DNA of 64,000 bases from NCBI GenBank assembly GCA_016712865.1, contig JADJQH010000008.1, positions 558,001 through 622,000 of the forward strand, written 5' to 3'. Shown here piece after piece: positions 1 through 64,000 of the stretch (its first letter is position 1; the number at the start of each line of letters is the position of its first letter). The DNA is from Dokdonella sp. (GTDB lineage Bacteria > Pseudomonadota > Gammaproteobacteria > Xanthomonadales > Rhodanobacteraceae). The translations under genes and the position numbers were made by a program. The notes under the pieces were generated by a model, which had not been told where the DNA came from, did no database searches, and was given only the letters and a program-made list of their open reading frames with translations.

Positions 1-1
1 C

Positions 2-286
2 CCGCGCTCGGGCCCCGGTACGCCCTCGTTCAACAAGGCGGTATCGGTCTGGTGTGCCGCTGACCAGAAAAAGGCATTCACCGCGGCCAAGTCGGGTGTC
101 GACCCGCAGCCGCTGCAGTGCGACAACCCGATTGCCGAGGAATTCCAGCTTGGCATGCAGGTTGGCGTCGACGGCACACCGGCCGTTTTCGCGCCGGATG
201 GCAGCAAGATCGGTGGCTACCTCACCCCGGACCAGTTGCAGGCCCAGCTGGAACGCATCGCGGCAATGAACAAGTCCGGATCCTGA
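2..286 (+). CDS. dsbC: DsbC disulfide isomerase, C-terminal end (partial)
   Basis: This is the last 94 residues of a periplasmic thiol:disulfide interchange protein of the DsbC family, which reshuffles wrong disulfides in exported proteins. The 5' end lies outside the window. The fragment shows the thioredoxin-fold end of DsbC: two cysteines 22 residues apart (in VWCAAD and LQCDN), the same spacing as the structural Cys141-Cys163 pair of E. coli DsbC, and the cis-proline loop motif GTPAV. The catalytic CxxC is upstream and cannot be checked. purL follows about 100 bases downstream on the same strand. A disulfide isomerase fits a neighbourhood full of secretion and envelope genes. Confidence 0.9.
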   Translation, partial: PRSGPGTPSFNKAVSVWCAADQKKAFTAAKSGVDPQPLQCDNPIAEEFQLGMQVGVDGTPAVFAPDGSKIGGYLTPDQLQAQLERIAAMNKSGS

Positions 287-382
287 TTCCGGACGCGGTC
301 GCCAGGAGCCTGCGGTCGGGCGGGTGGTTCTCGCCCGAGGGGTCGTTCGGCTATCATTCGCCCCCCTTGCGAACCGACTGCC

Positions 383-3300
383 ATGATCGTCCTCGACGGC
401 CAGCCGGCCCTTTCCGCGTTTCGAATCGAGCGACTGAACCACGCACTGGCTCGCGATGGCGGGCGCTGCGTGCTGCGTTCGGCTCACCACGTCTATCTGG
501 TTGAAGCCGAAGCATGTCGCGACCCCGATCTCGCCAGATTGTGCGAGATCCTTGAAGCCTGCCCGGAATCCCCTCGCCAGAACACCCTGCTGGTGGTTCC
601 GCGTACGGGCACGATCTCGCCGTGGTCGAGCAAGGCCACCGACATCCTGCGCGGTTGCGGCTTGCCGGTGCGCCGCGTCGAGCGGGCGTGCGCGTTTGTC
701 GTCGAACCCATGCCCGAAGCCGGCAGCCCGGCGTGGCTGGCGATTGCTGCCGCGCTGCATGATCCGATGACCCAATCGGTGCTGGTGGAACGCAGCGGTC
801 TGCAGCACCTGTTCGAGATGGGCGATGCGTTGCCGCTGGAGCGCATCGGTCTGGAGCAGGGCGCCATTGCGGCTATCACTGCGGCCAACCAGCGGCTCGG
901 TTTGGCGCTGGCCAGCGACGAGATTGCCTATCTCGCCGACAGCTATGCAACGCTCGGTCGTGATCCGACGGATGCCGAGCTCATGATGTTTGCGCAAGCC
1001 AATTCGGAACATTGCCGGCACAAGGTATTCAATGCCGAGTTCAACATCGACGGCGAGGATCAGCCCCTGTCCTTGTTTGCGATGATCCGCAACACCCACA
1101 AGCAGTCGCCCGCGCATACCCTGTCCGCCTACAAGGACAATGCCGCGGTGGTTGCCGGCGCCAGTGCGCAGCGTTTCTTTGCCGAACCCGATTCGGGTGT
1201 GTACAGCGCGCGCGGCGAAGCGACTCCGTACGCGATCAAGGTTGAAACGCACAATCATCCCACCGCCATTTCGCCTTTTGCCGGCGCCGCAACCGGTGCC
1301 GGCGGTGAAATCCGCGATGAAGGCGCGACCGGTCGCGGCGGCAAGCCAAAGGCCGGTTTGTGCGGGTTTTCGGTGTCGCATTTGCGCATACCCGGTTTGC
1401 CGCGGGCCTGGGAACAGGAACGCCCGTTGCCGCCGCGTTTCGCAAGCGCCTACGAAATCATGCGCGATGGCCCGCTGGGTGCGGCGGCCTTCAACAACGA
1501 GTTTGGACGGCCGTGTCTTGGCGGTTACTTCCGCACCTTCGAGCAGGCCACCGATGAAGCTGGCCTGCGCCGTGGTTACGACAAACCGATCATGATTGCC
1601 GGTGGCCTTGCCAACCTGCGCGAAGCGCATGTCGAGAAGCGCATGCTCGCTCCCGGCGACAAGGTCATCGTGCTGGGCGGACCGGCCATGCTGATCGGCC
1701 TCGGTGGTGGTGCTGCGTCTTCGGTGGTGGCTGGCAGCAGTTCCGAAGCGCTCGATTTCGCATCCGTGCAGCGCGACAACGCGGAGATGCAACGCCGTTG
1801 CCAGGAAGTGATCGATGCCTGCTGGGCACGCGGCGATGCCAATCCGCTGGTGTCCATCCATGATGTGGGTGCGGGCGGCCTGTCCAACGCGATCCCCGAG
1901 CTGCTCAACGATTCCAGTGTGGGCGGCCGGCTTGAGCTGGAGGCCATTCCCAGCGATGACCCGCACCTGTCGCCGATGCAGATCTGGTGCAACGAATCGC
2001 AGGAACGCTACGTCCTCGGCGTGCGTCCGACGGACCTTGGTCTGTTTGCTTCGATTTGCGCTCGTGAGCGCTGCCCGTACGCAGTCGTCGGTGAGGCAAT
2101 CGCCGAGCGCAGGCTCCTGCTCACCGATTCCCGATTCCCCATTCCCGATTCCCGGCATTTCCCCATTGACCTGCCGTTGGACGTGCTGTTTGGCAAGCCG
2201 CCGCGCATGCAACGCACCACCCAGCGCAGATCCGAGCATCTTTCGGTGATTGCCGACACCGAAGGCCTGGAACTGAAGGACGCCATCGAGCGCGTGTTGC
2301 GGTTTCCCGCCGTCGGCAGCAAGTCCTTCCTGATCACGATTGGCGACCGCAGCGTCGGCGGATTGTGTTCGCGCGATCCCATGGTCGGGCCATGGCAGGT
2401 TCCGGTGGCCGATTGCGCCGTCACCTTGAATGACTTCGCGGGTTTCGCCGGCGAAGCCATGGCCATGGGCGAGCGCTCGCCCTTGGCCCTGCTCGATGCG
2501 GCGGCTTCGGCGCGCATGGCCATTGGCGAGGCGCTGACCAATCTCGCGGCTGCCTGCGTGAAACTGGACGAGGTGCGCATGTCGGCCAACTGGATGGCCG
2601 CCGTTGATCATCCGGGCGAGGATGCCGCCCTGTATGACGCCGTGCATGCGGTCGGCATGCAGTTGTGTCCGGCGCTGGGTGTCTCGATTCCGGTTGGCAA
2701 GGATTCAATGTCGATGCAGGTATCCTGGCGGCAAGGATCCGAAACACAGCGCACGGTTGCCCCGGTTTCACTGGTGGCCACGGCGTTTGCACGCAATGCC
2801 GATGCGCGCCGCGTATTGACGCCGCAATTGATGCTTGACCAGGGCGCCAGCGAACTTTGGATCATCGATCTTGGTGGCGGGCGTGGTCGCCTGGGTGGAT
2901 CCGTGCTGACCCAGGTTTTCCTGCGTGCCGGTGACCTGCCGCCGGACGTGGATGATCCGGCCCGCCTGCGCGCGTTCTTCAACTTCATGCAGGAAGCCAA
3001 TACCGCCGGCCTGCTGCTTGCCTACCACGATCGTTCCGACGGGGGTGCCATCGTGGCCCTGATCGAGATGGCGCTGGCCGGGCACTGCGGAATTGAAATC
3101 GAGTTGTCGGGTTGGGCGGACAACATGCTGCGTGCCCTGTTCAATGAGGAACTCGGTGGCATCGTGCAGATTCGCCAGGCCGATCGCGATGCATTCCAGG
3201 CCCTGCTGGACAAGCACGGACTTTGCAAGATTTCCGCACGCGTTGGCGAGCCGAGCAGCCAGATGAAGGTCAAGCTCCGCCACGACAACGAAAAAGTGGC

Positions 3301-4252
3301 GAGCTGGACCTGGAGCGAACTCATGTCGGCATGGTCGGAAACCAGCCATGCCATGCAGCGTCGGCGTGACAATCCGGAATCCGCGGATGCTGAACTCGCC
3401 TGGCGCGTGGATGCGACCGATCCCGGCATTTCGCCCAGGCTTGGCTTTGATGCCGATGAAGACATCAGCGCGCCCTACCTGAATCTGGCGGCAAAACCGC
3501 GGGTTGCGATCCTGCGCGAGCAGGGTGTCAATGGCCAGGTCGAGATGGCTGCTGCATTCACGCGCGCCGGATTCGATGCCGTGGACGTGCACATGAGCGA
3601 CCTGCAGGACGCTCGACATGTGCTCGCGGACTTCAAGGGCTTTGCCGCTTGCGGGGGGTTCAGCTTTGGTGACGTACTCGGCGCCGGGCGTGGTTGGGCG
3701 GCTTCGATCCTGTACAACGAAAAGCTGCGCGAACAGTTTGCACGCTTTTTTTCCGACGAATCGCGCTTTGCCCTCGGCGTGTGCAATGGCTGCCAGATGA
3801 TGTCGGGACTCAAGCAGATCATCCCCGGCGCTGAAGGCTGGCCGGCGTTTGCGCGCAATGCATCCGAGCAGTACGAGGCGCGCCTGGTGACCTTGGGCGT
3901 GGAAGAATCCTCGTCGATCTTCCTCGCCGGCATGCAAGGCTCGCGCATCCCGGTCGTCGTCGCGCATGGCGAAGGCCGCGTTGATTTCAGTGCTGCTTCC
4001 AAGCAGCGCGCCAAACCCTGCCTGCGCTATGTGGATGGTGCGGGTCGCGCCACCGAACGCTTTCCCTTGAATCCGAATGGATCCGCCGAAGGTGCAGCGG
4101 GTTTCAGCGCTGCCGACGGCCGCGTGCTTATCCTGATGCCGCATCCGGAGCGGGTTTTCCGCAGTGCGCAGATGAGTTGGCATCCGCGCGAATGGGGTGA
4201 AGCCTCGCCGTGGTTGCGCATGTTCCGCAATGCGCGCAAGTGGGTGAACTGA
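383..4252 (+). CDS. purL: Phosphoribosylformylglycinamidine synthase
   Basis: Large single-chain FGAM synthase (1289 aa), which converts FGAR, glutamine and ATP to FGAM in purine synthesis. The N-terminus ([24 protein letters not shown]) aligns with E. coli PurL, and the ATG at 383 is the matching start. The ATP-binding part carries [20 protein letters not shown], and the second half carries [10 protein letters not shown] and [10 protein letters not shown]. The C-terminal glutaminase domain has the nucleophile Cys1134 in GVCNGCQ and the PHPERVF end motif. Oddity: around residues 582-591 the reading frame runs through a GATTCCC-type repeat that encodes [10 protein letters not shown] and adds about five residues relative to E. 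coli. The stop codon overlaps the start of the next gene (TGATG), so the two are probably translationally coupled. Confidence 0.97.
2126..2155 (+). repeat. GATTCCC repeat copy inside purL
   Basis: About 30 bases made of GATTCCC/CATTCCC heptamers ending in CCCGGC. They match the right arm of the larger elements at 6660-6821 and 8479-8677. The copy lies in frame within purL and adds about five codons relative to E. coli PurL. Confidence 0.85.
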
Positions 4253-4893
4253 TGAAGGAATCACCAATCCGGGGTCTGGGCCTGCGCGCATTGCTGTGGC
4301 TGCCGCTGAGCTTCTTTTTCTGGTTCTATTTCGCCTCGCCCCTGGTCTGGCCCGTGGTCAAACTGGCCAAGCTCGGCCTCGTCACGCTGTGGCCGGACCT
4401 GTTCTCCGATGTGGTCCAGAATGGACACAGCATGGAAGTCACCACCCACCTGTTGGTGAATCAGGTGGCCCCGGACGGGCGCAGCGGCATAGGTGAACTC
4501 GTCCTCGTGCAGAACCCCTTGCTTTACGGCTATTCCCTTCCGCTGTTCAGCGGATTGGCGATGGCCACCCCCATTTCTGCACGCACGCGCTTGGCTCACT
4601 TTGCCGTTGCGCTGTCGGTGATTTGGATCGCGCAGGCGTTGGGGGTGGTGGCGGAAGCCTTCAAGATGATTGCGTTCAACTCCGGAGCGGCCGGTGCCAA
4701 CGCCATCACCAACGCCGGTATTTCGCCGGATGTGATTGCACTGGGCTACCAGTTCGGTTATCTCATTCTGCCAGCGGTGGTCCCGGTGGCGCTGTGGCTG
4801 GGTTTGAACCGCAAATTCATCGATTCCCTCGTGCATCCGGACGAGGAACCGAGTGGTCGGGGCGCGGGTCCAAGCGCGGGTACCCAGGAGTAA
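4252..4893 (+). CDS. Membrane protein resembling exosortase-H-associated proteins
   Basis: Polytopic inner-membrane protein of 213 aa. An N-terminal membrane segment (LLWLPLSFFFWFYFASPLVW) is followed by a short soluble loop with GELVLVQNPLLYGYSLPL, then hydrophobic segments ending in GYLILPAVVPVALWLGL and a charged tail. This layout and these motifs resemble the small membrane protein usually found beside exosortase H (XrtH), recalled from the family rather than searched. No exosortase gene and no PEP-CTERM or IPTL-CTERM sorting signal is present in the window. The ATG overlaps the purL stop, and gspE starts directly after its TAA, so it could be co-expressed with both. Its function here is unknown. 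The start at 4252 is preferred over an upstream in-frame ATG inside purL. Confidence 0.7.
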   Translation: MKESPIRGLGLRALLWLPLSFFFWFYFASPLVWPVVKLAKLGLVTLWPDLFSDVVQNGHSMEVTTHLLVNQVAPDGRSGIGELVLVQNPLLYGYSLPLFSGLAMATPISARTRLAHFAVALSVIWIAQALGVVAEAFKMIAFNSGAAGANAITNAGISPDVIALGYQFGYLILPAVVPVALWLGLNRKFIDSLVHPDEEPSGRGAGPSAGTQE

Positions 4894-6642
4894 ATGATGT
4901 CGGTTGCGACCGAACAAGCCGTCCCCGAATCCGCCGCCGCGGTCCTGACTGGTCCGGCGCTGGATGAACGCATCTGCCAATTCCTGGTGGCCAAGGGGCG
5001 CCTCAAGGAAACCGATCTGGTGCGCGGCCGCAGGCTGCATGAGGAAGATCCATCGGGTCGACTGATCGCGCTGCTGACGCGACTTGGCCTGGTGTCCGAG
5101 CGCGACATGGCCGATGCCGTGGCCGAAGTCATGCAGCTGCCCTTGCTGGCATCCAAGGATCTGCCGGAAGCACCGCCCGCCAATGTGCAGCTGTCGGTGC
5201 GCTTTCTCAAGCACCATCACGTGGTTCCGATTGGCGAGACCGAGAGCGAGGTCAAGCTGCTGATCGCCGATCCGGCCGATCACTATCCGCTCGAAGCCAT
5301 TGCCCTGGCGACCGGGCGAAAGGTATCGCTCAGCGTGGGTTTGCGTCCGGATATCGACGATCTGATCGAGCGCTACTACGGCCAGGGTCGCTCGGCGATG
5401 GGCTCGATCGTGGAAAGCCTGAGCGAGGACAATGCGCGCAGCGAGGATGACATCGAGCACCTGCGGGATTTGGCTTCCGAAGCGCCGGTCATCCGCCTGG
5501 TCAACCTCGTCATCCAGCGCGCCGTGGAGCAGCGCGCATCGGACATCCACATCGAACCGTTTGAAAGCCGGCTCAAGGTGCGTTACCGCATCGATGGCGT
5601 GCTGCACGAAGTGGAGTCGCCGCCGGCGGCATCGACCGCCGCCGTGATCTCACGCGTCAAGATCATGGCCAAGCTCAACATTGCCGAGCGCCGCTTGCCG
5701 CAGGATGGTCGCATCATGATCCGCGTGCAGGGCAAGGAACTCGATCTGCGCGTTTCCACCGTGCCGACCTCGCATGGCGAATCGGTGGTCATGCGTATCC
5801 TTGATCGCGAAGCCGTGGTGTTTGATTTCCAGACCTTGGGCTTCACCGACGAATTCCTGCCCAAGTTCAACAAGGTGCTGGAGTTGCCGCACGGCATCCT
5901 GCTGGTGACCGGCCCCACCGGATCAGGCAAGACCACCACGCTGTACACGGCGCTGAGCAAGCTCAACACGCCGGACGTCAAGATCATCACCGTCGAGGAT
6001 CCGGTCGAATACCAGATCGAGGGCATCAACCAGATCCAGGCCAAGCCGGCCATCGGGCTCGACTTCTCGCACGCATTGCGATCCATCGTGCGCCAGGATC
6101 CGGACATCATCATGATCGGCGAAATGCGCGATCTGGAAACCGCGAAGATCGCGATCCAGTCGGCGCTGACCGGCCACCTGGTGCTGTCCACCCTGCACAC
6201 CAACAATGCGGCCGGCGGCATCACCCGACTGCTCGACATGGGCGTCGAGGATTATCTTTTGACCTCGACGGTGAACGGCATCCTTGCCCAGCGCCTGCTG
6301 CGCCGCCTCGATCTGGCAACCGCGCAGCCCTACGATGCCTTGCCGGAAGTGATCCGCGAGTTCGGCCTCGAAAAGCTGACCAGCAAGCGTCCGATCCAGT
6401 TGTACAAGCCGGTTCCCAGCCAGGCCAACCCCAGCGGTTACTACGGACGTACCACGATCATGGAGTTCCTGGTCATGACCGACGCGGTTCGCCGCCTGGT
6501 CATGCAGCATGCGGGCATGGGCGAGATCGAGGCGCAGGCGCGCGCCGACGGCATGCGCACCATGTACGAGGATGGCCTGGTGAAGGCACTGGCCGGCCAG
6601 ACCACCATCGAGGAAATCCTGCGCGTCACGCAGGAGGGGTGA
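4894..6642 (+). CDS. gspE: Type II secretion ATPase GspE (XpsE)
   Basis: Cytoplasmic hexameric ATPase that powers the type II secretion pseudopilus. It has 582 aa: an N1 domain (about 20-170), a linker, then the catalytic core with Walker A GPTGSGKTTT near 340-349, Asp box ITVEDPVEYQ, Walker B DPDIIMIGEMRD near 402-413 and His box STLHTN. Most GspE proteins carry a zinc-binding tetracysteine element in the C-terminal domain. Here that stretch (about 466-520, ending in SGYYGRTTIMEF) has no cysteine, and the whole protein has a single Cys near residue 28. Starts ATGATG directly after the preceding TAA, with AGGAG just upstream. First gene of a complete E-F-G-H-I-J-K-L-M-N-D set. Confidence 0.97.
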   Translation: MMSVATEQAVPESAAAVLTGPALDERICQFLVAKGRLKETDLVRGRRLHEEDPSGRLIALLTRLGLVSERDMADAVAEVMQLPLLASKDLPEAPPANVQLSVRFLKHHHVVPIGETESEVKLLIADPADHYPLEAIALATGRKVSLSVGLRPDIDDLIERYYGQGRSAMGSIVESLSEDNARSEDDIEHLRDLASEAPVIRLVNLVIQRAVEQRASDIHIEPFESRLKVRYRIDGVLHEVESPPAASTAAVISRVKIMAKLNIAERRLPQDGRIMIRVQGKELDLRVSTVPTSHGESVVMRILDREAVVFDFQTLGFTDEFLPKFNKVLELPHGILLVTGPTGSGKTTTLYTALSKLNTPDVKIITVEDPVEYQIEGINQIQAKPAIGLDFSHALRSIVRQDPDIIMIGEMRDLETAKIAIQSALTGHLVLSTLHTNNAAGGITRLLDMGVEDYLLTSTVNGILAQRLLRRLDLATAQPYDALPEVIREFGLEKLTSKRPIQLYKPVPSQANPSGYYGRTTIMEFLVMTDAVRRLVMQHAGMGEIEAQARADGMRTMYEDGLVKALAGQTTIEEILRVTQEG

Positions 6643-6659
6643 TGATGGAGCCGGGATTC

Positions 6660-6821
6660 GCTGAAAGACCGGGAATCGGGAATCGGGAATCGGGAATCGG
6701 TGAAAAGCCGCGTTCTCGCCGCGCGTTGCGTTTCCGCTTCGCCCATTCCCCATTCTCCATTCCCCATTCTCGGCTCTCAATCCATTCCCCATTCCCGATT
6801 CCCGATTCCCGGCTTTCCAGC
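6660..6821 (+). repeat. Long inverted-repeat element between gspE and gspF
   Basis: The left arm at 6660-6690 and right arm at 6791-6821 match as inverted repeats at 28 of 31 positions. Both are built of GGGAATC/GATTCCC heptamers and bounded by GCTG...CAGC. The roughly 100-base core holds further CATTCCC/CATTCTC units. The right arm ends two bases before the gspF ATG, so gspF lacks a normal Shine-Dalgarno sequence. Confidence 0.85.
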
Positions 6822-6823
6822 AA

Positions 6824-8041
6824 ATGACCCTCTTCCACTACAAGGCGATCACGCCTTCCGGCGAGGTGCTCGAAGGGCAGATGGATGTGGCCTCGCACGA
6901 CGAGGTCGTCAACAAGCTGCAGGATGCCGGCAACATTCCGCTGGATGTGCGGGACGCGGCGAGCGTTGAATCGAAAGGCCTGTTCGCCGCGTTGATGAAA
7001 AAGCCCACCCTGAGCGATGCGCAGGTGGTGCAATTTACCCAGCAACTGGCAACCTTGCTTGGCGCGGGGCAGCCGCTGGATCGCGCCCTGCAAATCCTGC
7101 TCGACCTGCCGGAAAGCGAAAAGGCGCGCAATCTGCTGGAGCGCGTGCGCGACGTGGTGCGTGGCGGTGCCACTTTGTCCGATGCGCTGGAGGCGGAGCG
7201 CGGCACCTTTTCCCGTCTGTACGTGAACATGGTTCGCGCGGGCGAGGCCGGTGGATCGCTGGAAGACACCCTGCGACGTTTGGCTGATTACCTGGAGCGT
7301 TCGCGTGCGCTGAAGTCCAGCGTCATCAATGCATTGATCTATCCGGCATTCCTCGTCGGCATGGTGCTGGTGTCGTTGTTTGTCTTGCTGGTCGTCGTGG
7401 TGCCGCAGTTCGAGCAGATGTTTGCCGACATGGACGTGCAATTGCCCTTGCTGACCCGCATCGTGGTCGGCGTCGGCTCGACGCTGCAGAATTTCTGGTG
7501 GCTGATGTTGGCTGGAATCATCTTCTTCGTGGCCTGGTTGCGTCGCCAGATGGCCGATGCGGAATCTCGATTGGCCATCGACGAGCGCCTGCTGCGAACC
7601 CGCATCGTCGGCGAGTTGTTGCGCAAGCTGGAAACCGCGCGCCTGTCTCGTACTCTGGGCACGCTGCTCAAGAACGGGGTGCCCTTGCTGGGCGCGATGA
7701 CCGTTGCGCGCAATGTCATGGGGAACGCGGCACTGGGTTTGGCTGTCGAAAAGGCCACGGAAGAAGTGAAAACCGGCAGTGGCCTGGGTTTTGCGCTGGG
7801 TCAATCCAAGCAGTTCCCGAAGCTGGCCCTGCAAATGATCAGCGTGGGCGAGGAATCCGGCGAGTTGGACACCATGCTGCTGAAGGTTGCCGATACCTTC
7901 GACGTGGAAGTGCGCAACACGCTGGAGCGCCTGCTGGCCGCCCTGGTGCCGGTGACAACCGTGGTCATGACCGTGGTGGTAGCCATCATCATGATGGCCA
8001 TCATCCTGCCGATCCTGACCTTGACCAGTTCGATTCAATGA
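6824..8041 (+). CDS. gspF: Type II secretion inner-membrane platform protein GspF
   Basis: Polytopic platform protein (405 aa) that links the GspE motor to the pseudopilus. Two T2SSF repeats are visible. The first, about residues 60-190, contains FTQQLATLLGAG and ends in a membrane segment (INALIYPAFLVGMVLVSLFV). The second, about 265-390, contains LSRTLGTLLKNGVPL and ends in a long hydrophobic segment (VTTVVMTVVVAIIMMAIILP). The N-terminus MTLFHYKAITPSGEV is typical of GspF. The ATG sits directly after the right arm of an inverted-repeat element and has no recognisable ribosome-binding site, so translation may depend on reinitiation or on RNA folding. The stop is 11 bases before gspG. Confidence 0.96.
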   Translation: MTLFHYKAITPSGEVLEGQMDVASHDEVVNKLQDAGNIPLDVRDAASVESKGLFAALMKKPTLSDAQVVQFTQQLATLLGAGQPLDRALQILLDLPESEKARNLLERVRDVVRGGATLSDALEAERGTFSRLYVNMVRAGEAGGSLEDTLRRLADYLERSRALKSSVINALIYPAFLVGMVLVSLFVLLVVVVPQFEQMFADMDVQLPLLTRIVVGVGSTLQNFWWLMLAGIIFFVAWLRRQMADAESRLAIDERLLRTRIVGELLRKLETARLSRTLGTLLKNGVPLLGAMTVARNVMGNAALGLAVEKATEEVKTGSGLGFALGQSKQFPKLALQMISVGEESGELDTMLLKVADTFDVEVRNTLERLLAALVPVTTVVMTVVVAIIMMAIILPILTLTSSIQ

Positions 8042-8052
8042 GGAGCACGAAA

Positions 8053-8475
8053 ATGAACAAGTCCAATCTGCGCACGACGCGCCCGCTGCCGCGCGCAGCC
8101 GGTTTCACCCTCATGGAAATGATTGCGGTGATCGTGCTGCTTGGCATCGTCATCACCATTGTCGGTGGCGGCATGATGAACACCTTCGGTGGCGGCAAGT
8201 GGAAGGCCGGCACGATCCAGGTCAAGAAGCTCTCCGGTTCCGTTGAGCAATACCAGATGAGTGTGGGTTCGTACCCGAACTCGCTGGAGGACCTCACCAA
8301 GCGCGACGGTCTTGGGCCGTATGCGAAGGACACCGACCTCAAGGATCCGTTCGGCCATCCCTTCGTCTACAAGAAGCCGGGCGATGCCGGTCGTGATTTC
8401 GACATCATCTTCCTCGGCAAGGATGGCAAGCCCGGCGGCGACAGCCAGGACAAGGACTATGGGAGTTGGGAATGA
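8053..8475 (+). CDS. gspG: Major pseudopilin GspG
   Basis: Major subunit of the type II secretion pseudopilus (140 aa). A basic leader (MNKSNLRTTRPLPRAAG) precedes the prepilin peptidase site G-FTLMEM and the hydrophobic N-terminal helix. The C-terminal half carries the GspG signature DPFGHPFVYKKPG and the calcium-loop region around LGKDGKPGGDSQDKDYGSW. The ATG at 8053 follows AGGAG at a good distance. The hydrophobic stem and conserved Glu5 are intact, so it should be processed by a GspO/PilD-type peptidase encoded elsewhere. Confidence 0.97.
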   Translation: MNKSNLRTTRPLPRAAGFTLMEMIAVIVLLGIVITIVGGGMMNTFGGGKWKAGTIQVKKLSGSVEQYQMSVGSYPNSLEDLTKRDGLGPYAKDTDLKDPFGHPFVYKKPGDAGRDFDIIFLGKDGKPGGDSQDKDYGSWE

Positions 8476-8478
8476 TTG

Positions 8479-8677
8479 GGGCCGGGAATCGAGAATAGAG
8501 AATTGGGAATCGTGAGAAGCGACGTGAGTCATCCTCTTGCTTCGTCGCTTGCGTGTTGCCGCAGGATCGAAACCAGCGTCGAGAGGACATTGCACCCGCT
8601 TTTCCCAACTCCCGATTCCCGATTTCCGACTCCCCGACTTTCCCCCATTCCCCATTCTCCATTCCCCATTCCCAGCC
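8479..8677 (+). repeat. GGGAATC/GATTCCC element between gspG and gspH
   Basis: The left arm (8479-8512) and right arm (8644-8677) are imperfect inverted repeats of GGGAAT-type heptamers, flanking a different core. The element belongs to the same family as the one at 6660-6821. It is read through as the leader of GspH. Confidence 0.8.
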
Positions 8678-9123
8678 GTCCAAGCGGCTTCACCATGATC
8701 GAGATGATCGTGGTGGTGGTGATGATCGGCATCATTGCCAGCGTGGTGGCTTTTTCGTTCACCCAGAGCCTTTCAGGGGCGCGCATCCAGGCCGCAAGCC
8801 GCGATCTGGTGGCGGCGCTCCGCTACACGCGCGGGCAGGCCATCGTGAAGGGCGAGCAAAAGGTCCTCACTCTGGACCTCGAGCACAACACCTATGAGGC
8901 GCCCGGCAAGTCCAGCAAGGAACTTCCCAAGGACATGAAGCTGCGACTGACCACGGCGCAGCAGGAACTGGTCAGCGACACCTCCGGCGGCATCCGCTTC
9001 TTCCCCGACGGCAGTTCCACCGGAGGCAACATTGCCGTCGTGCTCGGTGAGCGCGAATGGCGGATCAATGTGGGTTGGTTGACCGGGGAAATCACCCTGG
9101 ACGAGACGGAATCGAAGCGGTGA
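8524..9123 (+). CDS. gspH: Minor pseudopilin GspH with a repeat-derived leader
   Basis: Minor pseudopilin near the pseudopilus tip. The mature part is clear: prepilin site SG-FTMIEM, a hydrophobic helix (VVVVMIGIIASVVAF), then LRYTRGQAIVKGEQ and FFPDGSSTGG typical of the GspH/FimT fold. The start is uncertain. No ATG exists in frame upstream of the cleavage site; only GTG (8512, 8524) and TTG (8476, 8590) codons are available, all inside a repeat element. GTG 8524 is chosen for the GAG at a suitable distance, giving a 55-residue leader rich in Pro, Ser and Phe (PTPDSRFPTP, SPIPHSPFPIP) instead of the usual short basic one. The leader is presumably removed by the prepilin peptidase, which may be why it is tolerated. 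Confidence 0.88.
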   Translation: MSHPLASSLACCRRIETSVERTLHPLFPTPDSRFPTPRLSPIPHSPFPIPSRPSGFTMIEMIVVVVMIGIIASVVAFSFTQSLSGARIQAASRDLVAALRYTRGQAIVKGEQKVLTLDLEHNTYEAPGKSSKELPKDMKLRLTTAQQELVSDTSGGIRFFPDGSSTGGNIAVVLGEREWRINVGWLTGEITLDETESKR

Positions 9124-9158
9124 CGAACTACCTCGCGCCAGCGCGGTCAGTTCGGATC

Positions 9159-9734
9159 ATGCGCAAGCCCCTGCCCAAAGCCGAACGCGGATTCACCCTG
9201 ATTGAAATGATCGCGGCATTCGTGATCTTTGCCATCGCGGTCGGTGCCTTGATGCAGATCCTCACCCAATCGCTGCACAACGCGCGCCAGTCGCGCGATG
9301 AAACGAGGGCGGCGTTGTGGGCACAAACCCTGCTGGACAACGTGGGCATGGGCGAGCCGGTCGAGGCAGGCGGTAGCAGCGGCGAGTTCGACCGCGAGTT
9401 CCGATGGGAAATGCAGATCGAGCAGATTGATCCGCAAATGATCATGGTCAGCGCCGGTGACCATGCGCAGGATGCAGGCCAGGCCCTGGCTGCGGCCGCC
9501 GGCCAGGAGCTGCCGCAGATCGACCTGTTCCATGTGGATTTGCGCGTAACCTGGGGCAAGGGAGGTCGTGAGCACAGTGCGCGCTTCTCCACATTGCGCA
9601 CCGCCAGGTCCGACATGCCGGAGCGCCGCTCTTCCGGCGGCAGTCGAGTGGGTCGTTCGATGGGGCCGGTGGATTTGTCCGGCGGGCAGCGAGGCGCAAA
9701 TCGGGCCGCGCCGGATGAAGGGCGCCGCAAATGA
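9159..9734 (+). CDS. gspI: Minor pseudopilin GspI
   Basis: Minor pseudopilin that nucleates the pseudopilus tip with GspJ and GspK. The leader MRKPLPKAERG is followed by the cleavage site G-FTLIEM and a hydrophobic helix (IAAFVIFAIAVGALM). The remaining globular part is short and ends in an Arg/Gly-rich tail (about the last 40 residues) beyond the usual family length. ATG 9159 is chosen because it gives a normal basic leader; an in-frame GTG at 9120 next to the gspH stop is a possible alternative. The last bases overlap the gspJ start (ATGA). Confidence 0.93.
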   Translation: MRKPLPKAERGFTLIEMIAAFVIFAIAVGALMQILTQSLHNARQSRDETRAALWAQTLLDNVGMGEPVEAGGSSGEFDREFRWEMQIEQIDPQMIMVSAGDHAQDAGQALAAAAGQELPQIDLFHVDLRVTWGKGGREHSARFSTLRTARSDMPERRSSGGSRVGRSMGPVDLSGGQRGANRAAPDEGRRK

Positions 9735-10462
9735 TCACCATTGGCCAGCGCCGATCCATCTCGGGTTTCACGTTGATCGAGGTATTGCTCGCCACCTTGC
9801 TGCTGGCGGTGTTGCTGGCTGCTGCATTCGGTGGCATCCGTTCCGCGGTGAAGGGCATGACGGCCGGTGAGGCACTCATCGACCGCACCAACCGCCTGCG
9901 CGTCGCCCAGGAATTCATCCGCCACCAGGTCAGCCGCATCCTGCCCTTGCCGTTTGGCGAGAAAAAGGGCGGGGAAGGGAACCTGCTGTTTCAGGGCGAC
10001 CGGGATTTCATGCGATTCGTTGCGCCCATGCCCGGTTATCTCTCCAATGGCGGTGCCTACGTGCAGACCCTGGAATTGGCCAGCACACGCAACGGCAAGC
10101 AGTTGTTGTTCACCCATGCCATGCTGAACGGGTTTGACCTGGAAAAACTGAACCCGTCGGATTCGGAGCCGGTGATCCTGATGGACCAGATCGACAGTGG
10201 TGAATTCGAATACCGCGCGCTGGATGACCAGGGTGAACTTGAAGACTGGTCCGATGACTGGGACGAGGAGGGATCGACGCCGGTCATGGTCCGCATCACG
10301 CTCAAGATGCGCCCGCAGGCCTTGGTCGACTGGCCGGACATGGAAATACCCCTCGTCCTGGGCGCAGGCGCGGCGCGTCAGTCGGGCGGGGTTCGTTTCG
10401 ATGACATCCCGCCACCGCCCAATCCGGCTAACCAATCCGGTGGAACCCAGCCCGAGCGATGA
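9731..10462 (+). CDS. gspJ: Minor pseudopilin GspJ
   Basis: Minor pseudopilin (243 aa) of the pseudopilus tip complex. The short leader MITIGQRRSISG precedes G-FTLIEV and a hydrophobic stem (LLATLLLAVLLAAAFGG). The body contains FRHQ-like EFIRHQVSRILPL and a late segment MVRITLKM typical of GspJ. The C-terminal 35 residues are Gly/Pro-rich and probably disordered. It overlaps both neighbours by four bases, as expected for translational coupling. Confidence 0.94.
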   Translation: MITIGQRRSISGFTLIEVLLATLLLAVLLAAAFGGIRSAVKGMTAGEALIDRTNRLRVAQEFIRHQVSRILPLPFGEKKGGEGNLLFQGDRDFMRFVAPMPGYLSNGGAYVQTLELASTRNGKQLLFTHAMLNGFDLEKLNPSDSEPVILMDQIDSGEFEYRALDDQGELEDWSDDWDEEGSTPVMVRITLKMRPQALVDWPDMEIPLVLGAGAARQSGGVRFDDIPPPPNPANQSGGTQPER

Positions 10463-11394
10463 ACACAATTCATCAACTTGCAAGTTTCCGTTGGGGCGCG
10501 CGCAGGCAATCGGGCGTTGCCTTCGTGTTGGTAATGTGGGTGATCGCCATGCTTTCGGTGGTGCTCGGCAGCTTCGCCTTGATCGCGCGCACCGAAGCCA
10601 TGCAATCGAAGCACCTGTTTGATACGACCACGGCTCGCTATGCCGCCGAAGCGGGGCTGAACCTTGCGGTCTATGGGCTCAGCAAGTCCGACCCCGAACA
10701 GAAATGGATGGCCGATGGGCGACCGTATTCGGTCACTTTCGATGATATCCAGGTGGAACTGACCATCACCGATGATTCCGGCAAGATCGACATCAATGCG
10801 GCGGATTCGGCGGGACTCAAGAATCTCTTCGTCGGTGCCGGGGTCGAGGAGCCGCAGGCCGAGGAGCTTGCGGATGCCATCGTCGACTGGCGTGATCCGG
10901 ATGACCTCAGCTCCCTGCATGGCGCGGAGCGTGACGACTACCGGGCTGTCGACCTGCCTTACGGTCCACGCAATGCGCCGTTCGAGACCCTGTCGGAGAT
11001 CCAGCAGGTCCTCGGCATGAACTATGAGCTGTACAGCAAGATCGAACCGGCCATCACCATGTTTTCAGGGCGCAGCACGCCGAGTGCCGCTTATGCCCCG
11101 ATCGAGGCATTGATGGCCATTCCCGGCATGACCCTTGAGCAGGCGCAACAGTTGATTGCCCAGCGCCAGGCCCTGGCACCTGGCCAACTGGGCCAGGGAA
11201 ATTCAGGCCTGATGATGCCGGACGGCTCGCCCTTGATGGCGGATGGTGGGGGGCTCACGTATAGTGTCAAATCCCGTGCCAGTCTCCCGAACGGAGCGAG
11301 CACCGTGCTGGATGCGACGGTTCGCATGGGCGGGATGAATTCGGCGGGGCGACCCTTTGTCGTGCTCCGCTGGCGTGATGGCGAGAACTCGTAA
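10459..11394 (+). CDS. gspK: Minor pseudopilin GspK
   Basis: Large minor pseudopilin that caps the pseudopilus (311 aa). The prepilin site is SG-VAFVLVMWVIAML and lacks the Glu5 of other pseudopilins, which is normal for GspK. Family marks follow: YAAEAGLNLAVYGL in the stem region and ITDDSGKIDINAAD, which introduces the helix-rich domain with AIVDWRDPDD (likely metal-binding acidic residues). A second helical segment (PIEALMAIPGMTLEQ) corresponds to the GspK SAM-like domain. Its start overlaps the gspJ stop. Confidence 0.96.
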   Translation: MNTIHQLASFRWGARRQSGVAFVLVMWVIAMLSVVLGSFALIARTEAMQSKHLFDTTTARYAAEAGLNLAVYGLSKSDPEQKWMADGRPYSVTFDDIQVELTITDDSGKIDINAADSAGLKNLFVGAGVEEPQAEELADAIVDWRDPDDLSSLHGAERDDYRAVDLPYGPRNAPFETLSEIQQVLGMNYELYSKIEPAITMFSGRSTPSAAYAPIEALMAIPGMTLEQAQQLIAQRQALAPGQLGQGNSGLMMPDGSPLMADGGGLTYSVKSRASLPNGASTVLDATVRMGGMNSAGRPFVVLRWRDGENS

Positions 11395-11400
11395 CCTGCC

Positions 11401-12618
11401 GTGAAAGAAGCCCTGGACAGACTGTTGGCGCGTCTGCGCATGCGCCTTGCCAAGACTCCCATACCCCGGTTTTTCAGCTGGTGGGGTACGGAGCTGCTTG
11501 CCTGCCTGCCCGAACGCTGGCGAAAACTGATTGCCGGCAGCAACGAGGCGCTGCTGGTGGAGCAGGATGCCGAGGAGTTCGTGGTATCGCGTGAACGCGA
11601 GCGCCACACGGTCGAACTGGGCCGGATTGCACGGAACCTGGGTGCGGAAGCGCAGGTGGCGGAATTTCGACGCTTGCAGGCGTCCATCCAGAATCCCGCG
11701 CTGCGCGCCATTTTCTGCATTCCCGAATCCTCTACGTTGACCCGCAACCTGAGCCTGCCTGCTGCGGCAGAGGACAACCTGCGCCAGGTGCTCGGCTTCG
11801 AGATGGATCGGCAGACGCCATTCAAGGCGGACCAGGTGTATTTCGACAGCCGCATCGTGGCGCGCGATTCCGCTTCACGCAGCCTGCGTGTCGAGTTGAT
11901 CGTCCTGCCGAAAGCCCTGCTGGACCCGCAACTCGCATCCATCGGTGGCGGAGCCATCGATTTCGACGCCGTGGACGTGCGCAGCAGGACTGACGGCGAT
12001 GGCGCGCGTCGCGGCATCAACCTGTTGCCGGTGGAAAAACGGGCGCGGCGCCGGGACATGCGCCTCCCGCTCAACCTGGGTTTGGCTGCTGCCGCCGTGT
12101 TGCTGCTCTTGTTCAACATGTCCGAGTCGCTCAGCAATCGTCAGATTGCTGTGGAGACCATGCAGGCGGAAGTCGACAAGGCAGCCGCAGCGGCTCGCGA
12201 AGTGGTGGATTTGAAGAAGAGCCTGCAGGATTCAATCGACGGCGCCAATTTCCTCTCGGAAAAAAAGCGCAACGGCGTGCTGACCATTGCCTTGCTCAAT
12301 GATCTGACTGGCCGGCTCAATGACGATACCTATCTGGAGCGCCTGAGCGTCGAACGCAATCAGATCCAGATCCAGGGCCAGAGCAAGGAAGCCGCGAGCC
12401 TCATCAATGTGCTCGGGGATTCTCCATTCCTCGGCAATCCCAAGCTGGAAGGCCAGATCCAGCCGGACCCGCGTACCGGCAAGGACCGCTTCACCATCAG
12501 TGCGGAACCCAGGAGCGCCGTTCCTGCGCAGGCCGGCCAGGATACGCAAGATCCAGGGTTGCAGGCCACGGTGAGCGGCGATGGCGAGCCCAAGGAGGAC
12601 AGCGATGGCACGCCTTGA
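11401..12618 (+). CDS. gspL: Type II secretion assembly protein GspL (XpsL)
   Basis: Bitopic inner-membrane protein (405 aa) that recruits GspE to the platform. The long N-terminal cytoplasmic part has the actin-like fold of the PilM/GspL type, with EDNLRQVLGFEMDRQTPF typical of this group. One membrane segment lies near residues 222-240 (LGLAAAAVLLLLFNM), followed by a coiled-coil stretch and a ferredoxin-like periplasmic domain (LTGRLNDDTYLERLSV). Translation starts at GTG 11401, seven bases after the gspK stop. The C-terminal tail of about 40 residues is acidic and low in complexity. It overlaps gspM by 14 bases. Confidence 0.93.
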   Translation: MKEALDRLLARLRMRLAKTPIPRFFSWWGTELLACLPERWRKLIAGSNEALLVEQDAEEFVVSRERERHTVELGRIARNLGAEAQVAEFRRLQASIQNPALRAIFCIPESSTLTRNLSLPAAAEDNLRQVLGFEMDRQTPFKADQVYFDSRIVARDSASRSLRVELIVLPKALLDPQLASIGGGAIDFDAVDVRSRTDGDGARRGINLLPVEKRARRRDMRLPLNLGLAAAAVLLLLFNMSESLSNRQIAVETMQAEVDKAAAAAREVVDLKKSLQDSIDGANFLSEKKRNGVLTIALLNDLTGRLNDDTYLERLSVERNQIQIQGQSKEAASLINVLGDSPFLGNPKLEGQIQPDPRTGKDRFTISAEPRSAVPAQAGQDTQDPGLQATVSGDGEPKEDSDGTP

Positions 12619-13213
12619 ATTGCGCCCGAAGGATGGACGGCTGCTGGCGGTTGTGCTGTTGCTGATCGTCGCCTTGTGCGTCTATCTGTTTGGCGTGCAT
12701 TGGTGGTTTGTGGCTCCGCACCTGAGTTATTACGAGCAGATGCGCGACCTGCGCGAGGCGCAGCAACGCTACGCGCGCATCATCGCCGAGCGAGGGGCCA
12801 TCGAACAGAAACTGGCCGAGGTTCGCGCCTATGAACAAGGGAACCAGGCCTTCCTTTCCGAAGCCGATGCCAACGCGGCATCGGCGGGGCTGATTACCCG
12901 CCTGCGCCAGTCGCAGACCGACCAGACCGATCCCAAGCGCTGCTCCGTGGTCAGCAATACGCCCTACAGTGGCGGCGATGAAGAGCTGTACCAGCGTGTT
13001 GTCGTGCAGGCGCGCTTGCGCTGCGACCTCGAATCGCTGGCATCGATCCTGTATGACTTGGAAAGCGGAAAGCCGTATCTGTTTGTCGATGAACTCATGA
13101 TCTACAAACAGCAAACCTACGTGCCGCCGGGGGCAAAGCGGACGGCCAGCCCGCTCGATGTGCGATTCAATCTTTCCGGCTATCTGCGCCAACCTGGGAA
13201 AAAGGCGCCCTGA
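12605..13213 (+). CDS. gspM: Type II secretion assembly protein GspM (XpsM)
   Basis: Small bitopic inner-membrane partner of GspL (202 aa). An N-terminal membrane segment (LLAVVLLLIVALCVYLFGVHWW) is followed by a coiled-coil stretch (YYEQMRDLREAQQRYARII) and a small periplasmic domain with two cysteines (KRCSVV, LRCDLE) that could pair. ATG 12605 is chosen because AAGGAGG stands directly upstream inside gspL. The position between gspL and gspN matches xps clusters. Confidence 0.9.
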   Translation: MARLELRPKDGRLLAVVLLLIVALCVYLFGVHWWFVAPHLSYYEQMRDLREAQQRYARIIAERGAIEQKLAEVRAYEQGNQAFLSEADANAASAGLITRLRQSQTDQTDPKRCSVVSNTPYSGGDEELYQRVVVQARLRCDLESLASILYDLESGKPYLFVDELMIYKQQTYVPPGAKRTASPLDVRFNLSGYLRQPGKKAP

Positions 13214-13935
13214 TGGAAATCCGTCATGCCCGCAACCTGACCCTTGGCCTCGCCGGCATCTGTGGCGCGTTGGTGCTGGCTGCCCTTGTTCAATTGGCTG
13301 GCTACGGTCGCGGCTACGGCTGGCTGCCAGCGGATGCGGCCGGCGCGCCCGAGTTGCTGGGCGACATTGACCGCGAACCGTTCCGCATGCCCCCGCGATC
13401 GGGCTTCGGCGACGTTGAAACCCGTCCCTTGTTCAACGAAGACCGCAAACCGACTCCCGTGGGAGACGGCGACCTGACGGCTGAGGCGCCACCGGCGGCG
13501 CCCCTGAATGCCACCCTGACCGGGGTGATCCTGGTGCGCAAGACGCAATCGACCGGTGAGCTCAGGATCGCCATGGTGCGTGACAATCTGCGGAACGAAA
13601 CCGTTGCGCTCAAGGTCGGAATGCCATTGCAGGGCGATCAGGCGGGCTGGACCTTGGTTGATCTGCAACCGCGCCTGGCAAAGTTCCGCAATGCCAGCGA
13701 TGAGACGGCGGAAATCGAGTTGAACACGGCTGCCGGTCCTGCCCAGGCGCCGCCAGCACCGCGCGCACCTGCAGAGGCGCCCGTTGGCCGCGGACAGGTT
13801 GCTCCACCCAAGGCCGGCAACCCGGCGGAAACGGACCTGGCAAAACGCATTGAAGAGCGCAGGCGGCAAATGCGCGAAGAGGCAGAGCGCCTGCGGGCGC
13901 AACGCGGGAATTCCCCCGCCGAGCAGAAGAATTGA
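13213..13935 (+). CDS. gspN: Type II secretion protein N (XpsN, GspC-like)
   Basis: Bitopic inner-membrane protein (240 aa) that in xps-type systems connects the inner-membrane platform to the secretin, the job done by GspC elsewhere. A membrane segment lies near residues 12-33 (LAGICGALVLAALVQLAG). A homology-region-like domain follows (ETRPLFNEDRKP, LNATLTGVILV, LKVGMPLQGDQAGWTL). The tail is Ala/Pro-rich with a charged helix (KRIEERRRQMREEAERL). There is no PDZ domain, unlike many GspC proteins. No separate gspC is present in the cluster. The ATG overlaps the gspM stop by one base. Confidence 0.88.
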   Translation: MEIRHARNLTLGLAGICGALVLAALVQLAGYGRGYGWLPADAAGAPELLGDIDREPFRMPPRSGFGDVETRPLFNEDRKPTPVGDGDLTAEAPPAAPLNATLTGVILVRKTQSTGELRIAMVRDNLRNETVALKVGMPLQGDQAGWTLVDLQPRLAKFRNASDETAEIELNTAAGPAQAPPAPRAPAEAPVGRGQVAPPKAGNPAETDLAKRIEERRRQMREEAERLRAQRGNSPAEQKN

Positions 13936-13948
13936 CGGAGTGATCCAC

Positions 13949-16246
13949 GTGGCAACCAGAATTTTCAATCTCGCGGTCGCTCTGGCCCTCACCGTGCTGG
14001 CAGGGTGCACAAGCGCGCCAATTCGGGGTGACTCGGCTGGCGGGCACCGGCAGTCGGTGCTGACCGCGGACAACATGGCAAAGCCTCCCCGCGGTCGGGA
14101 TGGGGCCAAGGCGACAGACTCCGAAGGGCTGGACGTCAGTGCCACGGGGCCGGATACCTTTGCCGCGCCCAAGCCGGAAATCCAGATGGGTACCGGCAAG
14201 TTCATCAACGAGGAAGCTGCCCGGCGCAAGGCCCCCGAGCCTGCGGGCGAGGGGCAGGTCGACTTCAATTTCGAGAACAATCCAATCCAGGCGGTGGTCA
14301 AGGCGATCCTCGGCGACCTGCTGCAGGAAAACTACACGATTGCCCCGAATGTGGGCGGCAATGTGTCGTTCTCGACGGCCAAGCCGATTCGGGCGGACCA
14401 GGCCATGTCGGTCCTGGAAATGTTGTTGTCCTGGACCGGCAACACCCTCATCCACAAGGACGGTCGCTACACGGTGCTGCAAATCAAGGATGCGGTGCCT
14501 GGCAATCTGACCCCAAGGCTGGCATCACCCAAGCTGGCGGATGGCTACGAGGTGCGGGTTTTCCCCCTGCGCTACGTTTCGCCCTCGGAGATGGCCAAGC
14601 TGCTTACGCCGTATGCCAAGCCGACGGCGTTCATCAACATCGATACCGCGCGCAGCATGCTGGTTCTTGCCGGTACGGCTTCGGAGCTTTCCAATTACGC
14701 CCAGACGATTGAAATCTTCGATGTCGACTGGCTCAAGGGCATGTCCATCGGTGTTTTCAACCTGCAGCGGGTGGAAGTGGCAACCCTGATGCCCGAGCTT
14801 GAAAAGATCTTCGGTGCCACTGGCGAGTCGCCTTTGGCCGGCATGTTCCGCTTCGTGCCGATTGAGCGCACCAATTCGGTGATTGCCATCACCTCGCAGC
14901 CGGAATACCTGAAACAGGCCGAGGAGTGGCTGCACCGACTGGACCGTGCCGGTGACGAAAGCTCGACCCAGTTGTTCGTCTACGACGTGAAGAACATCAA
15001 GTCGGTCGATCTGGCCGACTATCTCAGCCAGATCTTTCTTGGCAGCTCCGGCGGCGGCTCTTCCGGGCGTTCGGACACCTCCGGTTCGGTTGCGCCGGGG
15101 CTTGCTGCCGCAACCATCGCCAATGCGGGAGCCAATGCCACAGGCGGTACCGGTTCGCGGCGATCCAGCCGCTTGGGTGGCGCCGCCAGTGCAAGCAAGT
15201 CCAGTTCCTCGGCGGGGTCCATCTCCAGCAGTCCGGATTCCGACATCCGCATCACCTCCGTCGAGGAAAGCAACCAGTTGCTGGTCATGGCCACGCCCGC
15301 AGAATGGGATGCCATGCAGGGCGCCATTCGCCGCCTGGACATCGCCCCACTGCAGGTGCATATCGAAACCAAGATTCTTGAAGTGACTCTGAGCGGAGCC
15401 TTGCAATACGGTGTGAAATGGTGGTTTACCGGCTTGATGGGAGAGGGCTATGGCGCTACCTATGAAAATCCCCAAGGTAGGCCGTACCCGAACCCGAGCG
15501 ATCGTCAGCGAGGCTTGTTGGGCGCGGTCACCACGCCGGTAGCCGCCGGTTCCAACATCTTTGCTTCCTACCTGAACAGCAAGTTCCAGGTTGCCTTGAG
15601 CGCCCTGCAGAACAGCGGCCAGGCCAAGGTGTTGTCCGCGCCTTCCCTGGTCGTGATGAACAACCAGGAGGCGCAGATCAATGTCGGTACGCGCATTCCG
15701 GTGCAGCAGACCAGCATAGTCGGACTCGGGGCGGTCCAGGGCGGGGTGAGCAACCCGAATATTGGAAATTCAACTGGGGTTGGACAGGTGTCCTACCTCG
15801 ATACCGGCGTGATCCTGCAGGTCAAGCCAAGGGTCAATCCGGGCGGTTTGGTGTATCTCGAAGTTTCCCAGGAAGTCAGTAAGCCGGGTGTGGCCGGTGC
15901 CGTCAATGGCAATCCGCCCATCAATACCCGTACCCTGGATACCAGTATTGCCGTGAACAGTGGTGACACGATCCTGCTGGGTGGCTTGATTTCCGAAGAC
16001 GACCAGACCTCGGAGGATGGCGTGCCTGGCCTCAGCCGCATTCCCATACTCGGCAAATTGTTTGGAAGTACCCGCAAGGAAACCCAGCGAACGGAATTGA
16101 TTGTCCTGATCACGCCGCAGGTGATGAACAACTCCGAAGACGCGCGTGAAATCACCGAGGAATACAAGCGGCAGTTCCAGGGACTGGTGCCCCTGCACGA
16201 AACAGGGAACCGGGCCAAACCTGAAGCGGTCGATGACACCCCATGA
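13949..16246 (+). CDS. gspD: Type II secretion secretin GspD (XpsD), lipoprotein
   Basis: Outer-membrane secretin that forms the exit channel (765 aa from GTG 13949). The N-terminus is a lipoprotein signal with lipobox LAGC, as known for XpsD; GTG 13949 is chosen because it gives a short signal peptide preceded by CGGAG. Domains in order: N0 (VDFNFENNPIQAVVKAIL), N1-N3, then the secretin barrel with VHIETKILEVTLSGALQYGV, PSLVVMNNQEAQINVGTRIP, YLDTGVILQVKPRVNPGG and GDTILLGGLISE...LGKLFGS. A Gly/Ser-rich insertion of about 65 residues (15046-15240) interrupts the third N domain. The lipid anchor may let it reach the outer membrane without a separate pilotin. Confidence 0.97.
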   Translation: MATRIFNLAVALALTVLAGCTSAPIRGDSAGGHRQSVLTADNMAKPPRGRDGAKATDSEGLDVSATGPDTFAAPKPEIQMGTGKFINEEAARRKAPEPAGEGQVDFNFENNPIQAVVKAILGDLLQENYTIAPNVGGNVSFSTAKPIRADQAMSVLEMLLSWTGNTLIHKDGRYTVLQIKDAVPGNLTPRLASPKLADGYEVRVFPLRYVSPSEMAKLLTPYAKPTAFINIDTARSMLVLAGTASELSNYAQTIEIFDVDWLKGMSIGVFNLQRVEVATLMPELEKIFGATGESPLAGMFRFVPIERTNSVIAITSQPEYLKQAEEWLHRLDRAGDESSTQLFVYDVKNIKSVDLADYLSQIFLGSSGGGSSGRSDTSGSVAPGLAAATIANAGANATGGTGSRRSSRLGGAASASKSSSSAGSISSSPDSDIRITSVEESNQLLVMATPAEWDAMQGAIRRLDIAPLQVHIETKILEVTLSGALQYGVKWWFTGLMGEGYGATYENPQGRPYPNPSDRQRGLLGAVTTPVAAGSNIFASYLNSKFQVALSALQNSGQAKVLSAPSLVVMNNQEAQINVGTRIPVQQTSIVGLGAVQGGVSNPNIGNSTGVGQVSYLDTGVILQVKPRVNPGGLVYLEVSQEVSKPGVAGAVNGNPPINTRTLDTSIAVNSGDTILLGGLISEDDQTSEDGVPGLSRIPILGKLFGSTRKETQRTELIVLITPQVMNNSEDAREITEEYKRQFQGLVPLHETGNRAKPEAVDDTP

Positions 16247-16262
16247 TTCGAGGAGAAAAGAC

Positions 16263-16730
16263 GTGATCCAGCTTCGCCGCATTGCATTGCCACTGATTGC
16301 CCTGGTCGCCGCAGGTTGCGCCAGTCAGGCGCAACGAACAGAAGTTGCTGCCAATGGCGACACGGCACCATCGGCAAAGGACAAGGCAATCATTGAACAG
16401 CGCGCCATTCAGCGCTGGGAATTGCTGATCAATCACCAGGCGGCAAAGGCCTATGATTTCCTGAGCCCCGGCTTTCGCGCCACCAAATCGCGGGAGGCCT
16501 ATGCTGCGGAAATGAACAATCGGCCCGTACAGTGGAGCAAGGTTCTGCCCTACAGCCAGAAGTGCGAAAAGCCGACGGTTTGCGAGGTGAGCCTTCAAAT
16601 CGACGCAAATGTCAACATGCCCGGGGTCAAGGGACCAGTTTCTTCTGTGGGCTTCGTCACGGAAACCTGGATCAAGACCGGTGGCAAGTGGTATATCCTG
16701 CCGAACATGCCCGGTGCCAAAGGCGGTTAG
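16263..16730 (+). CDS. Small lipoprotein downstream of gspD
   Basis: Predicted lipoprotein of 155 aa with a basic N-terminus, a hydrophobic stretch (ALPLIALVAAGC) and lipobox VAAGC. The mature part has an NTF2/SnoaL-like flavour (AIQRWELLINHQAAKAYDFL, WIKTGGKWYILP) and two cysteines that may pair (QKCEKPTVCEV). GTG 16263 is chosen because GAGGAG lies just upstream and because the lipobox then falls at residue 20. It starts 16 bases after gspD and probably ends the secretion operon. No function is known; a pilotin or assembly role is only a guess from position. Confidence 0.85.
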   Translation: MIQLRRIALPLIALVAAGCASQAQRTEVAANGDTAPSAKDKAIIEQRAIQRWELLINHQAAKAYDFLSPGFRATKSREAYAAEMNNRPVQWSKVLPYSQKCEKPTVCEVSLQIDANVNMPGVKGPVSSVGFVTETWIKTGGKWYILPNMPGAKGG

Positions 16731-16750
16731 GAGGCTGGTCGCCGGGATTT

Positions 16751-16803
16751 GGAACGGGTATAGTGCCGGCAAGTGCGAGCTCTAAGAGCTCGTTGCCCGT
16801 TCC
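16751..16803. repeat. Nested inverted repeat after the secretion operon
   Basis: The outer arms GGAACGGG (16751-16758) and CCCGTTCC (16796-16803) enclose a perfect inner hairpin CGAGCTC-TAA-GAGCTCG (16776-16792). There is no T-run, so it may be a Rho-type end, an operator, or a cruciform upstream of the next gene. Confidence 0.6.
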
Positions 16804-16996
16804 ATGTTTATCGTCTTGTGCCAGGGGAAAGCCGGGTTGAAGTGGATTGCCCGGGAGGGATTGCACCGCATTGGACCTTGCCGTACGATTGGTCCGCTGT
16901 TGCCTAACCCTGCCCTCTGAAAAGCGGGACAAAACTGCTGTTGGACAGACGTTAGCCGTAAGCAAAAGCCCTGTGGTCAATTTAGGAGTGTCAGTA

Positions 16997-18565
16997 ATGA
17001 AGCGAAATAGCTTGACGACCGCCGTCGTCGCCGGTATCGCCGGTACGGTGGGCATCGCGAATCTCGCGAGCGCAGTCAATCTGAACCCGGATGGTTTGGG
17101 TCAGGTTCTTATCTACCCGTATTACACCGTCAACTCGAACTCGCCAGGCAACAACCTGCAGACCCTGTTCTCCGTGGTCAACACCACCGACCAGGGCAAG
17201 GCTGTCAAGGTGCGTTTCGTTGAAGGCTACAACAGCCGTGAAGTCCGCGACTTCCACGTCTACCTGTCGCCGTTTGACGTGTGGACGGCCAACCTGTTCA
17301 AGTTGCCGGACCAGGAGCAGGCCAACCTGCTCACCGACGACAACTCCTGCACGGTGCCGGACATCAAGGGCGCTACCGGTAATGGCCTCGGCCAACTGCC
17401 GGATGGCCGCACCTACCTGCCGTTCACCAATGCCCGTTACTCCGGTGCGTATGACGATGGCGGTCCGACCGGTCTGTCACGTACGCGTGAAGGCCATTTC
17501 GAAATCATCGAAATGGGCGTGGTCACCAATGCGACCGAAGGTTCGTTGGACGCCATCACCCACGTCGCTGGCGTGCCGGACAACTGCGCCCAGGTCATCG
17601 CTGCATGGGTCGGCACCCCGGCCGGCTACTGGATCACCGATCCGAACATCGACATCGATCCGCCGACCGGCGGCTTGTTCGGTGCGACCCTGTTGCTCGA
17701 TCCGGCTACGGGCGTCAGCTCCGGCTACAGCGCGGATGCGGTTGACGGCTTCGTCACCGACGGCACCAACCTGCATGGCGTCCCGGGCGATGTGAACCCG
17801 TCGCTCTCGAGCGTTCGTGGTTTGCCGGCTGGTACCGCAACGGCTTACGTGTTCAACAATGGCGCCTTGATTTCTGCCACCTACGGTGGTGGTTCCGGTC
17901 GCCCGATCGACGCAGTCAGCGCCGTGTTCATGCAGAACAACATCTTCAACGAGTACGTGCTCGGTGGTGGTGCTGCTGCAACCACGGATTGGGTGGTTAC
18001 GTTCCCGACCAAGCGTTTCTACGTTGACAACCTGATCGTTGGCGCCGCCGCGATCCAGCCGTTCGTGCAGGTGTTCGATGGCGTTTCCGACGTCGAAGTG
18101 GGTCTGTTCCCGTATGATCGTGAAGAAGGCAATCCGTCGGCATGTACCGGCTCCGATTCCGACAACCCGAACTGCGGCGTCTGCTTCTCGCCTTGCGACG
18201 ACCCGACCTTCAATGCTCCGGTACTGAGCTACGAAGCCCAGGTCATCTCGTTCCAGACTGCAGCCGACTTTGCGGCAGATTCGACCTCGCCGGTTTTGGG
18301 TTCGGCTCTGGCCAACAACGTCGACGTCCGTGCTGACTTCCTGAATCAAGGCTGGATGCGCATTGCGTTCAACCCGACCACGGAACCGCACCTGCTGTCG
18401 GCTTCGACTCAGGGTGAGGTGTTTGAAGGCCTGCCGGCTACCGGCTTCGCCATCACCAACTACATCAACGCCAATGCTGCTCCTGGCTTGCTTGCCAATT
18501 ACTCGGGCCTGTGGCACCACAAGGGTTCGCGTAGCTGCGCCGCTGCAACCGCTGCTTGCTCCTGA
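16997..18565 (+). CDS. Exported protein of unknown function, probably abundant
   Basis: Secreted protein of 522 aa with a Sec signal (KRNSLTTAVVAGIAGTVGI...LASA) and a mature N-terminus starting VNLNPDGLGQVLIYPYYT. It belongs to a family I recognise from other proteobacteria but cannot name. It has a beta-rich, Gly/Asn/Asp-rich composition and a four-cysteine cluster near residues 388-401 (NPNCGVCFSPCDD). Proline is almost always CCG and codon choice is narrower than in neighbours, suggesting strong expression. ATG 16997 follows AGGAG, and a strong terminator ends the unit. It lies directly after the secretion operon, so type II secretion cargo or a surface protein are possible; neither is shown. 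Confidence 0.85.
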   Translation: MKRNSLTTAVVAGIAGTVGIANLASAVNLNPDGLGQVLIYPYYTVNSNSPGNNLQTLFSVVNTTDQGKAVKVRFVEGYNSREVRDFHVYLSPFDVWTANLFKLPDQEQANLLTDDNSCTVPDIKGATGNGLGQLPDGRTYLPFTNARYSGAYDDGGPTGLSRTREGHFEIIEMGVVTNATEGSLDAITHVAGVPDNCAQVIAAWVGTPAGYWITDPNIDIDPPTGGLFGATLLLDPATGVSSGYSADAVDGFVTDGTNLHGVPGDVNPSLSSVRGLPAGTATAYVFNNGALISATYGGGSGRPIDAVSAVFMQNNIFNEYVLGGGAAATTDWVVTFPTKRFYVDNLIVGAAAIQPFVQVFDGVSDVEVGLFPYDREEGNPSACTGSDSDNPNCGVCFSPCDDPTFNAPVLSYEAQVISFQTAADFAADSTSPVLGSALANNVDVRADFLNQGWMRIAFNPTTEPHLLSASTQGEVFEGLPATGFAITNYINANAAPGLLANYSGLWHHKGSRSCAAATAACS

Positions 18566-18592
18566 TCGATATCTGGTCAGGCTTGTACTTCA

Positions 18593-18628
18593 GAGAGCCC
18601 CGCGTATGCGGGGCTTTCTTTTTTTTTA
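18593..18628 (+). terminator. Rho-independent terminator
   Basis: GC-rich hairpin AAAGCCCCGC/GCGGGGCTTT-like (AGAGCCCCGC GTAT GCGGGGCTTT) followed by a run of about nine T, 27 bases after the stop of the exported protein. Confidence 0.92.
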
Positions 18629-18692
18629 AGGCGGCAGGGTCTATGCTCTGCGCAACGTTATGCCTCTCAAATTCATTTCCGTGCCCAAAATC

Positions 18693-19883
18693 ATGAAAAA
18701 AGCCTTTTTTGCCTCTGTCGCCGCGCTCGTGATACCACTGTTTGCGCTGCAACCGGCTGCAATTCGCGCCGCCGATTTCCAGGTCGACGTGAAACGCCTT
18801 TCGGTGACCCAGTGTTCAATGACGGGATCGCTGCTCAATATCGATCCCAACACCGGGAATGTATCCATTGAACTGGTAGCGGATGCTTCGTGCTATCCGA
18901 CACCGGTCAACCAGATGGCAAGCAGTGCCAACATGACTGTCGTGGGAGCAACAACCGTTGGTGGTGGTCAGACCGGACAAGGTTCGGTGAACCTGCAACT
19001 CAACACGGGGCTTCCGGGAGTTACAAATGGCGTCACCTGTGTGCCTGACGGAGTTACGGCGTCCAATGTGACCGTGGTCTCCGGCTGGACCTCCACTCTA
19101 TGTACCAACTGTGGCGCGACGGCCTCGCGGACGGTCGTTTTGCAAAACGGCAACAACCAGACCAACGGCACCATCAGTTTCAAGGCCAAATGCACCTATC
19201 AGGATCCAGGGAACGCAAATTTGCAGACCGTGCGATCCAACATCCAAAGCGCGCCGACTGTAACGGTGCTTCCGGGTGTCATTCCGCAACCGGATTACTG
19301 TGAAAGCGTGACCGAACTGGCAGTTCCCAACGGTCTGACCGACGCGATGCGCCAATTGACGGGTACGGTGACGGGTGGCTTGTATCCGGGAACCGGGAAG
19401 GACTTCACCATTTACACTGCGGTTTGGGGATTTGCAAACAGCACCTACGTCGCAGGTGATCCAGATAGTGCAAGTTATGGATTTCCAGGCGACAACCGGA
19501 CCAACGTTCAGCTTGGATTGGAGCGTAGCAAGTATGTATCCTTCCGTTTCAGGGCGCCAAGCAATCCGGTCTGGAACAATCGCAGCGGTCACCATCAGGT
19601 GATACCGGGTGCCGCCTTCACCTTGGCATCAATTGGAAAATGCCCCGGTCAGTTTGCTTCGGATCCGGCGTTTCCGATGAACGCTGCCTGCAATATTTCG
19701 GGCAAGGGTCAGGATCTGGTTTGGACGGTTACGTCCGGAACTACCGGAGCGTGCAAGCTGGAGCCAGGTGAAACGTATTATTTCAATGTCATCCAGGCGC
19801 AAGGTGCAGGGAACCTGACTACGCCGACCTGTGCATCCTCGCTTTGCACGTTCAAGGTCAACATCACGGGTACGTTCCCCTGA
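18693..19883 (+). CDS. Exported cysteine-containing protein of unknown function
   Basis: Predicted secreted protein (396 aa from ATG 18693; another in-frame ATG lies at 18660). The signal peptide MKKAFFASVAALVIPLFAL ends near AIRAA. The mature part is Thr/Asn/Gly-rich, with evenly spaced cysteines (QCSMTG, SCYPTP, GVTCVP, LCTNCGA, KCTYQD, DYCESV, GKCPGQ, AACNIS, ACKLEP, TCASSLCTF) that suggest several disulfides and an extracytoplasmic beta fold. I do not recognise the family. It has its own terminator downstream. The position after the secretion operon and another exported protein suggests a surface or secreted role. Confidence 0.8.
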   Translation: MKKAFFASVAALVIPLFALQPAAIRAADFQVDVKRLSVTQCSMTGSLLNIDPNTGNVSIELVADASCYPTPVNQMASSANMTVVGATTVGGGQTGQGSVNLQLNTGLPGVTNGVTCVPDGVTASNVTVVSGWTSTLCTNCGATASRTVVLQNGNNQTNGTISFKAKCTYQDPGNANLQTVRSNIQSAPTVTVLPGVIPQPDYCESVTELAVPNGLTDAMRQLTGTVTGGLYPGTGKDFTIYTAVWGFANSTYVAGDPDSASYGFPGDNRTNVQLGLERSKYVSFRFRAPSNPVWNNRSGHHQVIPGAAFTLASIGKCPGQFASDPAFPMNAACNISGKGQDLVWTVTSGTTGACKLEPGETYYFNVIQAQGAGNLTTPTCASSLCTFKVNITGTFP

Positions 19884-19915
19884 CAGAATCGTTCGGTTGT
19901 CGATGACAATGGATT

Positions 19916-19949
19916 GGGCGGCGTAACTTGATTGCGCCGCCCTTTTCTT
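19916..19949 (+). terminator. Rho-independent terminator
   Basis: Stem GGGCGGCG (19916-19923) pairs with CGCCGCCC (19935-19942) and is followed by TTTTCTT, 33 bases after the exported-protein stop. Confidence 0.88.
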
Positions 19950-20277
19950 GGCCATGGCTTGGTTCCCGATGCGCAGGAATTGAAGAGTCTGCGTTCCTGG
20001 GGAAGCGGCGAACCCAGATAGCATGCGGAGAACGGGGTTGCGCAAACCTGCCGCTCCTTTCGCGAAGGAAACTGACCAGCAAAGGAAAAGGTCTGCGCCA
20101 GATTCCTCCATGTGGGACCTGAATGCATCGAACCATTCGGACGGATTGCAGTCATATCTGGCCACGAAGGCAAACTGACGACGCGGAAGTTACGGTGCGA
20201 GTTCCGCTGCAAGAGTGGTGCCGGAGCGGCGCATTGCCGCGATCGTCAATTCACGAAATTTCCTTGGAGTAAACAGC
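19950..20277. other. Non-coding stretch before the PpiC gene
   Basis: About 330 bases without a convincing gene. It presumably carries the promoter and leader of the downstream isomerase gene. I see no repeat, tRNA or riboswitch pattern in it. Confidence 0.5.
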
Positions 20278-21201
20278 GTGTTCAATTCACTTCGCCTCAC
20301 CCTTTCCGTCATCCTGTTGCTCGGTGCAATGGGCGCGGCTCACGCTGCGGAGCGCTATCCAACGGATACTGTCGTGGCCAAACGGGGTGATGCTGTCGTA
20401 ACGATGTTGGATGTGGATGCGGCCCTTCTGCGCGTGCCGGAGCGAATCCGCGCCAATGTCATGAATAGCCCCAAACGCATCGAGGAGTTGATAGATCGCC
20501 TGCTGACCAACCGCCAGTTGGCCAGCGAGGCTCGTGCCGAGAAGCTCAACCAGGGTGAAGCATTCAACCGCGCCGTGCAGCTGGAAACAGAGAACCTGCT
20601 CTCCGAGTTGCGCTTGGTTGAAATGCGGACGAACCTGAATGTGGGGAAGGTGGATGAACTTGCGCAGGAGAGGTACGAGGTCAATCCTGAAGCTTATTCA
20701 ATCCAGGGATCGACCTCGGCCCGTCACATTCTCATTGACACCAAATCACGCAGCGAAGGGGAAGCGCGCAAACTGGCTGATGAATTGCACGCAAGGATCG
20801 GTGCGGGTGAGGACTTCGATGCCCTGGTGATGAAGTATTCCGACGATCCCTCCAAGACTTCGAACAAGGGTGTCATTTTTGCTGCAGATTCGGAATCCAT
20901 GGATCCGGCCTTTGCGGATGCGGTAAAAAAGCTCGCAAGTGCCGGGGATGTCTCCCCTGTAGTGAAATCCTCGTTCGGTTTCCACATCATCAAGCTGGAG
21001 CAGCGCGCCGCCGCCAGGCCGCGCAGCTTTGCCGAGGTCAAGCAACAGATCGTCGGTGAAATCGAGAAAACCATGCGCGAAGCGAAGGTGAAGGAGCACC
21101 TGGATGAGCTGAAGGCCATGCCGCTTGAAGCCACCCCTGAGGTGGTTGCGTCGCTGCGCACGCGATACCTGCCGGAAGACGCCCAGCAACAGCAACCGTA
21201 G
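20278..21201 (+). CDS. PpiC-type periplasmic peptidyl-prolyl isomerase
   Basis: Parvulin-type isomerase (307 aa) that catalyses cis-trans turnover of X-Pro bonds in exported proteins. From GTG 20278 it has a signal peptide (LRLTLSVILLLGAMGAAHAA), an N-terminal helical SurA_N-like region with RIEELIDRLLTNRQLASEA, and a parvulin domain at about 160-265 with ARHILI, GEDFDALVMKYSDDPS and SSFGFHIIKLE. GGAG precedes the GTG by about nine bases. The C-terminus ends in a Gln-rich tail (AQQQQP). It is one of two parvulin proteins in the window; the other is SurA at 43.5-44.8 kb. It seems to be a single-gene unit. Confidence 0.92.
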   Translation: MFNSLRLTLSVILLLGAMGAAHAAERYPTDTVVAKRGDAVVTMLDVDAALLRVPERIRANVMNSPKRIEELIDRLLTNRQLASEARAEKLNQGEAFNRAVQLETENLLSELRLVEMRTNLNVGKVDELAQERYEVNPEAYSIQGSTSARHILIDTKSRSEGEARKLADELHARIGAGEDFDALVMKYSDDPSKTSNKGVIFAADSESMDPAFADAVKKLASAGDVSPVVKSSFGFHIIKLEQRAAARPRSFAEVKQQIVGEIEKTMREAKVKEHLDELKAMPLEATPEVVASLRTRYLPEDAQQQQP

Positions 21202-21582
21202 GTCAATCCGGAGTGCACGGTTGGATTCTGGGCGAATCTGGAACAGATGACCTTGCATTCACGGTATGGCGCCTTGATTCGTTAATGGTTGGACAAGCCT
21301 GTCCTGAGCACAATCGATGGGCTCGCCACGAGCAGAATCTGCCTGCCACGCGGCGCCCTGGTCGGTGCTTCATGTTCTGATGGTGCCGTGGGCGAAAAGT
21401 CGGTTCTGGCTTCCCTGGGTTACACAAGGAGCCAGACAGCCGCGCCGGTAGGCATCTCAGGTTGAATACGGGCGGTATCTGATTGCCACGCGTATCATTG
21501 CACCGGTGCCGGACGGATAGGCAGTGGACCGGCACACCGCCGGTTTGCGTGAGCTCGCCGCCGGCTCTTCAGTGGGGAAGCA
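21202..21582. other. Intergenic region with a dispersed repeat
   Basis: No gene is seen. It contains one copy of a dispersed palindromic repeat (21269-21347) and then about 235 bases that presumably hold the promoter of the polysaccharide export cluster. Confidence 0.5.
21269..21347 (+). repeat. Dispersed repeat, copy 1
   Basis: Shares the core AAGCCTGTCCTGAGCACA and the flanking order GCGcCTTGATTc...GGGCTCgCCACGA with 31573-31654. The copy is diverged. Confidence 0.75.
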
Positions 21583-22353
21583 ATGAATAGATTTTCACTC
21601 GCCCTGCACTTCGTCAGGCGAGAACTTCACGAACGCTACCGCGGCAGCTTCACGGGGTTTGGCTGGGCATTCCTGCAGCCATTGCTGCAACTGGCCATCT
21701 ATGCGTTTGTCTTTGTGGAAATCTTCAAGGCGCGAATCCCCGGCGCGGGCGCACCCGGATACGTTCCGTTCCTGGTGGTGGGATTGTGGCCGTGGATCGC
21801 GTTCTCGGATGCAATCCTGAGATCGACAACCGCACTGCAGGACAATTCCGCGCTGATCGGCAAGGTTGCCGTGCCGAGGGAGATTCTCGTATTTGCTCCA
21901 TGCGCCGCAGGATTCATGCTGCACCTGGCTGGGTTCATCGTGATCTTGCTCGTCCTTGCACTGACGGGGCAGGGAATCAGGATCCAGGGTATTCCCTTTG
22001 CAATTCTCATGTACCTGCCGATGTTCCTGTATGCCTATGGCGCGGCACTCTGCTTCGCCGCATTGCAGGTATTCGTAAGGGACCTGGTGCAGATCCTGGG
22101 CCAGCTCCTGACCTTGATGATGTTTGCCGCCCCCATTTTCTATGACCGCAGCAATCTGCCCGATCGCTATCAGGGTTGGTTGGACCTGAATCCATTCACC
22201 GGTTTTGTGGAGGCGTATCGCTTCCTGCTGCTTGGGCACGGAAACTTCGGTTGGGGTGCATTGGGCCTGGTGCTTGCAATCGCAGTGATCTCGTATCTGG
22301 TCGGATCCTGGTTGTTCCGTCGCCTTGATCCGCACTTCGAGGACTTTCTGTGA
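21583..22353 (+). CDS. Polysaccharide ABC exporter permease (Wzm type)
   Basis: Inner-membrane permease (256 aa) of the ABC-2 type that exports undecaprenyl-linked O-antigen or other glycan to the periplasm. Family marks are the N-terminal interface ELHERYRGSFTGFGWAFLQP, six membrane segments, and the closing region LPDRYQGWLDLNPFTGFVEAYR. The stop overlaps the GTG of the ATPase gene, as usual for Wzm/Wzt pairs. Codon use resembles the neighbours. Substrate cannot be read from the sequence; the adjoining methyltransferase and glycosyltransferases point to a surface glycan. Confidence 0.93.
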   Translation: MNRFSLALHFVRRELHERYRGSFTGFGWAFLQPLLQLAIYAFVFVEIFKARIPGAGAPGYVPFLVVGLWPWIAFSDAILRSTTALQDNSALIGKVAVPREILVFAPCAAGFMLHLAGFIVILLVLALTGQGIRIQGIPFAILMYLPMFLYAYGAALCFAALQVFVRDLVQILGQLLTLMMFAAPIFYDRSNLPDRYQGWLDLNPFTGFVEAYRFLLLGHGNFGWGALGLVLAIAVISYLVGSWLFRRLDPHFEDFL

Positions 22354-23549
22354 GCGAGATCCTGGTTCGCGCGGAAGGGTTGGGGAAGCGATTCCCGAAA
22401 TCCCATCGTTCCTCCGATCGCCTGCGTTCGCTTGGCCGACTGTTGCTGGGTGGGGGCGATGTCGATGGCCAGCAGGTTTTGCACGACATCAACCTGGAAG
22501 TGAAACGAGGCGAGTCGGTCGCCATCATCGGCGAGAACGGGGCAGGCAAGTCGACCCTGCTCAAGTTGATTACCGGCGTGCTTACCGCGACCGAAGGCAC
22601 GGCGAACGTTTACGGAAAGGTCGGCGCGTTGCTTGAACTGGGTGCCGGTTTCCACCCCGAGTACAGCGGGCGCGACAATATCGCCATGGCGGGTGCGCTG
22701 TATGGATTGAACCGAACCCAGATTGCGCAGTGCCTGCCAGGCATCATCGACTTCGCGGATATTGGTGCCTACATCGATGAGCCGGTGAAACACTACTCCT
22801 CGGGCATGGTTGTCCGCCTCGGGTTTGCCATCATTGCCGCTCTCAAGCCTGACCTTTTGATCACGGATGAAGTGTTGGCGGTAGGGGATGAATCCTTCCA
22901 GAAAAAATGCGTGCGCTGGATGGAGGACTATCTGGCGGGTGGCGGCACCTTGTTGCTGGTTTCGCACAGCATGTATCACGTGCAAAAGCTCTGCAGCCAC
23001 GCGCTCTGGTTGCACCACGGAAAGGTTGCCATGTACGGGGACGTGTTCGATGTCTCGCAAGCCTATCTTGCCTGGCATGAGCGCCGCCAGGCGGCGGTGG
23101 CGTCGGATCACGGTGTGCGCGCGGGGCAGGAGTTCGAAATTGTCGAGTTCACCGTCAATGGGCAGGACGAAAGTCCGGCTCCGGTTCTCGACATCGGAAA
23201 TTCTTTGCGCCTGCGGGTTCGCGCAGGGTCGCGCGAACGGCGCACGCCGGTTGTCTTGTTTGGAGTTGCTCGCGCCGACGGAACGCCGGTTTATGGCGTC
23301 AGTTCGGAAATGGATGCTGTAGCGCTGGAAGGTGGGCAGTCATCCGTCTACTGCGCAGAGATCGAGTTTGAAGGCATCGGCCTGCTGCCGGGGAGTTACA
23401 TGGTCAAGGTGCATGTGCTGGACTCCGAAGGGATCCGTCTTTTCGACACCGAGGAGCGAACATTGACCGTGCGCGGCGAATCAAGGGAATTTGGCTTGGT
23501 GCGCCTGCCGCACCGATGGGTCCGATTCGTGGGTGAAGCCAATGAATGA
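22350..23549 (+). CDS. Polysaccharide ABC exporter ATPase with C-terminal glycan-binding domain (Wzt type)
   Basis: ATPase subunit (399 aa) that drives glycan export with the preceding permease. Walker A GENGAGKST, an H-loop region near SHSMYHVQKLC, ABC signature YSSGMVVRLGFA and Walker B DLLITDEVLAVGDE are intact. The ATPase part ends near residue 240; a beta-rich domain at about 255-390 matches the Wzt C-terminal type that in O8/O9a systems reads the capped end of the chain. GTG 22350 overlaps the permease stop. A cap-recognition domain fits the methyltransferase encoded next. Confidence 0.94.
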   Translation: MSEILVRAEGLGKRFPKSHRSSDRLRSLGRLLLGGGDVDGQQVLHDINLEVKRGESVAIIGENGAGKSTLLKLITGVLTATEGTANVYGKVGALLELGAGFHPEYSGRDNIAMAGALYGLNRTQIAQCLPGIIDFADIGAYIDEPVKHYSSGMVVRLGFAIIAALKPDLLITDEVLAVGDESFQKKCVRWMEDYLAGGGTLLLVSHSMYHVQKLCSHALWLHHGKVAMYGDVFDVSQAYLAWHERRQAAVASDHGVRAGQEFEIVEFTVNGQDESPAPVLDIGNSLRLRVRAGSRERRTPVVLFGVARADGTPVYGVSSEMDAVALEGGQSSVYCAEIEFEGIGLLPGSYMVKVHVLDSEGIRLFDTEERTLTVRGESREFGLVRLPHRWVRFVGEANE

Positions 23550-24429
23550 AGACACTCCGCCCATGGCGTTTACCGGCGAGCGCTTCACTCCCGAATGCGT
23601 GCGTGAAATCTGGTACGAGCACTGGCATCGATATGCATTTGCCGCCCCGCTGGTTGCCGGAAAGCGCGTCCTGGATGCTGCCTGCGGCGAAGGCTACGGA
23701 TCCAATCTGCTGGCCGGGATGGCGGCGGAAGTCGTTGGGCTGGATATTTCCGCCGAGGCTGTTGGACATGCGCGCTCGCGATACGCAGATCGCAAGAATC
23801 TTCGCTTCGAGGTCGGTGATGCATCCAAACTGCCGTTTGCTGACGCGACTTTCGACTGCGTGGTGTCCTTTGAAACCCTCGAGCACCTTGCGGCCCAGCA
23901 GGAGCTGGTCGCCGGATTCCAGCGGGTTCTGAAGCCCGATGGTCTGCTGCTGATCTCCTCCCCGGACAAGCGCAACTACAGCGATATCGCCGGGTTCCGC
24001 AATGAATTCCATGTGCGAGAGCTGTATCGGGAAGAATTGCAGGAACTCCTGCTTCAGCACTTCCCCCACGTGCGCCTGTATGCACAGAAGCTGCTGTTCC
24101 AGTCGGCCTTGTGGTCGCTTGATGGGCAAGGCTCGGGTTGCCGGGTTTCCTCCCTCGATGCGGATGGCTCAGGCCTCGTCGATGGCATGACCAGTGCACC
24201 GCTTTACTACGTGGCGGCTTGTTCCAGGCAACCCTTGGCGCCGGAATTGCCGGCCATTTCCTGGTTCGCAGATCGTCAGGAATCGGTGTATTCCCATTAC
24301 AATGGGGAGGTTCGCAAGAACATGAGCAGCGGAACCCGCATCGCCGAGCTCGAGGCCGAGGTTCAAAGGCTGCGTGATGCCTCCACACGAAAACCGCGAA
24401 CCCGATGGTTCGGCTGGTTGCGTCGATAA
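23542..24429 (+). CDS. Class I SAM-dependent methyltransferase
   Basis: Methyltransferase of 295 aa. Motif I is VLDAACGEGYGSNLL (about 43-57), followed by VVGLDIS, VGDASKLPFAD and CVVSFETLEHL, as in the UbiE/Coq5-like group. After the catalytic domain come about 70 residues and a C-terminal coiled coil (RIAELEAEVQRLRD) with a basic tail. The ATG overlaps the end of the ATPase gene. In export systems with a Wzt glycan-binding domain, chain-terminating methyltransferases often carry coiled coils, so a cap-adding or chain-length role is plausible but inferred. Confidence 0.85.
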   Translation: MNEDTPPMAFTGERFTPECVREIWYEHWHRYAFAAPLVAGKRVLDAACGEGYGSNLLAGMAAEVVGLDISAEAVGHARSRYADRKNLRFEVGDASKLPFADATFDCVVSFETLEHLAAQQELVAGFQRVLKPDGLLLISSPDKRNYSDIAGFRNEFHVRELYREELQELLLQHFPHVRLYAQKLLFQSALWSLDGQGSGCRVSSLDADGSGLVDGMTSAPLYYVAACSRQPLAPELPAISWFADRQESVYSHYNGEVRKNMSSGTRIAELEAEVQRLRDASTRKPRTRWFGWLRR

Positions 24430-24446
24430 CGACGGTCGGCAAGGAA

Positions 24447-26306
24447 ATGACGAAAACATCCGAATTCCAGGTCAGCTATGGCCAGATGAAACCTGTGCAG
24501 GCTGCGGCGGCGCAGGCCGAAGCCCCACTGTACGCGGCCATCGATGCAATGGTTGCGCCGCTGTCCAGCGACGAGTACGCGTTCATCGCCAAGGATTCGG
24601 GTGAGCGTCATGTACTGAGCCATCACGTCTTGCAGACGCTTGATCAATGCCGCGAGTTCAGGCCGATCGACGAGCATGCGGCGCGGGTTGCATCAGTCGT
24701 CCCCGGTCTGACCCAGCAGGACCGGATCCGCAAGGGCCTGGAAGGTTTGGCCACGGCGGGATTGCTGGTGAAGGATTCGGACTACCTGGATCGCCTGAGG
24801 CGTGCGCCGGAGGCAAGCCCGAGAACCCTGCACGCCATTTACATCCGCGCCTGTGATCGGCCGCAGCAGCTGAAGAAGCTGCTCGATTCGCTGGCCAACT
24901 ACGAGCGGAAATTCCGCGTTGCACGACCCGTGGTATTGCTGGACGACTCGACGGACGCAAGGAACCAGGACCAGAACCGCGACCTGTTGCGCGAGTTTGC
25001 GCGCGCAGTCGGCAATCCGGTCAGCTACTTTGGGCCAAGCGAGCGCCAGCGCCTGCGCGAGCGCCTGCTCAAGGCCGTGCCGGGTTGCGAGAAGAGCCTG
25101 GAATGGTTGCTCGATCGCGGTCCGCGCACGCGCCGACCTGGCGGAGGACGTTCCTGGAACGTCGCGCTGCTGCTCTCGGCAGGACGCATGTTCGCGATGC
25201 TCGATGAGGATTTTCGCTTTCCCCTGCGGCGTCTTCAGGACGTGCGCCCTGGCCTGGAACCCAATCCATCGGTTGCTGCGTCTGCGCGATTCTATCGGCG
25301 CCTCGAAGATGCGCTGTCAGCCGGGGACGAGGAGTCGTCGGATCCGTTTGAATCGCATCTGGCGGTTTGTGGTGCCCAACTGGGTTCCGTGCTCGGCCTC
25401 GAAGGATACGGGCTTGAACGCCAAAGCCTGCGCGGTATCAACCTCGGCCGGCTTGAACATCTGCGCGGCGATGCGCGCATCCTGTACTCGCTGAACGGTA
25501 CCTGCGGCAGCTCCGGTACGGAGAGCGCGCTATGGCTCTACCAGTTGGACGCGGAAAGCCGCGCCGACTTGTGGGCTGACCGCGAAGCCTATCTTCGCAA
25601 TATCGAAGCACAGAGCCTTTGGTACGGCTGGCTGCGTCCAAAGCCGGCCGCGCAAGCCTATTTCACGCCCTTCCTGTTCGACAATCGCGAACTGCTTCCG
25701 TGCACGAACCCGGATGGCCGCGGGGAGGATGGCCTGGCCAGCGCAGCAACCCGGTACTGCCGCGAGGATTCCCTGGTGATGCATCTGCCGAGCGTGGTCG
25801 GCCATGCGCAGGAATCAGCGCGCAAGCGCTCGGAAATCACCATGGCCGCGCACATGCCCCGCTTCAACCACTTTCTGCGCGACCACGTCAGCGGACAGGT
25901 CGGATCGGCCCGGGCCCAAGATCCTGGGCGTCGCCTGCACTTGCTGGCGGAGACCACGGCGGATCTTGCCGCAAGCAGTGATTCGGCCCTGGAGAACTCC
26001 TTGCAGGAATACCTGGGTTTCATCCGCGCCGACATCGTTGAGCGATTGCAGAACCAGTTTGAGTTGCTCAGTGATGCACCGGTTTACTGGCAGGCCGACG
26101 TGCGTTCCATCGTGCGCAACAATGGCAACGCTCTGTTGAAGCATGCCGCGCCACGCCTGGCCGATTGGCCCGAGCAGTTCGATGCCAAGCAATGCGTGGA
26201 CGCGACGCGTGCCGAACTGCTGGATATTGCCCAGGCCTGGCGCGACTGGCCGGTGTTGTGGAATGCCGCGCGCGAACAAGGCGACCGTCTCGTCAGCGGA
26301 CTCTGA
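24447..26306 (+). CDS. Putative GT-A glycosyltransferase with N-terminal PqqD-like domain
   Basis: Protein of 619 aa without a clear family name. Residues about 38-115 look like a PqqD-type winged helix (DEYAFIAKDSGERHVLSHHV, LTQQDRIRKGLEGLATAGLL). From about 125 a GT-A-like Rossmann segment begins (TLHAIYIRACDRPQQLKKLL, VVLLDDSTDARN), with the DxD-like LDED near 251-254. The C-terminal 250 residues are helical and unassigned. ATG 24447 has AAGGA very close upstream; an in-frame ATG at 24405 overlapping the methyltransferase gene is an alternative. Context suggests glycan assembly, but donor and acceptor are unknown. Confidence 0.65.
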   Translation: MTKTSEFQVSYGQMKPVQAAAAQAEAPLYAAIDAMVAPLSSDEYAFIAKDSGERHVLSHHVLQTLDQCREFRPIDEHAARVASVVPGLTQQDRIRKGLEGLATAGLLVKDSDYLDRLRRAPEASPRTLHAIYIRACDRPQQLKKLLDSLANYERKFRVARPVVLLDDSTDARNQDQNRDLLREFARAVGNPVSYFGPSERQRLRERLLKAVPGCEKSLEWLLDRGPRTRRPGGGRSWNVALLLSAGRMFAMLDEDFRFPLRRLQDVRPGLEPNPSVAASARFYRRLEDALSAGDEESSDPFESHLAVCGAQLGSVLGLEGYGLERQSLRGINLGRLEHLRGDARILYSLNGTCGSSGTESALWLYQLDAESRADLWADREAYLRNIEAQSLWYGWLRPKPAAQAYFTPFLFDNRELLPCTNPDGRGEDGLASAATRYCREDSLVMHLPSVVGHAQESARKRSEITMAAHMPRFNHFLRDHVSGQVGSARAQDPGRRLHLLAETTADLAASSDSALENSLQEYLGFIRADIVERLQNQFELLSDAPVYWQADVRSIVRNNGNALLKHAAPRLADWPEQFDAKQCVDATRAELLDIAQAWRDWPVLWNAAREQGDRLVSGL

Positions 26307-26323
26307 GCAAGGGCAAGCCGACC

Positions 26324-27244
26324 GTGTCCTTCGCATCGGCAACAGGGAAAACCAGCGTCGTTGTGGTCACTGCCGACAGTGGATGCGTGGCCATGGCCGG
26401 TATCCGCAATGCCCTGCATTCCACTGCTGCGGTCGAACTGATCGTTGTCGACAATGCGTCGGAAGATCGATTGCCGGCGCGCGTGGAACACGAGTTTGCC
26501 GAAGACGCGCGCCTGCGCCTGCTTCGAAACGAACGCAATCTCGGGTTCGGCACCGCGTGCAACCAGGCATCGCGACTCGCCGTTGGGGACATGATCATGT
26601 TCCTGAATCCCGATTGCCTGATCGAGGACTCGACCATCGCCGCGTTGCGCGAGGTTGCAGCAGCCCACCCGGATGCGGGACTGCTGGGGGTGCACGTCGT
26701 GGATTCCCAGGGTAGGGGAGAACGTGCCAACCGACGTCGGGATCCCTTGCTGCAGCGTGCACTGGCAACGGCAACCGGGCTGTCGCGATTACAGCAACGC
26801 TTTCCGAACCTGGCAGGAGTCGAGTTGCCCTCCGCGCTGGCCATGGCACCGGTTGAGGCGGTCGACGCGGTTTCCGGCGCCTGCATGATGGTGTCGCGTC
26901 GAGCGTTTGATGCAGTCGGCGGTTTTGACGAAGGCTACTTCCTGCATTGCGAGGATCTGGATCTTTGTCGGCGCATTCGTGATGCCGGATTCAAGGTCCT
27001 GCATGTTGCGTCCATTCGGGTCGTGCACGCACAAGGCAGCTCAAGTCGCAGTCGTCCGGCTTTTGTCGCCTTCCACAAGCACCGCAGCATGTGGCGCTAC
27101 TTCAGGAAATTCGATCCGGCAGCGCGCAATCCAGTCCTGCGTTCACTGGTCTGGCTCGGCGTCTGGGCGCATTTCTCGTGCATGCTTCCGGTCTACGCGT
27201 GGCGCCGCTTGAGGCACCGTCGCGAGTCCGTGGACGAAGCGTAG
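26324..27244 (+). CDS. Family 2 glycosyltransferase, rhamnosyltransferase-like
   Basis: Glycosyltransferase of 306 aa with the GT-A fold of the WbbL/rhamnosyltransferase group. Visible marks are VVDNASEDRLP, NLGFGTACNQASRLA, the DxD-like LNPDCLIED, and the acceptor-side signature VSGACMMVSRRAFDAVGGFD followed by HCEDLDLCRRIRDAG. The C-terminus has a basic hydrophobic stretch (LVWLGVWAHFSCMLPVYAW) that may bind the membrane. The start is set at GTG 26324, with an AAGGG about ten bases upstream and overlap with the previous gene avoided. It closes the polysaccharide cluster. Confidence 0.88.
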   Translation: MSFASATGKTSVVVVTADSGCVAMAGIRNALHSTAAVELIVVDNASEDRLPARVEHEFAEDARLRLLRNERNLGFGTACNQASRLAVGDMIMFLNPDCLIEDSTIAALREVAAAHPDAGLLGVHVVDSQGRGERANRRRDPLLQRALATATGLSRLQQRFPNLAGVELPSALAMAPVEAVDAVSGACMMVSRRAFDAVGGFDEGYFLHCEDLDLCRRIRDAGFKVLHVASIRVVHAQGSSSRSRPAFVAFHKHRSMWRYFRKFDPAARNPVLRSLVWLGVWAHFSCMLPVYAWRRLRHRRESVDEA

Positions 27245-27288
27245 CAAGAGCCGACCCAAAGGCAAGTCTGATCGGCTGCTGCGCCCGG

Positions 27289-27615
27289 TCAGGGTGCATC
27301 CTGGTCAACGAATCGGGATTCGTACAGGAGATCCTTCACCTTTGTCTCCTGGCCGTCCTCAAAGGCGAAACCGAGATCTTCGGCATTCTCGCGCACGCAG
27401 GATGCATCGACAGCGATGACGGTTTCCTGGTCAAAAATGAAATAGATGCAATAGTGTTTGTCGTCGGCAGTTTGCCAATGCTGTGGACGTGCAAGGCGGG
27501 CGCCGCCCTGTGAGAGGTCGCGCACTTCGCTCAGCCAGCCCTGGCCGGCCTGCGTGATCAACGCCGCGGAGAATGCGGGCAAACGGGGAAAACGCCGCTT
27601 TTCGCTCTCTTTCAT
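27289..27615 (-). CDS. PilZ-domain protein
   Basis: Small protein (108 aa) with both c-di-GMP binding elements of the PilZ domain: the RxxxR-type KRRFPRLP at the N-terminus and DLSQGGARL about 30 residues later. It has no other domain, so it is probably a stand-alone effector or adaptor. It lies convergent to the glycosyltransferase cluster and downstream of the ybbP gene on the same strand. Control of glycan export, motility or adhesion would be normal roles; none is shown here. ATG 27615 is chosen over the upstream GTG codons because it places the basic motif near the N-terminus. Confidence 0.85.
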   Translation of the reverse strand: MKESEKRRFPRLPAFSAALITQAGQGWLSEVRDLSQGGARLARPQHWQTADDKHYCIYFIFDQETVIAVDASCVRENAEDLGFAFEDGQETKVKDLLYESRFVDQDAP

Positions 27616-27669
27616 TGCCACCACGATAGTCGCCAGACGGGCGCGGACGCAAGCCGGCCCGGGTGTCGA

Positions 27670-30153
27670 TCAGCTTCCGCGGCGCAGGACCAGCATCGGT
27701 GGCGTGCGCGCGATGCGACGGGTTCCCAGCAGTCCGGCAAGCATCACCAGCAAGGCCGATGCCACGGCGACAACCGCAAGGCCGAATGCCGGTGGCCGGA
27801 AGCCCTGCATGTTGAAGACTTCGCTGGCGAGCACCACGCTGGTCGCCGCAGTTCCGAGGCCGGAGATGGCGCCTGCCAGCAGGCCAAGTGCACCGAATTC
27901 GCCAAGGATGGCCAGGTTGACCTGCCGGCGGTCGGCTCCGAGCGTGCGCAGCAGCGCCGTTTCGAAGCGGCGCTCCTCGGCGGTGGAGGCCAAGGCGCCA
28001 AGCAATACCATGACGCCGGCAGCCAGACTGAATGCCAATACCCACGACACCGAAGTCGTCACTTTCTGGATGACGTCGCGCACCCGGTCGAGGATGGAGT
28101 TCACATCCACCAGGGACAGGTTCGGCATGTCCCTGGACAGTGCGGCAAGTGCGCTGGAGCCGTTGGCAAGATGGAAACTGGATATGAGGCTGTGCGGTAG
28201 TGGATCGCCATGCGCCGGATCGAGCATGAGGAAGAAATTGACCCGGAACGAATCCCAGTCGACCTCGCGCACGCTGCTGATCGCCGCGCGCAGATCCTGA
28301 TCGCCAAAGCGCAAGGTGAGGGTGTCGCCGAGCTTGAGCTTGAGCATTTCCATCCAGTTGCTGCTCACCGACAGCTGCGCGGCAGGCGGCGCATCCTCGA
28401 ACCAGGTGCCTTCGATGAGCGTGTTGGCTTCGGGCAGGGTGGAGCTCCAGGAAACGCGCACCTCTCCCTCGATCCTGCGACTGGCTTCTTCGTCGCCCGC
28501 ACCCAGGTGCAGGGCCGGATCCTTGCCATTGATGGCGACCAGCTTGCCGGCGGCCAGCGGCAGCAGGCTGAAATTGTCGGCGCCGAGCGTGCGCAGCCGA
28601 TCCTCGAATCCCGCGCGTTGGTCGGACTGCAGGTTGAGGACGAAATAATTGGGCGTGTCCGCCGGCAATTCCGCACGCCAGCGCTCGAGCAGGGAGGGGC
28701 CCACCACGGCCAACAGATCAAGTGCTGTCAGGCTCAAGGCCAGTGCAGTGACCTGGATCATTGTCAGGCGCTTGCGTCTGCCGAGATTGGCCAGCCCGAA
28801 GCGCAGCGCGCCCGGCCAGTTGCGACCGACGGCACGCAGGAGGCGCAGGACCAGCAGGGTGAACAGGCTGGCCAGCAGGCCCACCGCAAACAATCCGCAC
28901 GCCAACACGAGGGCCAGGGTCAGCGAATTGCTTTGCGTCATCAGCAGGCCGGCGCTGACCGCGAGCGGCAGCAAGTAGAGCACATCAAACCGGCGCAAAC
29001 GGGTTTGCATGTCCTGGCGGAACACGCGCATTGGCTCGACGTCACGCAGCCGCAGCAGCGGCGGCAGGGCAAACCCGATCAACACGGCCAGGCCGATGGC
29101 AACGGCCGCGAACACGGGTGCGAATGGAATCGGCGCCGGAGCGGTGCCCAGCATCGGTCCGGCAAAGGCGAATGCCGCCTGATGCAGGGCCAGGCCAATG
29201 GCTCCACCCGCGGCGAAAGCCGGCAGTGCCAACATGCCGAGTTCCAGCAGCAGCGCAAGCAGGATCTCGTTGCGGCTGGCGCCAAGGCAACGCAACAAGG
29301 CCACCTCTTCCGTCTTGCGACGTGCAAAGCGCTGCGCCGCAAGCGCCACCGCAACGCCGGCCAGCAGTACCGCAAGCAGCGCCGCCATGCGCAGGAAGTT
29401 TTCCCCGCGCTTGAGAGTCGTCCTCAGGTTGGCCTGGGCGTCGGCAATCGTCGTCAAGCGCGCGTTGTCCGGCAGGCGCGGCTTTGCCCAGTTCGAAAAG
29501 CGCTCAATGGCATCGGCGTCACCGGCAAGCATGAGCCGATAGCTTGCACGGCTGCCGACGCCGAGCAGGCCACTGGATTCGGCGTCCCGCAGGTTCATCA
29601 TCATGGCCGGGGCAAACTGCACCACCGCGCTGCCGGCTGCGCGAATCAATTCGCCGGCAATTCGATAGTCGCGTCCGCCCAGTTGCACGACATCACCAAT
29701 GCCGCTTTGCAGCGTTGCGCCCACCGCGTGATCAATGTAGACCTCGCCGTTGGCGGGTGCTCCCACGCGTTGCTGCAATCCTTGTGCATTGGCCACCACC
29801 AGTTCCCCGCGCAAGGGAAAATCCCCGTCGACGGCACGGATTTCAGTGAACTGGCTGCGGCCATCGGCAAACAGCACGCTGGCGAACTCGATGCTGCGGC
29901 TGCTGGTCAGTCCAAAGCCGGCGGCCTGTGCGGAGAATTCTTCGGGCAGTGCGCTGCGCGAAGCGCTGATGCCGAGGTTGCCGCCCATCAGGTCCGCGGC
30001 AGAACCAAGCAGGGTATGTTCGACGCGACTGGCCAGGGTGCCTACGGCAGTGAGTGCGGCCACGGCCAGCAGCAGGGCAATGGCCAGGGTCGCCAGTTCA
30101 CCGTGGCGGAACTCGCGGCGCAGGCTGCGCCATGCAAATGCTCCGGTTTTCAT
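27670..30153 (-). CDS. ybbP: FtsX-like ABC permease (YbbP family)
   Basis: Large permease (827 aa) of the lipoprotein-export/macrolide-exporter superfamily, paired with the YbbA ATPase. It has an N-terminal membrane anchor (LATLAIALLLAVAALTAVG), a periplasmic domain, a four-helix FtsX block (about 260-430), a central pair of helices, a second periplasmic region and a final FtsX block with RRFETALLRTLGADRRQV and ARTPPMLVLR. This duplicated FtsX layout is typical of YbbP. The family is linked to tesA in many Proteobacteria, as here. The transported substrate is not known. The start codon overlaps the ybbA stop (ATGA). Confidence 0.93.
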   Translation of the reverse strand: MKTGAFAWRSLRREFRHGELATLAIALLLAVAALTAVGTLASRVEHTLLGSAADLMGGNLGISASRSALPEEFSAQAAGFGLTSSRSIEFASVLFADGRSQFTEIRAVDGDFPLRGELVVANAQGLQQRVGAPANGEVYIDHAVGATLQSGIGDVVQLGGRDYRIAGELIRAAGSAVVQFAPAMMMNLRDAESSGLLGVGSRASYRLMLAGDADAIERFSNWAKPRLPDNARLTTIADAQANLRTTLKRGENFLRMAALLAVLLAGVAVALAAQRFARRKTEEVALLRCLGASRNEILLALLLELGMLALPAFAAGGAIGLALHQAAFAFAGPMLGTAPAPIPFAPVFAAVAIGLAVLIGFALPPLLRLRDVEPMRVFRQDMQTRLRRFDVLYLLPLAVSAGLLMTQSNSLTLALVLACGLFAVGLLASLFTLLVLRLLRAVGRNWPGALRFGLANLGRRKRLTMIQVTALALSLTALDLLAVVGPSLLERWRAELPADTPNYFVLNLQSDQRAGFEDRLRTLGADNFSLLPLAAGKLVAINGKDPALHLGAGDEEASRRIEGEVRVSWSSTLPEANTLIEGTWFEDAPPAAQLSVSSNWMEMLKLKLGDTLTLRFGDQDLRAAISSVREVDWDSFRVNFFLMLDPAHGDPLPHSLISSFHLANGSSALAALSRDMPNLSLVDVNSILDRVRDVIQKVTTSVSWVLAFSLAAGVMVLLGALASTAEERRFETALLRTLGADRRQVNLAILGEFGALGLLAGAISGLGTAATSVVLASEVFNMQGFRPPAFGLAVVAVASALLVMLAGLLGTRRIARTPPMLVLRRGS

Positions 30154-30839
30154 GCCTCACCCATGACGATGCGACCGTCACTCAGGCGAACGCTGCGCTG
30201 GCAGCGGGCAGCCAGGCTTTGGTCGTGGCTGACCATGACCAGGGTGGTCGCATGCTCCCGATTGAGGGAGAACAACAGGTCGCTGATGGCGGCACCCGTG
30301 CGTTGATCGAGATTGCCGGTCGGTTCATCCGCAAACAGGAGCTTGGGCCGGTGCACGAACGCGCGTGCAATGGCGACCCGCTGCTGCTCGCCACCACTGA
30401 GCTGGTGCGGGTAGTGATGCAGGCGCGCCGAGAGGCCAACGTCTGCCAGCGCCCGCGCCGCGCGTTGCCGCGCATCCGCAAGGCCTTCCAATTCGAGCGG
30501 CAGCATGACGTTTTCTTCGGCATTCAGCGCCGGCAGCAGATGGAACGATTGAAACACGAAGCCAACCATGCGACGGCGAACCCGCGCCCGCGCTTCCTCA
30601 TCCAGAGCGTCGAGCGTGTGTCCACCGAGGGTGACCGAGCCGCTGCTGGGTCGGTCGAGGCCGGCCAGCAGGCCGAGCAGGGTTGTCTTGCCGGAACCGG
30701 AGACGCCGACGATGGCCAGGCTCGATCCTTCTTCGACACTCAAGCTCACGTCATCGAGAATGGTCAGCGAACCATCGGGGCCGGTGACGGTTTTGCTAAG
30801 CTTGTCTGCACTGAGTACGAGACTGGATTGCGCGTTCAT
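30150..30839 (-). CDS. ybbA: ABC transporter ATPase YbbA
   Basis: ATPase (229 aa) of the LolD/MacB type. Walker [13 protein letters not shown]-loop [20 protein letters not shown], signature [15 protein letters not shown], Walker [13 protein letters not shown] and H-loop SHD are all intact. It works with the YbbP permease encoded next. The ATG (first base 30839) overlaps the ATG of divergent tesA by two bases on the palindrome CATG, so each promoter must lie within the coding region of the other gene. On its own strand an AAGGA stands about 11 bases upstream. Confidence 0.95.
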
Positions 30840-31455
30840 GCTGCGTTGGTTCCTTGTTGTCTTGCTCGCGGCCCTGGCACCTTCGGCGTGGGCTGCGTCA
30901 CCGGTTCAACGGATTGTCGTGTTGGGTGATTCCCTGTCTGCCGCCTACGGCTTGCAGGCGGGCAGCGGTTGGGTCGATTTGTTGCGGTCCAGGCTTGAAA
31001 CGCACAGCCCGGCGTACCAGGTGGTCAATGCATCCATCAGCGGCGAAACCACCGCAGGAGGTCTGGCGCGCATGCCGGAAGCGCTTTCCGGCAACACCCC
31101 GGCTGTCGTCATACTCGAACTCGGCGCCAACGATGCCTTGCGCGGATTGCCGCTGGAGGCGCCGCGCACGAACCTCTCGCGCATCATCGAGATGTGCCAG
31201 GCGGCTGGTGCACGCGTGCTTCTGGTGGGGACGGAGATTCCGGTCAACTACGGACCTCAATATCGCGACGGATTGCGCACTATGTATCGGGATCTGGCGC
31301 GCGATTTCAACGTGCCATTGGTCCCGTTCCTGCTGGACGGCGTGGCGCTGGATGCCGCGCTGATGCAGGACGATGGCTTGCACCCCAATGCCCGGGCGCA
31401 ACCGCGTGTTCTGGAGAATGTCTGGCCTGCGCTTGAGGGCATGCTCAAGCGCTGA
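30838..31455 (+). CDS. tesA: Arylesterase / acyl-CoA thioesterase I (TesA family)
   Basis: Periplasmic SGNH-hydrolase (205 aa) that cleaves short esters, thioesters and lysophospholipids. The signal peptide (LRWFLVVLLAALAPSAWAA) is followed by block I VVLGDSLSAAYGL with the nucleophile Ser, block III ELGANDALRG, and block V DGLHPNARA with the catalytic Asp/His. Length matches E. coli TesA. It is divergent from ybbA, as in E. coli, but the two start codons overlap here rather than being separated. No clear ribosome-binding site is visible, only a weak GGA. Confidence 0.95.
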   Translation: MLRWFLVVLLAALAPSAWAASPVQRIVVLGDSLSAAYGLQAGSGWVDLLRSRLETHSPAYQVVNASISGETTAGGLARMPEALSGNTPAVVILELGANDALRGLPLEAPRTNLSRIIEMCQAAGARVLLVGTEIPVNYGPQYRDGLRTMYRDLARDFNVPLVPFLLDGVALDAALMQDDGLHPNARAQPRVLENVWPALEGMLKR

Positions 31456-31572
31456 GCGGAAACCCGGTGGACGGCACTGCTTCGTGGCCTGTTGATGCGC
31501 CGCTGGCCCAGTCCCGTTCGTCCAGAATCCCATGACCTTGCCCGTGGCAGGCCTGTCGAAGGACGAGAGCGT

Positions 31573-31654
31573 GGCGTCTTGATTCCGTTCATGGTTCGAC
31601 AGGCCTGTCCTGAGCACAGTCGAAGGGCTCACCACGAACGGAAACTGCTTGTTT
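31573..31654 (+). repeat. Dispersed palindromic repeat, copy 2
   Basis: Contains CCGTTCATGGTTCGAC...GGGCTCACCACGAACGG, whose outer parts are inverted repeats, around AGGCCTGTCCTGAGCACAG. A diverged copy is at 21269-21347. It lies between tesA and the convergent response-regulator gene and may act as a transcription end. Confidence 0.8.
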
Positions 31655-31663
31655 CACGTAGCC

Positions 31664-32227
31664 CTAGCGAGGCGGAGTTTCGCGAACGGGTCGCTTGGCC
31701 AGCTTGCGCTGCAGGGTGCGGCGATGCAGGCCGAGACGCCTTGCCGCTTCCGAGATGTTCCCCTCGCAATCGTTCAATACGCGCTGGATGTGTTCCCACT
31801 CCAGGCGCTTGAGCGGCGGCGGTGCATCCGGCAGCTTCAGGTCCGCGGCCTGCTGCTGCACCGAATTTCCGAGCAGTGCCTGCACCACCTGGTCGGCATC
31901 CACCGGTTTGGCCAGGTAATCGTGCGCGCCGCGCTTGATGGCCTCCACTGCGGTGGCGATGGAGGCATAGCCGGTCAGCAGCAGGATGCGCGCATCCGGA
32001 ACCTCGCGGTTGAAGGACGGGATCAGGCCAAGGCCGCTTTCCGTTCCGAGCTTGAGGTCAAGCACGATGTAGCGGGGCTTGAATTCGGCGCACAGGGCCA
32101 ATGCTTCCTTGCCGTTGTGAGCACCGCGCACCTCGAAGCCGCGCGTGGAGAGCGCGCGTCCAAGAACCTGGTTGAAAACCGCGTCGTCGTCGACGAGCAG
32201 GATGCGACCGTTCGCTTCATGATTCAT
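31664..32227 (-). CDS. RegA/PrrA-type response regulator
   Basis: Two-component response regulator (187 aa). The receiver domain has the acidic pocket LLVDDDA, phospho-acceptor Asp57 in YIVLDLKLG and the Lys of LAKPVDADQV. A proline-rich linker leads to a Fis-type helix-turn-helix (IQRVLNDCEGNISEAARRLG, LHRRTLQRKL). This compact layout is that of RegA/PrrA/ActR regulators, which control respiratory and redox genes. It overlaps the sensor gene by 11 bases. Targets are not known. Confidence 0.92.
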   Translation of the reverse strand: MNHEANGRILLVDDDAVFNQVLGRALSTRGFEVRGAHNGKEALALCAEFKPRYIVLDLKLGTESGLGLIPSFNREVPDARILLLTGYASIATAVEAIKRGAHDYLAKPVDADQVVQALLGNSVQQQAADLKLPDAPPPLKRLEWEHIQRVLNDCEGNISEAARRLGLHRRTLQRKLAKRPVRETPPR

Positions 32228-33539
32228 GGGTGAAATTGTCCAGCGTTTTGAGCGGTAGAAGCAATCGCAAGCGGGTGCCGCCACCTGTGGCGGGGTAGGC
32301 GACCAGGGACCCACCGTAGCGATCAGCGGTGGCATTGGCCAGGGCCAGTCCCAGGCCGAGGCCATGCTGCTTGGTGGTCTGGAAGCGCATGCCTGCACTG
32401 GAGAGGTCGGCCTCGCGCATGCCCTTGCCGTGGTCCCGCACGTCGATGGCCAGCGATTCCCGGTCGCGCCCGACCACCAGCTCCACGCGGGTATTGCCGC
32501 ATGCGCGCGAAGCGTCGGCGGCGTTGTTTAGCAGGTTGACCAGCGCATGCTGCAGGGCCGGGACTACCTCGATCGATCGCTGGGCGAGGTCCGGGTCAAG
32601 CCTGAATTCCACTTCCACTTCCGGGCGCAGCAGGGCGAACGAATCGCGGGTCGAATCGAACAGGCGTGCCACGCTCAAACGTTCGGCAACGCCACTCAAC
32701 TGGTTGCTGCCCACTTTCACCAATTGGCGCAGGATGTCCCGGCAGCGGTCGGCCTGGCTGATCAGCAGTTCGACATCCGCCGCCAAGGTTTCCTGCTGAG
32801 CGCTTTCCCTTGCCAGCTCCCCGAGCAGGGTGCGCATGGTCGAAAGCGGCGTATTCAACTCGTGCGCGGTGCTGGCTGCTTGCGTGGCGATGGCCAGGAT
32901 GCCCTGGTCGCGCAAGGCGCGTTCGCGCTCATGTTCGGCCTCTGCCTGTTGCGCGCGCAGGGCGCGGGCAAGTCGTGCGATGAAGAATCCCAGCATGCCT
33001 GCAGTAATGGCAAAGCTGATGGCCATGCCGGTGAGATGAAGATTGAACAGGCCCGAGGCCCCTTCGCCACTGACCTGTGGCAGCGCCTGCGAGTGATGCA
33101 TGAGAAAGAAATAGGTGCCCACCGAGAGCACCGCCACGATGGAAACGGAGCGCAGCGGCAGTGCGGTCGCCGCAAGCGTGATCGGCATCACCAGCAGCGA
33201 GATGAAGGGATTGCTGGCGCCGCCGGTCAGGTACAACAGGTAACCGAGAACCAGGGTGTCCACGGCGATGTGGGCAACCGGCTCCCAGGCGGCGATGCGC
33301 GTGCGCTGGCGCAGGCGCCAGAAGGCGAGCACGCTGAATACCGCGAGCATGGCGATTCCTGCGCACAGCGAACCAACTGGAATGGGCAAATCCAGCACCC
33401 AGGTCACGAACGCAATGGTCAGGCTCTGGCCTGCAATTGCGCACAGACGCAGCCATGCCAGGCTTCGAACCAGTTGTCGTGGGCCATGTGGCCAGCTCTT
33501 GCCGGCGTGTTGCAGCACCAGTGTGTCCCCCGCGATCAC
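32217..33539 (-). CDS. RegB/PrrB-type redox sensor histidine kinase
   Basis: Membrane sensor kinase (440 aa). About six membrane segments fill residues 25-190 and include the quinone-site heptapeptide GGASNPF at 106-112, typical of RegB. The H-box AHELNTPLST holds His226, and a Cys lies at 266 in QADRCRDIL, equivalent to the redox-active His225/Cys265 pair of Rhodobacter RegB. The ATPase domain shows NLLNNAADAS, DHGKGM and GLGLGLALANATADRYGG. The GTG start (33539) is the likely one. Together with the overlapping regulator gene it should form a respiration-linked redox switch. Confidence 0.93.
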   Translation of the reverse strand: MIAGDTLVLQHAGKSWPHGPRQLVRSLAWLRLCAIAGQSLTIAFVTWVLDLPIPVGSLCAGIAMLAVFSVLAFWRLRQRTRIAAWEPVAHIAVDTLVLGYLLYLTGGASNPFISLLVMPITLAATALPLRSVSIVAVLSVGTYFFLMHHSQALPQVSGEGASGLFNLHLTGMAISFAITAGMLGFFIARLARALRAQQAEAEHERERALRDQGILAIATQAASTAHELNTPLSTMRTLLGELARESAQQETLAADVELLISQADRCRDILRQLVKVGSNQLSGVAERLSVARLFDSTRDSFALLRPEVEVEFRLDPDLAQRSIEVVPALQHALVNLLNNAADASRACGNTRVELVVGRDRESLAIDVRDHGKGMREADLSSAGMRFQTTKQHGLGLGLALANATADRYGGSLVAYPATGGGTRLRLLLPLKTLDNFTHES

Positions 33540-33624
33540 GTTGCGCGAGCATATCAGCCTGCAATCGGCAAATACCCCTGCGTGCGAAGCCCCGACATCC
33601 CTGCTGGATGCGGGCGGAGCGTGC

Positions 33625-34290
33625 TCAGCGCGTGGCCGTGGCGACGGCGGGTACTGCCGTGGCTTTGAACTGTTGCAGCAACGCGCGCAAGGTGAGCGCC
33701 ACGCATGCGGCGATCAGCGCCGAGGCGCAGACATCCGAGAGGTAGTGCCGCTCCATGTTGATGCGCGCAAGGACGACGAAAACGGCGATCCCCAGCAGCA
33801 GGGTGCGCAACCAGATGCGTGATGTCGATGCCGCCAGCGGCAGCAGCAGTCCGAAATAGAATGCGCCGTGGCCCGAAGGGAACGAGCCGCCGCCCATGAA
33901 CCACATCGCCGACCAGTCCGTCGATGCCAGCAGGTCCACCGGTCGCACACGGCCAAAAGTGTTCTTGCCGAGGATCATCAGCAGGTTGGTTGAGGCCTGG
34001 ACCAGTGCGACGGAGACCAGGGTCTGCCCGGGCAGGCGATACCGCAGCCTGTTTCGAGAGATCACCAGCAAGGCGGTTCCCACGACGATGCAGAGGCTGG
34101 ATGCAAGCCAGTAGGAGAGCTTCACGCCGAAGATGGTGTCGAGAACGCCTATGCTTCCAACCATCAAGGGTGAGGCGGCCAATCCGCTGTCATGGACCCA
34201 GCGTGCCAATGGCAGGTCCAGCCACAGCAGGCCGATGCACATCAAGGCCAATGCGATCAGGGCGACGCTCGCCAGTACGCGTTTGCTCAT
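33625..34290 (-). CDS. PAP2-family phosphatase
   Basis: Membrane phosphatase (221 aa) of the phosphatidic acid phosphatase/undecaprenyl-PP phosphatase superfamily. Five to six membrane segments are visible, with the three catalytic motifs KNTFGRVRP, FPSGHGAF and the RHYLSDV block in order. This reaction removes phosphate from lipid phosphates such as PgpB or LpxE/F substrates; the exact lipid cannot be told. It is divergent from dgkA, which phosphorylates diacylglycerol, so the pair may serve lipid turnover. The ATG at 34290 opens a normal N-terminal membrane segment. Confidence 0.9.
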   Translation of the reverse strand: MSKRVLASVALIALALMCIGLLWLDLPLARWVHDSGLAASPLMVGSIGVLDTIFGVKLSYWLASSLCIVVGTALLVISRNRLRYRLPGQTLVSVALVQASTNLLMILGKNTFGRVRPVDLLASTDWSAMWFMGGGSFPSGHGAFYFGLLLPLAASTSRIWLRTLLLGIAVFVVLARINMERHYLSDVCASALIAACVALTLRALLQQFKATAVPAVATATR

Positions 34291-34401
34291 GCACGCTCCG
34301 GGTGGTCAAGCGGTATCGATCCGTACCCGCGTGTACCACCGGGAGGGCCTCGACTTTATGGCATCATATCTCGTTGACCAATCCGTTTTAAGAGCAGGTG
34401 C

Positions 34402-34773
34402 ATGCCCAGTAGCGAACCGCGCGGACCCAGGCAGATTGGTCGCGCCCTTGTTTGGTCATGGAAAGGCTTGCGCGCGGCATGGCGGCATGAAGCCTCGTTC
34501 CGTCTTGAAGCATATTTGAGCGTGGTCCTGTTTCCCCTAGGGTTTTGGCTGGGTCAGGATGCGATTGAAAAGGCAATGCTCTGTGGCAGCCTGATCCTGG
34601 TGTTGTCGGCTGAGCTGCTCAATTCGGCAATCGAGGCCGTGGTCGACAAGGCAAGTCCCGAGTTTCACGAATTGGCCGGGCGCGCCAAGGACATGGGGTC
34701 GGCCGCGGTTTTCCTGCTCATGCTCAATGTGATGATGTGTTGGGGCCTTGTGCTCGGGCAACGATTTTTCTAG
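34402..34773 (+). CDS. dgkA: Diacylglycerol kinase
   Basis: Small integral-membrane kinase (123 aa) that returns diacylglycerol to phosphatidic acid. The family signature ELLNSAIEAVVDK carries the catalytic Glu, followed by HELAGRAKDMGSAAVF, with three membrane segments. The N-terminal amphipathic part (ALVWSWKGLRAAWRHEASFR) is typical. Length matches E. coli DgkA. It follows a divergent PAP2 gene and precedes a TerC-type gene by 17 bases. Confidence 0.95.
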   Translation: MPSSEPRGPRQIGRALVWSWKGLRAAWRHEASFRLEAYLSVVLFPLGFWLGQDAIEKAMLCGSLILVLSAELLNSAIEAVVDKASPEFHELAGRAKDMGSAAVFLLMLNVMMCWGLVLGQRFF

Positions 34774-34790
34774 ACAGCGACACCACGTGA

Positions 34791-35522
34791 ATGCTTGAAC
34801 TTCTGCTGGATCCACAATTCTGGGTGGCCCTGTTCACCCTGGCGACGCTGGAGATCGTCCTCGGCGTCGACAATCTGGTGTTCGTCTCCATTGCGGTCAG
34901 TCGCCTTGCTCCCGAGCAACGGCCGCTGGCGCGCAAGATCGGCCTTGGCCTTGCCTGCATCACCCGCATCGCATTGTTGCTGGTGCTGTCCTTCCTGGCT
35001 GGCCTCGATGACGAGAAGCTCGGCTTGTTCGAGCTGGCGGACCAGGTGATTTCGCTGCGCGACCTGATCCTGATCGGCGGCGGCCTGTTCCTGCTGGTGA
35101 AGGCGGTGATGGAAATCCACAACGAGCTGGAAGGCTTTGCGTCCCCGAACGCGGAAGGCCACGTGTTTGCCTCGTTCACCGTGGTCATCCTGCAGATCGC
35201 GGTCATCGACATCGTGTTCTCGCTGGATTCGGTGATCACCGCGATCGGCATGGTCAACCAGGTCGTGGTCATGGTGCTGGCCATCATCCTTGCCGTTGCA
35301 GTGATGATCTTTGCCTCCAATCCGGTCGGGGATTTCATCGACCGGCATCCGACCCTGCGCATGCTGGCGCTGGCCTTCCTGATTCTGGTGGGCGTGGTGC
35401 TGATCGCCGACGGCCTCGAGTTCCATGTGCCGCGCGGCTATGTGTATTTCGCCATGGGTTTCTCCATCGTGGTGGAAATGCTGAACCTGATGGCGCGCAG
35501 GAAGGCCAGTCGCGGAACGTGA
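34791..35522 (+). CDS. TerC-family membrane protein
   Basis: Polytopic membrane protein (243 aa) of the TerC family, some members of which act in metal-ion (notably manganese) efflux or metal supply to exported enzymes. The family core is visible: LEIVLGVDNLVF near the start and VIDIVFSLDSVITAIGM in the middle, both with acidic residues inside membrane segments, plus about seven segments in total. No extra CBS or CorC domain is attached. A hairpin AGCCGG/CCGGCT follows the stop without a T-run. Confidence 0.88.
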   Translation: MLELLLDPQFWVALFTLATLEIVLGVDNLVFVSIAVSRLAPEQRPLARKIGLGLACITRIALLLVLSFLAGLDDEKLGLFELADQVISLRDLILIGGGLFLLVKAVMEIHNELEGFASPNAEGHVFASFTVVILQIAVIDIVFSLDSVITAIGMVNQVVVMVLAIILAVAVMIFASNPVGDFIDRHPTLRMLALAFLILVGVVLIADGLEFHVPRGYVYFAMGFSIVVEMLNLMARRKASRGT

Positions 35523-35595
35523 TGTACAGCCGGACAAGCCGGCTGGCATACGCGCACGGTTAGAATGGGCGGTATCGTCGCCTGGAATCACTGCC

Positions 35596-36804
35596 GTGTC
35601 CGAATCCATCGAGTATCCCGCGCTGTACCTCAAGCGCGGCGAGGATGCGCGTCTGCGCGCAGGTCATCTCTGGGTGTTTTCCAACGAAGTGGATGTCGCG
35701 CGCTCGCCACTTGCGGATTTTGAGCCAGGGCAGGCGTGTGCCATCGCCGACCATCGCGGCAAGCCGCTGGGCGTCGGTTACGTCAATCCCGCCTCGCTGA
35801 TCTGCGCGCGCCTGGTCAATCGCGGCATCGACCATGCGCTGGACCGCTCGCTTTTCGTGCACCGCTTCAAGGTGGCGCTTGCCTTGCGAGAGCGGCTGTT
35901 CGAGGAGCCTTGGTATCGACTGGTGTTCGGGGAATCCGATGGTCTGCCGGGCTTGACCGTCGACCGCTTTGGCGACGTGCTGGTGGCACAGGCCACCACT
36001 GCCGGCATGGAACGACTGAAGGGTGAAATCGAGGCGGCGCTGGCCAAGGTGTTCAAGCCGCGCCAGCTGTGGTGGAAGAACGACGCTTCGATTCGTTCCC
36101 TGGAAAATCTGCCCGAATACGCCGACCTTGCGCTCGGGGAGCCGATTGATGCGCCCCTGATCGTGCGCGAAGCCGGCCTGGAGTTCGAGTGCAATCCGGT
36201 ATCGGGGCAGAAAACCGGATGGTTCTATGACCAGCGCGGCAATCGTGATCAGCTGGCGCGCCTGGTCAAGGGCAAGCGCGTGCTCGACATGTTCAGCTAT
36301 CTGGGTGGCTGGGGGCTGCGTGCCGCCCGCGATGGTGCCAGCGAAGTGGTCTGCGTCGATTCCTCGCCTGCGGCGGTCGATGCCATCACCCGCAACGCGC
36401 AGCGCAACGGTTTGCAGGATCGCGTGCGGGCCGTGCGCGCCGATGCGTTCGATTTTCTCAGGAACTTGCGTGAGCAGCGCGAACGCTTCGATGTGGTGAT
36501 TCTCGACCCGCCGGCGTTCGTCAAGCGCAGGAAGGATCTTGCCGAAGGCCGCATCGCCTATCGCCGCCTGAACGAGCTTGGCATGCAGGTACTGGAACGC
36601 GACGGCATCCTGATCACCTTTTCCTGCTCCCACCACCTGCCGCGCTCGATGCTGCTGGATGGCGTGCAACAGGCGGCGCGCCATCTCGATCGCCAGGCGC
36701 AGATGCTGGTTTCAATGCAACAGGGGCCTGACCATCCGGTGCATCCGGCGATTGCCGAGACCGAATACCTGAAGGGTTTCATCCTGCGCGTCCTGCCCGC
36801 TTGA
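35596..36804 (+). CDS. rlmI: 23S rRNA (cytosine-C5) methyltransferase, RlmI-type
   Basis: Class I SAM-dependent rRNA methyltransferase (402 aa) with an N-terminal PUA domain (about 8-75; LKRGEDARLRAGHLWVFSNE) and a C-terminal methyltransferase domain. Motif I is VLDMFSYLGGWGLRAA, with DAFDFLRNL and the catalytic region VVILDPPAFVK plus ITFSCSHHL with a conserved Cys. E. coli RlmI methylates C1962 of 23S rRNA; specificity is inferred from overall match. The GTG start at 35596 gives the family's N-terminus. Confidence 0.9.
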   Translation: MSESIEYPALYLKRGEDARLRAGHLWVFSNEVDVARSPLADFEPGQACAIADHRGKPLGVGYVNPASLICARLVNRGIDHALDRSLFVHRFKVALALRERLFEEPWYRLVFGESDGLPGLTVDRFGDVLVAQATTAGMERLKGEIEAALAKVFKPRQLWWKNDASIRSLENLPEYADLALGEPIDAPLIVREAGLEFECNPVSGQKTGWFYDQRGNRDQLARLVKGKRVLDMFSYLGGWGLRAARDGASEVVCVDSSPAAVDAITRNAQRNGLQDRVRAVRADAFDFLRNLREQRERFDVVILDPPAFVKRRKDLAEGRIAYRRLNELGMQVLERDGILITFSCSHHLPRSMLLDGVQQAARHLDRQAQMLVSMQQGPDHPVHPAIAETEYLKGFILRVLPA

Positions 36805-36860
36805 GCGGTCTGCTGACATAATGCGCAATCACTTTCCACGCCCTGGCGACAATTCATCCG

Positions 36861-37748
36861 ATGCCCTATCTGGTTGACATCGACCCCATCGCGTTTTCGA
36901 TCGGACCGGTTGCCGTGCATTGGTACGGCATCATGTACCTCATCGCGTTTGCCGCGTTCTGGTGGCTCGGCGAGCGCCGGCGTCGGGCTGGACGCTTGCC
37001 GGTGGGGCCGACGGCGTTTTCCGATCTGGCCTTCTACGGCATGATCGGCGTGATCCTGGGTGGGCGGGTCGGCTACATGCTGTTCTACGCCACGCCCGAG
37101 TTGCTTGCCGATCCGCTGTCGCTGTTTCGCATCTGGGAAGGCGGCATGTCCTTCCATGGCGGCCTGCTCGGCGTGCTGGTCGCGATGTGGTACTGGTCGC
37201 GGCGCAATGGCATGCATTTCTTCGACGTGATGGATTTCGTCGCTCCGCTGGTGCCTATCGGCCTCGGCACCGGTCGGCTCGGCAATTTCATCGGTGGCGA
37301 GTTGTGGGGACGCCATACCGACCTGCCCTGGGGCATGATCTTTCCGCGCGCCATCGATACCGCCGGCCACAGCATCGAACAGTTGAAGGCAATGGCCGGG
37401 GCAGGCCAACTCGCCGCTGAAGCCAGGCATCCTTCGCAGCTTTACCAGATGCTTCTGGAAGGCGTGTTGCTGTTCTGCATTCTCTATTTCGTTTCGATGA
37501 AACCAAAGCCTCGTTATCTGGTTTCCGGGCTGTTTGCCCTGTTCTACGGTGTGTTCCGCTTTGGCGTGGAATTCGTGCGTGAGCCGGATGCACAACTGGG
37601 TTACCTGGCTTGGGGCTGGCTGACCATGGGCCAGATTCTGTCGCTGCCGCTGATCCTGCTCGGCGTGGTCCTGTTGCTGGCCTCGCGCTCCGCGCCCACG
37701 CTGCAGCCGCGTGTGGTTGCCGATCCGGTGCCTGGGAAGAAATCCTGA
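36861..37748 (+). CDS. lgt: Prolipoprotein diacylglyceryl transferase
   Basis: Inner-membrane enzyme (295 aa) that attaches diacylglycerol to the lipobox Cys of prolipoproteins, such as the secretin lipoprotein encoded here. Family marks are [29 protein letters not shown], the signature [14 protein letters not shown] and [12 protein letters not shown], with about seven membrane segments. The signature reads IGG where E. coli has ING. The stop overlaps the thyA start, matching the common lgt-thyA order. Confidence 0.97.
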
Positions 37749-38542
37749 TGCGTGTCTATCTCGACCTGCTCAGGCACGTGCTTGAGCAGGGCACCCCGAA
37801 ATCGGATCGCACCGGCACGGGCACCCACAGCGTGTTCGGCTGGCAGATGCGCTTTGACCTGTCGCAGGGTTTTCCTCTGGTCACCACCAAGAAACTGCAC
37901 CTGCGTTCCATCATCCATGAGTTGATCTGGTTCCTGCGCGGCGAAACCAACATCGCCTACCTCAAGGAGAACGGCGTCGGCATCTGGGATGAATGGGCCG
38001 ATGCCGAGGGCAACCTTGGACCGGTGTACGGCAAGCAGTGGCGATCCTGGGGCGCGGCGGATGGCCGCTGCATCGACCAGATCAGCTGGCTGCTTGGCGA
38101 GATCAAGCGCAACCCGGATTCGCGGCGCCTGCTGGTCAGCGCCTGGAACGTCGGCGAACTCGAGCAGATGGCGTTGCAACCCTGCCACACCATGTTCCAG
38201 TTCCATGTCGCCAATCGCAGGCTGTCGTGCCAGCTCTACCAGCGTTCGGCGGACATCTTCCTCGGCCTGCCGTTCAACATTGCCAGCTACGCACTGCTTA
38301 CCCACATGGTGGCGCAGGTGTGTGATCTGGAAGTCGGCGACTTTGTGCACACGCTGGGTGATGCGCATTTGTATCTCAATCATTTCGATCAGGCCCGCGA
38401 GCAGTTGCAGCGGGAACCCCATGCACTGCCCAGCCTGCGCCTCAATCCCGATGTGCGTTCGTTGTTCGATTTCCGCTTCGAAGACGTGCACATCGACGGT
38501 TATGTCGCGCACAAGGCAATCAAGGCTCCGGTGGCGGTGTGA
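37748..38542 (+). CDS. thyA: Thymidylate synthase
   Basis: Converts dUMP to dTMP with methylene-tetrahydrofolate (264 aa, the same length as E. coli ThyA). Conserved marks are [12 protein letters not shown], the catalytic Cys in [28 protein letters not shown] and the folate/dUMP site HLYLNHFDQ. It is coupled to lgt upstream and overlaps folA downstream, so dTMP synthesis and regeneration of tetrahydrofolate are encoded together. Confidence 0.98.
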
Positions 38543-39024
38543 TTGCGCTGATCGCAGCCATGGACCGCAAGCGGGCCATTGGCCGCGATGGCGACATGCC
38601 CTGGCACCTGCCGGATGACCTGCGCCGCTTCAAGCAGCTGACCCTGGGCAAGGCCGTCCTCATGGGGCGCAAGACGGCGCTGTCGATCGGGCGGACATTG
38701 CCGGGTCGGACCAACCTGGTGCTGACCCATCAGGCCAGTGCTCCGTTTGCGCAGCAGATCGTGGTGGAATCGCTGGATGCCGCGCTGCTGCAGGCAGGTA
38801 CAAGCGAGCTGATGGTGATTGGTGGCGGCGAGGTCTACGCACAGGCGCTGGACAGGGCGCAGCGACTTCACCTGACCCTGATCGATACCGAAGTTCCCAA
38901 TGCCGATACCTGGTTCCCGCCATTTGACGTTTCGCGCTGGCAGTTGCTCAGCGAGGAAACCCATGCGGCCGATGCGCGGCATGCCCATGCCTTCCGTTTC
39001 TGTGATTACCAGCGAACGCGTTGA
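38539..39024 (+). CDS. folA: Dihydrofolate reductase
   Basis: NADPH-dependent reductase (161 aa) that regenerates tetrahydrofolate used by ThyA. Marks are [31 protein letters not shown] with the active-site Asp, [17 protein letters not shown] and [12 protein letters not shown]. The start is GTG 38539, overlapping the thyA stop by four bases. It is followed by a palindromic repeat region with no further gene on this strand. Confidence 0.97.
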
Positions 39025-39336
39025 AGCGGGCGATCACTCGCTCTGCCTCGGAAACCGGATCCGCACTCGCCCGTAAACGGGCTCCTGCAAACTTTGCTTG
39101 CAACTGCAGGAATCCCAAAAAGGGGATAAACGCTTTAAGGAAACGCTGAACAAGTACGGAACTCATTCGTCGCGAGCAAGCTCGCTCCCACAAAATCAAG
39201 CAATGGTGGGAGCGAGCTTGCTCGCGACAATACTTGATCAGACCTTCCTTCAGGCGTGATCATTCGTACAAGCAAGCCACGGTTCGCCCGTAAACGGGTT
39301 CCCACAAGCCCGTTCGGGCCGATGGCGCCGGGGAGC
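39025..39336. other. Convergent intergenic region filled with palindromes
   Basis: Region between folA and the convergent apaH gene. It holds a perfect 23-base inverted repeat (39169-39228) and two copies of a CGCCCGTAAACGGG palindrome (near 39068 and 39285) followed by TCC(C/T)(A/G)CAA. No gene is seen. Confidence 0.7.
39169..39228. repeat. Perfect 23-bp inverted repeat
   Basis: The left arm 39169-39191 and right arm 39206-39228 are exact inverted copies with a 14-base loop. The arms contain GCGAGCAAGCTCGC, itself palindromic. There is no T-run. It probably ends transcription of folA and apaH or acts as a REP-type element. Confidence 0.85.
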
Positions 39337-40185
39337 CTATTCGATGAACTTTCCGCTTGGCGTCGGACGTTCGGATTTCAACACCACGAACTCCGGTTCC
39401 GGCACGTCGATGCGCATGGCGGTCAAGGCGCCGCCCCATACGCAGCCGGTGTCGATGGCGTAAACACCGAGGCCGGCGAAGCGGCCCAGGGTCGACCAGT
39501 GTCCGCAGACGATGCGCAGTTCGCGGCGCTTCTGGCCCGGAACCTCGAACCAGGGATACAGCCCCGGGCGCTGCGTTCCCGGCATGCCTTTCTCGGCGAA
39601 CGCGATGCGTCCGCGCACATCGCAGTAGCGCATGCGGGTGAGTACGTTGATGCCGGCACGCAGGCGCTCGATTCCGCGCAGGCGCGGCGTCCAGGTGTCG
39701 GGCTTGTTGCCGAACATCTGGCGCAGCAGGCGCTTGTGGTCATCGCCGCGCAGCCGGGTTTCGATTTCGCGAGCCACCGATTCGGCGCGCGCGATGTCCC
39801 AGCTCGGCGCCAGTCCGGCATGTACCAGCATGCAGTCGAGGTTGCGGTCCACATGCAACAAGGGGCGCTGGCGCAGCCATCCAAGCAGTTCGTCGCGATC
39901 CGGCGCAAACAGGATGGCACGCAACTCCGGGTTGATCTTGGCCTGGTCCTGTTCGCTGCGCACGCTCACCGCGAGCAGGGAAAGGTCGTGGTTGCCGAGG
40001 GTGACCACGGTGCGTTCGTTGAGCGACTTGACCAGGCGCAATACTTCGAGGGATTGACCGCCGCGGTTGACCAGGTCGCCGCAGAACCAGAGGATGTCGC
40101 GGGCCGGATCAAATCCAAGCCGCTCGATCAGCATCGCCAGTTCGTCGTAGCAGCCCTGGATGTCGCCGATGGCCCAGACCGCCAT
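39337..40185 (-). CDS. apaH: Diadenosine tetraphosphatase, symmetrical
   Basis: Metallophosphatase (282 aa) that splits Ap4A to two ADP and can remove Np4-type RNA caps. The phosphoesterase motifs GDIQGCYDEL, GDLVNRGGQSLE, GNHDLSLLA and the later GHWSTLG are intact. It is the last gene of the minus-strand surA-pdxA-rsmA-apaG-apaH block, following apaG by 42 bases. Length is as in E. coli ApaH. Confidence 0.97.
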   Translation of the reverse strand: MAVWAIGDIQGCYDELAMLIERLGFDPARDILWFCGDLVNRGGQSLEVLRLVKSLNERTVVTLGNHDLSLLAVSVRSEQDQAKINPELRAILFAPDRDELLGWLRQRPLLHVDRNLDCMLVHAGLAPSWDIARAESVAREIETRLRGDDHKRLLRQMFGNKPDTWTPRLRGIERLRAGINVLTRMRYCDVRGRIAFAEKGMPGTQRPGLYPWFEVPGQKRRELRIVCGHWSTLGRFAGLGVYAIDTGCVWGGALTAMRIDVPEPEFVVLKSERPTPSGKFIE

Positions 40186-40227
40186 GTCAGTGCACCGGCA
40201 CGCAATCCGACGCCACGCGCGCGGCCA

Positions 40228-40611
40228 CTAGTGCAAGGTCCGCGGTATGGAAAGCACGAACTCCGGGATCTCGGCATCGAAGCGGGTGCCGTCCTCGGCC
40301 ACCATCTGGTAACTGCCGTGCATCGTGCCGACCGCGGTTTCCAGCACGGCCCCCGAGGTGTATTCGTAGCCTTCACCCGGTCGCATGTGCGGCTGCTCGC
40401 CAACCACGCCATCGCCGCGCACCTCGCGGATCAAGCCGTTTGCATCGGTGATGACCCAGTGGCGGCTCAACAGGCGCGCGCCGATGCTGCCGCGGTTGTG
40501 GATGGTCACCGTGTAGCTGAAGACGTAGCGGCCGTCCTGTGGCATCGATTGCTCGTCGATGAACTGGGTCATGACCGAAACGCTGATGTCGTGGGTCTTT
40601 TTCGCGCTCAT
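40228..40611 (-). CDS. apaG: ApaG protein
   Basis: Small ApaG/DUF525-fold protein (127 aa, fibronectin-like beta sandwich) of unclear biochemical role, nearly always beside apaH. Marks are YVFSYTVTIHNRGSIGARLL, SRHWVITDANG, VRGDGVVGEQPHMRPGEGYE and YTSGAVLETAVGTMHGSY. ATG 40611 is chosen because it gives the usual length; in-frame codons upstream encode no family sequence. Confidence 0.95.
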   Translation of the reverse strand: MSAKKTHDISVSVMTQFIDEQSMPQDGRYVFSYTVTIHNRGSIGARLLSRHWVITDANGLIREVRGDGVVGEQPHMRPGEGYEYTSGAVLETAVGTMHGSYQMVAEDGTRFDAEIPEFVLSIPRTLH

Positions 40612-40658
40612 GGACGGATTGTCAGCGAGTGCGGCACGCCCGGCAAGCGCGGATGCAT

Positions 40659-41492
40659 TCAATTGCGGGATTCGGGCTTGTCCTGCGCTTGCGCCAGATG
40701 CCCGGCCAGGCGCACGAAGGCGGCCGGTGCGAGCTGTTCGGCGCGGTCGCCCGGATCAATATCGACGGCACGCATTTGGGTTGCGCTGGCGAAGTCGCGC
40801 AGGGCATTGGAAAGGGTCTTGCGACGCTGGCCGAAGGCGGCACGCACCAGCTGCTCGATGAGTCGTGCGTGGCGCAGGGGACGCGCTTCCATGGGCATTG
40901 GCGTCAGGCGCACGACGGCCGAATCGACCTTGGGTGGTGGGCGAAAGGCTTCAGGTGGCACGCCGAGCAAGGGTTCGATGCGACAGGCCAGCTGCAGCAT
41001 CACGCTCAGGCGCCCGTAGATCTTGCTGCCGGGAGCGGCAGCCATGCGATCGACTACTTCGCGCTGGAGCATGAAGTGCATGTCCTGGATTGAATCCAGA
41101 TGCTGCATGCAGTGGAACAGGATGGGCGAGGAAATGTTGTAGGGCAGGTTTCCGACCAGACGCAACCGGGCATTTGTCGCCAGTGCGCCGAGATCCACCT
41201 CGAGCACGTCTGCGTGGATGATCTCCACCGCGCCGACATCCTTGCAGGTGGCCGCGATGCGCGGAAGCAGGTCGCGATCCAGCTCGATCACCGCAATCTG
41301 GCCGGCCCTGCGCAGCAGCGGCAAGGTGATCGCACCTTCGCCGGGGCCGATCTCGACCAGGCGCTGGCCCGGCGCTGGTGCAATGGCATCGACGATGCGC
41401 TGGATGATGCCTTCATCGCGCAGGAAATGCTGGCCAAAGCGCTTGCGCGTGACGTGGGCGGACTCAAGGGGATTCGATGCGCGGGAATTCAC
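40659..41492 (-). CDS. rsmA: 16S rRNA dimethyladenosine transferase
   Basis: Methylates two adjacent adenines near the 3' end of 16S rRNA during 30S maturation (277 aa). Marks are KRFGQHFLRDEGII, motif I LVEIGPGEGAIT, IELDRDL, the catalytic NLPYNISSPILFH and the C-terminal RAAFGQRRKTLSNAL. The GTG at 41492 gives about 15 residues before the conserved start and could be a little long. The gene is normally directly behind pdxA; here a transporter gene on the other strand separates them. Confidence 0.96.
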   Translation of the reverse strand: MNSRASNPLESAHVTRKRFGQHFLRDEGIIQRIVDAIAPAPGQRLVEIGPGEGAITLPLLRRAGQIAVIELDRDLLPRIAATCKDVGAVEIIHADVLEVDLGALATNARLRLVGNLPYNISSPILFHCMQHLDSIQDMHFMLQREVVDRMAAAPGSKIYGRLSVMLQLACRIEPLLGVPPEAFRPPPKVDSAVVRLTPMPMEARPLRHARLIEQLVRAAFGQRRKTLSNALRDFASATQMRAVDIDPGDRAEQLAPAAFVRLAGHLAQAQDKPESRN

Positions 41493-41665
41493 GGGATGCT
41501 TTGCGGGGCAGGGAAATCATCGAAGGCGCAGTGTACGCCAGTCGACAATGACCCCGGGTCCGAGGCCCGGCGACCGATGTGGACACGCCGGGTTGCCGCG
41601 TAGAATGCGCCGGCTGCATTGCATCGATGTCACGCGCATTGCACTTCACCCCTGGGTATCACTCC

Positions 41666-42544
41666 ATGCCGCTTGCATCGCTGATTCGCCTGGTCCTGCT
41701 CGGCATGATCTGGGGCGCGTCGTTCCTGTTCCAACGCATCACCGTGCCGGCGGTCGGAGTCGCATTCACGGCGTCCATTCGCATCGTGTTGTCGGCACTG
41801 ATGCTGGTACTGATCGCGCGCGTGCTGGGGCTGTCCCTGCAATGGCGAACGCACTGGCGGGTGTGGCTGTTCCTTGGAACGGTCAACACGGCCATTCCGT
41901 TCCTGTGTTTTGCCGCGGCTGCGCGCAGCCTGCCAGCCGGATACATGGCGGTGATCAATGCCACCGTGCCGCTGCTGACGGTGATCCTCGCATGGGCCAT
42001 GTTCCGCATCCGCCCGTCCGCGTCGAAACGCGCCGGCGTGGTTGTCGGACTGCTTGGAGTCGCGGTACTCGCCCGCTACGGCAGCATCGCCATGACGGCG
42101 CCCGTCCTGCTTGGCATCGGCCTGCTGTTCGCGGCCGCTGCGATGTATGCCTACATCGCGCTGTACGTTCGCCAGTATCCATTGGGCGTCGATCCGCTGG
42201 TAATGGCCGCCGCAAGCCAACTTGGTGCCGCATTCGTCATTCTTCCGCTGGGCATCCATTCCCTGCCAACCGAATTGCCTTCACTGCAGGTGCTGGCTTG
42301 CCTGCTCGTGCTAGGCATCGTCTGCACGGGTGTTGCCTATCTTCTCTACTTTCGCCTGCTCAGCGACGTGGGCAGCGAAAAGGCGGTGACCAACACCTTC
42401 CTGGTGCCGCTGTTTGCCCAGCTTTGGGGTGCCTTGTTCCTCGACGAGCACCTGACCGCGTTCGGCGCCATCGGTTTTGCGCTGGTGTTGTTGGCAGTGG
42501 CTCTGGTTTTGGAAATCCGGCCATGGCGCAAGGCTCAGGCCTGA
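41666..42544 (+). CDS. EamA/DMT-family transporter
   Basis: Ten-helix drug/metabolite transporter (292 aa) with two EamA repeats. The first starts LVLLGMIWGASFLFQR, and the second ends LFAQLWGALFLDEHLTAFGA, typical of the family. Substrate is unknown. ATG 41666 is chosen because upstream in-frame codons lack family sequence. It stands on the plus strand between rsmA and pdxA, which face the other way, and its end lies 15 bases from the convergent pdxA end. Confidence 0.88.
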   Translation: MPLASLIRLVLLGMIWGASFLFQRITVPAVGVAFTASIRIVLSALMLVLIARVLGLSLQWRTHWRVWLFLGTVNTAIPFLCFAAAARSLPAGYMAVINATVPLLTVILAWAMFRIRPSASKRAGVVVGLLGVAVLARYGSIAMTAPVLLGIGLLFAAAAMYAYIALYVRQYPLGVDPLVMAAASQLGAAFVILPLGIHSLPTELPSLQVLACLLVLGIVCTGVAYLLYFRLLSDVGSEKAVTNTFLVPLFAQLWGALFLDEHLTAFGAIGFALVLLAVALVLEIRPWRKAQA

Positions 42545-42559
42545 TTCCGGCGCCTTGCT

Positions 42560-43540
42560 TCAGGCGTTGCGGCGTCGCGCGAGTTGCACGGCCAACCGGA
42601 TGGCCGAGCGCAGGCTGCCGGCATCCGCGATGCCACGGCCGGCAATATCGAGCGCGGTTCCGTGGTCGACCGACGTGCGCACATAGGGTAGCCCCAAGGT
42701 CACGTTGACGGCATGGCCAAAGCCCGCATGCTTGAGTACGGGCAGGCCCTGGTCGTGGTACATCGCCAGAACGGCATCGAATGTCTCAAGCTGCCGTGGC
42801 ACGAACGCGGTATCTGCGGGCAGCGGGCCGATCAGATGCAAACCTTCGCCACGCAGCTGCTCAAGGGCCGGAATGATCGTCTCGATCTCCTCGCGACCCA
42901 GGTATCCGCCTTCACCGGCATGGGGATTGAGGCCAAGCACGGCGATGCGGGGTTCGTCCAGGCCAAAGCGCATGCGCAGGTCGTGATCGAGGATGCGCAT
43001 GGTGGTGGCCAGGCGCGCGCGGGTGATGGCCGATGGCACCGCAGACAAGGCGAGGTGGGTGGTGGCCAGCGCCACCCGCAAATTGTCGGAGGTCAACAGC
43101 ATGACGACATCGCAGCCGGCGCGCTCGGCCAGCCATTCGGTGTGTCCCGAGAACGGAATGCCGGCATCGTTGATGATGCCCTTGTGCACGGGCGCCGTGA
43201 CAATGGCATCGAACTCTCCGGAGTGCGCACCTTCGGCAGCGCGATCCAGGCAGGCAAGCACATAACGCGCGTTGCGTGCATCAAGTTTTCCGGCCAGCGA
43301 AGGAGCCGACAGCGCGATGTCCACGCACTCGAATCCGCAGGCGGCATTGCCGTCACTGCCAGGAAGGGTGCCGGCGGCGAGAGCACGTTCGATCAAAAGC
43401 TGGCGACTGGCGATCACCACCAGATCGGCACGGAAATCCTCGGCGAGGACCTGTGCCACCAGCTCGGGCCCGACGCCAGCGGGTTCGCCGGCGGTCAGGG
43501 CGATTCGTGGGCGGCGAGGCTCAGCCGGAAGCGCCGGCAC
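42560..43540 (-). CDS. pdxA: 4-hydroxythreonine-4-phosphate dehydrogenase
   Basis: Oxidises 4-phosphohydroxy-threonine in pyridoxal phosphate synthesis (326 aa). Marks are RIALTAGEPAGVGPEL, VTAPVHKGIINDAGIPFSGH, AVLGLNPHAGEGGYLGREE, a later AMYHDQGLPVLK and LPYVRTSVDHGTALDIAGRG; metal-binding His residues are present. The start is GTG 43540 inside the end of surA (20-base overlap), which is the first codon giving the family N-terminus. Confidence 0.95.
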   Translation of the reverse strand: MPALPAEPRRPRIALTAGEPAGVGPELVAQVLAEDFRADLVVIASRQLLIERALAAGTLPGSDGNAACGFECVDIALSAPSLAGKLDARNARYVLACLDRAAEGAHSGEFDAIVTAPVHKGIINDAGIPFSGHTEWLAERAGCDVVMLLTSDNLRVALATTHLALSAVPSAITRARLATTMRILDHDLRMRFGLDEPRIAVLGLNPHAGEGGYLGREEIETIIPALEQLRGEGLHLIGPLPADTAFVPRQLETFDAVLAMYHDQGLPVLKHAGFGHAVNVTLGLPYVRTSVDHGTALDIAGRGIADAGSLRSAIRLAVQLARRRNA

Positions 43541-44837
43541 GGTCCGATCCGGGCAGGCGGATCTCGATATAAGCCTCGGCACGCAGCTGGCGCAGGAAAC
43601 TGGTGTATTCCTCTTCAGCCTTGCGCGTGCCAATGGTCTGGCGTGCCTTGTTGCGCTCGGCTTCGGCCGTCTTGTCCTCGACGCGCGTGGCGAGCGGTTC
43701 GAGGATGTGCCAGCCGACATCACTGTGGAAAGGTTCGCTGATCTGGCCGACCGGTGTCTCGTCCAGTGCCTTTGCGACCTGGGCTCCGTAGCCACCCTTG
43801 GTGAACCAGCCCATGTCGCCACCGATGTTGGCGGTATTGGCATCCTTTGAATATTCCTTCGCCAATTTGGCGAAGTCCTCACCGGCCGCGATGCGCTGGC
43901 GCAGCGCACGGACCTGCTGCTCGGCCTGGGCCGAGGAAATCACTTCATTCTCGCGGATCAGGATGTGGCGCACGTGGTACTCGGTGATGATTTCCGATTG
44001 GCCACTGCGCTTTTCAATCAACTTGATGATGTGGAAACCGTTCGGACCGCGCACGGGTGGCGAGGCCTGGCCCGCTTGCAGGTTTTCGGCGATCTTCGCG
44101 AAGGCGGTTGGCAGTTCGTCGGTACCGCGCCAGCCGAGGTCGCCTCCGTCCAGCGCATTCTGCGCATCCGAATAGCGAATGGCCGCCGCGGCGAAATCCA
44201 TGCCCGAAGCCAACTGTTGGCTGACCTCATTGGCCTTGGCCTCCGCGCTTGCAATCTGCTCGGCACTGGCCCCTTCCGGCAGCGTGATCTGGATATGGCC
44301 AAGATGCAGTTGATCGCGGTTGCCGCCACCGTTCTTGATCAGTGAATCGACCTCCGCATCACTCACGGACACCTGGCTCTGCACCACGCGTTGGCGCAGC
44401 GCACGAACCACCGCTTCTTCGTGCACGTTGTCGCGGAACTGCTGCCAGGATGAGCCTTGTGCCTCGATGGCCTGGCGCAACTGCGGAACCTGCATGCGGT
44501 TCTGTTGGGCAATCTGCTGCAGGGTCTGGTCAAGTTCCGCATCGGACACCTTGACGCCACTGCCGTCAGCGCGGGCGACCTGCAGCTTGGTCATGATCAT
44601 GCGTTCCAGCACCTGGCGTTCGAGTTCCGCCTGTGGTGGCAAGCGCTCGGGATTGCTGGCGTACTGCCGAGCAATGGCCTGCACCTGACGATCGAGTTCG
44701 CTGCGCAGGATGATGTCCTCGTCGACCACGGCGACAATGCCATCGATGGGCTGGCTGTTCATCAGCTGGGCATGGGCCATGGGGCTCAGGACAGCGGCGA
44801 GGACGAGGAAGGAGGCAAGCAGTTTGTTCATGGGCAT
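43521..44837 (-). CDS. surA: Periplasmic chaperone SurA
   Basis: Outer-membrane protein chaperone and isomerase (438 aa from ATG 44837, or two residues fewer from 44831). A signal peptide (NKLLASFLVLAAVLSPMAHA) is followed by the N-domain (IDGIVAVVDEDIILRSELD, LERMIMTKLQVARAD) and two parvulin domains. The second shows YHVRHILIRENE, GEDFAKLAKEYSKD and SDVGWHILEPL. It delivers outer-membrane proteins, including LptD, to the Bam complex. In many genomes lptD directly precedes surA; here about 1 kb of repeats separates them. Confidence 0.96.
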   Translation of the reverse strand: MPMNKLLASFLVLAAVLSPMAHAQLMNSQPIDGIVAVVDEDIILRSELDRQVQAIARQYASNPERLPPQAELERQVLERMIMTKLQVARADGSGVKVSDAELDQTLQQIAQQNRMQVPQLRQAIEAQGSSWQQFRDNVHEEAVVRALRQRVVQSQVSVSDAEVDSLIKNGGGNRDQLHLGHIQITLPEGASAEQIASAEAKANEVSQQLASGMDFAAAAIRYSDAQNALDGGDLGWRGTDELPTAFAKIAENLQAGQASPPVRGPNGFHIIKLIEKRSGQSEIITEYHVRHILIRENEVISSAQAEQQVRALRQRIAAGEDFAKLAKEYSKDANTANIGGDMGWFTKGGYGAQVAKALDETPVGQISEPFHSDVGWHILEPLATRVEDKTAEAERNKARQTIGTRKAEEEYTSFLRQLRAEAYIEIRLPGSDRAGASG

Positions 44838-45079
44838 GGAGATTCGCGCAAGCCGGAAAACCAAAGACCGGGATTGTAATCCGAAGCAGCCAGGGCAGGG
44901 TTAAGATTTGGTCCGCGGGTGCGGGCAGGTGGTTGGGCTGGTTGGTCCTGGATGGTTCGAGCCTGCTTGAGATGGGGGTTTGCCGGGGTTCTTCGGATCG
45001 CCCGGCGGGGCGGCTTTCTCGCACCTGTGGCGCCCTCAAAAGCAGAGCTTTCTCACGGCGTCGGACATTTTCAGAACAG

Positions 45080-45637
45080 AGCTTTCACACGCCTTCGGCG
45101 TGCGAGTTACTTTCTCTTGAGTGGACAAGAGAAAGTAGGCAAAGAGAAGTCCACCCGGGTTTCGTGCATCGCTCGCACAGCGAGCGATGTGCCCTTCGCG
45201 CCTTACCGTCCACGGGCCGGCGCCAACTCGGCCATCCGTGGCCTCGAACAAGGGCGCCTTGCTCCCGTGTCCGACTGCGTTGCTCGGCACGAACCACGGG
45301 GTTTTGCGTGCTGAAAGAACTCTGTTCAACAAATGTCTCGTTCCGCGGCAGCGCATGATGAAAGCGTATGGTCCGAGGCCGTGGCCAGGATGGCCACCAA
45401 CTGGGGCCCCTGCCAGGCGGCAATCGACCTGAGGAATAGCCCGCAGGGACGCGCGCACGATGCGCGCGTGCCGAACGCCGGCACAGGGATGTGCCGTCGA
45501 TCGGCCCCGAGGGTCGAGTGCGAACTCGCAGGGCAGGAAGCCCGCAGAGCGTCTGGCCGGGGTGGCCTTCTCTTTGGTTACATTTCTCTTGGCCACTCAA
45601 GAGAAAGTAACTCGCGCGCCGAGGGCGCGTGAAAGCT
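45080..45637. mobile_element. MITE-like element with 45-bp terminal inverted repeats
   Basis: Left end 45080-45124 and right end 45593-45637 are near-perfect 45-base inverted repeats with AGCTTTCAC outermost and TTACTTTCTCTTGAGTGG inside. The 468-base interior has GC-rich palindromes (CGCGCACGATGCGCGCG, CACAGGGATGTG) and no protein gene. The whole may be a non-autonomous element or a long structured repeat of this bacterial group. Confidence 0.6.
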
Positions 45638-45780
45638 CTGTCTTTGATAACAAAGCAAGCGCGTGAAAGCACTGCTCCCGAGACCGCCGAAGGCGTGTGA
45701 AAGCCTTTCTCCTGGATACTCCGGAGGCGCGTGAAAGCTCTGCTCTTCAGGCAACCGAATCCGCGTGAAAGCCCTGTTCT
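45626..45780 (+). repeat. Train of GCGTGAAAGC motifs
   Basis: Five direct copies of the motif start near 45626, 45661, 45693, 45727 and 45763, about 35 bases apart, each followed by CTG(C/T)TCT-like sequence. Two inverted copies lie at 45040-45059 and 45073-45092 on the other side of the element. Confidence 0.75.
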
Positions 45781-45813
45781 GACAATGGTAGACAGAGGCA
45801 AAAATCAATCAGA

Positions 45814-48069
45814 TCACTGATACCCGAACACCGATCGACGCAGGAAATCCCCCGTCCGCTGGCCAATCGATCCGACGCCCTTGAACTCCAGTTCGAAGTA
45901 GAGGGCATTGGTCGATTCGCGTTCGACATTGTGCACATAGTGGCGTGCCAGCACGCGCCAAGCGATGCAGCAGCTGTCGTGCTCGATGCCGGCAAAGGCT
46001 TCCAGGGTTTTTTCGTCGTACAGCGAGTAGTTCCAGCGTCCGATCAGCCTCCAACTCGGGTTCAGCGGAACCAGCACGGAGAGGTCCGCTTGCTCAAGCA
46101 GGTTGCGGCGGAAGCGGTAGGACACGTTGAACACGCCTTGCTTGCCGAAGCGGTTCTGCAGTCCGACTGCCGAAAGGTCGGTCTGGTCGGTATTCGGGTT
46201 CCACAGGTTGGAAAATGTCGCCCGCCAGCGGTCGTTGATGCGCAGGTCCAGTTCTCCGACGTAGCTGGAGCCGGAGAAATCCGTCGCGGAGGCGCCTGGC
46301 AATTGCACGCGCTGGTCATCGAAATAGCGGATCTGGCCGATGCTGGCGGAGACGCGCTCCTGCCCGCTGGAATCCTCGATCAGGCGTGAGGTCAGGGCCA
46401 GCGTCAGGTTGTTGGCGTTCATTTGGCGGTCGGCGCCGATGAAGCGGTTGCTGCGAAACAGCTGGCCGAAGCTGAAGGGCACTTCCTGGGTATCGAACAG
46501 CGGCAGGTCATCCTGGTTGCGATACGGCACGCGCAAATAGTAGAGGCGCGGTTCAAGCGTCTGCGTATAGCCGAAGTCGCCGAATGCGAGCGGGCGCTCG
46601 AAGCGCAATCCGGCATCGACGCTTGCGATGGGCATGCCGCGATCGGGCGCATCGTCGTCATCGCGATCAAGCTGGTAACCGGTGTAGCGATAGCCCAGTT
46701 TGGGCCGCAAGAACCAGGCCGCGCCTTCCACGGGATAGGCCAGATAGGGGAACGCATCGAGGCGCTGCCCATCGAGCGCATCGTCCTTGCTGAAGGCGAC
46801 GAACTCGGATTCGATGCCAGCCTGCAGGTTGCCGACCAGGGCGCGATCAATTTCGAAGGTGGCGCGTGGCAAGCGGCGGTAGGGTTCGGCGGCACCCGGC
46901 AGGGTGGGATCGGTCACCTGGAATTCGTCGCCTCCGATGCTGGCGTTCCAGCCGATGCCCTGTCCACGAAGATAGGCACTGGAGGGCAGCAGACTGGTGG
47001 AGGCGATGTCGAGGCTGCGGCCAAAATCCTCGAAGTAGCGATCATCGGAAACGTGGTTGATGTCGACATCGGCGCGCCAGTGCTGGCCGAAGCGACTGGC
47101 ATGGTTCCAACTCACCAGGCTGCGTCGATCATCAGCTTCGCGATCATGTGCCAGCCACTCGGCATCGATGCTGCCGCTGCTGGAATCGGTCAGGTAGCGG
47201 AATTGGCCGCCAAGCATCAATCCGCGCTGGGTCATCAGGCGTGGCGTGAGCGTGGCGTCGTAGTTGGGCGCAAGATTGAAGTAGTAAGGCTGCGCGATGT
47301 CGACTCCACGCTCATCACTGTAGCCAAGCGTGGGATAGAGGAATCCCGACTTGCGCCGGTCATCCAGCGGAAAGCTGGCATACGGCAACCACAGGATCGG
47401 CACATTGCCGACTCGGAAACTGACATCGCGGGCGACGCCCACGCCGTTGGCTTGATCCAGCTCGATGGAGTCGGCACGGAATTGCCAACCCGGGGAATCC
47501 AGCGGACAGGTGGAGAAGGTGGTGGCGCCGAGTTTGGCGTGTTCGCTGTCGGTCAATTCAACGGTTGCCGCCCGCCCGTTGCCGCGCGAGGACAGCAACT
47601 GGTAGCGCACCTGGTTGAGCGAAGCGGCACCGCTGGCGGTATTGCCGCGCGCATCGCTGGCGCCGAGCAGCAGGTCGCGATCCTGGTAGCGGACATTGCC
47701 GTTTGCGCTCCAATCATTCGATGAGCGTGCATAGGTGAAGCGGTCTGCACGGATCAACTGGTCGAGCTGCTGGATGCTGGCATCGCCTTCCAGCACGAAA
47801 TTCTCGCCGTCGGCGGATGTCGACTGGCGCGCCTTGACCTCGGTGTCCGCCGCGCTGCGATCACCTTCGGTGGGCAATCCATCCACATGGAACTCGAACA
47901 GGTCGCCGGGCTTGCACAAGGACCAGTCGATGACGGGTTTTTCGCAAACCAGACTCCCCACCGGACAGGCGGGTGCATCGTCCGCGCCCAGCGCGGGGCC
48001 GGCAAGGCAAGACAGGATGGCGAGGGCAATGGCGCAGCGGGGCAGGCGATGCAATAGGTTGGAATGCAC
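45814..48069 (-). CDS. lptD: LPS assembly protein LptD
   Basis: Outer-membrane barrel that inserts lipopolysaccharide (751 aa). The signal peptide (LPRCAIALAILSCLAGPALG) is followed by the LptA-like OstA domain (ENFVLEGDASIQQLDQLIRAD, YARSSNDWSANGNVRYQDRD) and the barrel, beginning near NVPILWLPYASFPLDDRRKSG and YSDERGVDIAQPYYFNLAPN. It ends in FRRSVFGYQ-like aromatic residues. Two cysteines in the N-terminal part (ACPVGSLVCEK) and a late CC pair (EHDSCCIAW) agree with the inter-domain disulfides of LptD. GTG 48069 is chosen as start; upstream codons lack family sequence. Folding needs DsbC and SurA, both encoded in this window. Confidence 0.95.
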   Translation of the reverse strand: MHSNLLHRLPRCAIALAILSCLAGPALGADDAPACPVGSLVCEKPVIDWSLCKPGDLFEFHVDGLPTEGDRSAADTEVKARQSTSADGENFVLEGDASIQQLDQLIRADRFTYARSSNDWSANGNVRYQDRDLLLGASDARGNTASGAASLNQVRYQLLSSRGNGRAATVELTDSEHAKLGATTFSTCPLDSPGWQFRADSIELDQANGVGVARDVSFRVGNVPILWLPYASFPLDDRRKSGFLYPTLGYSDERGVDIAQPYYFNLAPNYDATLTPRLMTQRGLMLGGQFRYLTDSSSGSIDAEWLAHDREADDRRSLVSWNHASRFGQHWRADVDINHVSDDRYFEDFGRSLDIASTSLLPSSAYLRGQGIGWNASIGGDEFQVTDPTLPGAAEPYRRLPRATFEIDRALVGNLQAGIESEFVAFSKDDALDGQRLDAFPYLAYPVEGAAWFLRPKLGYRYTGYQLDRDDDDAPDRGMPIASVDAGLRFERPLAFGDFGYTQTLEPRLYYLRVPYRNQDDLPLFDTQEVPFSFGQLFRSNRFIGADRQMNANNLTLALTSRLIEDSSGQERVSASIGQIRYFDDQRVQLPGASATDFSGSSYVGELDLRINDRWRATFSNLWNPNTDQTDLSAVGLQNRFGKQGVFNVSYRFRRNLLEQADLSVLVPLNPSWRLIGRWNYSLYDEKTLEAFAGIEHDSCCIAWRVLARHYVHNVERESTNALYFELEFKGVGSIGQRTGDFLRRSVFGYQ

Positions 48070-48146
48070 GGTTCGGAGAATGGCCAGGGCGGTTGTCGGG
48101 CTAGTGTAATGCTTCACAGGCGCGCTTCGGCCGCCGGCAATGCCGC

Positions 48147-49073
48147 TCAGGCACCTGCCAGGGCATTGACATGGGCAATGGTGGCCTCGCGCAATGCGTT
48201 CAGGCTGTAACCGCCTTCCAGGCTGGAAACCACGCGCCCGTCTGCATGGCGGTTGGCCACGGCGACCAACTGCCGGGTGACCCAGGCAAAATCGTCGGCT
48301 TCCAGGTTGAGGTTGGCCAGCGGGTCCAGCCGGTGTGCGTCGAACCCTGCGGAGATGATCATCAGTTGTGGCGCAAACCGTTCCAGCGCGGGCAGGATGT
48401 GTTCGTTGAAGGCGGCCCGAAACGGTACGGAACCGGCACCCGCAGGCAAGGGCGCATGCACCAGGTTGCCCACGCCGCGCTCGGCGGCAGCGCCGCTGCC
48501 CGGATACAGTGGCATCTGGTGGCTGGAGGCGTAGAGCACACGGGCATCGGCCGCGAAGATGTCGGCGGTGCCGTTGCCGTGATGCACGTCGAAATCGACG
48601 ATGGCCACGCGTTCGAGTCCATGCACGGACAGCGCATGGGCGGCGGCGACGGCGACGTTGTTGAACAGGCAAAAGCCCATGGCCTGATCGGGCGTTGCAT
48701 GGTGACCGGGCGGACGCACTGCGCAGAAGGCGCGGTGAAACTCGCCCTGCATGACCATGTCCACCGCAGCGCAGGCCGCACCCGCGGCGCGCAAGGCGGC
48801 TTCCAGCGAACCCACCGACATCGCGGTGTCGGGGTCCAGATACGCGGTGCCTTCTTTGGGAGAGGCGCCACGCACCCTGGCGATCATGTCTGCCTGGTGG
48901 ACGCGGGCCAGCATAGCGTCTGCGGCAAGCGGAGCCTCAAATCGCCGGGTGGCGGCGCATTGCCCGTCATCCAGCGCATCCAGCACGGCGCGCAGCCTCG
49001 AAGGGGATTCCGGATGCGCCGGGCCCGGCTCGTGCAACAGGCAGGCCGGATGCGTGAACACCGCAACGGTCAC
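48147..49073 (-). CDS. Histone-deacetylase superfamily protein
   Basis: Zinc amidohydrolase (308 aa) of the HDAC/AcuC/acetylpolyamine superfamily. Marks are GPAHPESPSRL, CAVRPPGHHATPDQAMGFCLFN, the metal site DFDVHHGNGT and ISAGFDAHRLDPLANL, with EGGYSLNAL near the end. All expected metal and catalytic residues are present, so it should be an active deacetylase on lysine, polyamine or small-molecule substrates. GTG 49073 is chosen since family sequence starts there. It lies 10 bases downstream of the pduO gene on the same strand. Confidence 0.92.
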   Translation of the reverse strand: MTVAVFTHPACLLHEPGPAHPESPSRLRAVLDALDDGQCAATRRFEAPLAADAMLARVHQADMIARVRGASPKEGTAYLDPDTAMSVGSLEAALRAAGAACAAVDMVMQGEFHRAFCAVRPPGHHATPDQAMGFCLFNNVAVAAAHALSVHGLERVAIVDFDVHHGNGTADIFAADARVLYASSHQMPLYPGSGAAAERGVGNLVHAPLPAGAGSVPFRAAFNEHILPALERFAPQLMIISAGFDAHRLDPLANLNLEADDFAWVTRQLVAVANRHADGRVVSSLEGGYSLNALREATIAHVNALAGA

Positions 49074-49083
49074 GGCATCGTGC

Positions 49084-49638
49084 TCAGCGTTTGATGCGTT
49101 CGTGCTGCCACAGCACTTCACCGTGCTCCGAAGCCCGCGCCAGGACGCGCGAGATGACGAACAGCAGATCGGACAGGCGATTCAGATAACGCACCGCTTC
49201 GCCACGCACACTTTCCGTGCGCGAAAGGTGGATGACCGAGCGTTCGGCACGGCGTGCGATGGTGCGCGCGAGGTGGCCGTGCGCAGCGGCAATGCCACCG
49301 CCCGGCAGGATGAACTCCTTGAGTACCGGCAGGTCGGCGTTGAAGGCATCCAGTTCCTGTTCGAGCCGTTCAATGTCGGCGTCGTGCACCATTGCCATGC
49401 CGGGAATGCACAACTCGCCACCAAGGTTGAACAGCTCGTGCTGAACCCGGGTCAGGCTGGCGCGCACCGCGTCGGGAATTTCGCAGGCCAGCACCACGCC
49501 GAGCGCGCTGTTGAGTTCATCCACCGTGCCGTAGGCATCGACGCGCGCGGAATCCTTGCCGACCCGCGTGCCGTCACCGAGCCCGGTGCTGCCGTCGTCG
49601 CCGGTGCGTGTGTAGATCTTCGAAAGTCGGTTACCCAC
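49084..49638 (-). CDS. ATP:cob(I)alamin adenosyltransferase, PduO type
   Basis: Makes adenosylcobalamin from cob(I)alamin and ATP (184 aa). The N-terminus carries the ATP-binding KIYTRTGDDGSTGLGDGTRVGK, then YGTVDELNSALG; the C-terminal helices carry FILPGGG, RTIARRAERSV and YLNRLSDLLFVISR. GTG 49638 is chosen; it overlaps the upstream BtuM-like gene by eight bases. With the transporter and the phosphatase upstream it forms a short cobalamin salvage group. Confidence 0.95.
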   Translation of the reverse strand: MGNRLSKIYTRTGDDGSTGLGDGTRVGKDSARVDAYGTVDELNSALGVVLACEIPDAVRASLTRVQHELFNLGGELCIPGMAMVHDADIERLEQELDAFNADLPVLKEFILPGGGIAAAHGHLARTIARRAERSVIHLSRTESVRGEAVRYLNRLSDLLFVISRVLARASEHGEVLWQHERIKR

Positions 49639-50224
49639 GTCCGGAAATCTGTGCCGCACCACTGCGGGTGCGCAGCAACTGTGACACGACAAGGTGCAGG
49701 CCGGTCGCCAGCAGCACGTACATCACGCTGGTGCGCAGGTATCCGAAGTACCAGTGGCCCATGTTCTCGACCCAGCCGGAGACGCTGCGCGTCGCCACCT
49801 GGCTGCTGAGCCAGTAGAAGCTGCCATTGGAAATCACGAAACACACGCTCGCGGAAACCAGCAGGCACGTTGCAAGAAGGCCAAGGCCCTGGGCTGCACT
49901 GCCGGTGTGGAACTTGCGCAGGAATGCACCGCCCGCCCACATGGCTCCGTAGGCGGCCAAAAGGAACCAGTACGCCGGCGAAACGCAGTAATGCTGCCAG
50001 AAATTCAGGCCTTGGCCGGTGATGACCAACAGATCGACCAGCACGGCGATGGCAATGAGCAGGGCAAACGCCCAGCGCCAGGAACCACGAAGGTAGAAAC
50101 CGGCAACGAAGAACACGGCCCAGCTCGCATCCGGAATCGCCGCAAAGTGGTTGATGCGGGTGCCGGCCATGACCAGGGCAAGGATGAGGAAAATGAAAGC
50201 GCGTTGCGTGGCAGAAAGCGTCAT
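49631..50224 (-). CDS. BtuM-like cobalamin transporter (solitary ECF S-component)
   Basis: Inner-membrane protein of 197 aa with about six membrane segments. The N-terminal region AGTRINHFAAIPDASWAVFF and the Cys at position 80 (FWQHYCVSP) agree with BtuM, in which Cys80 ligates the cobalt of cobalamin (Thiobacillus denitrificans protein, from memory). Overlap with the adenosyltransferase gene gives independent support. No ECF ATPase or T-component gene is nearby, as expected for solitary BtuM proteins. ATG 50224 is the likely start, since it precedes the conserved N-terminus. Other membrane families remain possible. Confidence 0.72.
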   Translation of the reverse strand: MTLSATQRAFIFLILALVMAGTRINHFAAIPDASWAVFFVAGFYLRGSWRWAFALLIAIAVLVDLLVITGQGLNFWQHYCVSPAYWFLLAAYGAMWAGGAFLRKFHTGSAAQGLGLLATCLLVSASVCFVISNGSFYWLSSQVATRSVSGWVENMGHWYFGYLRTSVMYVLLATGLHLVVSQLLRTRSGAAQISGRG

Positions 50225-50305
50225 GGTCTGGATTCCGGGGAGAGCTGCAAGCCGTATCTTAGCCGATGCCGAAGTCCGGGGCTCGACCGCGCCCGCATGC
50301 ACCGT

Positions 50306-50911
50306 TCACTCCGGTTCGAAACGCGTGGTGTTCATGTGGCGCACCTCGAACTGTCCGCGCGCATGGCGCAGGCGCGAGACGCGCGCCGGTTCGATGCCGA
50401 TGCTCTGGGCGCGACCCGGAGACAGGCCCAGCGCGTGGCACAGCAAGGCGCGAATGGATCCGGCATGGGCGACGGCCAGAACGCAATCATCCTGTGCCGT
50501 GGAACTCAGCAGCGCGGCAAGCCAGGCGCCGGTGCGCCGGATCACGTCGGCAAAACTTTCCCCCTCTGGCGCCTGCTGGATCACCCAGTTGTCGCGCCAA
50601 TGCCGGTGCAGGTCGGCATCGCTGGCGCTGATGTCGATCCAGCTGCGGCCTTCCCAGCGGCCAAAGTCCATCTCGCGCAAGCGTGCATCGGCGAGTGGTT
50701 CAATGGCAAAGCGCGCGGCGAATACCTGCGCCGTCTGCTGGGCGCAGCGCAAATCGCTGGAAAACAGGAAGCGCGGTGCCGCCGCGCTCCAGCCCGCCGC
50801 AAGTCGCTGCACGCCGGTGAATCCATCGCTGGACAAGGCAAGATCCGCCTGCCCGATGCAAACCCCAGGAGCGGAATCGGTGGCGCCGTGGCAGACCAGG
50901 ATCAGGTCCAT
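50306..50911 (-). CDS. Histidine phosphatase, possible alpha-ribazole phosphatase (CobC-like)
   Basis: Phosphoglycerate-mutase-fold protein (201 aa). The motif that normally reads RHG(E/A)T is LVCHGATDSAPG here, so the phosphate-binding Arg is replaced by Cys while the phospho-acceptor His remains. Other marks are present: SSDLRCAQQTAQVFA, REMDFGRWEGRSW with the acid residue, and LAVAHAGSIRALL with the second His. CobC in cobalamin nucleotide-loop assembly is suggested only by the neighbouring BtuM-like and PduO genes. The substitution could lower activity or change substrate. Confidence 0.75.
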   Translation of the reverse strand: MDLILVCHGATDSAPGVCIGQADLALSSDGFTGVQRLAAGWSAAAPRFLFSSDLRCAQQTAQVFAARFAIEPLADARLREMDFGRWEGRSWIDISASDADLHRHWRDNWVIQQAPEGESFADVIRRTGAWLAALLSSTAQDDCVLAVAHAGSIRALLCHALGLSPGRAQSIGIEPARVSRLRHARGQFEVRHMNTTRFEPE

Positions 50912-51086
50912 GCGTGCAAGGCCCGTTTCGGATGGATGCAGCCTAGCATTGCCATGACCCGGTTGGCTTCAATGAATGCGGCTGAACCCTTGACGCTTGC
51001 ACGATCGCATCGGAATGAATCATGCAGGATCGTCGCTTGCTCAGATGCTGCGTCGGAATTCGGGCTGGGCTTGGTAGCATCAGCGA

Positions 51087-53204
51087 ATGAACATGCAACC
51101 CCCGAGCGTGCATTACCGGTTCCTGCAATGGAGCTACGAGCCCGAGCGCCGGCTGCTGCAGTCAGCGGAATGCGAGATACGCCTGAAACCGCTCCTCGAC
51201 CGCTTGCTGAGACATTTTCTCGACGAACCGGGCAAGGTGCTGGGGCGGGACTACCTCATCGAACAGGTGTGGACGCGCAGTCAAGTCAACGACGAAGTGC
51301 TTTCGCGGGCGATTGCCGAATTGCGCGCGCTGCTGGGTGATGATGCGCGTGATCCCCGCTTCATTGAAACCCTCTCGAAAGGCGGTTATCGCTGGATAGC
51401 TCCCGCGTCGCGGGATGCCGCATCGCAACAGCCACAAGCGGTGGGTGAATCCAAATCTCCGGCTCGCGGCTCTTTCTCATCGCATCGGCGACGAGTCGCA
51501 TTTGCGCTGTTGCTCCTGACCCTGGTTCCACTCGGCCTCTGGCTCCATGGCCAGCGAAGTGGCGACGTGCAACGCTCGAACGAAGCCCATGTCCTTGGCT
51601 TGCTGGATGCACGGCCATTGGCGGCGAATGCTGAACTCGATCTGGATGCCCGATTCACTCCCGCGGGTCAGGTCATCTACGTCCGCTCGGAGCGTGAATC
51701 CGGGGCCAGCGAACTGGTTATCGTGGATCCGAAAAGCCGCGCAGAGCGCATCCTGTGGCAAGACCCGCTTCCTTTGCGCAATCCGGCTGCTTCCCTGGAC
51801 GGGCGTGAGGTCGCCGTGATTCGCCGAAGCAAATCAGGATGCGAGCTCTGGAGTGTCGTGTTGGTGGATGCTCGCCGCCGCCAATTGGCCGCATGCGCCA
51901 ATGAAGCGGAGGGCGTCGAATGGGTGGATGGCGACTCCGGCATCATTTTCACCGGGGCAGCCATCGATGCGGCACACGCCCCCGGTCTGGTGAGGCTGGA
52001 TCTGAAGAGCGGCCAATCGCGTGCACTCACCACTCCCGAGCTGAGCGAAGGTGCGCATGTCGATCCGCGGCTCTCGGCCGATGCCAGGCGATTGGCGTAT
52101 GCCAGCAAGTTTGGTGGAGAGGGCCAGCTCTGGTTGAGCGATTGGCCCGACATGCACGGTCGGCACTCCCTTCTGAAGCGCGCGGAGCCGATTTACGGAC
52201 ACGCCTTCGAACCCGATGGCAAAGCCCTGTGGGTGGCCGGTGACCTGACCCGATATCGTGCCTTGCATCGCCTCGTTCCGGGCAGCGCGCCGGTGCTGAT
52301 TGGAGGACGAGGTGCGCTTTCCATTGACCTGGCCCAGGACGGCAGCGCAGTCTGGTCGGACGCTCGCCACGACGGCGACATCGAGCTCCGACGGTCAGGC
52401 CGGGACGATTGGGAAGCGATCGCCCGCACCAATCGCTACGAGTCGCAACCCGAGTTCTCCTCGGATGGGAAGCACATTGCGCTGGTCAGCAACAGGGATG
52501 GCAGCGAATCCATTGTTGTCTACAACATGGATAGTGGGACCGTGCTTCCGCTGGCGCTGGAGCCGAGGTTTCGATGGGTGCGGCCAACCTGGTCGGCACG
52601 AGACCAATCCCTGATCCTCACCGCGTATGAAGACGTGGAAACACGGCTTTATCGTTATCGGCTCGACCGTGGCGTGCTGGAAACAGTGCCGAATGTCGAA
52701 CCGGGAGCATTTCATGGAGTGGAACTCGCGGATCGGCTGTTCTTCCTGAGCGGACACCGCACCCGGCAGAGTGCATTGATGCAATTGCGCCCAGGCAACG
52801 CGCAAGCCGAGCAATTGCCGTTTGGCATCGTACAGGCCTATCGCGCCTCCACCCGCTGGCTGGCTTGGCGCAGGGAAGGATCGCGGGCATTGCATTTCGC
52901 ACCCTTGCCCTCCCTGAGCCCGATGCTCGAGGTTGCGCGCGTCGACGAAGGCGCAGTCGAAGCGTTCGCCTTGGCCGGGGACTCACTTTATTTTGTTGAC
53001 AAGGGTGCGCTGTGGAAGAAGGAGTTGCCTGATGGCCAAGCGGTCGAGGTGGCGGTCAGGTCTGTTCCTGGAGGCAGCAGTCCGGGACTGGCTGCGTCCG
53101 CGGCCGGTGATCTGGCCGTGGTCCGGCTGACGGACTTGAGCATTGACCTCATGATTGCCGGGCCGCCCGCCGACGCACGACGCACGCGATCATCCGAGCC
53201 ATGA
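51087..53204 (+). CDS. CadC-like membrane regulator with TolB-type sensor domain
   Basis: Transcription regulator (705 aa) anchored in the inner membrane. Residues about 12-105 form an OmpR/PhoB-type winged helix (LKPLLDRLLRHFLDEPGKVL, YLIEQVWTR, LSRAIAELRALLGDD, RFIETLSKGGYRW). A membrane segment lies near 132-152 (VAFALLLLTLVPLGLWLHG), and a periplasmic domain of about 540 residues contains WD40/TolB-like propeller blades (PEFSSDGKHIALVSNRDGS). It would sense a periplasmic signal and act on DNA directly, as ToxR and CadC do. It is convergent with the secreted-protein gene. Targets are unknown. Confidence 0.88.
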   Translation: MNMQPPSVHYRFLQWSYEPERRLLQSAECEIRLKPLLDRLLRHFLDEPGKVLGRDYLIEQVWTRSQVNDEVLSRAIAELRALLGDDARDPRFIETLSKGGYRWIAPASRDAASQQPQAVGESKSPARGSFSSHRRRVAFALLLLTLVPLGLWLHGQRSGDVQRSNEAHVLGLLDARPLAANAELDLDARFTPAGQVIYVRSERESGASELVIVDPKSRAERILWQDPLPLRNPAASLDGREVAVIRRSKSGCELWSVVLVDARRRQLAACANEAEGVEWVDGDSGIIFTGAAIDAAHAPGLVRLDLKSGQSRALTTPELSEGAHVDPRLSADARRLAYASKFGGEGQLWLSDWPDMHGRHSLLKRAEPIYGHAFEPDGKALWVAGDLTRYRALHRLVPGSAPVLIGGRGALSIDLAQDGSAVWSDARHDGDIELRRSGRDDWEAIARTNRYESQPEFSSDGKHIALVSNRDGSESIVVYNMDSGTVLPLALEPRFRWVRPTWSARDQSLILTAYEDVETRLYRYRLDRGVLETVPNVEPGAFHGVELADRLFFLSGHRTRQSALMQLRPGNAQAEQLPFGIVQAYRASTRWLAWRREGSRALHFAPLPSLSPMLEVARVDEGAVEAFALAGDSLYFVDKGALWKKELPDGQAVEVAVRSVPGGSSPGLAASAAGDLAVVRLTDLSIDLMIAGPPADARRTRSSEP

Positions 53205-53244
53205 TGCCTGCGGATTTTCTCCCCCATTTGACTTGGCATTTCGC

Positions 53245-53274
53245 TGCGGGCATCGCAAGCAGGCGATGCCCGCA
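53245..53274. terminator. Hairpin between convergent genes
   Basis: TGCGGGCATCGC (53245-53256) and GCGATGCCCGCA (53263-53274) are perfect 12-base inverted repeats with a six-base loop. There is no T-run, but the position between two convergent genes suggests a two-way transcription end. Confidence 0.65.
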
Positions 53275-53292
53275 ACGTCGGGTTTGGCCAGT

Positions 53293-54615
53293 TCAGGGCG
53301 CGGCGCCGGGACAGGTGGTCCCGGCAATCTGGGTCAGGCGGGTAATTGCCATCGACCCGCTGCCATAGCCCGGAACCGTCGAGTTCCAGCTTGCCGTCCC
53401 GTTGTTGCAGTCGCTGAAGGTGAAAGTCAACGTTCCCCACGCAACCGCATTGATGTCATCGTGGTTGAAGTTTGGCGGAAATCGCGCGCCGCTGGTGATC
53501 GCCGCCGGCAAGGTGACCGTGTTGGATGTGGGGTTGTAGGTGCCCTGGCCATAGATCCAGCTCTGCGTGTTGCCATCCGGCGCATAGGCAAACCAGTAGA
53601 CCAACATGACCGGCAGGCCGGATGCCGCATCAATGGCCGTGGTCGCCTCGATCTGGAAGCCGATGCCACTGGTATCGGGGTTGTACCAGTTGCCGCTGGT
53701 GTGGCCGCCCAGTTGCACGGTGGGTGTTTCGTCGAGGGCGGGATTGGGAATGAGCGCGACAAACGTGCCACCCACGATTCCACCCGCCGCGCCCTCGGCG
53801 ACCGTGGCAAGCAGGGCGCCGGAGTTTCGGTCGTAGCGACGTACCTTGTTGCCGGACAGCACGAGCAAACTGCCATCCCGATCCAATGCCATGCCGGTGG
53901 GCTGGTTCAAACCGCTGACCAGGGTGCCGACCAGCGTTCCATTGTTGGCATTGAACCGATAAATCGCCCCGCTGCCTTCGCCACCCACCAGGATGGTGGC
54001 ACCCTCGTCGACGATTCCGCGCGTGCGGCGCAGGCCGCCGCTGCCGGCTGCGATGAATTGGCCTTCAGCTTGTCCGGTGACCAGGTTGACCCGGGCGACA
54101 CTGTTTGAACCGTATCCCGGCACGAAGAGATTGCCGGAGGCGCTCACCATCATGCCGTTGTCGGCACCACGCAATCCGCTGTTCGAGGCGAGTACCACGC
54201 GCACCTGTTGGCCACTGGCCGGATCCAGTTCAACAACAGTGTTGGACTGGTAGCCGGCAACGTAGACCTGGTTCTGTGGACCGAAGGCGATACCGGTCGG
54301 ATCAACGTTGCCGGCCAACTGGGCAAACACATCGACAAACTCGAAATTGGTCGAATGGCGATAGCGCTGGATCTGGTCGTTGCCCTCGCTGACCACGTAA
54401 ATCATGTCATCGGCCGGGTTGTAGCGAACAGCCTGTGCGCCCCGAATGCGCCCGGCGCTCTCCAGCTGGCGTACATAGGCGCCATTGCAGGCGTCATAGA
54501 TGGCGACGTTGTCGGAGAAGTATCCGCTCACCAAGAGCTGATGGCTGCATGGCTGGGCCAAGGCAGTGGATCCTGCCGCGCAAAGCAGCAGGGCGATGAA
54601 CATCTTGAATGACAT
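53293..54615 (-). CDS. Secreted beta-propeller protein
   Basis: Exported protein (440 aa) with a signal peptide (KMFIALLLCAAGSTALA). Residues about 25-290 are NHL/YncE-like propeller repeats (VSGYFSDNVAIYDACNGAYV, TGIAFGPQNQVYVAGYQSNT, LFVPGYGSNSVARVNLVTG, TGMALDRDGSLLVLSGNKVR). The C-terminal 135 residues form a separate beta domain, GGHTSGNWYNPDTSGIGFQ...WFAYAPDG...WIYGQGTY, a type I have seen in many exported proteins of this order. No CTERM sorting signal is present. ATG 54615 follows AGGAG. Binding partner and role are unknown. Confidence 0.85.
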   Translation of the reverse strand: MSFKMFIALLLCAAGSTALAQPCSHQLLVSGYFSDNVAIYDACNGAYVRQLESAGRIRGAQAVRYNPADDMIYVVSEGNDQIQRYRHSTNFEFVDVFAQLAGNVDPTGIAFGPQNQVYVAGYQSNTVVELDPASGQQVRVVLASNSGLRGADNGMMVSASGNLFVPGYGSNSVARVNLVTGQAEGQFIAAGSGGLRRTRGIVDEGATILVGGEGSGAIYRFNANNGTLVGTLVSGLNQPTGMALDRDGSLLVLSGNKVRRYDRNSGALLATVAEGAAGGIVGGTFVALIPNPALDETPTVQLGGHTSGNWYNPDTSGIGFQIEATTAIDAASGLPVMLVYWFAYAPDGNTQSWIYGQGTYNPTSNTVTLPAAITSGARFPPNFNHDDINAVAWGTLTFTFSDCNNGTASWNSTVPGYGSGSMAITRLTQIAGTTCPGAAP

Positions 54616-54853
54616 GCTGTGGTCTCCTGGGTTGGGGGAGCCGCAGCGTGCGGGTAGCAGCCGGTGGAGTCCTTCTCGCCGGTTCCTTTCCACTTCCTTT
54701 TTTTCTCCCCATCGAATTTCCTGCGGGGGATTGGTCCTGGCTCGATCAAGGGAACTGGCTGGGCCTTGCGGGGCGCGCCTGGGCACGCATGGATGCGCAT
54801 GGCCAGCAGGTGGGCGCGCTATGCTTTGGCCGGAACCATCCGGAATCCTGAGC

Positions 54854-55540
54854 ATGACCGCCACAGCCGCACGCAACTGGATTCGTCTTGCCCGACAGCA
54901 TCCATCGGCCTTGCTGCTGGCCGTGCAGTTGTTGGGCGTGTTGCTGTATCCGGCCATGGAAGACACTCAGGCAGGTCGCGCAATGTTCGGCGCATTTGGC
55001 ATCCTGGTGCTGTCGCTGGCGCTCTGGGTGGTCAACCGCAGTCCGCTGGTCAATTGGGTGGCGTGGGTGTTGGCCCTGCCATCAGTGACCTTGTCGATCT
55101 TCGCAGCCCTCAGCGGACGTGCCGATCTGGTCGCCGTCATCCATTTGCTGGAAGGCATGCTTTACCTGTATGCGGCCTTCGGCCTGATTGCCTACATGCT
55201 GCGCGATCACCGGGTCAGCCTCGATGAGCTGTTTGCCGCCGGTGCCACCTTCACCCTGCTGGCCTGGGCCTTCGCCTATTCGTATTCGGTATGCCAGCAA
55301 TGGTTTCCGGGCAGTTTCATCGCAGCCGTAGAACCCGACGCGCCGCGGACCTGGATGGAATTGCTGTTTCTGAGCTTCAGTACGCTGTCCGGCGTGGGCC
55401 TGAGCGACATCATCCCGATCCGGCCGCAGGCGCGCGCATTGGTCATGCTCGAACAGTTCGCCGGGGTCATGTACATCGCGCTGGTGGTTTCGCGCCTGAT
55501 TGGCCTTACCGTACTGCGTGCGCCACCGCGGCGCGAGTGA
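54854..55540 (+). CDS. Two-TM ion-channel-like membrane protein
   Basis: Membrane protein (228 aa). Four to five N-terminal hydrophobic segments precede an ion-channel-2-like pore: outer helix (TFTLLAWAFAYSYSVC), pore loop WMELLFLSFSTLSGVGLSDIIP and inner helix LVMLEQFAGVMYIALVVSRL. In potassium channels the filter reads TVGYGD or TLGYGD; here it is GVGLSD, so Tyr and the last Gly are lost. It is thus a channel homologue of uncertain selectivity. ATG 54854 is chosen because upstream in-frame codons read into the divergent promoter region. Confidence 0.8.
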   Translation: MTATAARNWIRLARQHPSALLLAVQLLGVLLYPAMEDTQAGRAMFGAFGILVLSLALWVVNRSPLVNWVAWVLALPSVTLSIFAALSGRADLVAVIHLLEGMLYLYAAFGLIAYMLRDHRVSLDELFAAGATFTLLAWAFAYSYSVCQQWFPGSFIAAVEPDAPRTWMELLFLSFSTLSGVGLSDIIPIRPQARALVMLEQFAGVMYIALVVSRLIGLTVLRAPPRRE

Positions 55541-55617
55541 GTCGGTGAGCGGTGGTGGAATGCAGGAGCGTCGGGTTGAAACCACCAACGCCGAAAGGGC
55601 ACGCCCGCCCCCGTAAA

Positions 55618-55663
55618 GGGGGGGGTGGGGGGGGGGGGGGGGGGGGTTGGCCCCCCCCCCCCC
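55618..55663. repeat. Poly-G / poly-C inverted tract
   Basis: Eight G (55618-55625), T, then 20 G (55627-55646), TTGG and 13 C (55651-55663). It lies within a larger GGGTTGAAACC-type palindromic region. It could fold as a hairpin or G-quadruplex. Read or assembly error in tract length is likely. Confidence 0.7.
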
Positions 55664-55751
55664 TCGGGGCGGCGGGTTGAAACCCGACCCACACAAGCAC
55701 GTTCAGCAAGGCGAATCAAAACGCCATGGTCGGCTAAGAGGCCGGCAATGC

Positions 55752-56447
55752 GATGAGCGGAGCAAGCTCCGCTCTACCGAAGACGTGGAATCTGTCGAGT
55801 TCTTGTAGAGCCGAGCTTGCTCGGCTGGGATTCTATGGCTTTTGTAGAGCCGAGCTTGCTCGGCTGCGTTGCCGCAGCGGCCGTTGCAGTCGATGAGCGG
55901 AGCAAGCTCCGCTCTACCGAAGACGTGGAATCTGTCGAGTTCTTGTAGAGCCGAGCTTGCTCGGCTGGGTTGCCGCAGCGGCCGTTGCAGTCGATGAGCG
56001 GAGCAAGCTCCGCTCTACCGAAGACGTGGAATCTGTCGAGTTCTTGTAGAGCCGAGCTTGCTCGGCTGCGTTGCCGCAGCGGCCGTTGCAGTCGATGAGC
56101 GGAGCAAGCTCCGCTCTACCGAAGACGTGGAATCTGTCGAGTTCTTGTAGAGCCGAGCTTGCTCGGCTGGATCGGGGCTGCTCTGAGAGCCGAGCTTGCT
56201 CGGCTGCGTTGCCGCAGCGGCCGTTGCAGTCGATGAGCGGAGCAAGCTCCGCTCTACCGAAGACGTGGAATCTGTCGAGTTCTTGTAGAGCCGAGCTTGC
56301 TCGGCTGGGATTCTATGGCTTTTGTAGAGCCGAGCTTGCTCGGCTGCGTTGCCGCAGCGGCCGTTGCAGTCGATGAGCGGAGCAAGCTCCGCTCTACCGA
56401 AGACTTGGAATCTGTCGAGTTTTTGTAGAGCCGAGCTTGCTCGGCTG
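55752..56447 (+). repeat. Modular palindromic tandem array (101/140-bp units)
   Basis: Six units begin with GATGAGCGGAGCAAGCTCC at 55752, 55892, 55993, 56094, 56232 and 56372, so spacings are 140, 101, 101, 138 and 140. Each unit has a hairpin GAGCGGAGCAAGCTCCGCTC, a linker, a second hairpin AGCCGAGCTTGCTCGGCT and the spacer GTTGCCGCAGCGGCCGTTGC. The long units carry one extra 37-39-base module with another copy of the second hairpin. Units 1 and 5 appear identical in sequence. Confidence 0.9.
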
Positions 56448-56472
56448 GATTTCCGATGGTGGCCCTTGCAGC

Positions 56473-59433
56473 TCAAAGCGCGTCGAAGTTGAGGATTGCG
56501 TTGGTCACCAGCGGATAGCTGCCCAGGGTCGCCGCGCGCCACATCGGGTTGATGGCGAACAGCAGCACGTGGCCCTTGCCCAGGCGGGCATCGACCAGCG
56601 CGGCCTTTTGCGCCAGCGCACCCGCGTTGTCGATCAGGCCAGAAACCAGCAACTCGTCGGCATCGGCAAACCGCAGCAAGGCGCGCGGGCGCTGGTCGGC
56701 GGGGATCAGCAGCACGTTGTTGCGTTCCTGTTCGACGTTGAGTGGCACCGCCTGCCAGGGTTTTGCCGAAGGCAATTCCGGCGGCACACCATAGCCGGCC
56801 ACCTCCGGCAGGTCGGTGTCATCGGCGCCACCCCGACCCGTAGGACGCTTGTGCTCGTGCGCGGTCGGGATGTTGCCGTCACCTCGCGTCTGGTTGCTCA
56901 CCTTGAACGCCATGCCATCGGCTGTGTACACGGTGAAGGGTTCGGTATAGCCCCAGGTCACCGGACTCGCGCTTTCCGTGTTCTGCGCGCGCACCAGCGT
57001 GCCAACGACGCGCAGGTCGCCCTTGCTGGCGATGCTCACGCCGGGCGCGAGACCGACGTCGATGGCAAATTTCGCGGTGTCCTCGGAGGTGATCAGGACG
57101 CCGCCGTCGCGCACGAAGCGCTTGAGGTTGTCGACGCCGTTGCCACCAAGGCCGGGACGAATATCATCGGTGCTGTCGATGCGACCAAGGTTGGGCGTGA
57201 GCGCGGTGGTCTTCCACGGCATCGCGTTGCCGTACATCGGAAGTCCATCGACCAGCAGGCGCGTGTCGCCGTAGCCGATGGGTCCGAACAGAATCACATC
57301 GAAACGCTTGCGCAAGTCGCCCATGCGCGCCACATCCTGGGTGCTGATGTAGTCGAACGGAATGCCGAGTTCATCCAGCGCCATGCGCCACCAACCTTCG
57401 GTCTGCGTGCTGATCCAGCTGTGCAGGATGGCCACGCGTGGAAGGCCCAGCTTGCGCGTGGCCACATCGGGCAGGCTGTCCACGGCCATGCTGGCGAGCC
57501 CGAGTCGGCCGCTCACTGCATCGAACCCGGCATTGGCACGACGCACGATCAGGGTGCCCGCGGCAAACGTGCGTGTTCCGACCTCGAAGGGCTCGGTGGC
57601 GATTTCCATCGCGGTGTCCTTGGCCGCGAAACGCAGCGAAGCCAGTTCCGCCGCAGCCGGATTGGAAATGACGCGCAGCGCGCCGCTACCTTCCACGTTG
57701 ACGGCAGGCAGGGGCCAGGTCACGGCCTGCATGGGCGCCTTCAACAACGCGACATCGGTGACGCGCACGACATCCAGGCCAAACTGATCGCCCAGCGACC
57801 AGCCGGTATCGTCGTAGGGATGCTTCTGCGGGTCCTCCGGCGACCAGTACTGGCGATCAAGCAGCACGTCAGCGATGCGCGAATAGGGTTGGTCCATGCG
57901 CACCACGTAACTCCCGGCCGGAAAGGTGCGCGTGGTCGGCGCCTTGTCCTTGCCGCCTTTCCCGTCGGCATCAGCCTCATCCGCCTGCGCCGCCTTGGGC
58001 AACTGAACGGTGAGCGCGGCATCCAGGCGATGCACCTCCGCCTTCTGCCGATGCAGCACTTCGATCAGCTTGCGCTGCGCACTTGAGCGCGGATCGTCGG
58101 CACTCAACACGTAGCCGGCCGGTCCTGAATCGGCCGCCTTGGTCACCGAGCGTTTCGACTTCAGCCAGAAGTTGCGCAGGAAGGCCTGGCTGTTGCCGGC
58201 AAAGTAGTCAAGCGCGGTCAGCATCGCACTCTGCGAATAATTATTGTTGTTTCGCTGCGACCAGAGCACCTTGGCGCGCGGCGGATTCGGCCGATACCAG
58301 GTGCGTTCGTACTCCTCGGGCTCGAGGATGCGTTCCACGGTGTCGGCGCCGGCGTTGCCGAAGGTTTCGTACAGGCGGCTGATGCCGTTGTGGGTGGCGG
58401 CGATGAACATGAGATACCCGGGGCTCCAGGTATCGAACTCGCCGTGGGTGAACACGCCCGGCAGTCCGAGCCGGGTCAGGGTGTCGACATTGTTCCAGCC
58501 CAGTTGCTGCCACTCGCCGACCAGCAGCGGATCGATCCAGCTGTTGTAAGGACCGGCACCGACCGTGTTGTCATAGAGGAACGGCACCGACTCGTGCATG
58601 TCATGCAGCACCTGTGCGTGCCAGCCAGTGTAGGTGTCGATGACATTGCGGGTGAGCGCCAGCGAGGCAAGCATGGCGTCGCGGTTGTTGTCGTGGGCAA
58701 CGTAGTGGCCCCAGTAGAGCAGGCGCGGATACTGCGCGTCCGGATGGGCGCGATGCCAGTCGTAGAGATCGACCATGCGTTCCCATCCGTCGGTTTCGAC
58801 CACCGGCGTGATCAGGGTGATCATCTTCGAGCGAATCGCGCGGATGTAGGGTGCTTCGTCCACGGTCAATCGATAGGCCAGTTCCATCAGCGAACTGGGG
58901 TTTCCGGTTTCGGTCGAGTGGATCGCGCCGGTGATGTAGTAGACCGGAACCGATTGCGTGATCAGTTCCTGGGCACGTGAGTCATCCAGCCCGATCAGGC
59001 GCGGATCGGCAAGCTGGGCGAGGCGTTGCCGGTTGTTTTCCAGATCGGCCAGCAAGGCTTCATCCGCAATCGCTGCGGCGATCATCTCGCGGCCTTCTTC
59101 CGAGGTTCCGATGGAAAACACCTTGACCCGCGGGCTGCTCGCGGCCAGCGAACGGAAGTAGTCGTGGATCGTCTTCAGGCGCGGCAGCATGTTGGGCGCG
59201 CCGGAGACATCGCCCATGGCCTTGGCCGGTGTCGGCACCGTGTCCGAAGCGGGCAAATAGCGCGTCAGTTGGGTGTTGAACGCCGGATCGGTGGTGTATT
59301 TCGCAATCTGCTCGCCATACCAGGCGTCCATCTTCTGGTTTGGATCAGCGGCGAAATGTGTTTCCAGCGGCGAGGCGGCGAACGACGGAAACGCGCTGAG
59401 CAGCGCGGCAAGCGCAATGAGCATGCGTGGCAT
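56473..59433 (-). CDS. Large exported M14-family zinc carboxypeptidase
   Basis: Exported metallopeptidase of 986 aa. The signal peptide (PRMLIALAALLSAFPSFAA) precedes an M14 catalytic domain at about 60-380, with the zinc motif HSTE in GAIHSTETGNPSSLMEL, a downstream active-site region ending HGEFDTWSPGYL and the segment LHDMHESVPFLYDN. The C-terminal 600 residues include a glutamine-amidotransferase-like stretch (FDVILFGPIGYGDTRLLVDG, GGVLITSEDTAKFA, GKGHVLLFAINPMWR), as found in long M14 proteins. ATG 59433 is preferred because it starts at the signal peptide. It lies next to the palindrome array and is divergent from ubiH. Confidence 0.88.
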   Translation of the reverse strand: MPRMLIALAALLSAFPSFAASPLETHFAADPNQKMDAWYGEQIAKYTTDPAFNTQLTRYLPASDTVPTPAKAMGDVSGAPNMLPRLKTIHDYFRSLAASSPRVKVFSIGTSEEGREMIAAAIADEALLADLENNRQRLAQLADPRLIGLDDSRAQELITQSVPVYYITGAIHSTETGNPSSLMELAYRLTVDEAPYIRAIRSKMITLITPVVETDGWERMVDLYDWHRAHPDAQYPRLLYWGHYVAHDNNRDAMLASLALTRNVIDTYTGWHAQVLHDMHESVPFLYDNTVGAGPYNSWIDPLLVGEWQQLGWNNVDTLTRLGLPGVFTHGEFDTWSPGYLMFIAATHNGISRLYETFGNAGADTVERILEPEEYERTWYRPNPPRAKVLWSQRNNNNYSQSAMLTALDYFAGNSQAFLRNFWLKSKRSVTKAADSGPAGYVLSADDPRSSAQRKLIEVLHRQKAEVHRLDAALTVQLPKAAQADEADADGKGGKDKAPTTRTFPAGSYVVRMDQPYSRIADVLLDRQYWSPEDPQKHPYDDTGWSLGDQFGLDVVRVTDVALLKAPMQAVTWPLPAVNVEGSGALRVISNPAAAELASLRFAAKDTAMEIATEPFEVGTRTFAAGTLIVRRANAGFDAVSGRLGLASMAVDSLPDVATRKLGLPRVAILHSWISTQTEGWWRMALDELGIPFDYISTQDVARMGDLRKRFDVILFGPIGYGDTRLLVDGLPMYGNAMPWKTTALTPNLGRIDSTDDIRPGLGGNGVDNLKRFVRDGGVLITSEDTAKFAIDVGLAPGVSIASKGDLRVVGTLVRAQNTESASPVTWGYTEPFTVYTADGMAFKVSNQTRGDGNIPTAHEHKRPTGRGGADDTDLPEVAGYGVPPELPSAKPWQAVPLNVEQERNNVLLIPADQRPRALLRFADADELLVSGLIDNAGALAQKAALVDARLGKGHVLLFAINPMWRAATLGSYPLVTNAILNFDAL

Positions 59434-59547
59434 GGATTTCCCCAAGGGCAAGGTGGCAGACCTGCGTCATTGTGCCAGAGCGTTGCCGGCGGGCAGCAGT
59501 GACGATGGTCATTCCGGTCCTCCGCCGCTTGCCCGTATCATGGCCGC

Positions 59548-60762
59548 ATGAGCGCAATGCACGACATCGTGATTGTGGGTGGTGGCTTGGTGGGTTCCAG
59601 CCTGGCCATTGCCCTCGATGGCAGCGGCCTGCGTGTGGCCCTGGTGGAAGCGGCGCTGCCGCAGGTTGCCGCGCAGCCGAGTTACGACGAGCGCAATCTC
59701 GCTTTGGCGCGGGCCAGCATCAATGCCCTGGGCGCGCTGGGCGTGTGGGCAAAGGTGGAACAGGCACCGGCGCCGATCACGCAGATCCACATCAGCCGAC
59801 GCGGTGGTTTCGGATCCGCGCAGCTCAACGCCGCCGAACTTGGCCTTGCGGAATTTGGTGCGGTACTGCCGGCTCGCGAGCTGGGCAATGCCTTGCTGTA
59901 CCGGCTTGAATCCTGCCGTGATCTCGACCGCATCGCTCCGGCGCAACTGATTGCCATCGAAAGCCAGGATGATGCGATCGGTTTGGGCGTGCTCGCCGAT
60001 GGCACGCAGCGGCAGCTGCGCGCGCGCCTGCTGGTGGGTGCGGATGGTACCGAGTCGTTCGTGCGCAACCACTTCGCCATTGGCGCGGATCGATTCGACT
60101 ATGCGCAAAGCGCGCTGGTAACCACGCTCACCTGCGAGCGTGCGCCGGATGGCTGCGCGTTTGAACGCTTTACCGACAGCGGTCCGGTGGCCTTGTTGCC
60201 GTTGGCTGGAAATCGTGCCGGACTGGTGTTGAGCGTGCCGACCGCCGATGCCGCGCGGGTGGCCGAACTGGATGACGATGCATTCATCGCACTCGTGCAC
60301 GAGCGTTTTGGCTACCGCCTGGGCCGCTTCAGCCGACCGGGAAAGCGCAAGCCGTATCCCTTGGCGCGCATGTTGGCATCGGCGTTGACGGCGCCACGCA
60401 TGGTGCTGGTCGGCAATGCCGCGCAGACCGTGCATCCGCTCGGCGCGCAGGGTTTCAACCTGGGCTTGCGTGATGCGCTCAGCCTTTCGGAATTGCTGAT
60501 CGAATCACGGCGCGATGCGGGCGATCCCGGCGCCGCCGATCTGCTGGCGCGCTATGTGGCCAGACGCACGCCGGATCGGCAGGCCACCACCGCGTTCAGT
60601 CATGATCTGGTGCGGCTGACGCGCAATCCGTTTCCGCCATTGCGCTGGCTGGGTTCGCTGGCGCTGGGCGCGCTCGATCATTTGCCGCCGCTCAAGCGGC
60701 GCGTGGCCCTGCGCGGCATGGGATTCCGCGGTGATGTTTCCAGACTGGGCTTGAGTCCATGA
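59548..60762 (+). CDS. ubiH: Ubiquinone biosynthesis FAD hydroxylase UbiH
   Basis: Flavin monooxygenase (404 aa) of the UbiH/VisC group acting on a ring position in ubiquinone synthesis. FAD motifs are present: N-terminal dinucleotide fold DIVIVGGGLVGSSLAIAL, the DG motif LLVGADGTESFVR and the GD-like VLVGNAAQTVHPLGAQGFNLGLRD, where GNAAQ replaces the usual GDAAH as in UbiH. It overlaps the next hydroxylase gene by four bases, so the two ring hydroxylations are co-expressed. Confidence 0.92.
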   Translation: MSAMHDIVIVGGGLVGSSLAIALDGSGLRVALVEAALPQVAAQPSYDERNLALARASINALGALGVWAKVEQAPAPITQIHISRRGGFGSAQLNAAELGLAEFGAVLPARELGNALLYRLESCRDLDRIAPAQLIAIESQDDAIGLGVLADGTQRQLRARLLVGADGTESFVRNHFAIGADRFDYAQSALVTTLTCERAPDGCAFERFTDSGPVALLPLAGNRAGLVLSVPTADAARVAELDDDAFIALVHERFGYRLGRFSRPGKRKPYPLARMLASALTAPRMVLVGNAAQTVHPLGAQGFNLGLRDALSLSELLIESRRDAGDPGAADLLARYVARRTPDRQATTAFSHDLVRLTRNPFPPLRWLGSLALGALDHLPPLKRRVALRGMGFRGDVSRLGLSP

Positions 60763-61958
60763 ACCGACGCGGCGAACACGATGTGGTGGTGGTGGGTGCG
60801 GGCGTGGTCGGCGCGGCGACCGCGCTGGCGCTGCTGCGAGAAGGCTTCGACGTGGCCCTGGTGGAAGCCCGTCCGGCGCCGACCTGGAATGCCGCAGACG
60901 ACGTGGACGCGCGCGTGGTCGCACTGGCGCCGGATGCAGTCGCGCTTCTGGATGGTCTGGGTGTCTGGAAGTCCGTCACGGACGCACGCGCCTGCGCCTA
61001 TTCGCACATGCGAGTCTGGGATGCGCTGGCAGCCGGCGAGCTTTCGTTTGCGGCGGAGGATCGCGGAGAGACCGCGTTGGGCTGGATTGTCGAGAACCGC
61101 TTGCTCCAGCATGTGTTGTGGCAGGCGCTGGTCGAGGCTGGCGCACGCGGAGCAGCGATCCAGTTGCGCGTGCCCGGCGAGGTCACTGCAATCGAGAACG
61201 ATGAGCGTGGCGTGGCAGCTACGCTCGCAGATGGCAGCGTAGTGCGCGCCCGACTGCTGGTGGCGGCGGATGGTGCCACCTCACCCATTCGCACCCAGCT
61301 CGGCATCGCTGTGCGCGAGCACGACTATGGCCAGCGCGCAATCGTTGCCCACGTAGGCATCGAACGTGCACATGAATCCACTGCCTGGCAGCGATTCCAA
61401 CCCGGTGGTCCGCTCGCATTCCTGCCCCTGGTCGACGGTCGTTGCTCGATCGTGTGGTCCTTGCAAGGGAACGAAGCCGAACGGGTATTGGCATTGGGCG
61501 ATGCGGCGTTCTGCGCGGAGCTGGGTTGTGCGCTGGATTTCCGCCTGGGCAACATCACATCGACAACGCGACGCCTGGCGTTTCCCTTGCGCATGCGTCT
61601 GGCCGAACGCTATGTGGTGGGGCGCACGCTGCTGATTGGCGATGCGGGACATGCTGTGCATCCCTTGGCTGGACAGGGCCTCAATCTCGGCTTGCGCGAC
61701 GTGAACAATCTCCGCGGACAGTTGCGTCGCGCCAAGGCACGCGGCATCGATGCGGGTGCCGCACAGGTGTTGCGTCGTTACGAGCGTGAGCGCCGCAGCG
61801 AAAATATCCTGGCCGCCAGCAGCTTCACTTTGATCGAACGCTGCTTCAACTCCGAATCCATCGCCGTGGCGGGATTGCGCGGTTTGGCCCTCGCGGTGGC
61901 GGACAAGGTGACGCCGCTCAAGCACGTGCTGATGGACGCCGCAGCCGGACGCTTGTAA
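60759..61958 (+). CDS. Ubiquinone biosynthesis FAD hydroxylase, UbiI/UbiF-like
   Basis: Second flavin monooxygenase (399 aa) of the same family. Marks are DVVVVGAGVVGAATALAL, LLVAADGATSPIRTQLGI, and TLLIGDAGHAVHPLAGQGLN followed by LGLRDVNNL. It sits in one operon with ubiH, as ubiI does in many Gammaproteobacteria. Which ring carbon it hydroxylates cannot be read from the sequence; UbiI or a broad-range UbiF/UbiM-like enzyme are both possible. Confidence 0.9.
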   Translation: MNRRGEHDVVVVGAGVVGAATALALLREGFDVALVEARPAPTWNAADDVDARVVALAPDAVALLDGLGVWKSVTDARACAYSHMRVWDALAAGELSFAAEDRGETALGWIVENRLLQHVLWQALVEAGARGAAIQLRVPGEVTAIENDERGVAATLADGSVVRARLLVAADGATSPIRTQLGIAVREHDYGQRAIVAHVGIERAHESTAWQRFQPGGPLAFLPLVDGRCSIVWSLQGNEAERVLALGDAAFCAELGCALDFRLGNITSTTRRLAFPLRMRLAERYVVGRTLLIGDAGHAVHPLAGQGLNLGLRDVNNLRGQLRRAKARGIDAGAAQVLRRYERERRSENILAASSFTLIERCFNSESIAVAGLRGLALAVADKVTPLKHVLMDAAAGRL

Positions 61959-61975
61959 CCGCGCAGGTTCCTGGC

Positions 61976-62467
61976 TCAGATCAGATCAAGCAAGTCCGGA
62001 TCGATCTCGCGCAACTGTTCGGCGATTGCTGACGTGGCATCCAGCGTGCTGAAGCCGCGCCATTCGTATCCGGGCGCCACGGTGCAGCCTACCAGCGCGT
62101 AGCTGCCCAGTGGTCGTGCCGCTTGCCAGCAACCGGCGGGCACGACGAACACCGGGGCCGACTCGTGGCTGACTGGGCCAAGCACATGGCGCGAGAGCTG
62201 CTGGTCACGCGGATCAAAGCGCAGCATTTCCAGCGCCTCACCTTCGTACCAATGCCAGATTTCGTCGGCGTCGATGCGATGCCAACGGCTGACCTCGCCT
62301 GCGCACAGCAGGTAGTAGATCGAGGTCGCGGCCAGGCGCTCGCGGCCATCGTCGCCAACGCGCAGCGTGCTGCTGGATTCGTAGATGCGGCGATAGTGAC
62401 CGCCCTCGACGTGGGCATCGAGGCGCAGCAGGCGTTTGAGGTGTTCGGCGCGTTCATTCATGCGCAT
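61976..62467 (-). CDS. Cupin protein, DUF985 family
   Basis: Cupin-fold protein (163 aa). Typical marks are LKRLLRLDAHVEGGHYRRIYESS, ATSIYYLLCAGEVSRWHRIDADEIWHWYEG and YALVGCTVAPGYEWRGFSTLD, which match the DUF985/cupin_5 group (yeast YML079w-like). These proteins bind small ligands; no catalytic role is known for this group. ATG 62467 is chosen; ATG 62461 is two codons later. It lies convergent to the ubi operon and only 17 bases from its end. Confidence 0.9.
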   Translation of the reverse strand: MRMNERAEHLKRLLRLDAHVEGGHYRRIYESSSTLRVGDDGRERLAATSIYYLLCAGEVSRWHRIDADEIWHWYEGEALEMLRFDPRDQQLSRHVLGPVSHESAPVFVVPAGCWQAARPLGSYALVGCTVAPGYEWRGFSTLDATSAIAEQLREIDPDLLDLI

Positions 62468-62622
62468 AGGATACCCGTGACCCGGCACGGCAGGTATGCT
62501 CAGTGGCGTCTTCCATTGCGCAATTGGATTGCCGAAGGTCGCCGCCGCGCGCAGCAACCGGGGCGAAGAGGAATCTTCTCAGTCGTTAGACGCAGCTGTG
62601 GTGCCTCGTTAGACTCCAAGCC

Positions 62623-62901
62623 ATGCAGTTCGAATGGGATCAGCGCAAAGCCGCCAACAACCAGCGAAAGCACAAGGTTGCCTTTGCTGACGCAATCACC
62701 GTCTTCGCTGATCCGCATGCCCGAATTTTTCCTGATCCGGACCATTCCGAAGCCGAAGAGCGAGAGATTATTGTCGGTTACGATGCCGCAACCCGCTTGC
62801 TCTACATCAGTTTCGTCGAGCGGCATGGTAACGTTCGCATCATCAGCGCGCGTCGCGCCACCAATTCCGAGGCACGAGCCCATGAAAGCTACCTCAAGTA
62901 A
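62623..62901 (+). CDS. brnT: BrnT-family toxin
   Basis: Small RNase-type toxin (92 aa) of the BrnT family. Characteristic marks are FEWDQRKAANNQRKHKVAFADA at the start (WD...NxxKHxVxF), AEEREIIVGYDAATRLLYISFVER and the C-terminal RIISARRATNSEARAHE. It overlaps the antitoxin gene by 20 bases. In type II systems of this kind the toxin gene comes first, as here. Length is normal, so it is probably intact. Confidence 0.92.
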   Translation: MQFEWDQRKAANNQRKHKVAFADAITVFADPHARIFPDPDHSEAEEREIIVGYDAATRLLYISFVERHGNVRIISARRATNSEARAHESYLK

Positions 62902-63124
62902 AGCGTCGCAAGACGAACTTCGGGACGAATACGCACTGGACTACGCCAAGTCCAAGCCGAATCGCTTCGCCGCAAAGCTCAAGGACACTACCGTTGTCGT
63001 CCTCCAGCCGGATGTTGCGGAGGTCTTTCAATCCTCCAAGGTTGTCAACGACCTGTTGCGCTCTGCAATCACAGCCACGCGCGCGTCATCCGCAAAGCAG
63101 CGATCAGCGCGTCGCTCGAGTTGA
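62882..63124 (+). CDS. Antitoxin partner of BrnT
   Basis: Basic, helical protein (80 aa) encoded directly after and overlapping brnT. It has DELRDEYALDY, a middle strand VVVLQPDVAEVFQSSKVVND and LLRSAI, a pattern seen in antitoxins paired with BrnT and related RNases. The ribbon-helix-helix type is likely by context. The ATG at 62882 is the only start giving a compact protein. The C-terminal basic tail (AKQRSARRSS) is longer than usual and may be an artefact of reading to the next stop. Confidence 0.8.
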   Translation: MKATSSKASQDELRDEYALDYAKSKPNRFAAKLKDTTVVVLQPDVAEVFQSSKVVNDLLRSAITATRASSAKQRSARRSS

Positions 63125-63322
63125 CGCCACTAGCACGACACTGTTGACCTGGGGGCGCTGACACTGGCTTGCCGAGGATGAGGTTGGATTGGTTGAGGAC
63201 TTGCCCAATGGGTGCTCGTCCGCAAAACCTCGATGGCTTCCAGCCTGGTGATTTGCGGTAGCGGAGCATCTTCGTGCGGTGCGTCCCAAAGGCTGAAGAA
63301 CCCAGGAATTGGTGGCAAGTGT

Positions 63323-63643
63323 ATGAATATCGACATTGATACGCTGAGCGAGTCCGAGCTTCACGATCTCAACCACCGAATCGTAGAGCGACTTCGGTTC
63401 ATGCGCGAGACGCGTGCGCATGTGACCATGTTGCAGTTCCGCATCGGACAGCGAGTCTGGTTCCCTGCGCAAGATGGCGAACGCATCATTGGAGTCGTCA
63501 CGCGCCACAACAGGAAGTCGGCTACGGTTGTTTCACTGGATGGTGTTCGATGGAACGTGGCGCCGGGGTTGTTGCAGGCCGAACCCGAGTTCGTTGATGC
63601 TCGGTTGGCCCCTGCCAACGTGGTGCTGCTACCGAAAAAGTAG
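63323..63643 (+). CDS. Small conserved protein of unknown function
   Basis: Protein of 106 aa with an acidic helical N-terminal half (IDIDTLSESELHDLNHRIVERLRFM) and a beta-rich C-terminal half (RIGQRVWFPAQDGERIIGVV, ATVVSLDGVRWNVAPGLL). This layout is familiar from small uncharacterised proteins of several proteobacteria; no function is assigned. The second half resembles a small SH3-like fold. It follows the toxin-antitoxin pair after about 200 non-coding bases, so both may be part of an accessory stretch. ATG 63323 has only a weak upstream site. Confidence 0.75.
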   Translation: MNIDIDTLSESELHDLNHRIVERLRFMRETRAHVTMLQFRIGQRVWFPAQDGERIIGVVTRHNRKSATVVSLDGVRWNVAPGLLQAEPEFVDARLAPANVVLLPKK

Positions 63644-63723
63644 CCAGTACGCATTTCAACCGTCGGCTTCGGCTGACGGCGGAATGTTGTGCCAGACCTG
63701 ATCCGTCGGGAATCCCGGATCAG

Positions 63724-64000
63724 CTATTTTTCAATGCGGTAGTTGATGCCGGCGCGGCTGCCGGTGGTGGCGTTCTGTGCCTCGAAGTTCCAGCGCCTGC
63801 TCATGAGGTAGCGCAGGGTAACCACTTCGCCGGGATCGAAGATGCCAACGCCATAGCTGAGATACAACTTGGGCGAGAGGTACTTGCCGATGGTGAATGC
63901 AGCCCCGCCCAGCGTGGCATCGTCGGCGACGCCGATGTCATCGACTCCGAGGCGACCGCCGATGCTCTTGGCCAGCAGGTCGCCGGTGGCGGTGCCCAGG
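63724..64000 (-). CDS. tamB: Translocation and assembly module protein TamB, C-terminal end (partial)
   Basis: The last 91 complete codons of a gene running off the right edge on the minus strand (stop TAG at 63724-63726). The sequence contains GTATGDLLAKSIGGRLGVDD, AFTIGKYLSPKLYLSYGVG and FDPGEVVTLRYLMSRRWNFE, which match the conserved C-terminal DUF490 end of TamB. TamB is a long inner-membrane-anchored protein that bridges the periplasm and partners TamA and lipid transport. No start can be given. tamA is expected further along the same strand, outside the window. Confidence 0.88.
   Translation of the reverse strand, partial: LGTATGDLLAKSIGGRLGVDDIGVADDATLGGAAFTIGKYLSPKLYLSYGVGIFDPGEVVTLRYLMSRRWNFEAQNATTGSRAGINYRIEK

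Follow-up and report, generated by a model that had tools for sequence, protein, structure and literature searches.

What kind of element makes up the run of palindromic units that lies between two converging genes of this Dokdonella genome, how did the run arise, and does it act on its neighbors? The window that we analyzed is a 64-kb stretch of a genome of 3.75 Mb in 8 contigs (G000 below). A preliminary description, made from the letters of the window, had proposed an expanding REP array, a nucleoid- or gyrase-binding array, or a strong transcription stop. Our results indicate that the units very probably form a GTAG-type REP array (BIME, or tandem REPIN cluster), founded by heterodimers that a RAYT dispersed and enlarged by local tandem duplication.

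RESULTS

Organization of the array and its repeated element

The array (55756..56446, 691 bases) consists of 15 REPs in 6 units and sits between the stops of an ion-channel gene (+) and an M14-peptidase gene (-). Its units start at 55756, 55896, 55997, 56098, 56236, and 56376, which reproduces the six units and the spacings of 140, 101, 101, 138, and 140 bases of the preliminary description, and TRF finds periods of 101, 138, and 140 at the array. Units 1 and 5, which had looked identical, are the same at 140 of 140 bases. The 37- to 39-base module ascribed to the long form proved to be one more REP on the + strand plus a spacer, the whole module measuring 39 bases in units 1 and 5 and 37 in unit 4, where the surplus REP has lost its GTAG tag and carries 2 mismatches. 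Each unit had also been given two hairpin cores. The hairpins are there, but not as two separate cores: GAGCAAGCTC is the reverse complement of GAGCTTGCTC, so both are a single element in two orientations.

This element, GTAGAGCSGAGCTTGCTCSGCT, has 22 bases, with a GTAG tag, an 8-bp stem, and a TT loop. The array holds 14 exact copies of the pattern GTAGAGC[C/G]GAGC-TT-GCTC[G/C]GCT and 1 degraded copy, and the stem occurs in a C form and a G form that differ by one C/G swap. The features are as follows; the genes were identified by Pfam and the REPs by exact motif match, except REP 10, which was placed by its 15-base spacing and the unit sequence.

54854..55540, + strand, ion channel gene (PF07885), converging on the array; searched from 54857
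55756..55777, - strand, REP 1, G form (GTAGAGCGGAGCTTGCTCCGCT)
55805..55826, + strand, REP 2, C form (GTAGAGCCGAGCTTGCTCGGCT)
55844..55865, + strand, REP 3, C form, surplus module of long unit 1
55896..55917, - strand, REP 4, G form
55945..55966, + strand, REP 5, C form
55997..56018, - strand, REP 6, G form
56046..56067, + strand, REP 7, C form
56098..56119, - strand, REP 8, G form
56147..56168, + strand, REP 9, C form
56184..56205, + strand, REP 10, degraded C form (no GTAG, 2 mismatches), surplus module of long unit 4
56236..56257, - strand, REP 11, G form
56285..56306, + strand, REP 12, C form
56324..56345, + strand, REP 13, C form, surplus module of long unit 5
56376..56397, - strand, REP 14, G form
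56425..56446, + strand, REP 15, C form
56473..59451, - strand, M14 carboxypeptidase-like gene (PF00246), converging on the array

The ATG at 54854 is the start that we chose for the ion channel gene, whose open frame starts further upstream.

We call neighboring REPs HH when their GTAG tags point outward (the term of PMC3733652), TT when the tags point inward, and HT when both have the same orientation. Five HH spacers of 30 bases alternate with six TT spacers of 27 bases. The array thus has the alternating inverted pairs, in tandem with flanking DNA, that define a BIME or tandem REPIN cluster, and 14 of its 15 copies combine a short-loop palindrome with the tag (GTAG or GTGG) of a GTAG REP. 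An Rfam gathering search of 50000-62000 gave no match.

Regularly spaced palindromic repeats might also suggest a CRISPR-like or other spacer-storing array, a reading to which we give virtually no weight, since the spacers repeat inside the array, the repeats alternate in orientation, and the repeat is dispersed genome-wide. A CRISPR array proper has unique spacers and direct repeats; here the spacers are repeated, as the preliminary description had already remarked in setting the array apart from CRISPR, and the repeats are inverted.

Several other repeats and low-complexity tracts were seen in the window. Just upstream of the array, 55618-55663 contains runs of 8 G, 20 G, and then 13 C, which could mark a weakness of sequencing or assembly. 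A portion of a second palindrome, GTCGGGTTGAAACCCGAC, occupies 55670-55690; the full palindrome occurs at 11 places in the genome and is possibly another REP-like family. Tandem arrays of seven-base units, e.g., CCCATTC, lie at 2124-2154, 6670-6810, and 8602-8682.

Copies in the genome and a strand rule

A genome-wide search, one of the checks proposed in the preliminary description, found the high copy number of a GTAG REP, with 273 exact copies (143 + 130). From base composition, 6.6e-8 exact matches would be expected in the 64 kb of the window, which has 14, and 4e-6 in the 3.75 Mb of the genome, which has 273, so that chance is excluded; the pattern read backwards, as a control, had no match in the genome. 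We surveyed the window and 44 other stretches in which REPs had been located. They contain 341 REPs when 3 mismatches at most are allowed, of which 252 are exact (the other 21 of the 273 exact copies lie outside). The longest row has 24 REPs in succession (L146). The REPs are mostly intergenic, with 9 of 330 inside open reading frames in 45 stretches as judged by a crude gene caller.

Within an array, each strand carries one stem form. This strand rule is followed by 280 of the 289 neighboring pairs within 150 bases in G000: HH pairs are of mixed form in 124 of 124 cases and TT pairs in 107 of 110, and HT pairs are of the same form in 49 of 55. Because arrays grow by duplication, REP pairs are not independent and counts by cluster are fairer; these are 39/39 for HH, 33/36 for TT, and 17/22 for HT, and polarity is pure in 43 of the 48 clusters with at least 2 REPs. 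The rule also holds in two other genomes of the genus, in 72 of 72 pairs in G003 (among 100 of its 133 exact copies) and in 64 of 64 in G008 (among 100 of 177). When degenerate copies are counted as well, it is followed by 125 of 132 pairs (25 G003 stretches and one G008 stretch), and all 7 exceptions are HT pairs with degenerate copies.

The exact motif is present in 27 of 398 genomes of the order, the window's own genome counted and G003 and G008 lying outside that draw. Among the matches listed from other genera there are same-form inverted pairs (e.g., in G274, G310, G226, G292, and G365) as well as mixed-form pairs (in G363, G308, and G370). The same-form inverted pairs show that the motif by itself does not impose the strand rule.

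Spacers and probable local amplification

Spacers of 10 to 60 bases resemble each other within a locus (mean identity, HH 0.83 and TT 0.82) and not between loci (HH 0.32 and TT 0.25), which argues that each array arose mainly by local tandem amplification. HH spacers of 19 to 22 bases from 27 loci nevertheless share a positional signal above that of all 5,000 shuffles (4.3 bits when aligned at the left end and 4.7 at the right, where the shuffles reached at most 3.4 and 3.5). Part of the signal stems from small sets of nearly identical spacers. Of the 29 representatives of this length, two, both from L145 and one a duplicate, were dropped, and other lengths were left out. The signal suggests that the founder pairs are, at least in part, of common descent. 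The 30-base HH spacer of the window array lies outside the common length and outside the 27-locus set, so its founder may have been unusual.

The probable cognate RAYT gene

A RAYT is a REP-associated tyrosine transposase, and characterized relatives cleave single-stranded REPs. Looking for such a gene had also been suggested in the preliminary description, and one was found, flanked by REPs of the array's type. The genome has four Y1_Tnp genes, of which one, at G000:C8:839024-839515, is a RAYT: it scores 131 bits against NCBIfam REP_Tyr_transpos (cutoff, 80) and matches the TnpAREP structure 4er8 (E 1.8e-10). Sixteen REPs lie over its two sides, so that the same REP flanks the gene, as is typical of GTAG REPs; the other three Y1_Tnp genes (L031, L033, and L034) have no exact REP in the surveyed stretches. 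The RAYT and its REPs (L032 14-1225, L145) adjoin a gene that resembles gyrA by eye.

Among 10 genomes of the genus, the exact REP occurs in three (G000, G003, and G008). RAYTs 67 to 68% identical to that of G000 occur only in G003 and G008, the next best being 46% identical and one genome having none. The same three genomes thus combine the exact REP with a RAYT at 67% identity or more, and the RAYTs of G003 and G008 likewise have array-type REPs on their flanks.

The G003 RAYT lies among REPs at a site (L198, G003:C61:1800-6800) whose G000 counterpart, L112, has REPs and no RAYT (best tblastn E, 0.13). The right flanks of the two sites are 79% identical over 1,843 bases and the left flanks 75% over 708, the left match consisting of overlapping partial matches, maybe to paralogues. 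The RAYT of G000 lies at another site, and the G003 counterpart of that site is split between contigs at REPs. This suggests relocation or differential loss of the RAYT between G000 and G003, and misassembly at REPs may lie behind the apparent shift; passages of PMC8266576 report no evidence for tnpAREP mobility. The G003 RAYT (L155 1498-1953) also has F where the RAYTs of G000 and G008 have the tyrosine of YIVANP. This tyrosine aligns with that of YIYINP in 4er8 and would by that alignment be the catalytic one; in the Stenotrophomonas maltophilia enzyme, a Y130F mutant is inactive (PMC8266576).

Orthologous arrays and the same gap in relatives

We compared 19 pairs of clusters between G000 and G003 in 17 orthologous regions of fragmented assemblies (200 contigs in G003; G008 has 320). 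L123 entered two comparisons, one with each of the G003 contig ends L191 and L184, and three blastn pairs were left out: L112/L198 (the G003 RAYT site), L138/L181 (a single 157-base match), and L145/L198 (the RAYT gene itself). Polarity is kept in 18 of the 19 comparisons; only a mixed cluster of 3 and 2 REPs departs from it. Copy number is unequal in 13 of the 17 comparisons of whole arrays (e.g., 16 versus 8 and 9 versus 3) and in 15 of 19 when two G003 arrays cut by contig ends are included. The best HH spacer match reaches 0.86 to 1.0 in 9 of the 13 comparisons that have one. The REP array of the preliminary description is thus borne out by the GTAG tag, the 273 copies, the REP-flanked RAYT, the tandem units, and the copy-number differences between orthologous arrays; that it is still expanding is a candidate reading.

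The gap between the two converging genes itself differs among relatives. The M14 protein of the nearest genus genome is 90% identical to that of the window. G004 keeps both genes; the blastn matches to them lie about 165 bases apart with no REP in the gap, and no exact copy of the motif was found anywhere in that genome. In G003, the two genes are on different contigs, the channel gene close to a contig's end and the peptidase gene close to a contig's start, and the first 120 bases of the peptidase contig recur at the end of the channel contig. Neither stretch has a REP at up to 3 mismatches, which indicates that other sequence, and no array, lies between the two genes. In G008, the gap holds 12 REPs with a 108-base unit, a polarity opposite to that of the window array, and unrelated spacers. 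The G008 array is not an inverted copy of the window array, since inverting its spacers does not improve their match (HH 0.32 and TT 0.23 when inverted, HH 0.33 and TT 0.20 when direct). The simplest reading is that the gap was colonized independently in the G000 and G008 lineages; less simply, an older array may have been replaced completely.

Like arrays elsewhere in the genome and in two other genomes also bear on whether the window array is a repeat collapsed or expanded in assembly. The identity of units 1 and 5 and the long G/C homopolymer nearby (55618-55663) would favor that explanation. Against it stand the unequal lengths of the units and the point changes between them, the contig of 1.35 Mb in a genome of 8 contigs, and the like arrays at other sites. 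We consider such an artefact highly improbable, and a pure assembly artefact is unlikely.

Possible effects on the neighboring genes

The array might be kept as a bidirectional 3'-end element, its hairpins stopping exonucleases or polymerases on both strands between the converging genes, a reading that we hold only tentatively. The convergence is supported by Pfam, REP pairs fold stably, and G008 has an array in the same gap. The 49 REP clusters examined also lie mostly at gene 3' ends (20 in convergent, 23 in unidirectional, and 3 in divergent contexts, with 2 unassigned and 1 inside an open reading frame), as called by a crude gene caller that misplaced the left gene of the window and made its array unidirectional despite the Pfam-supported convergence. 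Selective avoidance of promoters would, however, give the same distribution, and neither G004 nor G003 has REPs between the two genes. In unidirectional contexts, array polarity has no clear correspondence with gene direction (14 versus 9 clusters). The strong transcription stop of the preliminary description did not hold up as an intrinsic terminator: no intrinsic-terminator-like site was found on either strand of 55400-56600, where shuffled sequences lead one to expect 1.1. REP hairpins at mRNA 3' ends could instead act posttranscriptionally. If the array has an effect, the likeliest is a modest one on the converging mRNAs at their 3' ends, and it is about as likely to be a neutral by-product.

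By analogy with the BIMEs of Escherichia coli, which have the same architecture of alternating inverted REPs in tandem, the array might bind gyrase or a nucleoid protein; IHF, gyrase, and DNA polymerase I interact with E. coli REPs or BIMEs (cited in PMC3686654). We think this improbable for the window array, as an IHF-type site would lie in the spacers and every locus has spacers of its own.

DISCUSSION

Our results demonstrate that the array is real, well preserved, cleanly organized, and ordinary in kind. Founder pairs of the two REP forms in opposite orientation would have been spread across the genome, the cognate RAYT being the likeliest agent; one pair would have arrived in the gap between the two converging genes and then been duplicated in tandem, together with local spacer DNA, by slippage or by unequal recombination between near-identical REPs. 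We infer mobilization by the RAYT of this genome, the mechanism of duplication, and any effect on the two neighboring genes from sequence.

For Di Nocera et al. (PMC3733652), that heterodimers are preferred "has no obvious explanation"; they also put forward the idea that heterodimers are protected from SbcCD. In folds calculated with DNA parameters, a pair of unlike form is 7.7 to 9.1 kcal/mol less stable than a pair of the same form (for an HH pair with a 21-base spacer, -22.6 versus -31.7), and the best fold of the unlike pair is one long imperfect hairpin and not two separate ones. On these calculations, the lower stability would fit the idea of protection, and the long imperfect hairpin would count against its simple version.

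A broader picture can be put forward with reserve, as a possibility that we would not yet favor. The REP arrays of this lineage would carry a strict strand code, and array polarity, with the C form on one strand and the G form on the other, would outlast the rebuilding of units, spacers, and copy number, maybe because a mismatched pair avoids the long perfect hairpins that are destroyed by repair nucleases. Arrays would colonize a site independently and with either polarity, as G000 and G008 do in the gap studied here, and between species the RAYT would change place among arrays.

The window's own feature is an ordinary REP array, a new instance of a known element type, and any function of it at this site is hypothetical. 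What remains of interest is the strand rule with its conserved polarity, the hints that the RAYT changes place, and the G003 RAYT that lacks the motif tyrosine. Partners that differ by one C/G swap, a rule held in three species with few exceptions, and same-form pairs in other genera make hairpin avoidance testable, and orthologous sites, when compared, show how arrays turn over, with polarity kept and copy number mostly changed.

Tandem REPIN clusters with flanks, adjoining RAYTs, and heterodimers, including those with different stems, are already in print (PMC3116915, PMC3733652, and PMC3686654). Among the 20 papers listed, out of 159, by a full-text literature search, none contains the exact 22-base REP, the core leading to PMC3686654, and the 10 papers listed, out of 31, for neighboring genera include no REP report; the REP may be of a family already listed in PMC3733652.

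Several described systems come close to the array, among them REPs of Stenotrophomonas maltophilia. SM12 (GTAGAGTCGAGCTTGCTCGACT; Nunvar et al. 2013, PMC3686654) shares the GTAG tag, the length, and the TT loop, and its stem is one pair apart, T-A in SM12 and C-G here. SM9 is also a GTAG REP but has another loop (PMC3686654), and what distinguishes the Dokdonella array from both is the splitting of C and G stem forms by strand. REPtron Sm, with a group 3 TnpAREP (Corneloup et al. 2021, PMC8266576), likewise has the GTAG tag, a short perfect 8-bp stem, and a RAYT with adjoining REPs; its loop is GCT (3 bases) and that of the Dokdonella REP, whose pairing with the RAYT is predicted from sequence, is TT (2 bases). 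The REPIN clusters of Pseudomonas fluorescens SBW25 (Bertels and Rainey 2011, PMC3116915) are likewise inverted pairs in tandem with flanks, with a RAYT lying next to clusters of the REP type that goes with it, although the REP sequence is another one and the largest ordered cluster described there has four REPINs and one REP, against up to 24 REPs here. The BIMEs of the GTAG family (Di Nocera et al. 2013, PMC3733652) share alternating inverted REPs, heterodimers, tandem flanked reiteration, and a RAYT gene with the array, and heterodimers with different stems have already been described for GTAG-24 of P. aeruginosa. The partners differ by loop length in enterobacterial GTAG-3 and by two stem positions in P. 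aeruginosa, whereas in Dokdonella they differ by one C/G pair in an 8-bp stem.
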